This document shows, piece by piece, positions 1 to 42,779 of a DNA stretch of 42,779 nucleotides. The translations under genes and the position numbers were made by a program. Source of the stretch: Malonomonas rubra (lineage in GTDB: Bacteria; Desulfobacterota; Desulfuromonadia; Desulfuromonadales; Geopsychrobacteraceae); assembly GCF_003247215.1 (NCBI RefSeq), contig NZ_QKAP01000149.1, positions 1 through 42,779 of the forward strand. The letters run 5' to 3'. The number at the start of each line of letters is the position of its first letter. Position 1 is the first letter of the stretch. The notes below the pieces were generated by a model. The model saw only the letters and a list, made by a program, of their open reading frames with translations. It had not been told where the DNA came from and did not search any database.

Positions 1-245
1 CGGGCCAAGAACCGCAGGCGTTACGGATTAATCCGAGGCGAGAAGCGCAGGTAATGCAAGTATGGGGCGAATCAGAGTCTAATGGCCGGTAGAACAAATA
101 AGGGACTCTTCTGGTTGCATCTGATTACCTGTTTTGGGTTTTTTTGCAGATATAAGAATGGGCAGGAGCCGTGTACGAGGCCCGTACGCACGGTTCTGTG
201 AGAGGGACGAGGTGAACAGCGATGCTCACCTCGCCCTACTCGATT
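1..245 (+). mobile_element. 3' end of a group II intron (domains V and VI)
   Basis: Positions 166-197 fold as a canonical group II intron domain V. The lower stem pairs GAGCCGTG with CACGGTTC, the AGC catalytic triad lies at 167-169, a two-base CG bulge follows, and an upper stem TACG/CGTA closes a short loop. Directly downstream, CGAGGTGA (208-215) pairs with TCACCTCG (226-233) as a domain VI hairpin, and the intron-like end CCTACTCGAT follows. A reading frame covering the left edge ends at a TAG near 93-95. It could be the tail of the intron-encoded protein, but I do not recognise it. The rest of the intron lies outside the window. From 271 to 376 I see no gene. Confidence 0.8.
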
Positions 246-270
246 GATGCTCACCTCGCCCTACTCGATT
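221..270 (+). repeat. 25-bp perfect tandem duplication at the intron 3' edge
   Basis: The 25 bases at 221-245 are repeated exactly at 246-270. The unit covers the 3' half of the domain VI hairpin and the presumed 3' splice end, so two possible intron ends lie side by side. Confidence 0.9.
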
Positions 271-376
271 TGTTATTCGGCTTGGCTATGCTGAGCTATA
301 AAGTGATCTGTCTAATACTTTTTGGGAGTCGATACGCACGAGCGATTTACTGGGCGAAATAGAAGGGGGGCGGAGG

Positions 377-1003
377 CTACCGTTCCGCAGTTGCTAGTTT
401 CAGCGCTAGGCCTAAAAAGACTGTGCCTGCCAACTTGTTTATCACCGTTTGGGTGCGAGGGAATTTGTTTAGCCATTGGCCAAGCGAACCAGCCAGCAGG
501 GCGATGCTGCCGAAGACTAGGATGGTGGCGACGATGAAGAGTCCGCCGAGCAGCAGTAACTGAATCCAGATTGGACCGCGAATCGGGTCAGCGAACTGGG
601 GCAGGAAGGCGAGAAAGAAGATCGATACCTTCGGATTGGTGATATTCATGATAATGCCGCGGCGATAAAGTTTCCAACGGCTTAGCTCCCCATTCTCTTT
701 TGTAACAATATCTTCGGCGCACGCCCGGAACGACAACCAGGCCAGATAGATCAGATAGGTGGCACCGATATATTTGAGGAGCGAAAACGCCACTGCCGAG
801 GTCTGGAAGATCGCTGCAACGCCGAACGAGACTGCTAGGCTGTGACCGATTAAGCCTGTACAGAGGCCAAATGTCACCGCAAACCCGGCACTTTGCCCAC
901 GTATTGCCGATTGGGTGAGGACGAAAAGGTTGTCCGGACCAGGCGCTAGGCCGAGCAGTACCGAGGCGGTGAAAAAGGTGAGCAAGGTTTCTATGGTGAA
1001 CAT
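377..1003 (-). CDS. LysE/RhtB-family amino-acid exporter
   Basis: This 208-residue membrane protein matches the LysE/RhtB translocator family, which exports amino acids or related metabolites across the inner membrane by proton antiport. The diagnostic N-terminal segment LLGLAPGPDNLFVLTQS is present, followed by five to six hydrophobic helices and a conserved KYIGATYLIYLAW stretch. Length fits the family (about 200-210). I chose the ATG at 1003, which has AAAGGG about 7 bases upstream, over an in-frame ATG 72 bases further upstream. The gene starts 11 bases after the stop of the broken M23 peptidase, so the two were probably co-transcribed. The substrate cannot be told from sequence. Confidence 0.9.
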   Translation of the reverse strand: MFTIETLLTFFTASVLLGLAPGPDNLFVLTQSAIRGQSAGFAVTFGLCTGLIGHSLAVSFGVAAIFQTSAVAFSLLKYIGATYLIYLAWLSFRACAEDIVTKENGELSRWKLYRRGIIMNITNPKVSIFFLAFLPQFADPIRGPIWIQLLLLGGLFIVATILVFGSIALLAGSLGQWLNKFPRTQTVINKLAGTVFLGLALKLATAER

Positions 1004-1013
1004 GATGCGCCCT

Positions 1014-1768
1014 TTATTGCTGTTGGCAATAGACTGGCCAGACGACTCTGCTTTCTGACGGTGTGATACGTTCATCGGGCACGGCGTAGGGTAGCTTTAG
1101 CTGATAGGTCTGCTTTGCCATTTGGTCTTGGGCCTGTATCCCCATGAACATCTGGAGCGGGTCAAATAGGGTAGAGTTTTTTGTCATCATCTGGGAACCA
1201 ATGATTTTATGTTTATCGCTCGCGGCCTTCATTGTCGATATGTGCAGGTGGGGATAGCCGGATTTGCCATAATGTCCATCTGTGGTTCCAGTCTTGCTAG
1301 AATAAGGGATCACCTGTCCGTGTTTTATCTGTTCCCCCGGGTTTAAGAGGGGGCGTTTGTCCAAGTTCTGATACTTGCTGTAGACCCAACAGTCGATATC
1401 GGTATCGTCTGGGGAGGGTTGGAGCCAGAGGTAATAACCTTCCATTTGCCCTCCCTTGCCTTTGATGAGCAGAGTTCCATCCGCTATTTCCCGTAGCGGT
1501 GTGCCGCCCGGAAAGCTAAGGTCTATCCCGCCATGTTTGCTTCTAAACGGTGTTCGGGCCGTTTGCTACCGTCATAGCGCGTAGGCGAGCCATACGGAGA
1601 GGATATTTCAATACAAAGCGCTTCTTTCGGGTAGTCAAGGGCCAAGTCGCTGGCCGGTTCCATTGCCCCGAACCGGGTCGGAACCTTTTTTTTGAAGGTA
1701 ATTGCTGGTGATTTGGATACTGAAATAAGTTTACAGAAGATCAAGATTTGGGTCAGAGATCTTTTCAT
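1014..1768 (-). pseudogene. M23-family peptidoglycan metallopeptidase, frameshifted
   Basis: Two frames together encode one M23 (lysostaphin-type) endopeptidase domain. The upstream frame (1768 to 1523) ends in RYDGSKRPEHR and then runs into a TAG. The second frame continues with the metal-binding motif KHGGIDLSFPGGTPL and then GYPHLHIST, the HxH half of the active site. Losing one base in the A run at 1545-1547 would explain the shift. The N-terminus has a weak hydrophobic start and a run of A residues (on the coding strand) near 1687-1693 that may hide a second slip. Either the gene is dead or this is a sequencing error in a homopolymer. Intact, it would be an exported cell-wall hydrolase. 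Confidence 0.75.
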
Positions 1769-1798
1769 ATCGCACCAAACTCGGGTATTTGTTAAGGA

Positions 1799-1981
1799 CT
1801 ATCTATCGCAGATCAGTTGTCCCCCAACGCTGAGGTTTTCCGGTTTGTTTTCCTTGAAGATGACGACGATGGTTTCCTTTGGCAGGCTATAAGCCTTGCA
1901 GGCTGCCGCAGTCAGTTCTTCGGCGAGAGTTCGTTTCGTTTCGAGATCGATGGCAGGCCCTTCGATGTTGACTTGGGGCAT
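1799..1981 (-). CDS. 4-oxalocrotonate tautomerase-family protein
   Basis: A 60-residue protein of the tautomerase superfamily. Pro-2 directly after the initiator Met (MPQVNIEGP) would become the N-terminal catalytic proline, and the family pattern of beta strand, long helix (ETKRTLAEELTAAACKAY) and second strand (ETIVVIFKENKPENLSVGG) is clear. Members interconvert enol and keto acids, and small stand-alone members often have unknown substrates. A strong ribosome site, AAGGAGGG, precedes the ATG. It lies 16 bases from the end of the upstream gamma-glutamylcyclotransferase-like gene on the same strand, so they are probably co-transcribed. Confidence 0.88.
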   Translation of the reverse strand: MPQVNIEGPAIDLETKRTLAEELTAAACKAYSLPKETIVVIFKENKPENLSVGGQLICDR

Positions 1982-1996
1982 CCTGCCCTCCTTTTG

Positions 1997-2419
1997 TCAG
2001 TCGTGAACAGCTATGAAGTCTTGGTAATCGCCTGACTCAATCTTCGTTCGCTTTATAACGGGGCGGTTATAAACGTAGATCCAGGCTTTCAATACTTGTT
2101 GGCTCTGTGTCTTGATCGGCAAATGTTTGCGGCAATATTCATGCGGTTGTGGATGCGTGACACTGCACTGTTCGTAATCATCCAATTTTTTCAATACCCT
2201 ATTTATGGTGCGAGTTTGGTAGATTTCTCCCACGACCTGATCTGAACGGTTGGTTGATTCGATGGCACCTGGGTAACCGTCGATTTCAAAAAGTAGACCT
2301 TGAAAGGTTCCTTTGCAAAAAAAAACGCAACGATCGGCGAGCAATTCATTTCGGTTCGGGAAAAGATCCTTGCGCAATGTGCCATAGACAAAGATGTAGT
2401 CGAGTTCAGGCTCTTCCAA
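1997..2419 (-). CDS. Gamma-glutamylcyclotransferase (AIG2/GGCT)-like protein
   Basis: The 140-residue protein has the N-terminal substrate-binding motif FVYGTLRKD (residues about 10-18), the conserved FEIDGYPGAI segment and the acidic LDDYE segment that carries the catalytic glutamate in the GGCT-like fold. Family members cleave gamma-glutamyl-amine or gamma-glutamyl-amino-acid bonds to release 5-oxoproline. The start appears to be TTG (TTGGAAGAG) with a GAGG about 12 bases upstream; no ATG suits the domain start. The gene sits upstream of the small tautomerase. The exact substrate is unknown. Confidence 0.8.
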   Translation of the reverse strand: MEEPELDYIFVYGTLRKDLFPNRNELLADRCVFFCKGTFQGLLFEIDGYPGAIESTNRSDQVVGEIYQTRTINRVLKKLDDYEQCSVTHPQPHEYCRKHLPIKTQSQQVLKAWIYVYNRPVIKRTKIESGDYQDFIAVHD

Positions 2420-2545
2420 AATGTCGCCTCTTGATCGACTGTATTCACTAGCTACTTATTTCTGAGAGAACTTTGCTGCTATGCAGCACTAAGTTACTGT
2501 TGGTTTTAAATTTAGTTTAAATGTTTATTTCTTACGATGATGCAG

Positions 2546-2986
2546 TTACGCATCTTTACGAATTGTAATATCAACTAAACTATCTCTGATATCGTTAATT
2601 TCAATTGAGTAGCTATTGTTGTCGTAAATTATCTTAACTTTTTGACCTATCCCGATGTTTCTAAAATTTTTATCTTTTTGATCTTTTAAACTGATAAAGA
2701 AGGCAGCATTTTTAAGTTCGTCATTTGAATTGGATATGTAAATATTGAAGCCAAATTTACTGGTAAATGATGCCCCTTTTTTCAGGACTGTTGTCTCATT
2801 GTTTGGGTTATTATCAATTTTGGAGATGTCGGAGGACTGAGTCCCAGAAACTTCTATTGAAGTTTCTATCCTACTTTTTGTTCCCATCTGGTTGACAGAT
2901 ATCAACCATGTCATACCCAAAACTACCCCTAACAATAAAATGGCAGAGATCAACCAATGTTCTTTTAATTTTTTTGAATAACTCAT
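2546..2986 (-). CDS. Small membrane-anchored protein of unknown function
   Basis: I do not recognise this 146-residue protein. It has a short basic N-terminus, one hydrophobic helix (residues about 12-31, HWLISAILLLGVVLGMTWLI), then a low-complexity Ser/Asn/Thr linker and a compact C-terminal part rich in beta-type residues (residues about 75-145). The topology suggests a type II anchored extracytoplasmic domain. The ATG at 2986 has GAGGG 5 bases upstream and puts the helix at the N-terminus; the frame is open further upstream but without a better start. Base composition is clearly more AT-rich than the neighbouring genes, which hints at acquisition. Confidence 0.6.
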   Translation of the reverse strand: MSYSKKLKEHWLISAILLLGVVLGMTWLISVNQMGTKSRIETSIEVSGTQSSDISKIDNNPNNETTVLKKGASFTSKFGFNIYISNSNDELKNAAFFISLKDQKDKNFRNIGIGQKVKIIYDNNSYSIEINDIRDSLVDITIRKDA

Positions 2987-3325
2987 TGTCCCTCTTCTTC
3001 TTGCTGGCTTGACAAAATGGTTCCTAATTGAGCAGTGGTAACCCGAAGTTCCGACTACCGAGGTAATTTTGTTAACGTTCTTCAATCTAGCACAGACCGC
3101 CTTTAAAGCCAATCCATTTACTGACAGGGCTGATATTCCTGTCGGCTAATAGAGACCCAGCTATCTGGCGAGAAACGCCAGGTCATAAGAGCATGCTTTC
3201 TGCGCAGGGTGATTTTACACCACACGGCATCAATTGCACGCAAGTGTTTTCTGATGGTGAAAGGAGAAGTCTTTCATATTTGAAATTTTTTTTGCTTTAG
3301 TGGCCTCCCATGGAGGGTGCCTAGG

Positions 3326-3661
3326 TTAGGCTTTAATGCCAAAACACAAAACAACCAAATCGATTGAACCAGTATTTTTTATTTCATGTTTTTCCTCTGG
3401 CTCAACCGTCACACACATTCCGGCCTCCAAGGGGATTGACTTTGCATTTACGGTAATAACACCTTGTCCCGACTCCACCCAAAAAATTTCCGTCATGTCA
3501 GAATGGCTGTGTGCACAAGCAATTTCTCCAGGTGGGAAGACCGCCAGAGAAAAATTAGTGACATTTACGACCTCGTCATTTGCGACCAGTACATGTTTCT
3601 TTATTTTGGGGTTGTGTGAAACTTCCGTTTTTACTGTGCTATCAATTGAGGTTATTTTCAA
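3326..3661 (-). CDS. Cupin-domain protein
   Basis: A single-domain cupin of 111 residues. Cupin motif 1 is visible as PPGEIACAHSHSDMTEIFWVESGQG (residues about 44-68; two His and a Glu as metal ligands) and motif 2 as PLEAGMCVTVEPEEKHEIKNTG (His ligand near residue 92). Such proteins bind a metal and serve as isomerases, dioxygenases or sugar epimerases; nothing here indicates a substrate. The start is probably TTG (TTGAAAATAACC) with only a weak GGAA upstream, so the exact N-terminus is uncertain. From 3113 to 3325, upstream of the previous gene, I see only a CTGGCG/CGCCAG hairpin and no gene. Confidence 0.82.
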   Translation of the reverse strand: MKITSIDSTVKTEVSHNPKIKKHVLVANDEVVNVTNFSLAVFPPGEIACAHSHSDMTEIFWVESGQGVITVNAKSIPLEAGMCVTVEPEEKHEIKNTGSIDLVVLCFGIKA

Positions 3662-4229
3662 TTTTCAATTCCGCATATGTGAATGGAATCACTGTCATTC
3701 AGTTCCACAACGGGTAGTCAGGCAAAAGATTTGTTGAGCCAAGATAGACAAATTTACCCGTTGTCATACGTTTCGGCATTCCCTTGCCACTCACCTTCTC
3801 AAAACGGGAACAGATATCCGCGCCATCTAACAACTGCTTTGGCATCGGGATATTCCGACTCCGATGGTTTACGCTCCCGTGTTCAAGCGGCGGAGGCATG
3901 TCGTCTTTAGACCGCTCCTTTGGAGTAGAAATGGAAACAGCCATCCGAGCGGTACAGCTCAGTCGGCTGTTAAGGATTTGTTTTTGATCCAGTTGCATGC
4001 TTCCCTCCATTGGAAAATCATGAACGATAACAACTTTATTCGCTCTTTTTTGCTGATGTCAATCTGAATTTGAATAGTGCCTGAAATCTTTATCGAAATC
4101 CTTGATTATCTTTATTAATAAAAAATAAAGTACTGCGAGGCTTGATTTGTCAGGTGTTGCTGTTAAGTTAAAAGTCATGTGATTACAGTAGGTTATTGTG
4201 ACTAATATCTTCTGGAAGGGAGACGCTAG
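3662..4229 (-). other. Gene-poor stretch with one doubtful ORF (3699-4010)
   Basis: The only sizeable reading frame is a 103-codon minus-strand ORF. Its composition ([32 protein letters not shown]) resembles small hypothetical proteins commonly predicted next to mobile elements, and I cannot tell whether it is translated. It has no convincing ribosome site. The remainder (4011-4229) is AT-rich, contains a short CTTTATT/AATAAAG hairpin (4110-4130), and probably holds the promoter and leader of the lipoprotein gene that starts at 4230 with AAGGGAG upstream. Confidence 0.25.
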
Positions 4230-5513
4230 ATGAAAATTGCAAAAAATATTTTGTTTGTTGCTAGTTTACTTCTGCTGGTGGTCAGTTGCGCGCCTATCGC
4301 TGAGCCCCCGTTAGCTTCTCTCGATTCCACCCCCCGGATTGTGGGGGATAAGTATGTGCCGAAGATCGATAACTTCCAGGTGATCCTTGATGCTTCACTC
4401 AGTATGGCTGACGGCAGCCCAGAAGATTTTCTCGTTGCTCGCTCGATAGTGGGCCGTATCAATCAGGCGATTCCGACCGATCTTAAATACAAAGGCGGGT
4501 TGCGCAGTATTGGACATAGTTCGGCGCAATCAGCCAATCTGACTGATCTGCTCTATGGCATGAGCGGTTATAATCGCAACGATTTTCACGCCGCGCTGGG
4601 TAAGGTTCACTATGTGGGCGGCGGTACTCCCATGGCTGACGCGTTGTTGGCGGCCGGCAATGATCTGAAAGCGGTCGGTGGAAAATCGGCACTGATCATT
4701 GTCAGCGATGGCCTACACATGGACAATGCCCCAGCTGCGGCGCAGCAGATCAAAGGGATGCTTGGCGAGGATATCTGTATTTACACCATTGCTATCGGAA
4801 ACGAGAATAATGGTGCTGGGCTGGAAATGCTACAGAACCTTGCAGATATTAGTCAGTGTGGCGAAGCGGTGACAGCTGCCGAGGTGTGTAAGGCAGAGGA
4901 ACTGCAAGGCTTTGTTGATGACATCTTCCTGACTGAGGCCAAACCGAAACCGACCCCAATGAAGATGGCACCGAAAGACAGTGACGGCGACGGTGTGACC
5001 GATGACAAGGATCAGTGTCCCAACACGCCGAGAGGAGACAGGGTTGATGCAGTCGGCTGTTCATTGTCGAAAGACAGCGATGGCGATGGTGTGACAGATG
5101 ATAAAGATCAGTGCCCCAACACTCCGCGTGGCGAAATGGTCGATGAAGTTGGTTGCACTCTGAAGCTGACCCTGCATATCAACTTTGATGTTGACAAGGC
5201 GGATATCAAGCCCGAGTTTAGTGGGGAACTCGACAAGGCTGCGGCTTATATCAAACGTTACAGCGAGATTCCTTATATGCTGATTGCCGGGCATACCGAC
5301 AGCCAAGGGAGCGAGGCGTATAACCAGAAACTTTCGGTCCGCAGGGCGATGGCGGTAAGGGATTATCTGATCAATAACTACGATGTCTCTGAGAAGAAGT
5401 TGGTGGTCAGAGGCTACGGTGAGCTTCGGCCGGCGACCAGCAATGATACCGCCGCCGGGCGCTACCAGAATCGTCGCGTCGAGGTGATCTGCTGTGTGAT
5501 TTTGCCTGAATAG
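4230..5513 (+). CDS. Outer-membrane lipoprotein with VWA, TSP3 repeats and OmpA domain
   Basis: The 427-residue protein begins with a lipoprotein signal peptide (lipobox VVSC, Cys-20). A von Willebrand A-like domain follows (about 47-235), with the MIDAS motif DASLS at 54-58. Two thrombospondin type 3 calcium-binding repeats (DSDGDGVTDDKDQCPNTP, about 250-310) come next, and then a C-terminal OmpA/MotB peptidoglycan-binding domain (about 315-425, AGHTDSQGS and NRRVEV). It is probably anchored in the outer membrane and attached to peptidoglycan, with an adhesion-type or ligand-binding module exposed. It is monocistronic: a strong terminator follows within 25 bases. Its binding partner is unknown. 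Confidence 0.9.
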   Translation: MKIAKNILFVASLLLLVVSCAPIAEPPLASLDSTPRIVGDKYVPKIDNFQVILDASLSMADGSPEDFLVARSIVGRINQAIPTDLKYKGGLRSIGHSSAQSANLTDLLYGMSGYNRNDFHAALGKVHYVGGGTPMADALLAAGNDLKAVGGKSALIIVSDGLHMDNAPAAAQQIKGMLGEDICIYTIAIGNENNGAGLEMLQNLADISQCGEAVTAAEVCKAEELQGFVDDIFLTEAKPKPTPMKMAPKDSDGDGVTDDKDQCPNTPRGDRVDAVGCSLSKDSDGDGVTDDKDQCPNTPRGEMVDEVGCTLKLTLHINFDVDKADIKPEFSGELDKAAAYIKRYSEIPYMLIAGHTDSQGSEAYNQKLSVRRAMAVRDYLINNYDVSEKKLVVRGYGELRPATSNDTAAGRYQNRRVEVICCVILPE

Positions 5514-5534
5514 CTTTTTAAAGCCGATACACAA

Positions 5535-5577
5535 GAGAAAAGCGGGAACCAAAAGGCTCCCGCTTTTCTCTTTTTTT
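5535..5577. terminator. Bidirectional intrinsic terminator
   Basis: GAGAAAAGCGGGAACC (5535-5550) pairs with GGCTCCCGCTTTTCTC (5555-5570) with one mismatch, followed by TTTTTTT on the plus strand. It lies between the convergent lipoprotein and cobI genes and can serve both. Confidence 0.92.
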
Positions 5578-5644
5578 ACGCCTCCGGCTCAATCTGCATG
5601 CAACCAGATAGTGGGCGGCCATAATGTAGGAGAGGCAGTGACGC

Positions 5645-6376
5645 CTATTTGTTTAACCAGCTACGGTTGCCGATCCGCACGATCATAGTTGTCATGTAGC
5701 TCAATTCTCGGGGCTGCCAAGTGGAGAGATTGTTCAGCAACAGCTCTCCCTCTCCCTGCTCGGCAGAGCTTATTAGCTTGCTAGATTCGAGTAGCCCGCG
5801 TACTTTCAGCAGCGGCAGTAACTCCTCGATCACACCGGCGGCTTTGTAGAGCACCAGCGTTTCGCAGTGATCGAGAGCGTTTTCGACCGCCGCAAGGTCG
5901 GTCGCAGACATTAGGGTCAAGCGGTCTTCCTGCAGTGTGAGTGGATCGTGAAATTTGCTGGCGCCAATCTGAAAGGCACTGATGCCGGGAATGATGTGGA
6001 TATTTTCTTCCATCAGGCTTTCGGTGAGGCTGTAGAGAAGGTAGCTGGTGGTAGCAAAAATGAGTGGATCGCCAATCGTAATCATTGCTACTGATTTATT
6101 TTGCCGCAATTTTTCAACCACATCACTGGCGACCGCTTTCCATCGCTCGTTGGTGTTCGCCTCGTTGCGCTGCATCGGGTAGTTGACTGTCATCACCTCC
6201 TGATTTTGCAGATAGGGTTCGATCGCCTTCAATGCCAAGGATCGGTTACTTCCGTTGGCTTGGGGAGTGAGGATGATGTCGGCTGATTCGATGATCATGA
6301 CCGCGCGTACGGTCAACAGGTCGGGAGCGCCAGGGCCGATGCCAATGGCGTAAAAATGTCCGGGCTGTGCATGCAT
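5645..6376 (-). CDS. cbiL: Precorrin-2/cobalt-factor-II C20-methyltransferase
   Basis: This 243-residue SAM-dependent methyltransferase adds the C20 methyl group in corrin-ring synthesis. The N-terminus FYAIGIGPGAPDLLTVRA is the SAM-binding signature of this family. Further markers are ITIGDPLIFATTSYLL and HIIPGISAFQIGAS, and the length matches CobI/CbiL. Context argues for the early-cobalt (anaerobic, CbiL) route because the operon starts with a CbiK cobaltochelatase. The ATG overlaps the stop of the upstream binding-protein gene (TAATG), implying translational coupling. It is the last gene of the riboswitch-controlled operon. Confidence 0.9.
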   Translation of the reverse strand: MHAQPGHFYAIGIGPGAPDLLTVRAVMIIESADIILTPQANGSNRSLALKAIEPYLQNQEVMTVNYPMQRNEANTNERWKAVASDVVEKLRQNKSVAMITIGDPLIFATTSYLLYSLTESLMEENIHIIPGISAFQIGASKFHDPLTLQEDRLTLMSATDLAAVENALDHCETLVLYKAAGVIEELLPLLKVRGLLESSKLISSAEQGEGELLLNNLSTWQPRELSYMTTMIVRIGNRSWLNK

Positions 6377-7158
6377 TATTTCTGTCTTTCCTGAAAATAT
6401 CTGTTGAGTTGCAATATGTTGTCGAAACTCTGGGTATTGGCACGCGAATATTGCAGTTGATCGACCTGCAGATATTCGGCATTCAATCGTTGGTACTGCC
6501 CACGCTTGGTCGGCGGGGTCGGCTGCTGGTTCATCGGTCCGATCTGCCAGATATAGATATCGGGCTGCAGGGTAAGCACCGCTTCCGGGTTGAAGCGCAA
6601 CAGCTTGCGGTTGCCACCAGTGACCAACTCGCCGCCAGCTGTTGTGATGATGTCGGCGATGATGTTGCTCGTGCCGGCGATGGTCAGGGGTACTTCGCTG
6701 ATTTCGTACATCACTCTCGGGGGCTTTTGCAGTGGTCGCAGTTGTTTCAGCTTCTGTCGCTGTTTTTCGATCAACCGTAGCGCTTGATCTTCTCTTCCAA
6801 TGAGAGAAGCTAGTTTGTGAGTTTGCTCAAGAATTTCATCCAAGCGGTCCGGGCTATAGTTAAATAACTTGGCGTTCACCTTGGCTGCCATCTCTTCGGA
6901 AAAAAACTTATTGGAAGAAATGATCAGTAGGTCCGGGTTGAGGGCAGTGATCAACTCGAGGTTAGGGCGGATGTGCGACCCGACCTTCTGTGCCTGGGGA
7001 AATTCTGCGACGTTGCGGGTCTTGCCGACCACCAGTTCTGTCGCCCCAAGCTTTTCGATGATGTCTGCCGCCGCCGGAGCGAGGAGAACAATCCGATGGG
7101 CGGCTAAACTACTGGTGCTGAAAAGTAAAAGCAGGAGCGCCGCTCGTAACAACCACAT
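6376..7158 (-). CDS. Periplasmic corrinoid/metal-chelate ABC binding protein (BtuF-like)
   Basis: A 260-residue type III (helical-backbone) periplasmic binding protein of the BtuF/FepB fold. It has a signal peptide (MWLLRAALLLLLFSTSSLAA), then RIVLLAPAAADIIEKLGA, the typical first strand-helix of cobalamin- or siderophore-binding proteins, and NLELITALNPDLLIISS. The gene overlaps the ATPase gene by 50 bases because the signal peptide requires the upstream start. In a B12-riboswitch operon the ligand is most likely a corrinoid or cobalt complex, but sequence alone does not exclude heme or a siderophore. Confidence 0.85.
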   Translation of the reverse strand: MWLLRAALLLLLFSTSSLAAHRIVLLAPAAADIIEKLGATELVVGKTRNVAEFPQAQKVGSHIRPNLELITALNPDLLIISSNKFFSEEMAAKVNAKLFNYSPDRLDEILEQTHKLASLIGREDQALRLIEKQRQKLKQLRPLQKPPRVMYEISEVPLTIAGTSNIIADIITTAGGELVTGGNRKLLRFNPEAVLTLQPDIYIWQIGPMNQQPTPPTKRGQYQRLNAEYLQVDQLQYSRANTQSFDNILQLNRYFQERQK

Positions 7159-7846
7159 TGTAGGTCTCCGTTAACAGCTCCGGGGTCAATTGTTCGCGAC
7201 TCACGTCAGCCAATAACTGCCCCTGTTTCAACAGCAGGAAACGATCGAAAAATCGCTCAGCCAGGTTGATGTCGTGCACCGGCGAGATGACGGTTTCCTC
7301 CCGTCTGTTGATCAGCTCAAAAATCTCCAGTGTATGTCGGATGTCGAGGCTGGAGTTCGGTTCGTCAAGGAAGATGATCGGCGATTCCTGATTCAGCACC
7401 CGAGCCAGCATTACCCGGCGCTTTTCGCCGCCGGAGAGTTGGTTGAACTGGCGCTCGCGCAGGTGGAGCAGGTCGAGCTGTACCAACTGCTGTTCGCTGA
7501 TCTTTTTATCCTCGTCACTGAAGCGGTTGCCATCGGTATGCGGGAAGCGGCCAAACAGCACCACTTCCTCAACGGAGAAGGGGAAGATCACCTCAGAGAA
7601 CTGCGGCAGCAGCGAGAAGATCCTTGCCCGCTCGCTGACAGGGATTTTCTGTAGCGGTTTCTTGTCGTAAAAAATTTCCCCCATGCCGTGTAACACCCCG
7701 CAAAGCAGCTGTAGCAGGGTGCTCTTGCCGCTGCCGTTTTCTCCGAGGATAACGACTTTTTCGCCGGGCTTAATTGTCAGTCGATCGAGCTGAAGATTGA
7801 ATTCGCCGCGAGAGAAGTTCAGGTTTTCCACTCTCAACTCAGCCAT
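7109..7846 (-). CDS. ABC transporter ATPase of the BtuD/FepC type
   Basis: A 245-residue ABC ATPase with Walker A GENGSGKST (about residues 35-43), Q-loop LLPQFSE, signature LSGGEKRRV, Walker B PIIFLDEPN and H-loop PVHD. It powers uptake through the BtuC-like permease encoded just upstream (8-base overlap) with the BtuF-like binding protein encoded downstream (50-base overlap). The three form a complete corrinoid-type importer. The H-loop reads SPVHDINLAERF, a small variation on the usual THDLNLA. Confidence 0.9.
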   Translation of the reverse strand: MAELRVENLNFSRGEFNLQLDRLTIKPGEKVVILGENGSGKSTLLQLLCGVLHGMGEIFYDKKPLQKIPVSERARIFSLLPQFSEVIFPFSVEEVVLFGRFPHTDGNRFSDEDKKISEQQLVQLDLLHLRERQFNQLSGGEKRRVMLARVLNQESPIIFLDEPNSSLDIRHTLEIFELINRREETVISPVHDINLAERFFDRFLLLKQGQLLADVSREQLTPELLTETYNVVVTSGAPAFTFQHQ

Positions 7847-8789
7847 GCCAGAACCTCTCGCGCCTAGTTCGCAGCAAATAGAGGAAGAAAAGTCCGCCGA
7901 GAAGGGCGGTGATTATCCCCACCGGAAGCTCAGCGCCGCCGGGGATAATCGAGCGGGCTGCCGCATCGGCCAGAACGAGCAATAGCGCACCTAACAGGGT
8001 CGAGAAGAACAGGTTCTGACGCATATCGCTGCCGAACAGGCTGCGCGAAATATGCGGTACGATCAGGCCGACGAAGCCGATGATGCCGGTGTTGCTGACA
8101 GCTACAGCGACAAGGGCAGTGGCGACGATAAAGGAGACAGTGCGTAGCCGGTCGACGTTGATGCCGAGGCTCTGCGCAGAGTGCTCGTCGAACGCCAGCA
8201 GGTTGAGCTGTAGGGCTTTGCCGATAAACAGGATGTAGGTGACCAGCAGTACCAGCGCGCAGAACAGCAGCTTGCCCCAGTCGACGACGAAGAAGCCGCC
8301 CATCAACCAGAAAACGATCGAGGAGAGGGAGTCCTCGAAGAAATATTTGGCAAAGCTGATCACCGCCGAGGCGACGACATTTATTACCACCCCGGCGAGA
8401 ATCATGGTTACCGGATTGATGATGCCGTTGGTCTTCGATAGGCGGTAGACGCTTAGAAGGCCAACCAGGCCAGTGGTGAGGGCGATCACCGGCACCAGCG
8501 GCAGCGGCAACCCTAAGGCGATTGCCAGCACCGCGCCGAGTGCCGAAGAACTGGCCGCGCCGGTGGTGAAACTATCGGCCAAGGGGTTTTTCAGGGTCAG
8601 CTGGTAGATGCTTCCCGAGAGGCCGAGCATGGCCCCGATCACGGCGGAGAAGAGCACCCTTGGTAAGCGCAGGCCGAGTAGGATGTCGCGTTCGACCGGT
8701 GAGGCGTTGAGCGGGTTGATCGCTGTTGAGCCGATCAGACAGGAGGCGGCCAACGCCAGTAGAAATATGGTGAACAGCAGTTTTTTCAA
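7839..8789 (-). CDS. FecCD-family ABC permease (BtuC-like)
   Basis: A 316-residue integral membrane protein with about ten hydrophobic helices. Signatures of the BtuC/FecCD family are present: RLPRVLFSAVIGAMLGLSG near the N-terminus, NPLADSFTTGAASSSALGA, and GIIGFVGLIVPHISR (the L-loop that contacts the ATPase). It translocates corrinoid, heme or siderophore-type ligands; the riboswitch upstream points to corrinoids. Its start overlaps the stop of the ABC-2 permease gene by 4 bases (ATGA). Confidence 0.92.
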   Translation of the reverse strand: MKKLLFTIFLLALAASCLIGSTAINPLNASPVERDILLGLRLPRVLFSAVIGAMLGLSGSIYQLTLKNPLADSFTTGAASSSALGAVLAIALGLPLPLVPVIALTTGLVGLLSVYRLSKTNGIINPVTMILAGVVINVVASAVISFAKYFFEDSLSSIVFWLMGGFFVVDWGKLLFCALVLLVTYILFIGKALQLNLLAFDEHSAQSLGINVDRLRTVSFIVATALVAVAVSNTGIIGFVGLIVPHISRSLFGSDMRQNLFFSTLLGALLLVLADAAARSIIPGGAELPVGIITALLGGLFFLYLLRTRRERFWHG

Positions 8790-9529
8790 ATTTCCACCTT
8801 CGTTACAATCCGTTTGGCAATCATGAATAGAATGCCCAGAATTAACAACAGCACGGCGAACAGCCAGTAGTTCACTTCTGCACCCGGCGTTAACGTTGCC
8901 CGGATCAATTGCGTGCTGTAGGTCAGCGGAAAAATGCTAGCGACTACGCGGATTGCCAGCGGCATTTTCTCGACCGGAAAGAAGGTGCCCGATAAAAACA
9001 TCATTGGTGTGATCAGAAAAGCGTTGATGGTCGCCTGGTCGGCGTGGTTCTTGACAATCATCGCCGCGATGAAGCCGAATAGGGCGAAGATCGTCAGGTG
9101 TAGTAAAAGAGATAGCAGGAACAGCGGTCCGAAGTTCAAACTGACGCCCGTCAGCAGTGAGTAAAGGCCGATAATCAGTACCGGGATAAAGCCTTTGGTG
9201 ATGCCGTAGCAAGTTTCGCCGAGGATGATCTCCCAGCGCTTGATCGGTGCCAGCAGGTACTCCTCGAACACTTTGAAGTAGAAGCGGGAGATGTTGATCT
9301 CGGTAGCTATGCCGTAGGCCTGATTCATGCTGGTCATAGTAAGAAGGCCGGGGAGCAGAAAAGAGAGGTAGTCGCTGCCTGCGACCTGGACACTACGGCC
9401 GACACCGTAACCGAATGCGAGCAGGAACAGGGCAGGGGAAACAGCCGAAGCCAACATTGTCTTGAGCAACTTGTGACGCAGGATCAGAACCTCGCGCAGG
9501 TAGATGCCGCGAACACCATGCAGCATCAC
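8786..9529 (-). CDS. ABC-2 type transporter permease (DrrB/NodJ family)
   Basis: The 247-residue protein has six predicted transmembrane helices and the family motif YLLAPIKRWEIILGETCYGITKG, followed by FLSGTFFPVEKMP and FPLTYSTQLIRA, all typical of ABC-2 exporters. It overlaps its ATPase by 4 bases upstream and the BtuC-like permease by 4 bases downstream. ABC-2 systems usually export drugs, polysaccharide or hydrophobic molecules. Its position inside a cobalamin-riboswitch operon implies a role tied to corrin metabolism, such as moving a precursor or tetrapyrrole, but this is inference only. Confidence 0.88.
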   Translation of the reverse strand: MMLHGVRGIYLREVLILRHKLLKTMLASAVSPALFLLAFGYGVGRSVQVAGSDYLSFLLPGLLTMTSMNQAYGIATEINISRFYFKVFEEYLLAPIKRWEIILGETCYGITKGFIPVLIIGLYSLLTGVSLNFGPLFLLSLLLHLTIFALFGFIAAMIVKNHADQATINAFLITPMMFLSGTFFPVEKMPLAIRVVASIFPLTYSTQLIRATLTPGAEVNYWLFAVLLLILGILFMIAKRIVTKVEI

Positions 9530-10431
9530 GGTTCGATCCTCTTGCCGGTTAGCTTCAGGAAAACATCTTCCAAGGTGGTCTCACGGATGCGAACTGAGGT
9601 GTCGAGCTGTTCAAGGCGCTGCAGGGCCGCTGGGCGTGTTTGGAAAAATTCGTTCTGAATTTCCTCTTCATTGTAAATGTCGAGCACATAGTTGCCGACC
9701 GCCGCCTTCAGTTGTTCTGGCGTGCCGCCGGTGACGAGCTTGGCCTGATCGATGATTAACACCCGGTCAGCAAGTGTATCCGCTTCCTCGATGTAATGGG
9801 TAGTGAGAAAGACCGTGCAATTCTGCTCCTGGTTAATGCGGCGCAAGAAGGCCCACATTTTTCGGCGGCTGTGCGGGTCGAGGCCGACAGTCGGTTCGTC
9901 GAGAAACAGGACCTCCGGGTGGTGGAGCAGGGCACGGGCGATCACCAGTTTACGCTTCATGCCGCCGGATAGTTTACCAGCCTGAATGTCTCGTTTGGCG
10001 GTTAGATCAGCAAAGTTGAGGCAGGTGGCAATCCGCTCTTGCAACTGTTTGCCGCGCATGCCGAACAGGCGGCCATGGATCAACAGGTTTTCAGCCGCGG
10101 TCAACTCAGGATCAAGGTTGTTGTGCTGTGGTACTACACCGATCAGCTGTTTTACGGTAAGACGCTTTGGGTCGAACAACTCGCCATGGTAAAGCACCTT
10201 GCCGTTGTCTGGCTTAAGTAGGCCGGTCAGCATGTTGATGGTGGTGGTTTTGCCGGCGCCGTTCGGTCCAAGAAAAGCGAACAACTCGCCGCGGCCGACC
10301 CGGAAGTCGATCCGGTCAACCGCGACGGTTTTTCCGAAAGAGCGGCTGAGGCCCACTACTTCGATCTCGCAGGGGCGCTCGTTGCAGCTTGTGACCTCAG
10401 CGCAGCTCAATCCCGGCCTCCGTGGCGGCAT
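9526..10431 (-). CDS. ABC-2 exporter ATPase (DrrA/NodI/CcmA type)
   Basis: The 301-residue ATPase has Walker A GPNGAGKTT, Q-loop VVPQHNN, signature KLSGGMKRKL, Walker B VLFLDEPTVGLDP and H-loop TTHYIEEAD. The C-terminal extension of about 80 residues ends in TTLEDVFLKLTGKRI, a hallmark of DrrA/NodI-type exporters. The first about 20 residues (MPPRRPGLSCAEVTSC) overlap cbiK by 35 bases and look non-conserved, so a start near 10380 is possible. It forms a transporter with the next gene, which has a 4-base overlap. Confidence 0.88.
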   Translation of the reverse strand: MPPRRPGLSCAEVTSCNERPCEIEVVGLSRSFGKTVAVDRIDFRVGRGELFAFLGPNGAGKTTTINMLTGLLKPDNGKVLYHGELFDPKRLTVKQLIGVVPQHNNLDPELTAAENLLIHGRLFGMRGKQLQERIATCLNFADLTAKRDIQAGKLSGGMKRKLVIARALLHHPEVLFLDEPTVGLDPHSRRKMWAFLRRINQEQNCTVFLTTHYIEEADTLADRVLIIDQAKLVTGGTPEQLKAAVGNYVLDIYNEEEIQNEFFQTRPAALQRLEQLDTSVRIRETTLEDVFLKLTGKRIEP

Positions 10432-11389
10432 CCTGCAGGTGATTAATGAACATTCGACGCACTGCCGGGTTGTCTCCTAGCCCTTCTAGGACGGGGGTGA
10501 TCTGATAGCCCTTTGCCAGCAACCGAGTTTTCCAGGAATCCTCTTCATTACCAGCCATGTCGTTGGTTGCGTGATCGCCGGCGACTACCATCAGTGGCTT
10601 GAGCAGCAGTTTTTTATTATTGCCATTTTTCAGCTTCTCGATAGCCTCGTCAAAGCTGGGATGTCCCTCGACCAGGCCGACCACTGTTTTGACCTGAGGG
10701 TAGCGCTTGTTCATCTCCAGCTCAAATTCATAATAGAGGGCGGTGGAGAGCAGTTTGTTGCCGTGCCCCATATAGACCAGCGTTGCTTTCTGTTTCTCAG
10801 TTGCCTTGGCATCGTTTCCTAGTGCCTGGGCCAGTTCTTCAATATCTTGAGGGTAGGGGAAGCGCGGGCCCCAACTGCCCATCAGCGGGCGGCCAAGAGC
10901 AATCTTGTCGAAGGGTTGCCAACTTTTTCTGAAGGTTTTGATCGAGCGCAGCCCCTCGACATAAGCTTCGACATCCAGATATTCCTCGCCGTGGGTCAGG
11001 TGGGTCGGCTGGACGACGATGGTCTTATAACCTTGGTTCTGCAAGTCGGCCATGGCACCGAGGACGTTTTTGACGTTGTAAAAATAGTCTGGCACTTCGG
11101 GGTGGGCGTTGCGGTACTCTTGATCATCAGCCCGGCTGTGCCATTTCTTGCGAATGATGTTGGAGGTGAAGGCCATTTGTACCGGGGTGTGCGGGTAGGT
11201 TGATTCAATGTCGCGGACAATTGATTGCAGCGAGTTGACTGCGCTCGGATAGGTGGTCCCGAAGGCAGCCACTACGATGGCGGTTTTTTCGGTTTTGTTA
11301 TTATCGGATTGCATCGCCAAACTTCCTCCGCTCAGTAGCAGACTGATCAGGGCTAACGATAACAGGGTTTTCAGGGTGCGGTGCAACAT
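10397..11389 (-). CDS. cbiK: Sirohydrochlorin cobaltochelatase CbiK with a signal peptide
   Basis: The 330-residue protein inserts cobalt into sirohydrochlorin, the entry step of the anaerobic cobalamin route. Family markers are AIVVAAFGTTYPSA, VVQPTHLTHGEEY, and the metal-binding or catalytic histidines in YMGHGNK (His-209) and VEGHPSFD (His-243). Unlike cytoplasmic CbiK it carries a clear N-terminal signal peptide (LHRTLKTLLSLALISLLLS), as described for the periplasmic CbiK of Desulfovibrio. I chose the ATG at 11389 because AGGAAGAG lies just upstream and the signal peptide begins there. It is the first gene of the riboswitch operon. A periplasmic chelatase might instead handle heme or iron, so the physiological metal is not certain. 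Confidence 0.88.
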   Translation of the reverse strand: MLHRTLKTLLSLALISLLLSGGSLAMQSDNNKTEKTAIVVAAFGTTYPSAVNSLQSIVRDIESTYPHTPVQMAFTSNIIRKKWHSRADDQEYRNAHPEVPDYFYNVKNVLGAMADLQNQGYKTIVVQPTHLTHGEEYLDVEAYVEGLRSIKTFRKSWQPFDKIALGRPLMGSWGPRFPYPQDIEELAQALGNDAKATEKQKATLVYMGHGNKLLSTALYYEFELEMNKRYPQVKTVVGLVEGHPSFDEAIEKLKNGNNKKLLLKPLMVVAGDHATNDMAGNEEDSWKTRLLAKGYQITPVLEGLGDNPAVRRMFINHLQDAATEAGIELR

Positions 11390-11410
11390 TTTCGTCTCTT
11401 CCTCGTGGTC

Positions 11411-11443
11411 CGAAAAAGGCCTCTGGCGATTACACCGATGGCC
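11411..11443 (-). terminator. Possible terminator in the expression platform of the second riboswitch
   Basis: On the minus strand GGCC (11443-11440) pairs with GGCC (11421-11418), with a second GGU/GCC helix inside, followed by TTTTTC. An adjacent CTGGG/CCCAG hairpin lies just upstream. The stem is imperfect, so this is a weaker call than the first terminator. Confidence 0.45.
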
Positions 11444-11454
11444 TGGGCACACCC

Positions 11455-11665
11455 AGCCCCTCCGACTGTTTTTGCCATCTACGGCTGTTTAGGTTCTCAG
11501 GCAGGCCTTCTGGCTTCGGGATCGGCCCGAACCTTTTTTCCTTCCGACCAGATTTTGTCCTTTCGGAGCATCCGGCAGTGGGTATTGCATCGAAAAATTC
11601 AGTTTCCCGTTACAGCTACGGGTCCGCGGGAGCTTTGCACTTCACTTTCCTTACATCTGATACCG
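11455..11665 (-). promoter_or_regulatory. Cobalamin riboswitch, second (gene-proximal) copy
   Basis: The minus strand carries the B12 box GCCAGAAGGCCTGCC (complement of 11500-11514). Upstream in the RNA is the conserved core GTGCAAAGCTCCCGCGGAC followed by CCGTAGCTGTAAC, as in Rfam cobalamin riboswitches. It lies between the first riboswitch's terminator and cbiK. Adenosylcobalamin or a related corrinoid is the expected ligand, lowering expression of the downstream operon. Confidence 0.92.
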
Positions 11666-11668
11666 CAC

Positions 11669-11713
11669 AAAAAAAGAAGCCTGTCGCGAAAAACAATTTC
11701 GACAACAGGCTTC
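11669..11713 (-). terminator. Intrinsic terminator between the two riboswitches
   Basis: On the minus strand GAAGCCTGTTGTCG pairs with CGCGACAGGCTTC (complement of 11676-11713), followed immediately by TTTTTTT. It is placed as the off-state terminator of the first riboswitch. Confidence 0.88.
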
Positions 11714-11769
11714 ATCCGTTTTTTGAAGCGTAGGTTCTTCCAGCCTCCCAATATCCCGGGGAGTGATCG

Positions 11770-11937
11770 CTGGGCTACTGGTCTCGGCAGGTCTTCTGGC
11801 TCGCGAATCGTCCTTAGGGCCGCCTTCCCGACAGCTGTTTGTCAGTGGCTTTCTGGCCCGTTGTCCTCGCTCACAGCGGCGGGTCCGCGGGGGACTTACA
11901 CCCCTCTTCCCTTGGCCGGACTTTCGATCATTTTCGT
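11770..11937 (-). promoter_or_regulatory. Cobalamin riboswitch, first (promoter-proximal) copy
   Basis: The minus strand contains the B12 box GCCAGAAGACCTGCC (complement of 11786-11800) and, upstream in the RNA, AAGGGAAGAGGGGTGTAAGT and then CGCGGACCCGCCGCTGTGAG, matching the conserved core of cobalamin riboswitches. It begins only a few bases after a sigma70-type promoter and is followed by a strong terminator. A complete second aptamer then follows. Confidence 0.94.
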
Positions 11938-11943
11938 GAGATC

Positions 11944-11972
11944 GTTATACAGGCAGTCTCAGCCGGAGTCAA
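11944..11972 (-). promoter_or_regulatory. Sigma70-type promoter of the cobalamin operon
   Basis: TTGACT (11972-11967) and TATAAC (11949-11944) are separated by 17 bases, each matching consensus at 5 of 6 positions. The -35 element abuts the stop codon of the upstream OmpA-type gene (11974). The transcript would start near 11937, just before the first aptamer. Confidence 0.8.
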
Positions 11973-11973
11973 G

Positions 11974-12897
11974 CTATTCGCTGGTCTTTTCTTGGTAAGG
12001 GACCAGCAGAATCTGGATGCGGCGGTTCTGCGCGCGGCTATCTTCGTCTTCGTTGCTGGTGACCGGCCGGTATTCGCTGTATCCGGCTGCCCCCAGGCGC
12101 TCGCCTGGCAGTCCAACCTTGTCCTGCAGAAAGTGGACGACACTGTTTGCCCGAGCGGTTGAGAGCTCCCAGTTGGTTGGGAACTTGTCGATCAGGCGAC
12201 TACTGATGCCAACGTTGTCGGTGTGGCCTTCAATCAAAAGAGCTTTGTCCGGGAATTTGTTCAGCACATCGCCGAGACTTTGCAGAACTTTCTGCCCCTC
12301 TTTTTTGATTTCGGTCTTGCCCGAGTCGAAGAGGATCTTGTTTTGCATGTTGACCGACAGCTGCCCTTCTAGGTTGGATATGGTCAATTCGCCCCGTTTG
12401 ATCTCTTGTTCCAAGGCACTGACCAGCTGATCGTAGGTGTTTTTGACCTTCGCCAGTCTTGCCTCTTTAGCAATCCGCTCTTTTTCTACCTCTTGCTTGA
12501 GTTCATCAATTGTCGCCTGACGTTCTTCGATGGTCGCCAGCAGGTTGTCGTTGGTCTGTTGCATATCTCTCAACTGGTCCTGTAGGGCATTGATCTGCTG
12601 CTGGTGGCGGCTGATGTCTCCCTCTTTACGTTCCTGCTCGGCGTTGGCGGCCAGCAGGTTGCGTTGCAGTTTCGAATTCTGCTGCAGCACTTCGACAAGG
12701 CGCGCGTTCAACTTCGACAGTTCATCCTCCAGATCACTCTTCTCCTGACGTAGCATATCCAGATTGCTGTTGAGTTGGGCCACATCTTTAGTTAACTGGT
12801 CGGCTTCGATAACCTTTTGCTCATAGGTGTTTTTACCGACGCAGGCACCGAGCAGCAGTGACAGGCAGAGCATCGCTGGCAGAAAAAATCTTTTCAT
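11974..12897 (-). CDS. OmpA-family lipoprotein with long coiled coil
   Basis: A 307-residue lipoprotein with signal peptide and lipobox LLGAC. A long heptad-rich coiled coil (about residues 25-180, with many Gln, Glu, Leu and Lys) is followed by a C-terminal OmpA domain (about 190-300: ILFDSGKTEIKKEGQKVL, IEGHTDNVGISSRL, NRRIQILL). It would sit in the outer membrane and grip peptidoglycan with a periplasmic rod as spacer. The ATG at 12897 has AGGAGA 4 bases upstream, better than the in-frame ATG 18 bases earlier. It is divergent from nadC. Confidence 0.88.
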   Translation of the reverse strand: MKRFFLPAMLCLSLLLGACVGKNTYEQKVIEADQLTKDVAQLNSNLDMLRQEKSDLEDELSKLNARLVEVLQQNSKLQRNLLAANAEQERKEGDISRHQQQINALQDQLRDMQQTNDNLLATIEERQATIDELKQEVEKERIAKEARLAKVKNTYDQLVSALEQEIKRGELTISNLEGQLSVNMQNKILFDSGKTEIKKEGQKVLQSLGDVLNKFPDKALLIEGHTDNVGISSRLIDKFPTNWELSTARANSVVHFLQDKVGLPGERLGAAGYSEYRPVTSNEDEDSRAQNRRIQILLVPYQEKTSE

Positions 12898-13103
12898 TTC
12901 AGTCTCCTTTGTCAAGACAGAATTTCATTTGTGTCTACAAAGCCTTCATACATATCACAAGTTGTGGAAATGTAAAGGGGATTTCCGCAGCAAGAGCAGG
13001 TGTTTTCCGTTGCGGGGTGAGAGAACGATATGCTAAAGTTAACTTCATTTCTTATCCAATTAATTGTAATTTTCAGGACTTGCGTCCCCTTGGAGTATTC
13101 TGC

Positions 13104-13934
13104 ATGCAGTTTGAAGTCGAACGGATTGTCAGAACCGCGTTGGAAGAGGATATCGGCCTCGGAGATATCACGACTGAGGTGACGGTTGCCGAGGAAACAA
13201 TGGCGCGGGCGGAGCTGGTCGCCAAAGAAGAATTTACCCTCGCCGGCGTCGCGGTTGCCGAGGCGGTTTTCAGTGCCCTTGATCCCGAAATCAGTTTTGA
13301 AAAATTGCTTTCCGATGGGCGCAAAATACGGCGTGGTGAGGTAATCGCCTGGATCAAGGGGCAGGCTTCGGTCCTCCTGCAAGGGGAGCGGACCGCGTTG
13401 AACTTGATGCAGCGGATGAGTGGTATCGCAACCTTGACTGCACAATACGTCGAAAAGGTCGCGGGAACTGGAGCGGTGATTGTCGATACCCGGAAAACGG
13501 TTCCCGGTCTGCGGGCGCTGGATAAATATGCGGTGAGGATGGGCGGTGGCCGTAATCACCGGATCGGTCTGTTTGATGGTGTGCTGATTAAGGAGAATCA
13601 TTCGGCAGCAGCCGGTGGGATTACTGCGGCGGTTACTCGCGCCAAACAGAAATTGCCACACACCCTGAAGATTGAAGTTGAAACCCGCAGTATGGAGGAA
13701 GTGCAGGAAGCGATTGATGCCGGGGCGGATATCATCATGCTCGATAATATGAGCTTGGCTGAAATGCGCCAGGGGGTCGAACTGATCGCCGGCCGTGCGC
13801 TGGTTGAAGCCTCCGGCGGGGTGAATCTGGATACTGTACGTAATATTGCCGAGACAGGTGTTAATATTATTTCTGTTGGCGCACTGACCCATTCGGTGAA
13901 AGCGGCTGACATTTCTATGCTGTTTGACGAGTAA
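13104..13934 (+). CDS. nadC: Quinolinate phosphoribosyltransferase (NadC)
   Basis: The 276-residue enzyme converts quinolinate and PRPP to nicotinate mononucleotide in de novo NAD synthesis. Visible signatures are EEDIGLGDITTEV, GERTALNLMQRMSGIAT, DTRKTVPGLRALDKYAV, GGGRNHRIGLFDGVLIKENH and EASGGVNLDTVRNIAETGV. The frame is open further upstream, but the conserved N-terminus starts at the ATG at 13104, with GGAG upstream. It leads a plus-strand run with birA and coaX, a cofactor-metabolism grouping seen in related bacteria. Confidence 0.95.
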   Translation: MQFEVERIVRTALEEDIGLGDITTEVTVAEETMARAELVAKEEFTLAGVAVAEAVFSALDPEISFEKLLSDGRKIRRGEVIAWIKGQASVLLQGERTALNLMQRMSGIATLTAQYVEKVAGTGAVIVDTRKTVPGLRALDKYAVRMGGGRNHRIGLFDGVLIKENHSAAAGGITAAVTRAKQKLPHTLKIEVETRSMEEVQEAIDAGADIIMLDNMSLAEMRQGVELIAGRALVEASGGVNLDTVRNIAETGVNIISVGALTHSVKAADISMLFDE

Positions 13935-13961
13935 ACTTATGTATTTTTCCCAGGAGCGCTT

Positions 13962-14927
13962 TTGACCTCACGCGACAAGATTCTTAGCCTGTTTCGTAGC
14001 AACCCAGATGTTTTTGTTTCGGGTCAGGAGATCAGCCAGTCGCTGAATATCTCCCGGGCCGCAGTGTGGAAACAGGTCGAACTGTTACGCGACCAGGGCT
14101 TTGAGATCGAGGCACAACGCTCTAAAGGCTATCGACTGGTCGATGGGCCGGATTTGCTCATTGCAACTGACATTGAAGCCGGTCTGGATTGTCAGTTCAT
14201 CGGCACCTCGCTGGTTTGCCTCCCGGAGATAGATTCCACCAATGCTCGAGTTCGGCAACTGGCAGAACAGGATGCTGCCGAGGGAACGGTTGTAATTGCT
14301 GACCGACAAAGCGCCGGCAAGGGACGCCTTGGCCGGCGCTGGGAATCCCCATCAGCTGTCAATCTCTACTGTTCCATCCTGCTGCGGCCACAAATCCCGG
14401 TACAGCAGGCCCCTCAACTGACCTTTCTTTCCGCTGTCGCGGTTGCAGAAACCCTCAAACAACGCTATCAACTTTCGGTAAAAGTCAAATGGCCGAATGA
14501 CGTTCTGGTCAGTGGTAAAAAGATTGCTGGTCTGTTGAACGAGATGAACGCCGAAACCGAGCAGATACATTTCGTTATCCTTGGCATCGGCGTTAATCTG
14601 AATATGACCGCAGACCAGTTCCCTGAGGAGCTGAATTACCCGGCAACTTCGGTGTTGCTGGAAAGAGGTGAAGAGATTGACCGGGTCGCATTCATTCGCG
14701 AATTTCTGCAACGGATCGATCGCTATTATGCGGAGTTTCTGCAGGATGGTTTCGGTCCAATCCGGCGGCGCTGGGAGGCTCTGTGTGATCTGATGAACCA
14801 GCGGGTACAGATCGATCAGGGGCTGCAGGGCACCGTGGTCGGTCTCGATACCGACGGGGCGTTGCGTCTGCAGTTGGATGATGGGCGGGTGGAACGGATT
14901 ATTGCCGGCGATGTGAAGCCATTGTAA
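13962..14927 (+). CDS. birA: Bifunctional biotin-protein ligase / biotin repressor
   Basis: The 321-residue protein has an N-terminal winged helix (about 1-65, ISQSLNISRAAVWKQVELL), a central biotin ligase domain with the adenylate-binding loop GKGRLGRRW and KWPNDVLVSGKKIAGLL, and a small C-terminal domain (about 270-320). It attaches biotin to carboxylase subunits, and the helix-turn-helix suggests it also represses biotin genes. The start is TTG at 13962 with AGGAG 5 bases upstream. It lies 27 bases after nadC. Confidence 0.95.
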   Translation: MTSRDKILSLFRSNPDVFVSGQEISQSLNISRAAVWKQVELLRDQGFEIEAQRSKGYRLVDGPDLLIATDIEAGLDCQFIGTSLVCLPEIDSTNARVRQLAEQDAAEGTVVIADRQSAGKGRLGRRWESPSAVNLYCSILLRPQIPVQQAPQLTFLSAVAVAETLKQRYQLSVKVKWPNDVLVSGKKIAGLLNEMNAETEQIHFVILGIGVNLNMTADQFPEELNYPATSVLLERGEEIDRVAFIREFLQRIDRYYAEFLQDGFGPIRRRWEALCDLMNQRVQIDQGLQGTVVGLDTDGALRLQLDDGRVERIIAGDVKPL

Positions 14928-14952
14928 TCGGTGAAAGAGGGAATTGAGTAGA

Positions 14953-15720
14953 ATGCTTTTAGTTATAGATGTTGGCAACAGTAATACTGTGCTTGGAATT
15001 TATCAGGGCGTCGTGCTGAAAAAAGACTGGCGGGTCGGTACCGACAAGAACCGTACCGTTGACGAGTACGCGATGTTGATCAATAACCTGTTTAGCCTGT
15101 CCGGTTTGAGCTTTTCCGATCTGGATGATGTGATTGTTTCCTGCGTCGTGCCACCGATGCTCAATACCTTGGAGCGGCTTTGCAAGCAATATTTCAATCT
15201 CGAGGCTTATGTGGTCGGTCCCGGCATCAAGACCGGCATGCCGATCCAGTACGAGAACCCGCGCGAAGTAGGTGCGGACCGGATTGTTAACGCGGTCGCC
15301 GCTTACGAGAAGTGCAAGTGTGCGTTGATCGTCGTCGATTTCGGCACGGCCACCACCTTCGATGTGATTTCCGCCGATGGTGCCTATCAGGGGGGGGCGA
15401 TTGCTCCCGGCGTCGGCATCTCGGCAGATGCCCTGTTCGCACGGGCCAGCAAGCTGCCGCGGGTTGAGTTTGCCCGACCGCCGCAGATCATCGCCAAGAA
15501 CACCGTTAATAGCATGCAGGCTGGGATCTTCTTCGGTTATGTCGGACTGGTGGAAGGGATCGTCGGTCGGATGCAGAAAGAGTTTGACGGCAAGGCAAAG
15601 GTGATTGCCACCGGCGGCTTGGCGTCACCGATCGCCAAAGCGACCGATTCGATCGATCAGGTTGAACCCTTTTTGACCTTGGAGGGCTTGAGAATTTTAT
15701 ATCAGCGGAACAAGCAATAA
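14953..15720 (+). CDS. coaX: Type III pantothenate kinase
   Basis: The 255-residue ASKHA-fold kinase phosphorylates pantothenate, the first step of coenzyme A synthesis. Motifs are [14 protein letters not shown] (phosphate 1), [24 protein letters not shown] (phosphate 2) and [12 protein letters not shown] start at ATG 14953 because the family begins MLLVIDVGN; an upstream TTG at 14944 is also possible and better spaced from GAGGG. It follows birA by 25 bases, the classical birA-coaX pair. Confidence 0.94.
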
Positions 15721-15842
15721 CCGATTCCGCCGGCAACACCCGGTATTACTTTGTTTGCGACGTTGTTTAACGTTGTTCGTTTGGAGTTTCTTGCGGGAAC
15801 TCTGTTGAAGGTTCCATTCTTTATCTGGAAAAGGAGCGATTC

Positions 15843-17918
15843 ATGGGAAAGTACGACACTGCAAAACTGAGAAACCTGGGGATTGTGGCGCACAACAGCG
15901 CCGGAAAAACATCTTTGGTCGAGGCGATCCTGTTTAACACCGGGATGACCAAGAAACTCGGCAAAGTCGACGATGGCTCCTCGTCGATGGACTTCGAGGA
16001 AGAAGAGATCAAACGGCAGGCGACCCTCTCCGCCAGTCTTAACCATTGCATGTGGCAGGACCATAGCCTGCATATCGTTGATACGCCGGGGGTTAGCAAC
16101 TTCTTGCACGATACCCGCCGTTGCCTGCGGGTGCTCGGTGGTGCCGTGGTTATCATTTCGGCGATTTCCGGCACCAAGGCCCAGACCAAACAAATCTGGG
16201 GCTGGTGCGATCAGTTTGAAATTCCCAGAATCGCTTTTGTCAATAAGATGGACAAGGAACGGGCCGACTTCTTGAAGGCGGTCGACGATATGGAAAAATC
16301 GCTTGGCGCCCGTGCTGTTGTTGTCACCATGCCGATTGGTGCTGAAGCAGAGTTCAAGGGGACCATCGATCTGCTTCGGATGAAGGCGCGTCTGTACCAG
16401 TTTGATGAGAAGGGGACTTATGAAGAGGGTGAGATCCCGGCGGAATATCAAGAGGAAGCTGAGCGACTGAGGGAACAGCTAATCGAAGCGATCGCTGAAT
16501 CGGATGATGATCTGATGGAAAAGTACCTCGAAGGCGAAGAGTTGAGCGAAGAGGAACTTTACCGCGGCCTGCGCGAAGGGGTCCTGACCAGCGTTTTTAC
16601 CCCGGTTTTCTGCGGCAGCGCCACCGCCAATATTGGGATCCGCCAACTAATGGATTATATCGTTACCTGCTTGCCGTCGCCAATCGACAAAGGCATTCAG
16701 TACGGTGTCAAGCCGGACACCGACGTGCAGGTCGAGCGTCAACCGAGTGAGGACGCCCCGTTCTCAGCGATGGTTTTCAAAACGATCAACGACCCCTATG
16801 CCGGTAAACTCAGCCTGATGCGGGTCTACTCCGGAACCCTGGCGCCGGACACCGTGGTCTACAACCCGAACAAGGATGAGAAAGAGCGGATCAGTAATAT
16901 TTTTGAGATGGAAGGCAAGAAACAGGTGCCAATTGAGATGGCCGCTGCCGGCGATATTATTGCCGTGCCGAAGCTGAAGGTGACAGCTACCAGCGACACC
17001 TTGTGCGATATGAAAGAGCAGGTCATGTACGAGCCGCTGGTGCCGCTCAAACCGATCATTTCCTTCGCTCTCGAGCCGAAAAACAAAGGGGACGAAGATA
17101 AAATTTACACCGGTCTGCAGCGTCTGATGGAAGAGGATCCGACCCTGACCATCAACCGTGACGAAGAGACCAAGGAAATGGTCCTCTCCGGGATGGGACA
17201 GATCCATCTCGAAGTTGCAGTCGAGCGTCTCAAGCGTAAGTTTGGCGCTGAAGTTATCCTCAAAGAACCGAAGGTTCCGTATCGTGAAACGATTCGTGCT
17301 ACGACCAAGGTGCAGGGCAAGTACAAGAAACAGTCGGGGGGCCGCGGTCAGTTCGGCGATGTCTGGATCGAAGTCAAACCGATGCCGCGCGGTGAGGGGT
17401 ACGAGTTCGTCGACAAGGTTGTCGGCGGCGCGATTCCGCGCAACTATATCCCCGCCGTCGATAAGGGGATTCAGGAAGCAATGCGCAGCGGGCCTTTGAC
17501 CAAAAATCAGGTGGTCGATGTGCAGATAACCCTCTATGACGGCTCCTATCATTCGGTCGACTCTTCGGAGATGGCTTTCAAGGTGGCAGGTTCGATGGCT
17601 TTCAAAAAAGCGATGGAAGCCTGCAAGCCGATCCTGCTCGAGCCGATCATGTCGATGGAGATAACTGTGCCGGACGACTGCATGGGGGACGTTATCGGTG
17701 ACATCAACTCGCGCCGAGGCAAAGTAAACGGTGTCGAACCCCAGGCTAACAGTCAGGTGATTCGGGCTGAGGTGCCGATGGCAGAGGTGCTTCGTTATGC
17801 GCCGGAACTGCGTTCGATGACCTCTGACCGGGGCATGTTCTCGATGGAATTCTGTAAGTATGAAGAAGTGCCTTCGCACCAAACAGCCAAGATTCTGGCC
17901 GAATTTAATGAGGCATAA
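15843..17918 (+). CDS. Elongation factor G-like GTPase (EF-G paralogue)
   Basis: The 691-residue protein has the full five-domain EF-G layout. The G domain has P-loop AHNSAGKT (16-23), DTPG and NKMD; domain II and the C-terminal domains include GGRGQFGDV and IPRNYIPAVDKGI. The P-loop differs from the AHIDAGKT of canonical EF-G, and the switch region (FEEEEIKRQATLSAS) also diverges, which places it in the EF-G-like (FusA2-type) group. Such paralogues can act in ribosome recycling or under special conditions. It is not next to rpsL/rpsG/tuf, in keeping with a paralogue. The SD AAGGAG lies 6 bases upstream of the ATG. Confidence 0.9.
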   Translation: MGKYDTAKLRNLGIVAHNSAGKTSLVEAILFNTGMTKKLGKVDDGSSSMDFEEEEIKRQATLSASLNHCMWQDHSLHIVDTPGVSNFLHDTRRCLRVLGGAVVIISAISGTKAQTKQIWGWCDQFEIPRIAFVNKMDKERADFLKAVDDMEKSLGARAVVVTMPIGAEAEFKGTIDLLRMKARLYQFDEKGTYEEGEIPAEYQEEAERLREQLIEAIAESDDDLMEKYLEGEELSEEELYRGLREGVLTSVFTPVFCGSATANIGIRQLMDYIVTCLPSPIDKGIQYGVKPDTDVQVERQPSEDAPFSAMVFKTINDPYAGKLSLMRVYSGTLAPDTVVYNPNKDEKERISNIFEMEGKKQVPIEMAAAGDIIAVPKLKVTATSDTLCDMKEQVMYEPLVPLKPIISFALEPKNKGDEDKIYTGLQRLMEEDPTLTINRDEETKEMVLSGMGQIHLEVAVERLKRKFGAEVILKEPKVPYRETIRATTKVQGKYKKQSGGRGQFGDVWIEVKPMPRGEGYEFVDKVVGGAIPRNYIPAVDKGIQEAMRSGPLTKNQVVDVQITLYDGSYHSVDSSEMAFKVAGSMAFKKAMEACKPILLEPIMSMEITVPDDCMGDVIGDINSRRGKVNGVEPQANSQVIRAEVPMAEVLRYAPELRSMTSDRGMFSMEFCKYEEVPSHQTAKILAEFNEA

Positions 17919-17935
17919 CAGCAGAAACTCAATGG

Positions 17936-17966
17936 AAAGGGGGCACCTAAGATGGTGCCCCTTTTA
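17936..17966 (+). terminator. Intrinsic terminator after the EF-G paralogue
   Basis: AAGGGGGCACC (17937-17947) pairs with GGTGCCCCTT (17954-17963), followed by a short T run. Confidence 0.88.
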
Positions 17967-18050
17967 AATTCATCAACCCAGGAGACGGTAGGAAGAGTCA
18001 AAGAAGAACGATCTGTTGACGAGCGATAAGGTGCAGGGTGAAAATCGCCT

Positions 18051-18673
18051 ATGGGTGACGCTTCCGCAGCAGCGGAAAATGGCACCATGGCCGTGCCGTC
18101 GCAGAAGCAGGACTCCTTCGCCTATGCCTTGTTGGCGTTGTTGCTGCTGAAGCTACGGATACTCCCCGGTCGGTTGGTATGCTTTCGGAGAAGGTTGTGG
18201 AAAAGGAGCAGGTGCTTGCTCCGATCTGACCAGCATATCTGGCCCAGATCGGGCCTCATCTGACGAAGACTTCAGCAGAAAAAGCGGCCGGGAAATTGCG
18301 AGAACAGGGGTTTGATGTCGATATCACCGAAGGCAGCGGGATGGCCAGCATGACGCGCTTGCTGGAGGAAATCTATGAAGAAGAGGAAGCACGCGCGCAG
18401 TTGAAAACAGTCAAACAGTAGATTGTGGATGTCTTTCTTATGCCGCTGGGGAAAAGTCTGGCCATTTATGTCGGATCTTTCACTGATTCAGAACGTGCGC
18501 AACGCTATGCCGATGAATTAGCGAAGAAGGGGGTAAATGTCCTACCGATCACTAGCGATATAGAATTGGATGGTAGAATGTTGATAGTTGCCCAAGGTGC
18601 TTAGCTGACTGTTGAACAGACTGCTGAAAAAATTCAAGCTAGCGGTTTCAAGGTGGAAGTGAAGAAAAAATAA
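18051..18673 (+). pseudogene. Membrane-anchored SPOR-domain protein, decayed
   Basis: Frames joined across this stretch give a transmembrane anchor (DSFAYALLALLLL), a stretch SEKVVEKEQVLAPI, and SPOR-type repeats (AEKAAGKLREQGFDVDITEG; then LAIYVGSFTDSERAQRYADE). The coding line is broken by a frameshift near 18148 and by in-frame TGA, TAG and TAG at about 18228, 18419 and 18602. SPOR domains bind denuded septal peptidoglycan and often serve division or cell-envelope roles. The decay is consistent with loss of the gene. A TAA at 18671 ends the last frame, 15 bases before the next gene. Confidence 0.78.
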
Positions 18674-18688
18674 CAGGAGTGACATGAA

Positions 18689-19726
18689 TTGGTAGACAGG
18701 AAAACCGGGCCAGAAAAGGTTCAGATGAAAATTCCGGCCGAAGTGGCAAAAATTATGAGCAAGTGGGGGGGGCATAGCGTTCGCTTGGCCGCTGCCCGTG
18801 GTGCTCTGCCAATGTCGGGTCCCAACCTTGTGACCGTTCTATTTGTCTTTTATCACGGCGACGATGAAGAACTGAAGAAGGAGGCGCTGGGCACCTTCAG
18901 AACCCTGCCGGCAAAAATTCTTCTGTCGGCGCTGCAGAATCCTGAACTGCATTTTTCTATCATCGATCTGATTGTTCGTATCCGTTATCGCGACTCAGTG
19001 GTGATGGAGGCGGCGATGGCTCATCCGGAGATCGGTCTGCGCAGCTTACGTTTTCTTGCTGAGAAAAGTTCCGGTGATGTGCTCGATATTCTCGCCCACA
19101 ATGATCAGCTGCTAGTGAAAGTCCCGGATTTGAAGCAGGCGATCATCAATAATTCGAATGCCGACAAAGTCACCAAAATGAGGCTCGGTTGGGTGGAACC
19201 CGCACCGGAACAGGAGCCAGTAGTGACCTCGGCGCAGGAAGAAGTAGACGAGAAAAAGCATGCGGAGGATGTAGAAGGGCAAGAGGAAGGATTCGGTGAA
19301 ATAGAAGAACTGGATGAATTAAGCAAGTATCAACTATTGCAGGAGATGCCTGTTGCCGAAAAGATCAAAATGGCTCTGACCGGTGACAAAGAATGGCGTG
19401 GCTTGTTGATCCGCGAAGCGAATAAGCTGGTCAACACGGCCGTGTTGAAGAATCCGCGGGTTACTGAAGGGGAGGTACTTGCGGTTGCCAAGAATCGTAG
19501 CTCCAGCGATGAACTTATTCGGATTATTCTGCTCAACCGTGAGTGGATGAAACTCTACGAAATGAAAAAGGCTCTGGTAATGCATCCGCGTACGCCTCTA
19601 CAGAATGCGATGCGGTTCATGACATTTTTAAGCGAGAAGGATATCCGCGAATTGTCAAAAAGTCGTAATGTCTCCCAAGCTATTGTTAATAATGCCCGGA
19701 GGATGTTGCTGAGCAAGAAACGCTAG
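18689..19726 (+). CDS. Conserved helical-repeat protein of unknown function
   Basis: I cannot name this 345-residue soluble protein. It has two helical halves (about 10-165 and 215-345) joined by an acidic linker (Glu/Asp-rich, about 170-210). The halves contain repeated motifs of the kind KNPRVTEGEVLAVAKNRS, NREWMKLYEMKKALVMHPRTP and SRNVSQAIVNNA, resembling HEAT-like or leucine-rich-variant repeats that mediate protein binding. The start is probably TTG at 18689 with AGGAG upstream; ATG at 18725 is an alternative. It lies between the dead SPOR gene and mogA. No signal peptide or membrane helix is seen. Confidence 0.75.
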   Translation: MVDRKTGPEKVQMKIPAEVAKIMSKWGGHSVRLAAARGALPMSGPNLVTVLFVFYHGDDEELKKEALGTFRTLPAKILLSALQNPELHFSIIDLIVRIRYRDSVVMEAAMAHPEIGLRSLRFLAEKSSGDVLDILAHNDQLLVKVPDLKQAIINNSNADKVTKMRLGWVEPAPEQEPVVTSAQEEVDEKKHAEDVEGQEEGFGEIEELDELSKYQLLQEMPVAEKIKMALTGDKEWRGLLIREANKLVNTAVLKNPRVTEGEVLAVAKNRSSSDELIRIILLNREWMKLYEMKKALVMHPRTPLQNAMRFMTFLSEKDIRELSKSRNVSQAIVNNARRMLLSKKR

Positions 19727-19779
19727 GCATATTGCTTTGGGACTCTGATTGGTCCTCTGGCGAGGAAAGGTGAACAGGG

Positions 19780-20280
19780 ATGAGTGAAGCAGGTTTTCGC
19801 GTCGGAGTGTTGACGCTGTCGGATAAAGGGTCTCGCGGTGAGAGGGACGATGAAAGCGGCCGTCTGTTGGGTGAGATGATTGCCCCGATAGGTAATGTTG
19901 CCCGTTACCAGATTGTTCCGGATGATCTGGATAAGATTATTATGCTGCTGACAAGTTGGTCGGATGATTTGCAACTGGACCTGATCCTGACGACCGGGGG
20001 GACCGGTCTCAGCCCGCGCGACCGGACCCCGCAGGCAACCGAACAGGTCATAGACTATCAGGTGCCGGGAATGGCGGAGGCGATGCGTGCTGCCAGCATG
20101 CAGAAAACACCGCACGCGATGTTGTCGCGGGCTATGGTAGGGGTACGAGGGAGCACATTGATCGTTAACTTGCCCGGTAGCCCGAAGGGAGTTCGGGAAA
20201 ACCTAGAAGTCTTGTTGCCCGCCTTGCCCCATGCGCTGGCAAAGTTGCAGGGGGATCCATCAGACTGCGCTCAACAATAA
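19780..20280 (+). CDS. mogA: Molybdopterin adenylyltransferase
   Basis: A 166-residue MogA/MoaB-type protein that adenylylates molybdopterin before molybdenum insertion. The motifs VGVLTLSDKGSRGERDDESG, LILTTGGTGLSPRDRTP and VNLPGSPKG are diagnostic, and the length fits MogA rather than MoeA. Supports a need for molybdenum or tungsten enzymes, which is normal for anaerobic respirers. The start at ATG 19780 has an upstream AGGAAAGG about 12 bases away. It is 53 bases downstream of the helical-repeat gene on the same strand. Confidence 0.92.
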   Translation: MSEAGFRVGVLTLSDKGSRGERDDESGRLLGEMIAPIGNVARYQIVPDDLDKIIMLLTSWSDDLQLDLILTTGGTGLSPRDRTPQATEQVIDYQVPGMAEAMRAASMQKTPHAMLSRAMVGVRGSTLIVNLPGSPKGVRENLEVLLPALPHALAKLQGDPSDCAQQ

Positions 20281-20351
20281 TTACCTTTTTGTGTGAGAGG
20301 TTTTTTTCATTCAACATCTTTACATCTGCCACAGCTGGGGGGATGGACAAT

Positions 20352-20808
20352 ATGTCTACTAAAAGAAGTGTTTTGCTGGTTGATGATGTTGAATTGTTTC
20401 TCGAACTTGAGCAGACTTTTTTCCATCGCAAAGAGCTTGATCTCTTGATGGCGATCGATCCAAAAGAAATCAAGCAGCTGATTATCAAGCGCAAGCCTGA
20501 GCAAATGAAACAGATATCTGAGAGTTTGCAACAGGTTTATGAGGCCAACCAGAGCGATGAGCGTTTTATGGCCAAAGTCGGATGTAAGAACATCGATGTC
20601 ACCCCATTGGAGCAATTCCACAAACGGGTTAGTGACGTGATTCAGCGAGCGACTCACTGATCTGGTAAATAATTTGGAGCGTTCTGCCCCAGATCCGTTT
20701 CACGGGACCACTGATTTCAATTTATATTTGTTGGCCGATGATTATACCCAGGTACGTCAGGTAGAAAAGGTACTCAAACTTTCATCTTCTCTCCTATTTG
20801 TTCTGTGA
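20352..20808 (+). pseudogene. Receiver-like protein, apparently degenerate and frameshifted
   Basis: The open part (20352-20660, 102 codons) starts like a response-regulator receiver: KRSVLLVDDVELFLELEQTF carries the paired acidic residues. The region where the phosphoryl-accepting Asp should lie is missing or unrecognisable, and the sequence continues as charged helices (EQMKQISESLQQVYEANQ). At 20644-20651 GCGA is tandemly duplicated. Removing one copy joins the frame to a further about 55 sense codons (RLTDLVNNLERSAPDPFHG, YLLADDYTQVRQVEKVLK) that end in TGA at 20806. I take this as a decayed gene, though the short ORF could be translated as a non-phosphorylatable pseudo-receiver. Confidence 0.5.
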
Positions 20809-21111
20809 TTTCATTTATTTGTCTATGCTTTCCTCCTGTGGAGAAACAACATTAATTGTCGACTGTACACACGAACTGTGGATAGCTTTGTGAAAAACTG
20901 TCCGTATCTCTCCACAGGTTCCCGCCACTGCGCACCTCTTTCCTCATTGCATAAAATATAAGCATTTCTTCGAACCGGGTTTAGGGTATAAAAACAACTC
21001 AAAAAAGGTTCATGAAACAATAAAGACGACCCCTTTGAGTTTGACCTGAAAAATGCTCTATGGTAACAGAATCGTTCATTCTGGTAGCTCATGCAGATAA
21101 AGGATTTAGTC
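20809..21111. other. Intergenic stretch with DnaA-box-like sites
   Basis: No gene is visible. TGTGGAGAA (20837-20845), TGTGGATAG (20877-20885) and, inverted, CTCTCCACA (20908-20916) are one to two mismatches from the DnaA box TGTGGATAA. The rest is AT-rich and probably contains the promoter of the M24 peptidase gene. Confidence 0.35.
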
Positions 21112-22302
21112 ATGCGAATTACTCCGACCACTGAATTAACCAACCGGTTTCTGACCCTGCAAAACTTGCTGCAGCAGCAGCAAATCGATGCCGCTTTTCT
21201 GGTGCAGAATAGCGATCTTTTCTATTTCACCGGCTCTATTCAGCAGGGGGTATATTACCTGCCGGCGGAAGGGGAGCCGGCCTATCTGGTACGCAAGGAT
21301 TATGGTCGAGCCCGGATGGAGTCTGGGTTGAAAAATGTACTGCCGCTTTCCAGCTTAAAGCAGCTTTTTGAACAATTGCGCAGTCTGAATATCCCTATAC
21401 CCAAAAACGTCGGTATGGAGCTGGATGTTCTGCCGGTTCAGCAGTTCAACCGCCTCAAAGATCTTCTGGCTCCAGCCGAGATTGTCGATTTGTCCCTGTT
21501 GTTGCGACAGGTACGGGCGGTCAAGAGCGATTACGAAATCGGTATTCTGAAAGATAGTGCGCTGATCATGGACAAAGTCTTCCGGCATGCCAAAGAGGTA
21601 ATCGCCGAAGGTAAGACCGATATCGAGGTGGTTGCAGAACTAGAATGCTTCGCGCGTAAAGAAGGACATCAGGGGATAACCCGATTTCGCGGGTTCAATT
21701 CAGAAATCTCTTTTGGTCATGTGTTTTCCGGTCCCGATGGGGCTGTCCCGACTTTTTTAGATGCCCCTTTAGGGGGGATGGGGCCAAACCCAGCAGTCGG
21801 ACAAGGAGCAAGTTACAAAATAATCGCAGCAGGTGAGCCGATCATTATCGATCTGGTTGTCGCTTTCGATGGTTATCTGGTTGATCAGACGCGCACCATG
21901 TCGATCGGCAGACTTCCTGAACAGCTTCGTAAAGCTTATTTCGACATGTTGAAAATTCAGGAGCATCTCTTTGCAATTGCCAAGCCGGGGGTCGCATGGG
22001 AACAGATATATCTTGAATGTTGCCATCAGGCAGGTGAAATGGGCTACCGTGATCATTTTATGGGAGCAGCTGGAGCTCAAGTTTCTTTTGTCGGTCATGG
22101 AGTCGGCATCGAAGTCGATGAGTACCCATTTATTGCTCGAGGGTTCAAGGAGCAGACCTTGGCTGAAAATATGACCTTCGCCTTTGAACCGAAAGTGGTT
22201 TTTCCCGGCCTTGGTGCGGTGGGGGTGGAAAACTGTTGGCGGGTTTCAAGTGATGGAATAAAACGCCTGACCTATACAGACGAGAGCCTGGTAGAGCTGT
22301 AA
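21112..22302 (+). CDS. M24-family aminopeptidase (Xaa-Pro peptidase type)
   Basis: A 396-residue protein with an N-terminal creatinase-like domain (about 1-140) and a pita-bread M24 domain (about 150-390). The metal ligands are in place: two Asp in DLVVAFDGYLVDQTRTM, His in FVGHGVGIEVDEYP, Glu in FAFEPKVVFPG and Glu in GVENCW. It would remove N-terminal residues ahead of proline in the cytoplasm. I prefer ATG 21112 because AAGGA lies 8 bases upstream; an ATG at 21091 gives seven more residues. It is likely monocistronic. Confidence 0.9.
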   Translation: MRITPTTELTNRFLTLQNLLQQQQIDAAFLVQNSDLFYFTGSIQQGVYYLPAEGEPAYLVRKDYGRARMESGLKNVLPLSSLKQLFEQLRSLNIPIPKNVGMELDVLPVQQFNRLKDLLAPAEIVDLSLLLRQVRAVKSDYEIGILKDSALIMDKVFRHAKEVIAEGKTDIEVVAELECFARKEGHQGITRFRGFNSEISFGHVFSGPDGAVPTFLDAPLGGMGPNPAVGQGASYKIIAAGEPIIIDLVVAFDGYLVDQTRTMSIGRLPEQLRKAYFDMLKIQEHLFAIAKPGVAWEQIYLECCHQAGEMGYRDHFMGAAGAQVSFVGHGVGIEVDEYPFIARGFKEQTLAENMTFAFEPKVVFPGLGAVGVENCWRVSSDGIKRLTYTDESLVEL

Positions 22303-22311
22303 TGTACCCAT

Positions 22312-22357
22312 AGAAACAACAGAAGTCCCTGGGTAGTGAGATGCTTCTGTTGTTTCT
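22312..22357. terminator. Long inverted repeat, probable terminator
   Basis: AGAAACAACAGAAG (22312-22325) is perfectly complementary to CTTCTGTTGTTTCT (22344-22357), with an 18-base loop. It lies just after the M24 gene and touches the stop of the convergent pseudogene. No long T tract follows, so efficiency is uncertain. Confidence 0.6.
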
Positions 22358-23152
22358 AGTCATGAGCGCCATGAGTCATGCGCATTGCCCTTCTGACCAT
22401 AGCGACAATCCGGACCGGATTAATTGGCTTGGGAACCACAAATCGAAGAAGCCCATTGCAAGTAGACAGTGTTCTCCTTAGTCCCCTGCTTTCGCCGAAA
22501 GGACAATAACCAGGATGTTCGCTACGCTCTGGTTCGCTTGGGGGGCGTGGAACATCTCCTGACCGTCCATGCGTGGCATCAGCACATTCGTGCTGATCTT
22601 TTAGGCCTTCAGCCCCATTTTAAGCTTTTTCGATGGCATAGCCTTCCTTTTTTAAAACTGTCTCGGCAGCATTTAGAACAATGTCCTGATCGTCTACAAG
22701 TAAAGAGATCTACTTTTTCGGTTTCAATTTTACCCAGATAATCCCCCTTGATTGCCGCTTTCATTTCTATCGGAGAAGAAACGCAAGGGGAAACATTAAG
22801 TCTGTTGAAAAGGAGAGGGTGTTTTGAACCTCGATGCCGAGAGGGTTCAACATCGCAAGGGACAGGAGCCTGCCTTCAATTTATTAAAGGAAAATCCAAT
22901 TTGGTTAAAGCCCTTTCGGTATCGCACAGATCGAGAACTTAAAGCGGAAAGTTGTAACGTGCAAGACCTTTGGTATAACGGAAACCGAACTGCTTGGCCA
23001 GTCCTCTGGCGATACCCTCTTCGAGAACGACCTCCATCTCCTCAAGGATTTCACCCAAGCGTTTGTTTTTTTAGGGCGAGTTTTTTTTCCAGGGGCGCGG
23101 CATCGATGATGCTCAAATCGATCAGAGTTCCACCCAGCATTTTTCTTGCCAT
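22356..23152 (-). pseudogene. MshEN (GspE N-terminal) plus receiver-domain protein, heavily decayed
   Basis: Stitching three frames gives a recognisable order. MARKMLGGTLIDLSIIDAAP then GEILEEMEVVLEEGIARGLA and FGFRYTKGLARYNFPL match the MshEN/T2SSE N-terminal fold; NPLGIEVQNTLSFSTDL and SPCVSSPIEMKAAIK complete it. LVDDQDIVLNAAETVLKKEG, VLMPRMDGQEMFHA and the C-terminal PKPINPVRIVAMVRRAMRM are a CheY-like receiver. At least five frameshifts and two in-frame stops interrupt it. MshEN domains often bind c-di-GMP, so the intact ancestor may have been a c-di-GMP-linked regulator. Residual positions 23153-23294 show no gene. Confidence 0.8.
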
Positions 23153-23294
23153 AATGCGATCCGTTAGCAAAACCTTCTCTGTTTAAGAGCCTGAAGCTAT
23201 ACGAAATCTTTTAGGATGTGAGTTAAAGTCAATAAAAAACAAACATTTTTCTTCTAGCAAGGGAGAAATTACAAAGTGTTTGTCTGTCTGTTCA

Positions 23295-26200
23295 CTAAAC
23301 TTCATCACCTTCCAATGAGAAGATCGCTTCAAGACTTTTGAAACCGCCAGTTTTATCCTGCATATGTTTCTCGATTGCCAAGAGCCGTTGTCGAATGTGT
23401 TCTTCAACGATCAGTCGAAGTTTTTTGCCGCGCGCCAAATTTTCTTGTTTTATGCCTGCCAAGCCTTCAAGGGAGGCAGGGGCCATCGCAATTTCCAGCC
23501 TATTTTGAAAGAACATTTGTAGCTGCTGCTGGTAATCATTGTCGATATAGAAAACCTCTGGTACCAGCGATGAAAAACTGGAAACTGCCACTACATCTTT
23601 ACCGATCGTTCTGTAAGCATCTAGAACTTCAGGCTCCATGTCGAGATAGTTCTGAACCGGCATATACATCCGCTGCAGGTACTGGAGTACCTTTTCCGTT
23701 TTCTTATGATGTCCGCCGATGATAACTGAGGCGCCAATCTCACCTTTTCGCGCACCCTTTATCCAAGGGGCACCGGTTATCCCGAAGTCATTCAATACCG
23801 GAAGATGAACCAGGACAGACAGGGTGTTGATTGCCAGGGCAAAACCGGCTGATGGGCCGCCGACATTGTAGGAAGTGGAGAGCAACTGGTGGTGCAGGGA
23901 ATAACCATCCAGATATTCTCCAAGTAAGCGCGAGAGGTTGATCTTGGGTACCAGCGATTGAAGATAGGTTTCGACCAACGTTAAGGCCTCACGAGAGCTT
24001 TGGTGGGTCATCTGTACCGCAAGGTCGAGCTCGGCACCTGCTGCAGCACTGGTAGAAACGGCACCGGTGACAACGATCTTTTCCGGGAACATCCGGTAAA
24101 CAAGTGCCGAAGCGATCGGCAGGAGGATGCCACTGACATCGTTCGCGCCGACGCCGACCACGAAGCCGACTTGTGGTTCCTCAGAGAGTTCGGTTTCCAA
24201 AAATTCATCCAACTGTTGTTTGCTTTTGCGTAGCGGGCTGCTCGCTAGTTGCTGACGGGCAGTTTGCATGTGCCAGGCGGTAATCGGAAAATCTTTATCG
24301 TCTTCAATTTTTGCAAGACGTGAGATAATTTCGTCGAGCCTGCTCAACATCCCATCCTCACTCTGTCGAGCAGTTTGGGTCAACGTCGAGTCGGGCATCA
24401 TGCCTTCCAGTAAGCCGAGGAGGATTTTGTAGTTGAAACGAACAAAGCGGGATTTTTCTTCACTAGTTCCGCTACTAATCTGTTGCGCCTTGCGGATGAC
24501 TTCTAGTTCGGTCGTGCGCAATGAACGGACTTTTTCCGCATATGCAGTGTAATCGGCGGGGGTTTCGCAAAGTGCGTTAGCCTGCCGGGAAATCTCCCCA
24601 ATCGTCAGGCCATCGGCCAGAGGAATTCCCGCCATCTCCTGGGCGATGATGCTGGTGCAGTCTTCTTCACGTAAATGGCCTGTGACATTGAGCACTTTCA
24701 AACGTTTCGAACGGATCAGCGCCGGGTCGATAATGTCGAGGCGGTTGGTGGTCAGCACGGTAAAGACTCTATGAAGCGGAGTTTCACCATCGATGATGGA
24801 AAGGAATTTATTGGTGATCTTGTCGTACGGGCTACCGCCCTTTTGGCGGCGAGGGGCGACTGCGTCCCCTTCGTCAAAAAAGACCATAGCCGGTGAGATC
24901 ATCTTGGCGATGTCGTAAATCCGCTCCAAGTTGGCAACCATCCCTTCCAAGGGGTTGTTGACATCGGTTAGGTCGGTAAGGTTGGCGCAGATGTCCTGTA
25001 CATCGTGGTTATCCCCAAGCCAGGCTCTCACCATGAAGGTTTTCCCCGAACCTGGCGGGCCGGTCAAGACTACCCCCTTTTCATCGTTGATGTTGTAAAA
25101 AAGGGAGTTGTTGGCCATTTCCGAAAATTCGTTTTTGATCCCACCGATATACTCTTTCCAAGCGATGCTGCGATCCATCTGGGCAACCACTTTGCTGTAG
25201 ATCGACCCGTGAACGTTGCGAGCTACCGTTTTCAAGGCGTCGCGGACCAGCAGTTGATCGTCAAGGTGGTTTGGGCGAAAGCTGCCTTTGATGGTAATCA
25301 GAGAGGAGATCAGTCGCCGTACATAGGCCGGAGTGATGCGCAGACTGCGTTGGTGGAAAATCGGGTAGAGCTTCTCAACTGCCTGGTCGAGCTCTTCTTC
25401 GGAGAGGTGCGGGGAGTGCGGGGTGCGCGGATCCTTGGGATGATTCTTGCGACGTAACTCCAAGCAGACCACCTCGCGCAGATTGGCCGGGTTCTCCCAG
25501 ATATCATTTACATCGATGATAAGGCCACGTTCGACAAAGCGCCGGTAGATGGCTGGATCAAGCTGTTCCGGCTGGTCGGTGGTGGCGATCAGGATACAGT
25601 CGCGGCGACCATGGGCGATCTCGTCGAGGATGATGTTGGAAGTGTCAACTAGGGTCGATTGCTGTGACTTGATTGAGCTGCGTTCGTCCGGTACACCAAA
25701 AGCAGAGTGGGCTTCTTCCATGTGTCTTAGGCAGAGGCGTGCCGGGTTGCCCATCGCCTTGCGCAAATAGTTGCCCGGCTCTCCGGCCAGCGCAGTCTGG
25801 TAATCGTTCGGGGTGATCATCGCGTAATCGATGCGGACCCCTTCTTCATCTAGCGAAGAGAGCGCTTGGCTGATCCGGTTGCGAAAGAGGTAGCGAACAA
25901 TCGGTAGGCGGGAAAAAATTCTCAGCTTCGCCCTTTTGCGGCGTCGCTCGATGCGGATTGCCAGCTCCGGGTCGACTTCGGCGAGGCTGCGCCAGAAAGG
26001 TTGATTCGCCATCACTTCGTCACGCTTGGCCTTCAGGTCGACAACTGGAGTAACCTCCGAAGAGAAGAAGGTTTCCTCGATCGCCTGCTTGATGGTGGCG
26101 CTTTTGCCACTGCCAGAGTTGCCGATCACAAGTATCAGCGGAGCACGAGGTATCTCCGGATCGTCCGAGTATTCTTTAAGGATGAAAGCGTGATAGAGTT

Positions 26201-26609
26201 TATCGAAAGTTTTGCTGAGGGATTTAGGCACGAAGGTGTCGATGGTTTCCTTTTCCAGCAAGGAAGTCAGGTACTGATGGTCGTGCTGGTCCAGCTCTCT
26301 GGAGAGGATTCGGTTCCAGGCAGCGGTTGCGTTCTGAGACCCGGCTGCTTCAAAGCGGTTGTGCCAGTCGTTGAGTTTTCCCGGATCCTGCAGCAGGTCA
26401 AATTTGCGCTCTTCTTCTTTGAATAAACCTTGAATTAACAGGAAAATTCGTTTGGTCAGGGAACGAGTTGGGGTGTACTGGTGTAATCGTCTCAGCACGA
26501 AGCGGCGTGTTTCGCTGCTCCAACTGTTTACCAGCGCCTCAATCTGCTGAATTCTTGCTTCGGAGAGACTGACGTAAATCGGCGCTCTGGTTTTACGGGT
26601 TTGGGGCAT
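23295..26609 (-). CDS. Tandem AAA+ ATPase with C-terminal LonB-like serine protease domain
   Basis: The 1104-residue protein has a helical N-terminal region (1-150), a first AAA+ module with Walker A GNSGSGKS (163-170) but a poorly conserved Walker B, and a second AAA+ module with Walker A GPPGSGKT (517-524), Walker B MVFFDEGD (575-582) and sensor LTTN (619-622). After a helical linker comes a Lon-type S16 protease domain (about 810-1010), with Ser-920 in GGPSAG and Lys-970 in GGHHKK, spaced from the GG as in LonB. The Ser-Lys distance (50) exceeds the usual 43 through an apparent insertion near 947-953. It lacks the classical Lon N-domain. It overlaps the SPFH gene by 17 bases, implying a joint membrane-associated unfoldase-protease. 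Confidence 0.88.
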   Translation of the reverse strand: MPQTRKTRAPIYVSLSEARIQQIEALVNSWSSETRRFVLRRLHQYTPTRSLTKRIFLLIQGLFKEEERKFDLLQDPGKLNDWHNRFEAAGSQNATAAWNRILSRELDQHDHQYLTSLLEKETIDTFVPKSLSKTFDKLYHAFILKEYSDDPEIPRAPLILVIGNSGSGKSATIKQAIEETFFSSEVTPVVDLKAKRDEVMANQPFWRSLAEVDPELAIRIERRRKRAKLRIFSRLPIVRYLFRNRISQALSSLDEEGVRIDYAMITPNDYQTALAGEPGNYLRKAMGNPARLCLRHMEEAHSAFGVPDERSSIKSQQSTLVDTSNIILDEIAHGRRDCILIATTDQPEQLDPAIYRRFVERGLIIDVNDIWENPANLREVVCLELRRKNHPKDPRTPHSPHLSEEELDQAVEKLYPIFHQRSLRITPAYVRRLISSLITIKGSFRPNHLDDQLLVRDALKTVARNVHGSIYSKVVAQMDRSIAWKEYIGGIKNEFSEMANNSLFYNINDEKGVVLTGPPGSGKTFMVRAWLGDNHDVQDICANLTDLTDVNNPLEGMVANLERIYDIAKMISPAMVFFDEGDAVAPRRQKGGSPYDKITNKFLSIIDGETPLHRVFTVLTTNRLDIIDPALIRSKRLKVLNVTGHLREEDCTSIIAQEMAGIPLADGLTIGEISRQANALCETPADYTAYAEKVRSLRTTELEVIRKAQQISSGTSEEKSRFVRFNYKILLGLLEGMMPDSTLTQTARQSEDGMLSRLDEIISRLAKIEDDKDFPITAWHMQTARQQLASSPLRKSKQQLDEFLETELSEEPQVGFVVGVGANDVSGILLPIASALVYRMFPEKIVVTGAVSTSAAAGAELDLAVQMTHQSSREALTLVETYLQSLVPKINLSRLLGEYLDGYSLHHQLLSTSYNVGGPSAGFALAINTLSVLVHLPVLNDFGITGAPWIKGARKGEIGASVIIGGHHKKTEKVLQYLQRMYMPVQNYLDMEPEVLDAYRTIGKDVVAVSSFSSLVPEVFYIDNDYQQQLQMFFQNRLEIAMAPASLEGLAGIKQENLARGKKLRLIVEEHIRQRLLAIEKHMQDKTGGFKSLEAIFSLEGDEV

Positions 26610-27576
26610 AGCGCTTTCCTTTGTCGTTAGCCGGCTGCGGCTGCAAAGGCATCGGTGACGGCAAGGTCACCGGAACTGCTGTGGCGGTATTATTTAGCAC
26701 AAAAGTGTTCTGCCCCTGTTGATTCTTTTCGTAAGCCGTAGCCCATTTCTGTTGATTGAGAAAGTCGAACAGGGATGGGTCGTTCGCGCTACTGATGCCA
26801 AGTGCTTTGCGCATCTGCTGAATTGACTCGCTGTAGGCGGCATACAGCTTGCGGGTTCGACTGGCCTCCAAATCGGCAGCATAGTTTTCGGCCTCGGCGA
26901 TCAACTCACGGCGCTTTTTCTCTTCACTCGCTTCGGCGAGCTTTTCACCGTAACGGGTGTCGCGCAAGACGAAAGAGATGATCTCGATGCCATATTTCTG
27001 CTCCAGGGTCAGGCCGCCTTCGTTAATCGGCCTGTCTTTCAGAGTGCGGTAGATCTGTTCTTTAATCCTGGCCCGGTCCGAAATCAGCTCATTGATCGTT
27101 TCTCCCTGCATGACATCTTTAACGATCCCGTCGAAATCAGTCTGTAGCAGGGTAAGGGGGGAGCGGTTCTCGATTCCCCAGCGATTCAGGTCGCGGATGC
27201 GGTAGGTCAACATGGCGCTTGTCCAAAGCGCTATATTCCCTTTCGACATGATCCGCTGTGGTTCAATGGTGTTGCCAAGATGCAGTTCCTGGTTCATTAG
27301 CGGAACTTCTAGCTCCAACTGGGTAAAGATTGGCAGGCGGAAGTGCCAACCGACCCGGGTGATCGCATTACGCTCCCCGCTAAGGGTTTCGAGGATGAAG
27401 GCGTAATTCTGGCGTACCTTATAGAAAGTTCTGCTGGCGTAAACCATGGCGATGCCGCTATATGCCAAGATAAAAATGAAAATAGTCACAAAGATACGTT
27501 TGAAGAGGGCCTTTAAGCGGGCACGATGGAGTAAGCTCGATTGTCCTTCCTGGGTCACAACAGGCCTCCTGGGCAT
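26593..27576 (-). CDS. SPFH/Band 7 (stomatin-prohibitin) membrane protein
   Basis: A 327-residue protein with one N-terminal transmembrane helix (about 27-48), an SPFH domain (about 50-215; FRLPIFTQLELEVPLMNQE, WTSAMLTYRIRDLNRWG, GIEIISFVLRDTRYGEKL), a charged coiled coil (about 200-250) and a Gln/Pro-rich tail. It resembles HflC/HflK in plan but is a separate paralogue. SPFH proteins form large cage-like oligomers around membrane proteases. The 17-base overlap with the tandem-AAA Lon-like gene suggests it recruits or caps that protease. The ribosome site upstream of the ATG is weak, so the start is less certain. The 259 bases upstream contain no gene and may hold the promoter. Confidence 0.88.
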   Translation of the reverse strand: MPRRPVVTQEGQSSLLHRARLKALFKRIFVTIFIFILAYSGIAMVYASRTFYKVRQNYAFILETLSGERNAITRVGWHFRLPIFTQLELEVPLMNQELHLGNTIEPQRIMSKGNIALWTSAMLTYRIRDLNRWGIENRSPLTLLQTDFDGIVKDVMQGETINELISDRARIKEQIYRTLKDRPINEGGLTLEQKYGIEIISFVLRDTRYGEKLAEASEEKKRRELIAEAENYAADLEASRTRKLYAAYSESIQQMRKALGISSANDPSLFDFLNQQKWATAYEKNQQGQNTFVLNNTATAVPVTLPSPMPLQPQPANDKGKRYAPNP

Positions 27577-27835
27577 CAGCCGCCGGTTGGGGTTGCTTCA
27601 CTTGTCGATAATTGTTGATGCTATAAATCGAAGTTTAATGATAGCAGGAATGAAAATGATTTCCAGACAAAAATAGAAAAGCGTTTTATTTTAACTTAAA
27701 AACTTTATTTGGATTCTTGTGGCTAATGCCATTTTTGTAGGAGGGTGTTTTTTGAACTCGATTTTATGTTGGGGGGAAGAAGCTTTAAGTCGCTGATATA
27801 TAGCGCTTTTGCATGTGCCAGAAAACAGCGTTCTA

Positions 27836-28663
27836 TTATTTGTTTAGTAGTTTGTCTATTTCTTGTAGCGCTGATACTGCTCCACAGGGGAACGAAAGAT
27901 GTGGTGCGCAGACCTGTGGTTCCCGCGGATTGATTCGCAATACTTTTGTTTGCTGCTGTCGTCCAAGCCGTTCGCTCAGGTTACGAATCGTCGGGATTGC
28001 AGACCCTGCTCCCATTTCGACAATAACCATCTGGCCATTTTGATTCTGTTGCAGGAAAGCGTCAAAGTTATCTTCCTGGGCCGCAGTACGTTGATGCAGC
28101 CAGGAATAATCACCAAACATCAGGATATTGGGGCGGGCTACTCGTTTGCAGTTGGGGCATTTGGGAGCAAGTTCGGCGCGCATGGTCGATTCATCGATAG
28201 GAATTTCTTCTTGGTTTGGCCAGATATTGCGATTACAGGGAACGGTGCATTGCAGATGATGAATTGAACCGTGAATTTCAAGAATCCGGTCTTCGCCAAA
28301 GCCGGATTTCTGGAACTGACCGTCGACATTTGAGGTGACGACGAAGTGGTCGAGCTGGTAGCGTTCAATCCAGTTGCGCAATAGGTTAAAGCCTTTGTGC
28401 GGGATTGTGCTACGGTAGAGGTTGGTGCGGTGGCCGTAAAAGCCCCAGCCGAACAGCGGGTCGCGTTCAAAATGTTCCGGGTTGGCTGCCTGAACAAAAC
28501 TCAAACCGAGCCGTTCGTACATCGGATAAGCTTTCCAGAACCCTTGATCCCCACGGAAGTCGGGCAGTCCCGAATCGACCCCCATGCCGGCACCAGCGGT
28601 AATAATTATTGCAGTGGCGTTAGCAATTGACTCCGCAGCATCAGCATAAGGGTACTCTGACAT
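27836..28663 (-). CDS. Sir2-family (sirtuin) NAD-dependent protein deacylase
   Basis: The 275-residue protein has the NAD-binding signature ITAGAGMGVDSGLPDFRG (21-38), TSNVDGQF (110-117; usually TQNVDGLH), catalytic His-131 in HGSIHH, and four zinc-ligand cysteines (139, 143, 169, 172). It would remove acyl groups from lysines, or act as an ADP-ribosyl transfer enzyme, in the cytoplasm. The open frame extends 96 codons upstream, but the ATG at 28663 with AGGAGA upstream begins the domain. It lies 14 bases after the YbaK-type gene, same strand. Sequence details (GAGMGVDSG) place it away from classical CobB. Confidence 0.88.
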   Translation of the reverse strand: MSEYPYADAAESIANATAIIITAGAGMGVDSGLPDFRGDQGFWKAYPMYERLGLSFVQAANPEHFERDPLFGWGFYGHRTNLYRSTIPHKGFNLLRNWIERYQLDHFVVTSNVDGQFQKSGFGEDRILEIHGSIHHLQCTVPCNRNIWPNQEEIPIDESTMRAELAPKCPNCKRVARPNILMFGDYSWLHQRTAAQEDNFDAFLQQNQNGQMVIVEMGAGSAIPTIRNLSERLGRQQQTKVLRINPREPQVCAPHLSFPCGAVSALQEIDKLLNK

Positions 28664-28677
28664 GGGTTCTCCTGTGG

Positions 28678-29160
28678 TTAAATGGCAACACTTACCGATG
28701 TCGGGTTGAGGATTGTTACCAGCGCTTGCGGTTCGATTTCGACCAAGAGCCCGCGCTTGCCGCCGTTGATGCAAATTTTTTCCAATCCAAGGATCGATTC
28801 TTCGACATAAACCGGCAGCTCCTGCTTGGTCCCAAAGGGGGATATGCCACCGGTCTGATAGCCGGTTAGTCGGTCGGCCTTTTCCCGTGCGCAGGGACTT
28901 ATTTGCTTGACTTTCAGTTGCCGAGCCAGATGTTTTAAAGAAACCTCGCAACTGCCGTGCATTAGAACGATCAGCGGGTGGCCCTGGTCATCCTCCATCA
29001 CTAAGGTTTTTATTACTTGAAATTCATCGACGCCTAATTCGCGCGCACTGACTTTGGTACCGCCTTTGTCCTCGTACTTGTATGGCATCGGGACAAACTT
29101 GACCTTGTGTTGTTTAAGAACCCGGATCGCCTGGGTCATCGGTGTTTTGATTTTCGCCAT
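28678..29160 (-). CDS. ybaK: Cys-tRNA(Pro)/Cys-tRNA(Cys) deacylase, YbaK/EbsC type
   Basis: A 160-residue YbaK/EbsC-fold protein that hydrolyses cysteine misattached to tRNA-Pro. Markers are TPMTQAIRVLKQHKVKF, the VIKTLVMEDDQGHPLIVL strand pair, SCEVSLKHLARQL and GYQTGGISPFGTK. Its ATG overlaps the rhomboid stop by one base (TAATG), implying translational coupling with a membrane protease. The coupling of a tRNA editing enzyme, rhomboid and sirtuin fits a translation and protein quality theme. Confidence 0.92.
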   Translation of the reverse strand: MAKIKTPMTQAIRVLKQHKVKFVPMPYKYEDKGGTKVSARELGVDEFQVIKTLVMEDDQGHPLIVLMHGSCEVSLKHLARQLKVKQISPCAREKADRLTGYQTGGISPFGTKQELPVYVEESILGLEKICINGGKRGLLVEIEPQALVTILNPTSVSVAI

Positions 29161-29906
29161 TAGAGAACATACCTAAGGACCAGGGTGACAAGAACAAGCA
29201 GCAGGCTAAGCGCTGTCAGGACGACAAACAGCCAAGCGAGGAAATTAAAAATCGAATCGGTTTTCCGTTGAGCGCGGATGGTGGTCGGAATCAGCCAGCC
29301 GAAAGCGGCACCACCGAGCAAACCTCCGACATGGGCAGCGTTGTCAGCACCAACGACGAAGCCGAATACCAGTGCGATCACAACCCATTGAAAAAGAAAA
29401 TTCCGTCGTTGAATACCTAGACTACCTCCGATGCGATGGTAATAGCTAACGGCAAACCCGAAAATGCCGAACAGCGCACCGGATGCGCCGACTACCGTGA
29501 CCTGCGGGTGGAGCAGCAGTCCAGCAAGGGTGGCGACAATGCCGGTAACCGTGTAGATGACGAAGAAACGCTGCCAGCCTACTTCCGCCTCAATTAGTGG
29601 GCCGATCTGGTAGAGCACCACCATGTTGAAGCCAAGATGGATGATGCCGCCATGCATGTAGGCGTAAGAGATGCAGCGCCAGATATCTCCCAATTGGAAG
29701 ACAAACGGCCAGTATTGGGCTCCCCATGCGCGGAGCAGGCGGATGTCGGGACTTAAAATCACCTGCATGCCGTGGCCAAGTACGGTGCCATGCAGCACCA
29801 TCAGGGTGAACATCACGAGATTGGTATAAATAAGAATCTGCACCAGGGAATGACCACGTAGGGAGCGGGTGATAAAGAACTTATGGCGTTGGTAGTGGGC
29901 GTTCAA
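29160..29906 (-). CDS. Rhomboid-family intramembrane serine protease
   Basis: The 248-residue protein has about seven hydrophobic segments. Catalytic Ser-142 lies in GASGALFG and His-192 in NAAHVGGLLGG; the supporting HLGFNM (His-90, Asn-94) motif in helix 2 is also present. It would cleave transmembrane helices within the inner membrane. It lies 130 bases downstream of hflC and overlaps ybaK at its stop. The ribosome site is GGAGTC about 8 bases upstream of the ATG. Confidence 0.93.
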   Translation of the reverse strand: MNAHYQRHKFFITRSLRGHSLVQILIYTNLVMFTLMVLHGTVLGHGMQVILSPDIRLLRAWGAQYWPFVFQLGDIWRCISYAYMHGGIIHLGFNMVVLYQIGPLIEAEVGWQRFFVIYTVTGIVATLAGLLLHPQVTVVGASGALFGIFGFAVSYYHRIGGSLGIQRRNFLFQWVVIALVFGFVVGADNAAHVGGLLGGAAFGWLIPTTIRAQRKTDSIFNFLAWLFVVLTALSLLLVLVTLVLRYVL

Positions 29907-29988
29907 GTTTGGACTCCTCAGAAGGGATTTTCTTAAAATTAGCGCAGAAAATAAAATACGGCAAGTTGAGCCTCTGACACATTACGAA

Positions 29989-30019
29989 ACAAGGGGCTCT
30001 CAGGTAGAGAACCCCTTGT
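29989..30019 (-). terminator. Hairpin after hflC, weak terminator
   Basis: ACAAGGGG (29989-29996) pairs with CCCCTTGT (30012-30019) and the loop flanks can extend the stem (CTCTC/GAGA). Only a short T tract follows on the minus strand, so it may attenuate rather than end transcription into the rhomboid gene. Confidence 0.5.
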
Positions 30020-30036
30020 GGCGCGAAACTTCTTAA

Positions 30037-30963
30037 TTACTGAGCTTTTTTCAAATAGCGGTAGTAATCGGAGTCGGTTGAAATAATAAGCTTGCCATTC
30101 TCCTTGATCGCTTTCTTATACGACTCCAAGGTGCGCAAGAAGGCATAGAATTCCTTGTCTTGGTTGTAGGCGTTAGCGTAAATGGCAGCCGCCTGTGCAT
30201 CAGCTGCACCACGGACTTCCAGCGCCTTGCGATAGGCCTCTGAGCTGATCTCCTTCAATTCCCGTTGCATCTGACCGAGGATTTCCGCTTTTTCTCCTTC
30301 CCCCTCGGAGCGGTATTGAGCGGCGACCTTCTTTCGCTCGTTGATCATCCGCTCATAAACCCGGGTTCGGACCTGCTCGACGTAGTTGATCCGCTTGATC
30401 TGCACGTCAATCAGCTCAATGCCGTATTCGGGGGTGCTAGTCTTAGCTTTTTCCAGAATGCCAGCAAGAATCTCCTCTCTACCGACTAGATCCTCCTTGG
30501 TGATCTTTTGACCTTCAACCTCGAAGTGTTCATCCTCCGCACTGACATAATCACTGCCTCGCACCAGCTCAACCAGCAGGTGGCCGGAAACAGCGTCGCG
30601 GACCACCGAGTCGATGATGTCGTCGAGGCGGCTTTGTGCGCCCCGTTCGGTTGCGACCGTCTTGTAGAAGGTCAGCGGATCCTTAATCTTCCAGCGAGCA
30701 GTAGTATCGACCCAGATAAATTTTTTATCCTTGGTCGGGATCTGGTTCGGGTCACCGTCCCATTTTAAAATGCGGTGTTCAAAGCGGATGACTTTCTGCA
30801 TAAAGGGAATTTTAAAGTGCAATCCTGGGAAGATTACATCGCCGATCGGTTTGCCAAACTGGGTAACGATCGCCTGTTCCGCTTCGTTGACAACGAAAAG
30901 TCCGCCGCGGCCGATGATAAAAAGGGCAAATATCAGTACGATGAAAAAAGGTGCTTTTTTCAT
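30037..30963 (-). CDS. hflC: HflC, SPFH modulator of FtsH
   Basis: A 308-residue SPFH protein with an N-terminal signal-anchor helix (FFIVLIFALFIIGRGGLFVV), the HflC-typical VNEAEQAIVTQFGKPIG and GLHFKIPFMQKVIRFEHRIL, the region VQIKRINYVEQVRTRVYERM, and the AAAIYANAYNQDKEFYAFLR segment near the C-terminus. With HflK it forms a periplasm-facing cage that regulates the FtsH protease. It overlaps hflK by 4 bases (ATGA). Confidence 0.95.
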   Translation of the reverse strand: MKKAPFFIVLIFALFIIGRGGLFVVNEAEQAIVTQFGKPIGDVIFPGLHFKIPFMQKVIRFEHRILKWDGDPNQIPTKDKKFIWVDTTARWKIKDPLTFYKTVATERGAQSRLDDIIDSVVRDAVSGHLLVELVRGSDYVSAEDEHFEVEGQKITKEDLVGREEILAGILEKAKTSTPEYGIELIDVQIKRINYVEQVRTRVYERMINERKKVAAQYRSEGEGEKAEILGQMQRELKEISSEAYRKALEVRGAADAQAAAIYANAYNQDKEFYAFLRTLESYKKAIKENGKLIISTDSDYYRYLKKAQ

Positions 30964-31988
30964 TTGGCACCTCCTTCCACTGCTTTACGCAAGGGGAGCA
31001 ATGGCAACAGGCCGCCGTTGTTATCGTCCATGATGTAGGTTTCCTCAAGCCGGGGCAGAATCACTTCCATCGTTTCCAAGTGGATGCGCCGCCGGGTCAC
31101 TTCGGGAGCTTTCTTGTACTCGGCCAGTAGAGCCAGGAAACGATTAGTTTCCCCTTGCGCCTTGTTGATCCGCTCGACGGCATAACCTTCCGCTTCCTGC
31201 AGAGCTCGTTTGGCCTCGCCGCGAGCACGTGGCACCTCACGGTTGAACTGCTCGCGCGCCTGAAAGATCAAACTCTCTTTCTGTTGTTCCGCTTCGTTGA
31301 CCTCGTTGAAAGCGTCTTTTACCGGGTCGGGAGGGGTTACATCCTGAAACTTTACGGTGACGATCCGCACGCCGATGTCATATTGATTGAGTGTCTGCTG
31401 CAGGTTCTGCTGGATTTCGCCGGCCAGCGCAGCCCGCTCGGTGGTCAGAACCTGGGTGACATTGGCGTTGCCGATCGCTTTGCGGACCATTGCTTCGCAG
31501 ATGTCGCGGATGGTGCCGACCGGATCCTGGATTTTGAAGATATACTTGAAGGGATCGGAAACCTGGAACTGGACGATCCATTCCACGTCGCTGACGTTCA
31601 GGTCGCCGGTCAGGGTCAGGGATTCCTCTTCCAGTCCTCGCTTACTGAAGCTGGAGCGGACCCCCGGGGTGACGGTACGGTAGCCGAATTCTTCTTTCAG
31701 CACCCGACCGGTCGGCACAAGATAGACTTGCTCAATACCGAATGGGATCTTGAAGTGCAAACCCGGATCGGCGAAGCCGGCGAACTTGCCGAAGCGAAGC
31801 ACCACCCCGGTTTCCTCGGTGTCAACTTCGTAGAAGCTGCTGTACGCGCCAATGACGACCACCAGTAGCAGAATGACCAGCGGGAAAAAACCACGTTGCG
31901 GGTTGAATTTTTGTTTGAATTGCTCTCTAATTTCGATGACCTTCTTTTCCAGATCATCAGCGGAAGGACCTTGTCCCCAATCCTGCAT
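30960..31988 (-). CDS. hflK: HflK, SPFH modulator of FtsH
   Basis: The 342-residue partner of HflC has a short cytoplasmic N-terminus, one membrane helix (FFPLVILLLVVVIGAYSSFY), the HflK-type VDTEETGVVLRFGKF and GLHFKIPFGIEQVYLVPTGR, and the ending FLALLAEYKKAPEVTRRRIH. GAGAGGTTAAG precedes the ATG. It is 107 bases downstream of the TraB-family gene on the same strand. No ftsH is visible here, so the partner protease must be elsewhere, or the tandem-AAA protease may also be involved. Confidence 0.95.
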   Translation of the reverse strand: MQDWGQGPSADDLEKKVIEIREQFKQKFNPQRGFFPLVILLLVVVIGAYSSFYEVDTEETGVVLRFGKFAGFADPGLHFKIPFGIEQVYLVPTGRVLKEEFGYRTVTPGVRSSFSKRGLEEESLTLTGDLNVSDVEWIVQFQVSDPFKYIFKIQDPVGTIRDICEAMVRKAIGNANVTQVLTTERAALAGEIQQNLQQTLNQYDIGVRIVTVKFQDVTPPDPVKDAFNEVNEAEQQKESLIFQAREQFNREVPRARGEAKRALQEAEGYAVERINKAQGETNRFLALLAEYKKAPEVTRRRIHLETMEVILPRLEETYIMDDNNGGLLPLLPLRKAVEGGAK

Positions 31989-32095
31989 CTTAACCTCTCT
32001 GCTTGGAGTGAGTGCGGGTTGCTGTGAGTTGTGATCGAATTATGACTATAGCATATAGCAGGTTTGCCCGAAGGTGAAACGGGTGAAACCGGTTT

Positions 32096-33268
32096 CTATA
32101 TCAATTCTTTCAGCCAGCCAAGGGCGACAAAAGTGCCGATGGCGGAGCCGATGGAAGAGAACAGAAATACCAGCAGCACCCGGGCCAGGCGGTTGTGCCA
32201 CCAGCCCTTTACGGTTACCAGGTCGTCGCCGACATGTTCCATGTCTCGTACTGTAGGGGGCGCGACCAGCGCCTGTACCAAACCGGTCACGAAACCGGCC
32301 CCGATAGTCGGGTTTAGCGAGGTCAGGGGGGCAGCGACAAAGGCAGTGATGATGGTCGCCGGATGGCCCCATGCCAGCAGTGTGCCTATGGCAGAGAGGA
32401 CGCCGTTGGCAAGAACCCAGGCGGTGGCGGCATCGGCCAGTTGATCACGGTTCCCGAAAAAGAAACCGCCAACAAATAGGGCGATTACGATGCTCGGAAG
32501 CAACCAAGGAACCGCTTTGGAGAAGGCTGTTTTCGGGGGAATGGTGGTGATCTCCGAAATGGTTTCCGGAGCAATTTCTTCCCCCTGCAGATGCCTGATG
32601 ATTCCCGGCAAGTGGGCTGCGCCGACCACGGCCAAGACCTTCTCACCGGGAGCATTGCGGATGTAGTAAGCCATATGCACATCCCGTTCGTCGACCAGGA
32701 TCTGTTTAACCGAGGGGAGCAGTTTTCCCATCTCTTCCAGCATGCTGGAGAGAGTGTCGCTTTCACGCAGTTTAGCAAGCTCCGCTTCATCCAGTTCCTG
32801 CTTTTCGAACAGGCTGCCGAAAAGCGCTGCCATCACTTTCATTTTGTTCCACAGCCCGGTCTTGCGCCAAACGCGCAGCAGGGTGGTGCGGATATTGCGA
32901 TCGACCAGCTCCACTTTCATGCCATGTTCTTCTGCGGCCTGGGCCGCCGCTGCCAGTTCGGCACCCGGCTTGACACCGGTCTGCAGTCCCATCCGTTTCT
33001 GATAGGAGGAGAGGGCGAGATTGGCGAGTAGGAAGGGTAGCTGCTTTTTTTTGATCACTTCTTTCAGATCAAGCGATTCCCAGCCCTTCTGGTTGAGTAG
33101 CGCTTGATAGCGCTGATGATCCAGTTCGACGCAGACGCAATCGGGTAGAATCGTATCGATGGTGGCGACCACTGTGTTGACAGATTCTTGTGAAATATGT
33201 GCGGTCCCGATAAGAATGATCTCTTTGTCGTCGATCTGAATGTGAGTGTAGTCATTATTGACAGACAT
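32096..33268 (-). CDS. TraB/PrgY-family membrane protein
   Basis: A 390-residue protein with an N-terminal TraB domain (about 1-250) carrying IILIGTAHIS (GTAH, 21-24), CVCVELDHQRY and VVGAAHLPGI, residues shared with the Tiki/TraB metalloprotease-like superfamily. Four or more C-terminal membrane helices follow (about 270-390). The Enterococcus homologue blocks pheromone activity; the general role is unknown, possibly proteolytic. I chose the ATG at 33268 because the domain begins there, with GGAGGG upstream; the open frame runs 46 codons further up. It heads the long minus-strand quality-control block. Confidence 0.88.
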   Translation of the reverse strand: MSVNNDYTHIQIDDKEIILIGTAHISQESVNTVVATIDTILPDCVCVELDHQRYQALLNQKGWESLDLKEVIKKKQLPFLLANLALSSYQKRMGLQTGVKPGAELAAAAQAAEEHGMKVELVDRNIRTTLLRVWRKTGLWNKMKVMAALFGSLFEKQELDEAELAKLRESDTLSSMLEEMGKLLPSVKQILVDERDVHMAYYIRNAPGEKVLAVVGAAHLPGIIRHLQGEEIAPETISEITTIPPKTAFSKAVPWLLPSIVIALFVGGFFFGNRDQLADAATAWVLANGVLSAIGTLLAWGHPATIITAFVAAPLTSLNPTIGAGFVTGLVQALVAPPTVRDMEHVGDDLVTVKGWWHNRLARVLLVFLFSSIGSAIGTFVALGWLKELI

Positions 33269-33597
33269 CAGGGAGTATCCCTCCGAAAGTTGATTGGATT
33301 CAAGCAAGGCGGACAAGTCTAACATATGGCTCAGCCGCCCTGCTACCGATAAAATTCTGTCACTGTTGTTTGGAGAGGTTACATACAGATTTTTACCTTG
33401 CGTCAATAGGCTGGAAGAATCTTGAAAAGAAAATCTATAATTTGTTAGGGTAAGCAGCTGAGTTGAAAGTTTTAAAGGTGTTATAGTGTTCTGATTAGAG
33501 ATATCCTTTTCTGAAAGAGAAGTGAAATAATTGCTTCTTAAGCCATTTGCGGGGAAATCCCGATCTGCTGATACAGAAATCTAGGGAGGTACAAAAT
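33269..33597. other. Divergent intergenic region
   Basis: No gene is visible between the start of the TraB-family gene and the start of the next lipoprotein gene. A TATAAT (33434-33439) faces the lipoprotein gene but lacks a good -35. Promoters for both directions probably lie here. Confidence 0.4.
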
Positions 33598-35154
33598 ATG
33601 ATGAGGGTTCTGTCTTGTATCATCAAGGTGACCGTTCTGGTTTGCTTCATTCAATTATCAGCCTGTACCAGTTCTCAGCTTAAATACGAACCTCTCCCAG
33701 TGACAGCAAACCCGATTGAGGAAACCAATAAGCTTGAAACTGAACTTATGAACGCCCGACAGGAACAAGTGAACATCTTGTCTCCCACCTGGTACAAAAA
33801 GAGTGAAGGCTCTTTGAATCAGGCCAGGCAACTCATTTCGCAGAAGGGAGATATGGGAGCTATTGGGGATTCTATTTCACGCGGGTATGCAGAACTGAAA
33901 AAAGCGCGAGAGATGACTAAAATCTCTCGGACGGTGATTGCCGACGCCATAAAGGGTCGAGAATTGGCTCGGGTCGCCGGAGCTACAGCATTGGGAGATG
34001 ATTACGCCACGATAGAAAGCCAGTTTTTCAACCTGTCCCGTGCAATTGAAGAAAACAATCTCAAATATGCTCAGTCGCAGGAAAAAGGGGTTGTTGATGC
34101 CTACCGGAGCCTGGAAATCAGAGCCATCAAAGAAAACACTTTGGGTGAGGTACGGAGTTTGTTGGCGCAGGCAGATTCAGCTGGTGCTGATGAATATGTG
34201 CCTAAGCAATATGCAAGGGCCAAACAGGTGCTGCAGGAGGCCGATGCTTTTATCTCCGAGAACCCTTATGCTAAAGAGGAAATGCACAAAAAGGCTGAGA
34301 CTGCTCTGTTTGAGGCTGGTCGCGCTTTGCAATTAACGAGGCAGAGCAAATTTTTTGAGAAAATGGAGCCAGCCGAAGTTGCTTTGTGGTTGGACGATAC
34401 GATGAAGCAATCAACCGACAGCCTAGGAGCTCCGGATATGCGCGATCAGCCTCTGACCATTCAGGTTGCCAACGTTTTGGGGACTGCCAATGCGATTAGA
34501 TCCGACCGGGAGTTTCTAGCAGAGCGTAATAGTACCCAGCAGGCTGAACTTCAGGAGCTTCGTCAGCAACATTTCACTGAAATGTCTGAGCTTCAGTTGA
34601 AGCTGCAAAAAGAGGTAGGTAAAAATGAGCAGGTCGAAGCGGAAAAACTTGCCGAGCAGGAGCGTCTTGCCGCTGAGAGGCAAACGGTGGAAAACAAGCT
34701 GGCCGAGGAGCGCAGATTTAATGAGCTCTACAATCAGGTACAGGCTCTATTCACTAATGTTGAGGCTGAATGTTATAAGCAGGGGCTGCAACTGGTCATC
34801 CGTTTGCGGGGTATGGGATTCCCCGTTGGCCAAGCGATCATAATGCCGGAAAATTATTCATTATTGAGCAAGGTTCAACGGGCGATTCGTTCTTTCGACA
34901 GACCGCAAGTCATGATTGAAGGTCACACCGACTCAACCGGTTCTCTCGATCTTAACAACCATCTTTCGCAAATGCGCGCTGAAGCTGTACGGGAATATTT
35001 GCTGGCCAACGGTGTTATGAAAGAGAATAACGTCGTCGCTGTGGGGTTTGGTCCGAGCCGCCCCTTGGCACCAAACAACACTTCAGAAGGTCGCGCGCAG
35101 AATCGGCGCATAGATGTCGTTATTACGCCGTCAGGAGGACAACTTTCAATGTGA
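33598..35154 (+). CDS. OmpA-family lipoprotein with DUF4398-like helical region
   Basis: A 518-residue lipoprotein: signal peptide with lipobox LSAC, a DUF4398-like helical region (SPTWYKKSEGSLNQARQLIS; ARAKQVLQEADAFISENPYA), a coiled coil rich in Glu/Gln (about 320-395), and a C-terminal OmpA domain (about 410-515, IEGHTDSTGSLDLNNHLSQ, NRRIDVVI). The plan suggests an outer-membrane-anchored, peptidoglycan-binding envelope spacer. The ATG at 33598 has AGGGAGGT 7 bases upstream; a second ATG follows at once. A strong terminator ends the unit. Confidence 0.88.
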   Translation: MMRVLSCIIKVTVLVCFIQLSACTSSQLKYEPLPVTANPIEETNKLETELMNARQEQVNILSPTWYKKSEGSLNQARQLISQKGDMGAIGDSISRGYAELKKAREMTKISRTVIADAIKGRELARVAGATALGDDYATIESQFFNLSRAIEENNLKYAQSQEKGVVDAYRSLEIRAIKENTLGEVRSLLAQADSAGADEYVPKQYARAKQVLQEADAFISENPYAKEEMHKKAETALFEAGRALQLTRQSKFFEKMEPAEVALWLDDTMKQSTDSLGAPDMRDQPLTIQVANVLGTANAIRSDREFLAERNSTQQAELQELRQQHFTEMSELQLKLQKEVGKNEQVEAEKLAEQERLAAERQTVENKLAEERRFNELYNQVQALFTNVEAECYKQGLQLVIRLRGMGFPVGQAIIMPENYSLLSKVQRAIRSFDRPQVMIEGHTDSTGSLDLNNHLSQMRAEAVREYLLANGVMKENNVVAVGFGPSRPLAPNNTSEGRAQNRRIDVVITPSGGQLSM

Positions 35155-35198
35155 TCTGGGTTCGTTTCGTCTGAGGGGGGAATTATTTTGAGCGGCAT

Positions 35199-35234
35199 AA
35201 AACGGCTCAGCCCATTATCGGGCTGAGCCGTTTT
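35199..35234. terminator. Bidirectional intrinsic terminator
   Basis: AAAACGGCTCAGCCC (35199-35213) pairs perfectly with GGGCTGAGCCGTTTT (35220-35234) around a 6-base loop. It ends the lipoprotein gene on the plus strand and, because of its symmetry, also the minus-strand RNA at 35240-35432. Confidence 0.94.
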
Positions 35235-35239
35235 AAAGA

Positions 35240-35432
35240 TTATCGACTCTCCACTCTGCCGTGGGTCATTGGACTCACATCGAGTGCCAATGAGGTGGGA
35301 CCGCTTGTGGGTCTTTTAGGCGTCCCACTCTGTGGTGGGCAGGCTCACCAGACCTCTGAAACAGTCCCGAAACTAAAGTATTCCGAGTGGACGTTCTGAC
35401 CTCACCTGCAGAACAGAGAGTCAATCAAAACT
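35240..35432 (-). ncRNA. Stand-alone structured RNA, candidate 6S RNA
   Basis: This is a gene-free stretch of about 190 bases with its own promoter (35439-35467) and a terminator right after it on the minus strand. The two ends pair: GACTCTC (35245-35251) with GAGAGTC (35416-35422), continued by TCTGC/GCAGA and by GTGGGTCA with TGACCTCAC with one bulge. The centre forms a GTGGGAC/GTCCCAC hairpin. A long rod with a closing stem, about 180-190 nt, made from an independent promoter, fits 6S RNA, which binds RNA polymerase. I have not matched the conserved 6S bases, so the identity is tentative while the ncRNA gene itself is better supported. Confidence 0.6.
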
Positions 35433-35438
35433 GTCGTT

Positions 35439-35467
35439 ATTATATATAAACAGTCGTTGCGGGTCAG
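35439..35467 (-). promoter_or_regulatory. Sigma70-type promoter of the structured RNA
   Basis: On the minus strand CTGACC (35467-35462, 4 of 6 to consensus) and a perfect TATAAT (35444-35439) are 17 bases apart. The start would fall near 35432. Confidence 0.7.
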
Positions 35468-35643
35468 CAAAAAAGTCTTTTTGAAAATATTAAATCCTGT
35501 TGAGTGAAATATCCGCAGAAAGCTGCTAATATTGCTTCCTCGGTTATTAATATTGAAGATGGATTGCTGCAGTGCTAGCCCAGCTTGTTGCGATTCAAAT
35601 TTTTTCGGGCGACCAGCAATATTGGAAAAGGAGGAATTTGCCG

Positions 35644-36024
35644 ATGTCCAAACAACTCGAAGTTTACAAGTGCCCCATCTGTGGCAATATCGTTGAAGTA
35701 ATGCATGCAGGACCAGGCGCCTTGGTTTGTTGTGGCCAAGATATGGACCTGCTGGCGGAGAATACTACCGATGCGGCAACTGAAAAGCATGTACCGGTGA
35801 TCGAATTGGGGGATGGCACTATCACGGTTAAAGTTGGCAGCATTCCGCATCCGATGGAAGATGCCCATTATATTGAGTGGGTCGAGTTGGTTGCAGATGG
35901 CAAAGTTTATCGCCAGTTCCTGAAACCGGGAGATGCTCCAGAAGCGACTTTCAATCTGGTTGCCAGTTCCGTGACGGCCAGGGAGTACTGTAACCTGCAT
36001 GGACACTGGTCGGCGAAAGGCTAA
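35644..36024 (+). CDS. dfx: Desulfoferrodoxin, superoxide reductase (class I)
   Basis: A 126-residue protein that reduces superoxide to peroxide in anaerobes. The N-terminal desulforedoxin domain has Cys-10, Cys-13, Cys-29 and Cys-30 (YKCPICG, VCCGQDM) binding one iron. The C-terminal SOR domain has His-49, His-69, His-75, Cys-116 and His-119 ([27 protein letters not shown]) forming the active Fe(His)4Cys site. The start at ATG 35644 has AAGGAGG upstream. A terminator follows at 36047. It points to an anaerobic host with occasional oxygen stress. Confidence 0.96.
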
Positions 36025-36046
36025 ATAGTTTTTCACTTGAGTAGAG

Positions 36047-36079
36047 ACGGGCTGCCATTGATAAATGGCAGCCCGTTTT
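36047..36079 (+). terminator. Intrinsic terminator after superoxide reductase
   Basis: ACGGGCTGCCAT (36047-36058) pairs with ATGGCAGCCCGT (36065-36076), followed by TTTTG. Confidence 0.92.
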
Positions 36080-36412
36080 GTTGTCAACCGTTTCCTGGGT
36101 TCACGTTTACATTTGTAGAGCGATGTGAAACTATTCGGCGAATACCCAATGTTTGACAATTGCAGGTAGTTGCTGGGCACTTACAAACTTCCCGTCTGAT
36201 ATGTTACGCCTCTGCGAAAGTGTATGTATGACTATACGCTAGGGCTTCCAATACAACCGATTGATTTATAAAGAAAATTTCAAAACAGAATGAGTTTATA
36301 ACGGTCCGAAATTCATCAAAAATACTCAAATTCAGGGAAATGTGTAAACTTTTGATCTATTTCAGCCTCAAAATTGACGGCAAAGGTTTACACTCTTTCG
36401 CTACCCTAAAAA
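36080..36412. repeat. Gene-free stretch with an inverted repeat
   Basis: No gene is visible. GTGTAAAC (36342-36349) is exactly complementary to GTTTACAC (36386-36393), with further partial pairing (TTTTG/CAAAG) inward. It lies just after the DUF77 gene's stop on the minus strand and might end its transcript or be a protein-binding palindrome. Confidence 0.4.
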
Positions 36413-36715
36413 CTATTTTCCCAATTTCTCGGCAACGCTCTGTAGCTTGTCATCCATCGTCTGTTCACGGTCAATGCGGGTTCCTAGCTTGATGGTAGTA
36501 CTGATGCGCGGTGCGCCTTCAGCGTGAATTTTCTCGTGGCAGGCTTTGATGGCGGCAAACACCTCATCAAACCCACCCTCAATGTTAGTTCCATATGCAT
36601 GCAAACGATAGTCGAGTCCCGCGTCCTTCAGAACCTGCTGGCAGAGCGCTACATACTTAGAAACTGAGACCCCGACACCCAGGGGAACGACACATAAATC
36701 GACAATAACTTTCAT
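36413..36715 (-). CDS. MTH1187/DUF77-family thiamine-binding-type protein
   Basis: A 100-residue protein of the MTH1187/YkoF-like DUF77 family: VIVDLCVVPLGVGVSVSKYV, the LDYRLHAYGTNIEGGFDEVF strand-helix, and the RISTTIKLGTRID segment. Members are small ferredoxin-fold proteins that bind thiamine or hydroxymethylpyrimidine-like ligands and form tetramers. AAAGGAGCG lies 4 bases upstream of the ATG. It stands alone here, with 210 bases of AT-rich sequence before the kinase gene. Confidence 0.88.
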   Translation of the reverse strand: MKVIVDLCVVPLGVGVSVSKYVALCQQVLKDAGLDYRLHAYGTNIEGGFDEVFAAIKACHEKIHAEGAPRISTTIKLGTRIDREQTMDDKLQSVAEKLGK

Positions 36716-36925
36716 TTCTCGCTCCTTTCATCGGCCATTAAATTATCGACAGTATAGTGGCTCTCTGGGCAAGCAGGCAATGTTGTGAAGAACTATTCTG
36801 AACCTGCTCGCACCCCAAATAAAAATACGGAAACAACATTTCTGCTTTTTTTGAAAATTTTTCTGTTTCCAAATAATTCCAATCTCTGAATTAGCCAAGG
36901 TGTCTTGATTTAGGAAGATGATCGG

Positions 36926-39262
36926 TTATTGACATAGGTGTTTAATAACCTGCTGTATTTTTTCAAGCCGGGCTGGTTTAACTAGAACGTCATCCATTCC
37001 AACAGCAAAACAGTTCTCGATAGTTTCTTTCCGGGTTTGCGCAGTTAACGCAACAATAGGAATATGTTCCTCGTCCTGCTCTAGGCTACGGATTTTTTCG
37101 GTTGCCTCCAGTCCGTCCATTCCCCTCATTTGGATATCCATAAGAATGAGATCGAATTGACCTTTTTGCCATGCAGCAACTGCTGCAGCACCGTCATCAA
37201 CAATTTCGACCCTCCACTGTGGTTTGTCCAGCAGGACTTTTAGTATCTCCTGGATTGACGGGTCGTCTTCTGCCAGAAGGATATGACGAACTTTGTTTGT
37301 CATGAGGATTTCGCAATCCTCGATAGCAACCATATCACGACCAATTGTACGGCGCTCAAGGAGTATCGGTAGAGTAAATAAAAATTCGCTACCGTTGCCT
37401 TCCTCGCTTTCGACCCAGATATCCCCACCCATAGGTTCTACGAGCCCGCGGCAAATGGCAAGCCCAAGACCGCTGCCCCCAAAGTGACGGGTGGACGAGG
37501 AGTCGATCTGAGTGAAGCTTTGAAATAACAGATGCATTTTATCTTTAGGAATTCCGCAGCCAGTATCCATGACCGAGAACAGAAGTGTCCCTGGAGATTT
37601 TTCATTTTCTGTTGAAGACAACCGAGTGGCCGTCACTGTGATCTTCCCCTGTTCCGTGAATTTTATCGCGTTGCTGATCAGGTTGAAAAATATCTGACGC
37701 AGACGCGTTTCGTCGCCAATAGTCACCTGGGGAACTTGGTCGGAAATATTTAGTTTCAGCTCCAGGCCTTTATTCTCGGCAGCTTCGCTTGATATTTTGA
37801 GTACCTCTTCAAGGCAGGTACGGATGGAAAAAGGTTCCTTTTCAAGTTCTAGACGGCCTGCGTCGATTTTTGAATAATCGAGGATATCGCCAATGATTTC
37901 CAGCAGGTTCCTACTCGCCTTTTCTGCGAGCTTTACGCAATATGATTCTTCTTCGGAAAGGTTAGTTTTATCCAGATGCTCCAGTGCGCCAAGAATCACT
38001 GTCATCGGGGTGCGAATCTCATGCGTCATATTGGCGAGAAACTCCCTTTTAGCCTTAACTGCGCTTTCTGCAACCTCTCTGGCATTTGCAAGATCCTTTT
38101 CCGTTTGCTTTAAATCATCAATGTCTGTTGTTGTTCCCAGCCATTTGTAAATATGATCTTGGTCATTCCGTACCGGAACTGCACGTGTCAGATGCCAACG
38201 ATAGGTTCCATCTGCACAGTGACAGCGGTGCTCTATTTGGTACGAGTTTCCACTTTGCAGGTTTTTTTGCCAACCCTTCGACGTATACTCAAAATCATCA
38301 GGGTGGATCATCGCTTCCCAACTCCAGAAGCCGTCTGAGCACTGAAATAGATCAAGGTATTCATTGCTTCGTTTGTTGATATAATCGATCTTGCCATTGA
38401 CTAGGGAGGACCAGACCAATTGAGGCATTGCATCGGCAAGCTGCCGAAAGCGTTTCTCACTCTCTAATAGCTTTATCTCTGCCCGTTTGGGTCGAGTGAT
38501 ATCTTTCGCCATTCCGAACCATTCGCGAATATTCCTATTTTCATCCAGTATGGGCACCGCACGCGAGCTAGTCCAACCGATAGTATTGTCCTTCCGCTGA
38601 ACCCGGTGTTCCAGGTCGAAAGGGGTCTTCGTGCGGATCGCTTTTTCGATTGTTTCGATAACTAGGGGTTGCTCTTCTTCTGGAATATAATTCTGTAGCC
38701 AATCACGATCCGGGTGATCAGTATTCGCCAGAAAATCATCGCTTAACAAATAATTCATTTCTTTCCAGTCTGGACTCATGCAGTAAACCACATCTGAACT
38801 GGCGGAAACCAAAGCTCTTAGACGTTTTTCGCTCTCCTGAAGGTCTTTCTGGTGGTTCTTGTTTTCACTAATATCAATCAGGTTCAGGATGATGCCAGCG
38901 GAAGAATCAGTACTGCTGTCCTCTGGGACAATGCGTGCAAGAAACCATCTCTGATTTGAAAGCATTAACTCCTTTTCCGCAATCTTGCTTGTTGTTAGTA
39001 CCCTTTTGATGTCTTTGATAAAGTCTGGATCGTCGAAGAAAGTGGCAACTTTATGAAAAGGTTTACCAATATCGGCTGGGGTTAAGTGCAAAAGCTTCGC
39101 TGCAAGAGATGTGACTCCCCTAATTCGCAAATCAGTGTCGACCGATATTGCGGCGATATGTAGATTGTTGAGCAGTTGTTGGATATCGATGTCGGTCTGG
39201 ATAGGGTTCCAGATAAATGATTTATCAGTTTGTGAGCCGATTTTTGTTCCCATAGCAGCCAC
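36926..39262 (-). CDS. Hybrid sensor histidine kinase with PAS domains
   Basis: The 778-residue protein has three or more PAS-type regions (about 30-130, 145-260 and 270-395, each linked by SEKRLR/SEKRFR junctions), then a histidine-kinase core with the H box FLANMTHEIRTPM (phospho-acceptor His), N box FFNLISNAIKF, G boxes DTGCGIP and GGSGLGLAI. It ends in a receiver domain with the Asp in LILMDIQMRGMDG and Lys in VLVKPA. No membrane helix is seen, so it is cytoplasmic. The start could be ATG 39262 or 39253. A remnant of a LuxR-type regulator lies directly upstream, suggesting a lost cognate partner. Confidence 0.93.
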   Translation of the reverse strand: MAAMGTKIGSQTDKSFIWNPIQTDIDIQQLLNNLHIAAISVDTDLRIRGVTSLAAKLLHLTPADIGKPFHKVATFFDDPDFIKDIKRVLTTSKIAEKELMLSNQRWFLARIVPEDSSTDSSAGIILNLIDISENKNHQKDLQESEKRLRALVSASSDVVYCMSPDWKEMNYLLSDDFLANTDHPDRDWLQNYIPEEEQPLVIETIEKAIRTKTPFDLEHRVQRKDNTIGWTSSRAVPILDENRNIREWFGMAKDITRPKRAEIKLLESEKRFRQLADAMPQLVWSSLVNGKIDYINKRSNEYLDLFQCSDGFWSWEAMIHPDDFEYTSKGWQKNLQSGNSYQIEHRCHCADGTYRWHLTRAVPVRNDQDHIYKWLGTTTDIDDLKQTEKDLANAREVAESAVKAKREFLANMTHEIRTPMTVILGALEHLDKTNLSEEESYCVKLAEKASRNLLEIIGDILDYSKIDAGRLELEKEPFSIRTCLEEVLKISSEAAENKGLELKLNISDQVPQVTIGDETRLRQIFFNLISNAIKFTEQGKITVTATRLSSTENEKSPGTLLFSVMDTGCGIPKDKMHLLFQSFTQIDSSSTRHFGGSGLGLAICRGLVEPMGGDIWVESEEGNGSEFLFTLPILLERRTIGRDMVAIEDCEILMTNKVRHILLAEDDPSIQEILKVLLDKPQWRVEIVDDGAAAVAAWQKGQFDLILMDIQMRGMDGLEATEKIRSLEQDEEHIPIVALTAQTRKETIENCFAVGMDDVLVKPARLEKIQQVIKHLCQ

Positions 39263-39291
39263 CCCATAAGGGCAAACCTGACTTGCCTCGA

Positions 39292-39410
39292 TTAAGTGAC
39301 CTTTTTAGTTTCTCTTGCCCTGTTATAGCAGGCCTTGGTAATTTCGTGGCGGATAGCATACGTGACCAGATCGCCGCCGTTATAAACTCTTAGTTTTTTC
39401 TTCTTCGATG
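39292..39410 (-). pseudogene. Remnant of a NarL/LuxR-type regulator C-terminus
   Basis: The minus strand encodes KLRVYNGGDLVTYAIRHEIT, matching KLGVDNVVDLTKLAIRHGIT at the C-terminus of the intact regulator at 41227-41883. At the DNA level the similarity runs from 39336 to 39410 and then stops; the frame ends at a TAA at 39292. Upstream parts of the gene are gone. Confidence 0.75.
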
Positions 39411-39892
39411 AACAGAATTTTTGTTTTCTCCACGCCCCTCCAGTGTTTCCTTAAAAAAGTGATCAAAACAACATAACGGGACTGGTTGGACTCAATTGTG
39501 CACGCTTTTTTTATGAGTTTAGCAGGAAGCAAATCGTTTGCAGTGTCCATCCTTCAGTAAAGGATTTTTACCCTGAAAAGAAAAAATACTGTCATGGAAA
39601 GATGTGGGGACACCGTTTAAAATTTAACTCTCTAGTATTGAAAGCTTCATAGAACAATCATCAGGGCCTTCGCTGGAGATGTTCTCATATAATCGGAATT
39701 GTGATTGCCAAGGAACATATTTGCCTGCAGAGGAACGAGATATGTCTTGGTTTTCAGTCTTCCTGCCAGCTGAATAAACCAATTATTGCCGGCAGGGAGT
39801 GCAAGATCTCCAGTCTGGTTACGAATGGTTGCCACGATTGAAAGGGAGACAGTTCATTCTTCGCCTAAGGCTGGCGTTGGTAGGAAGAAAGG
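39411..39892. other. Gene-free stretch before the orphan receiver
   Basis: No convincing gene is seen. A 62-codon minus-strand ORF (39647-39835) has no recognisable domain and a doubtful ribosome site. The stretch is AT-rich in its first half. Confidence 0.3.
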
Positions 39893-40315
39893 GTGCGAAA
39901 GTCTATGAAGCTCAAACCTAAAGGCCTATTGCTGGAAGATAATGTGTTCTACAGAGAGTATATAACCGGAATTTTAAATGAGCTCAATTATGAGGTGTTG
40001 GCTTACTCCGACCCGACGCGCTACCGGACTTGTCATCCTGCGCAAGAGTGTCGAAAGTCCACCCCATGCGTTGATGTCATCGTAACCGATAATTTGATGC
40101 CAAACATGACTGGGCTAGATTATTTGGAATCCATAAAGCGCACCAACTGCAAGGTTCCCGACACACACAAGGTTCTCATCTCTGGTAGCCTGGGAGACGA
40201 AGAGTTGGCAAAAGTCGAACGCCTTGGATGTCAGTACTTTCTTAAGCTCTTTGACTTGTTGGAGTTTTCATCCTGGCTTGAGGACAAGGCCGAGTTGCAG
40301 GTGGATTGTCACTGA
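39893..40315 (+). CDS. Stand-alone receiver-domain protein with Cys-rich insertion
   Basis: A 140-residue CheY-like protein. LLLEDNVFYREYITGIL holds the acidic pocket, VIVTDNLMPNMTGLDYLE the phospho-accepting Asp, and FLKLF the conserved Lys. Between the second helix and third strand is an insertion with three cysteines (TCHPAQECRKSTPC), which may bind metal or sense redox state. The start may be GTG at 39893 (AGGAAG upstream) or ATG at 39905. No output domain is present. It lies 34 bases before the DUF2202 gene and may be co-transcribed. Confidence 0.82.
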   Translation: MRKSMKLKPKGLLLEDNVFYREYITGILNELNYEVLAYSDPTRYRTCHPAQECRKSTPCVDVIVTDNLMPNMTGLDYLESIKRTNCKVPDTHKVLISGSLGDEELAKVERLGCQYFLKLFDLLEFSSWLEDKAELQVDCH

Positions 40316-40349
40316 ATTTCTGCGCTTCGAGTGAAAGGCGGCGATCATT

Positions 40350-41045
40350 ATGAAAAAGGCACTGACAATAAGATTTGGAGCGCTAAACTATAAATATCTT
40401 TTAATTGTGCTGATTGTCCTCGTGTGGTTGCCGGTTAGCAATTCTTTTGCGGTTAAAACAACAGCAGTCCAGACCCTCGACACGGGAGAGACCCTACATC
40501 TTGTTTTTATGAGAGAAGAGGAAAAACTTGCTCGTGATGTCTATCTGACTTTGGGGGAAGTCTATCCGGAAAACCAACAATTTAAGTCTATCGATGGTTC
40601 TGAACAGAGACATTTTGATACCATGAAAGAAAAACTTGATCAGTACACAATTGAGGATCCAAACACAGATACAAGTATCGGAATTTACACTGGAGATGAT
40701 TTTGGGTGGTATTTTACTGAAAAATTTAATGCTTTAGTTGACCGCGGCCAAGCAAATGAACTGGAAGCACTTTATGCTGGAGCTTTTATCGAAGAAATAG
40801 ATATGCATGATATCGTTCACTGTCCCGAAGTCATCGTAGAGTCGGAAAATGGAGTTGGTGAAGACGAGTGTGGCCTCGATTATACCGATGAAAAGCCTCT
40901 ACAAAAAAGCTATACAAATTTGTTGGAAGGCTCAAAAGATCATTTACGCGCCTATGTCAATGCTATTGAAAAAGAAATTGGCACGGGGAACTATGTAGCG
41001 CAAGTTTTGACTCAGGAGGAAGTTGATTCAATATTAGGTCGTTAA
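40350..41045 (+). CDS. Exported DUF2202 ferritin-like protein
   Basis: A 231-residue protein with an uncleaved or cleavable N-terminal hydrophobic segment (LLIVLIVLVWLPVSNSFA), then a four-helix DUF2202 domain: MREEEKLARDVYLTLGE, GSEQRHFDTMKEKLDQY, GAFIEEIDMHDIVH and NLLEGSKDHLRAYVNAI. The Glu and His positions resemble the di-iron ligands of ferritin-like proteins. An insertion (PEVIVESENGVGEDECGLD, about 165-185) extends the loop before the last helix. The role in the periplasm is unknown, perhaps metal or redox handling. A terminator follows at 41096. Confidence 0.82.
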   Translation: MKKALTIRFGALNYKYLLIVLIVLVWLPVSNSFAVKTTAVQTLDTGETLHLVFMREEEKLARDVYLTLGEVYPENQQFKSIDGSEQRHFDTMKEKLDQYTIEDPNTDTSIGIYTGDDFGWYFTEKFNALVDRGQANELEALYAGAFIEEIDMHDIVHCPEVIVESENGVGEDECGLDYTDEKPLQKSYTNLLEGSKDHLRAYVNAIEKEIGTGNYVAQVLTQEEVDSILGR

Positions 41046-41095
41046 AACCGGAAAATTTATTATGATCTGCCTATGATACATAATGCTCAAAAATA

Positions 41096-41122
41096 GCCCA
41101 ACCGGTTTTCAGTCGGTTGGGC
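41096..41122. terminator. Intrinsic terminator after the DUF2202 gene
   Basis: GCCCAACCG (41096-41104) pairs with CGGTTGGGC (41114-41122), followed by CTTCTTGTTT. It lies between convergent genes and may serve both. Confidence 0.85.
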
Positions 41123-41226
41123 CTTCTTGTTTATATGCTGTATGTTTGTCAGTATCCTTTTGGGATTGTTTGCACGCGTCTTCCACTTCAAAAATCTCGA
41201 AACCGATGAGTAGAGAAAATTGCTGA

Positions 41227-41883
41227 TCACGCGCGGGTAATTCCGTGGCGGATAGCAAGTTTTGTCAGATCGACGACATTATCAACTCCCAGCTTTTTCA
41301 TCAGCGAGGTCCGATGCTTAGCGACAGTATTGACACTGATGTAGAGACTCTCGCCAATCTCTTCGGTTTGTTTGCCTGCGACGATAAGTCTGAATACCTG
41401 TTTCTCGCGTTCAGTCAGTTCTGACAACGTTCGATCTTCCGGATCTTCTTCCTGATGTGACTTCAAATAATTTTCAATGATATTTCGGCTGAATTGCGTA
41501 CTGACCCAAAAACCGCCACGTTGAACTAAGTTGATCGCCTGTTTCAGGTCATCAGGTGAAGCCCCCTTGACGACATAGCCACGCGCCCCGGCAAACAGCG
41601 ACTGGTAGACAAACTTTTCTTCTGTGTGGGCAGAAAAAACAATGATGCTAATCTTGGGGTCGGTGCCACGATAAAGACTGATTGCTTCCAGTCCATCCAT
41701 ATCCGGCATTTCCAAATCAAGCACAACGACATTCGGATGCAATTTTTTCAAAAGCGTTAGCCCGGCCATTGCGTTGCTAGCTGTTCCGATAACTTCCAGA
41801 TTAGGGTCGAGATTTAAGAAAAACTCTAACCCTTCACCAATAATCGGATGATCATCGACAAGTAAAATAGTTGTCTTTTCCAC
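41227..41883 (-). CDS. NarL/FixJ-family response regulator
   Basis: The 218-residue regulator has an N-terminal receiver (acidic DDHP, phospho-accepting Asp in VVVLDLEMPDMDG, Lys in GYVVKGASPDD) and a C-terminal LuxR helix-turn-helix (LTEREKQVFRLIVAGKQTEE, ISVNTVAKHRTSLMKKLG). It would bind DNA as a phosphorylated dimer. A truncated copy of its C-terminus lies at 39336-39410 next to the hybrid kinase, so this gene may be its surviving paralogue. Confidence 0.93.
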   Translation of the reverse strand: MEKTTILLVDDHPIIGEGLEFFLNLDPNLEVIGTASNAMAGLTLLKKLHPNVVVLDLEMPDMDGLEAISLYRGTDPKISIIVFSAHTEEKFVYQSLFAGARGYVVKGASPDDLKQAINLVQRGGFWVSTQFSRNIIENYLKSHQEEDPEDRTLSELTEREKQVFRLIVAGKQTEEIGESLYISVNTVAKHRTSLMKKLGVDNVVDLTKLAIRHGITRA

Positions 41884-42455
41884 AACTCAAGCCCCCTCAA
41901 AAAAACATAAACAAATCAGCATCGGTTAGTGCCGCTTCAAATGGTTGATGTCTGTTGATAGATTTTATCAAGAAAAAATTTTTTTTTTGGAGTGTATACG
42001 TTGTCTTTGGGTAAAAATATATTACTTGGAAAAGGAAAAATGCCGTTATGGCTCGAAGCAGATGATCGGGCTAAAATTTGATGGCGCATTAAGAAAGCAT
42101 ACTTTGGTAACCACATTTACAAATTCATCTTTGAAGAGGTGTAATTTGTCACAGATTTCATTTTCGCCTTGATCAGCAGTCCTTTCCCGCTCTGATTTTC
42201 AGTAAAAAAAATCTACTCCAAAAAGAACAAAAACTGCCATAGAGCAACCTGTAATCCACGGCTATGATCATCTATACATAGACCGAAAAAACAGCTTTCA
42301 AGGCCTAGAGGTAGGCGACTTGTGGAAAGTGGTTTTATTTCTTCTAAGTCCTGTCATCCTTTAGGGCAACCCTAACTAGTTGATTAGGAAAGGTTCTAGC
42401 CACGGAGGGTAAATTGTAGAACATAAACAGTTCAAAAATGAGGAAGGAGGACGAG
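41884..42455. other. Gene-free AT-rich leader region
   Basis: No gene is visible. The stretch holds an A/T-rich run near 41972-41992, a TTAGGG/CCCTAA hairpin (42361-42375), and, near its 3' end, the ribosome site AAGGAGG before the exported protein at 42456. A long untranslated leader is possible, but I identify no known riboswitch. Confidence 0.35.
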
Positions 42456-42779
42456 ATGGAAAACGATGCGAGGTACTTCGTTGAAAGTCCCGAGGGCAAG
42501 TGGCCGTTGGCAGGGTATCTGACTCTGTTGCTCGCCTTTTTGCTTGCTCTTCCGACGAATAGTGTGGCCGCCAAAGGCGGCATCCCTGGCCCCCCGACTG
42601 GAGGTGAAGCCTCGAACAACCTGTCGATGCCGGCGGTACAGACCGAGTCGGTGAACTCGATCCTGGCCAACTGGAGCACACCCTCGGAGCCGGTGCTTGG
42701 CGTCCACTATTCCTATGGCTGTGATAAAGGGGAAAGCGACGGTAGTTTCAGTTACCCTAACACATCCTGCGTCGACAGT
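42456..42779 (+). CDS. Exported protein of unknown function, cut by the window edge
   Basis: The frame is open from ATG 42456 to the right edge (108 codons). It has an N-terminal hydrophobic segment (LAGYLTLLLAFLLALPTNSVAA) preceded by a longer than usual n-region, then KGGIPGPPTGGEASNNL and LGVHYSYGCDKGESDG. Two cysteines appear before the edge (CDKGE and TSCVDS). AAGGAGG lies 5 bases upstream of the ATG. Base composition shifts sharply to higher GC than the 570-base leader. I do not know the family function. Confidence 0.75.
   Translation, partial: MENDARYFVESPEGKWPLAGYLTLLLAFLLALPTNSVAAKGGIPGPPTGGEASNNLSMPAVQTESVNSILANWSTPSEPVLGVHYSYGCDKGESDGSFSYPNTSCVDS

What the first reader, a model, noticed from the sequence alone, without database searches (positions are those of the whole stretch)
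23295..27576. SPFH membrane protein paired with a tandem-AAA+ LonB-like protease
The two genes overlap by 17 bases. One encodes a membrane-anchored SPFH protein, the other a protein with two AAA+ modules and a Lon-type Ser-Lys protease domain (Ser-920, Lys-970), without the usual Lon N-domain or a membrane helix of its own. This looks like a second, independent version of the HflKC-FtsH idea: an SPFH cage that tethers a soluble unfoldase-protease to the membrane. The first AAA+ module has a good Walker A but a weak Walker B, so it may be structural or regulatory.
Basis: partly seen in the sequence, partly recalled or inferred. Interest (0 to 1): 0.82.

Follow-up and report, generated by a model that had tools for sequence, protein, structure and literature searches.

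The report
SPFH scaffold with Cdc48-Lon protease
Some Desulfobacterota bacteria carry a tightly linked two-gene unit, a membrane scaffold protein plus a protease that fuses a two-ring Cdc48-like unfolding motor to a Lon-type cutting domain, which probably extracts and destroys membrane proteins alongside the well-known HflKC-FtsH system.

Summary
Window 23295-26609(-) encodes a 1104-aa protein with a divergent first AAA+ module, an intact Cdc48-D2-like second module and a divergent Lon-type protease domain; Ser920, Lys970 and both Walker A lysines are invariant in 23 of 23 aligned sequences. The upstream gene overlaps it by 17 nt and encodes a one-helix SPFH protein (start probably GTG 27558). 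In the home class the two genes occur in 46 and 45 of 277 genomes, 44 shared; of three exceptions two are cut by contig ends and one is a copy with a deletion or assembly break. The module is distinct from the genome's HflKC, FtsH and three LonA. The 'HflKC-FtsH idea' is only partly supported: charge bias predicts a periplasmic SPFH domain (40 of 45), so a cytosolic protease could touch only the short SPFH tail or the membrane; a conserved basic insertion in AAA1 is a candidate dock. No complex could be modelled. I judge it a new variant of SPFH-AAA+ protease pairing.

The parts
26593..27558 (-). SPFH/Band_7 membrane protein, 321 aa from GTG 27558 (the listed ORF starts at ATG 27576, 327 aa)
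   Evidence: Band_7 E=1.4e-17; AGGAGG ahead of the GTG, homologous starts in relatives
27439..27495 (-). single N-terminal transmembrane helix of the SPFH protein, preceded by a basic ~20-residue tail
   Evidence: hydropathy 2.32 and flank charges
26593..26609 (-). 17-nt overlap of SPFH stop and protease start (translational coupling inferred)
23295..26609 (-). tandem AAA+ / Lon-type protease, 1104 aa ('Cdc48-Lon')
26220..26609 (-). helical N-terminal region, residues 1-130
   Evidence: AlphaFold secondary structure, low to medium confidence; no Pfam match in this region among those shown
25200..26219 (-). AAA1, residues ~131-470: Walker A GNSGSGKS 163-170, Walker B position RHMEEAH 295-301, sensor-1 ATTD, arginine finger candidates R356/R357
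   Evidence: very weak alignment to Cdc48 D1 (E=0.13)
25854..25958 (-). conserved basic insertion in AAA1, residues 218-252, net charge +11 here, +6 to +11 in 23 of 23 sequences; candidate membrane or SPFH dock
   Evidence: docking is inference
24540..25172 (-). AAA2, residues ~480-690: GPPGSGKT 517-524, FFDE 577-580, TTNR 620-623
   Evidence: Pfam AAA E=3e-25; nearest solved relatives Cdc48/p97 D2
23550..24209 (-). Lon-type (S16) protease domain, residues ~801-1020
23850..23852 (-). Ser920 codon
23700..23702 (-). Lys970 codon
27636..27649 (-). TCCTGCTATCATTA, extended -10-like element ahead of the SPFH gene, kept in close relatives (L106, L024)
   Evidence: promoter function inferred

Best explanation
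The two genes form one translationally coupled module for ATP-dependent degradation at the inner membrane. The SPFH protein oligomerises in the membrane and gathers or presents client proteins. The cytosolic partner assembles as a Cdc48/p97-like two-tier unfoldase whose second ring feeds a fused Lon-type Ser-Lys chamber, so extraction and cutting are done by one polypeptide. It docks at the inner leaflet through the conserved basic insertion of AAA1 and/or the basic tail of the SPFH protein. Shown: gene pairing, domain anatomy, invariant catalytic and Walker residues. Predicted: one SPFH membrane helix, no helix in the protease. Inferred: hexamer, two rings, physical contact, docking sites, membrane-protein clients.
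For: SPFH directly upstream in 38 of 38 loci, window included, and 28 of 28 loci of a second class; in the 51 long stretches, 46 of 46 full-length proteases (genomes overlap with the two counts before). Presence in 46 and 45 of 277 genomes with 44 shared (hypergeometric 1.5e-47, ignoring relatedness). No other gene recurs as often: the next two families are in 10 of 51 loci each. Distance matrices of the two proteins correlate, r=0.94, best of 2000 permutations 0.48, n=22. Both Walker A lysines, AAA2 Walker B and sensor 1, His906/907, Ser920, Thr945 and Lys970 kept in 23 of 23 sequences. Basic AAA1 insertion, +6 to +11 in 23 of 23. SPFH proteins with AAA+ proteases are established elsewhere (HflKC-FtsH: PMC12048511, abstract and passages). 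An Hsp20 gene follows within 10-111 bp, same strand, in 3 of 28 loci.
Against: No interaction was shown or modelled; the monomer models have mean pLDDT 61.5 and 62.4, with much of AAA2 and parts of the protease domain below 50. Predicted topology puts the SPFH domain and the protease on opposite sides. No sigma-32 or CIRCE enrichment upstream. Conserved adjacency does not prove contact. Much of the distance correlation comes from shared ancestry. Protease matches without an intact SPFH gene exist: remnants in L169, L171, L172 and L183 and the broken copy of G468/L028.
Confidence: 0.55

Rival explanations
1. The SPFH protein is a substrate or regulator of the protease rather than its scaffold: the protease controls SPFH levels or assembly, as an archaeal membrane protease cleaves a stomatin.
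For: SPFH genes in operons with NfeD-type protease genes are described (PMC2636767, passages), and a stomatin-specific protease 1510-N is known (PMC3795559, listing and abstract start). The opposed predicted topology makes a regulator or client role as easy as a cage.
Against: That protease is, as recalled, ClpP-like and not an AAA+ protease. A periplasmic SPFH domain would have to be pulled through the membrane by the motor.
Confidence: 0.2
2. The SPFH domain is cytosolic (helix N-out) and forms a dome around the protease under the membrane.
For: The flank after the helix is also positive (mean +2.4), so the charge bias is not absolute; 2 of 45 lean the other way and 3 are equal.
Against: N flank more positive in 40 of 45; same-genome HflC and HflK show the same sense, the C76 SPFH protein the opposite one.
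Confidence: 0.15
3. Anti-phage or other conflict module.
For: Patchy presence and weak IetA/TRIP13-type AAA hits in PADLOC.
Against: Those hits lie in the generic AAA cores; no relative found among viral contigs with the two patterns tried; no plasmid place covering 80% of the query; the recurring flank genes I read by eye look metabolic, regulatory or chaperone; location is kept within close relatives.
Confidence: 0.05

Closest known systems
HflKC-FtsH (E. coli inner-membrane complex)
   Same: SPFH protein(s) with one N-terminal helix and a (here predicted) periplasmic SPFH domain, paired with a hexameric-type AAA+ protease
   Different: one SPFH gene instead of HflK plus HflC; partner has two AAA+ modules and a Lon-type Ser-Lys domain, no predicted membrane helix and no M41 zinc domain found; both systems coexist here
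Cdc48/p97 (VCP), including bacterial CDC48-family ATPases
   Same: tandem AAA+ modules; AAA2 best matches p97 D2; Foldseek top hits p97/Cdc48 on a poor model
   Different: AAA1 divergent with a long insertion (~75 residues by my estimate); no p97 N-domain family among those shown; a protease domain is fused on; 80 bits against a CDC48 cut-off of 802.65
Lon proteases (LonA, archaeal LonB, S16)
   Same: Ser-Lys protease domain with conserved His and Thr; best solved relatives are archaeal LonB protease domains (1z0b, E=4e-5)
   Different: two AAA+ modules, the second Cdc48-like, instead of one Lon AAA+; no LON N-domain found; no LonB-type membrane helix by hydropathy; far below Lon/LonB cut-offs
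Stomatin / prohibitin family SPFH proteins
   Same: Band_7 domain followed by a long helix; Foldseek hits human stomatin (9e-4), HflK/C and PHB1/2 on a poor model
   Different: only weak HflK (17 of 24) and HflC (13 of 24) hits in NCBIfam, so probably a subfamily of its own; no NfeD gene recognised beside it

Membership tests
SPFH / Band_7 superfamily | Band_7 domain above the curated cut-off | tested here: met
   64.7 bits against 23.6; 24 of 24 aligned sequences match at E<=0.01
HflK or HflC | score above the HflK/HflC equivalog cut-off | tested here: not met
   HflK 17.4 bits against 159.4; no HflC hit at E<=0.01 for the window protein
HflKC-FtsH system | partner is an M41 zinc metalloprotease with membrane helices | tested here: not met
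   no M41 family among those shown for the partner; no membrane helix by hydropathy; the genome's only M41 hit is elsewhere, C70
HflKC-FtsH system | SPFH domains in the periplasm, N-terminal helix N-in | tested here: inconclusive
   charge bias predicts it in 40 of 45; no experiment
HflKC-FtsH-like function | physical complex of SPFH protein and AAA+ protease | not testable with these tools
   no complex prediction offered
Lon (S16) | Ser-Lys dyad in a Lon-type protease domain | tested here: met
   S920 and K970 invariant in 23 of 23 sequences, aligned to LonB Ser and Lys; fold itself not confidently modelled
Lon (S16) | Lon_C above the Pfam cut-off | tested here: inconclusive
   19.2 bits against 21.1; 25.2 'with its neighbours'; 21 of 23 sequences hit at E<=1e-3
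LonA / LonB | equivalog cut-offs; single Lon AAA+ module with LON domain (LonA) or membrane helices (LonB) | tested here: not met
   lon 37.4/608.05, LonB 34.7/516.6 bits; no helix by hydropathy
Cdc48 family | CDC48 subfamily cut-off | tested here: not met
   80 bits against 802.65
Cdc48 family | two AAA modules of the classic AAA type | tested here: inconclusive
   AAA2 clear; AAA1 aligns to Cdc48 D1 only at E=0.13

The most novel reading that the evidence does not exclude
A bacterial one-polypeptide counterpart of the p97-plus-protease route of membrane-protein extraction: a two-ring Cdc48-like motor with its own Lon-type chamber, recruited from the cytosol to a periplasmic SPFH assembly across the bilayer, working in parallel with HflKC-FtsH and built from unrelated protease parts.
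Probability: 0.3. Interest if true: 0.82.

Novelty: new variant of a known kind. Interest (0 to 1): 0.62.

Why it matters
What SPFH assemblies do for AAA+ proteases is debated (a cage that shields substrates, or a chamber with an entryway that feeds them: PMC12048511, abstract and passages). A pair in which the SPFH partner is a single gene and the protease is a soluble, unrelated Cdc48-Lon fusion would let one separate what the SPFH assembly contributes from what FtsH's own membrane part contributes. It would also be a Lon-type protease tied to a membrane scaffold, with Cdc48-like tandem modules.

Tried and rejected
Heat-shock control: sigma-32-like and CIRCE-like sites in 300 bp upstream of 45 loci were no more frequent than in shuffles; dropped. 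A palindrome AAACANTGTTT is enriched instead, regulator unknown.

Link with the neighbouring hflKC/rhomboid/ybaK/sir2 genes: kept only in close relatives; dropped as part of the module.

Defence: weak AAA-only PADLOC hits, nothing in the viral-contig scan; dropped.

Plasmids: 404 of 72,556 records match but none over 80% of the query in one place; the 12 rows shown are named AAA family or CDC48 family ATPases.

Structure: both AlphaFold jobs gave low-confidence models from 23 and 24 related sequences; the fold searches on them are used only as weak support. No complex prediction is offered.

Profile comparison of the SPFH family with single HflK, HflC and C76 SPFH sequences was too weak to place it (best: C76 protein, probability 64%).

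Distribution outside the phylum was not measured: the single genome-contig scan used patterns from one protein and found only relatives of about 50% identity or more, and the genome search could not be centred on a plasmid or contig locus.

Gene calling is crude: in GC-rich loci it prefers an ORF antisense to the SPFH gene. I first took the whole of cluster 2 for that artefact; the re-check shows 11 antisense ORFs chained to a real, divergently oriented upstream gene in 10 loci. SPFH counts were therefore taken by direct tblastn. The same re-check corrected my belief that the G468 exception was a contig-end effect. Neither change moved the odds.
Full report
WHAT IS THERE. On the minus strand, 26593-27576 and 23295-26609 are two overlapping ORFs of 327 and 1104 aa; the overlap is 17 nt. 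The window is contig C23 of a 3.13-Mb genome. A contig of Malonomonas rubra DSM 5091 (975 bases) matches in length a contig of a genome that the tool calls 'same genus' (G466), so the host is probably a Malonomonas relative (inference). The first gene encodes a Band_7 protein (E=1.4e-17). Its start is better placed at GTG 27558: AGGAGG precedes it and relatives start at the matching place. An extended -10-like element lies at 27636-27649 and recurs in close relatives.

THE LARGE PROTEIN. It has a helical N-terminal region; a first P-loop module with GNSGSGKS (163-170); a second AAA+ module (Pfam AAA 513-638, E=3e-25); a linker; and a divergent Lon-type protease domain (Lon_C 806-953, E=1e-3, just below the cut-off). 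AAA2 is nearest to Cdc48/p97 D2. AAA1 aligns to Cdc48 D1 only at E=0.13, with MEE near the place of the Walker B DE. The protease domain finds archaeal LonB protease domains in the PDB at E=4e-5, and in those alignments Ser920 and Lys970 fall on the Ser and Lys of the Lon dyad (catalytic roles recalled). In 23 full-length sequences (the window and 22 relatives, down to 50% identity), invariant positions include K169, E298, E299, K523, D579, E580, N622, H906, H907, S920, T945 and K970. So the enzyme is expected to be active. AAA1 keeps Walker A (S or T at the last position) and an unusual but invariant EE; I do not call it inactive.

A BASIC INSERTION. Compared with p97 (spacing recalled), AAA1 carries roughly 75 extra residues between the P-loop helix and the next core strand. 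Residues 218-252 in it carry net +11 here, the highest value of any 35-residue stretch of the protein (reached by 4 of 1070 windows), and +6 to +11 in 23 of 23 sequences. I infer a dock for the acidic inner leaflet or for the SPFH assembly; nothing here proves it.

PAIRING. The counts below share genomes with one another. (a) Loci L001-L028: 24 from genome contigs and four from searches of the window's phylum; 26 of 28 show both genes on one strand (L003 and L008 appear to be the same contig, and L002 is the window). The other two are a truncated piece of the window itself (L001) and L028, see below. (b) Home class, 277 genomes: protease profile in 46, SPFH profile in 45, 44 in common; 44 of 45 SPFH hits are adjacent on the same strand. 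The three exceptions: the SPFH gene of G419 ends 20 bases from a contig end; the protease piece of G518 starts at a contig start; in G468 (contig of the same length as that of L028) the protease lacks roughly its first 390-415 residues in mid-contig, and what stands before it is the promoter-like element and the first few codons of an SPFH gene, so this copy has a deletion or an assembly break. (c) 38 of 38 loci L029-L066, the window included, have the SPFH gene directly upstream. (d) Class of G254: 49 of 192 genomes have a protease match; of 28 newly delivered loci, 28 have it. Matches without a delivered locus were not part of that count. (e) In 51 long stretches (30, and the window), 46 hold a full-length protease and 46 of 46 have the SPFH gene directly upstream. 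In the phylum draw the protease is in 12 of 395; in the class of G021 in 5 of 12. The tests ignore relatedness.

CONTROL FOR SYNTENY. Around the same 51 loci no other gene recurs like the pair. The next are a divergently oriented upstream gene in 10 loci, whose letters look like a DUF362/ferredoxin-type protein (named by eye; all 10 in the home class), and a response-regulator cluster in 10. So the flanks are far less conserved than the pair, though not random. Distances of the two proteins correlate at 0.94 (22 loci; best of 2000 permutations 0.48). The overlap is 71 nt in 11 of the 26 pairs and 17 nt in 5.

RELATION TO HflKC-FtsH. The same window carries hflK (30960-31988) and hflC (30037-30963), both above their cut-offs. 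The genome has one M41 hit, three full-size Lon ORFs and four Band_7 hits in all. The SPFH protein of the pair is neither HflK nor HflC by curated cut-offs; weak HflK and HflC hits appear in 17 and 13 of 24 sequences. I compared charges on both sides of the membrane helix: net +4.8 before and +2.4 after on average; the N side is more positive in 40 of 45, equal in 3, lower in 2. HflC (+2/-2) and HflK (+3/-2) of the same genome, periplasmic in E. coli (PMC12048511, passages), lean the same way; the SPFH protein on C76 leans the other way (-1/+2). So the SPFH domain is probably periplasmic. The protease has no predicted helix and should be cytosolic (inference). The literal cage then fails, while a membrane platform with a docked cytosolic protease stays possible.

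HOW IT MOST LIKELY WORKS. SPFH subunits assemble in the inner membrane and concentrate clients; the protease docks beneath, AAA1 (with the basic insertion) or the N-region facing the membrane; AAA2 and possibly AAA1 pull the client into the Lon-type chamber. Order of certainty: gene pair and intact active-site residues (shown), membrane anchoring of the SPFH protein (predicted), hexameric two-ring protease (by family), contact and clients (guess). An Hsp20 gene lies 10, 77 and 111 bp downstream on the same strand in 3 of 28 loci (L113, L116, L118; two of the 28 end before the next gene), which fits a proteostasis role, but no heat-shock promoter signal was found.

EVOLUTION. The module is patchy. 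Decay accounts for part of this: remnants without a full protease lie inside long contigs in four genomes: a protease-domain remnant in L169 of G749, which also has a complete pair elsewhere (L170); short remnants in L171 and L172; in L183 a gene lacking its middle, beside part of an SPFH gene. No SPFH match was found in L169, L171 or L172. Location is kept within close relatives, so vertical descent with loss is likely; transfer is not excluded.

LITERATURE. PMC2636767 (passages only) sorts prokaryotic SPFH proteins into 12 subfamilies and links them to NfeD and FtsH; 'ATPase' does not occur in its text, and I saw no Lon partner in the 12 passages shown. PMC2605481 (passages only) lists Lon architectures, with none of tandem Cdc48-like modules in the passages shown. 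My searches combining SPFH or stomatin, Lon, AAA+, Cdc48, Malonomonas and Desulfuromonas listed no paper whose title or abstract start describes this pair; the library holds open-licence papers only, so this is not proof of absence.

VERDICT. Real, conserved and, as far as searched, undescribed as a unit; a new variant of the SPFH plus AAA+ protease theme rather than a new category.

Noticed in passing
300 bp upstream of the SPFH gene in the pair loci, e.g. L118, L107, L110, L117: A palindrome AAACANTGTTT occurs exactly in 10 of 45 upstream regions against a mean of 0 in 20 block shuffles, and TTAGCACA in 9 of 45 (mean 0.25); possible operator sites of an unknown regulator. In six of the seven long loci with a TTAGCACA-like site a divergent gene shares the region, so which gene the sites serve is open.
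   Followed up: partly
L110, L111, L112, L114, L115, L116, L117, L119, L122, L132, upstream of the SPFH gene, opposite strand: A divergently oriented gene that looks by eye like a DUF362/ferredoxin-domain protein recurs next to the pair in 10 loci of the home class.
   Followed up: partly
L169 5950-7342, L171 6408-6914, L172 4430-4732, L183 6511-7760: Decayed or internally deleted copies of the protease gene inside long contigs; the module is being lost in some lineages.
   Followed up: partly
L028 around 7850-8060 (same copy as G468, L134): A copy in which the start of the SPFH gene is followed directly by the protease from about residue 415; deletion or assembly break.
   Followed up: partly
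L113, L116, L118 directly downstream of the protease gene: An Hsp20 small heat-shock protein gene (named by eye) follows within 10-111 bp on the same strand.
   Followed up: partly
L173 and L174, downstream of the pair, opposite strand; also present in L171: A gene family whose letters look like FloA-type (SPFH5) flotillin beside a small membrane protein (clusters 20, 21); naming is by eye, not searched.
   Followed up: no
window 28678-31988: hflK, hflC, a rhomboid protease and a YbaK-type Cys-tRNA(Pro) deacylase lie together on the pair's strand; the rhomboid recurs near the pair in close relatives only.
   Followed up: no
L009, L010, L012-L014, L016-L018, L020, L023, L025: The SPFH gene overlaps the protease gene by 71 nt in 11 of 26 pairs, so the start of the protease gene is read in two frames.
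   Followed up: no
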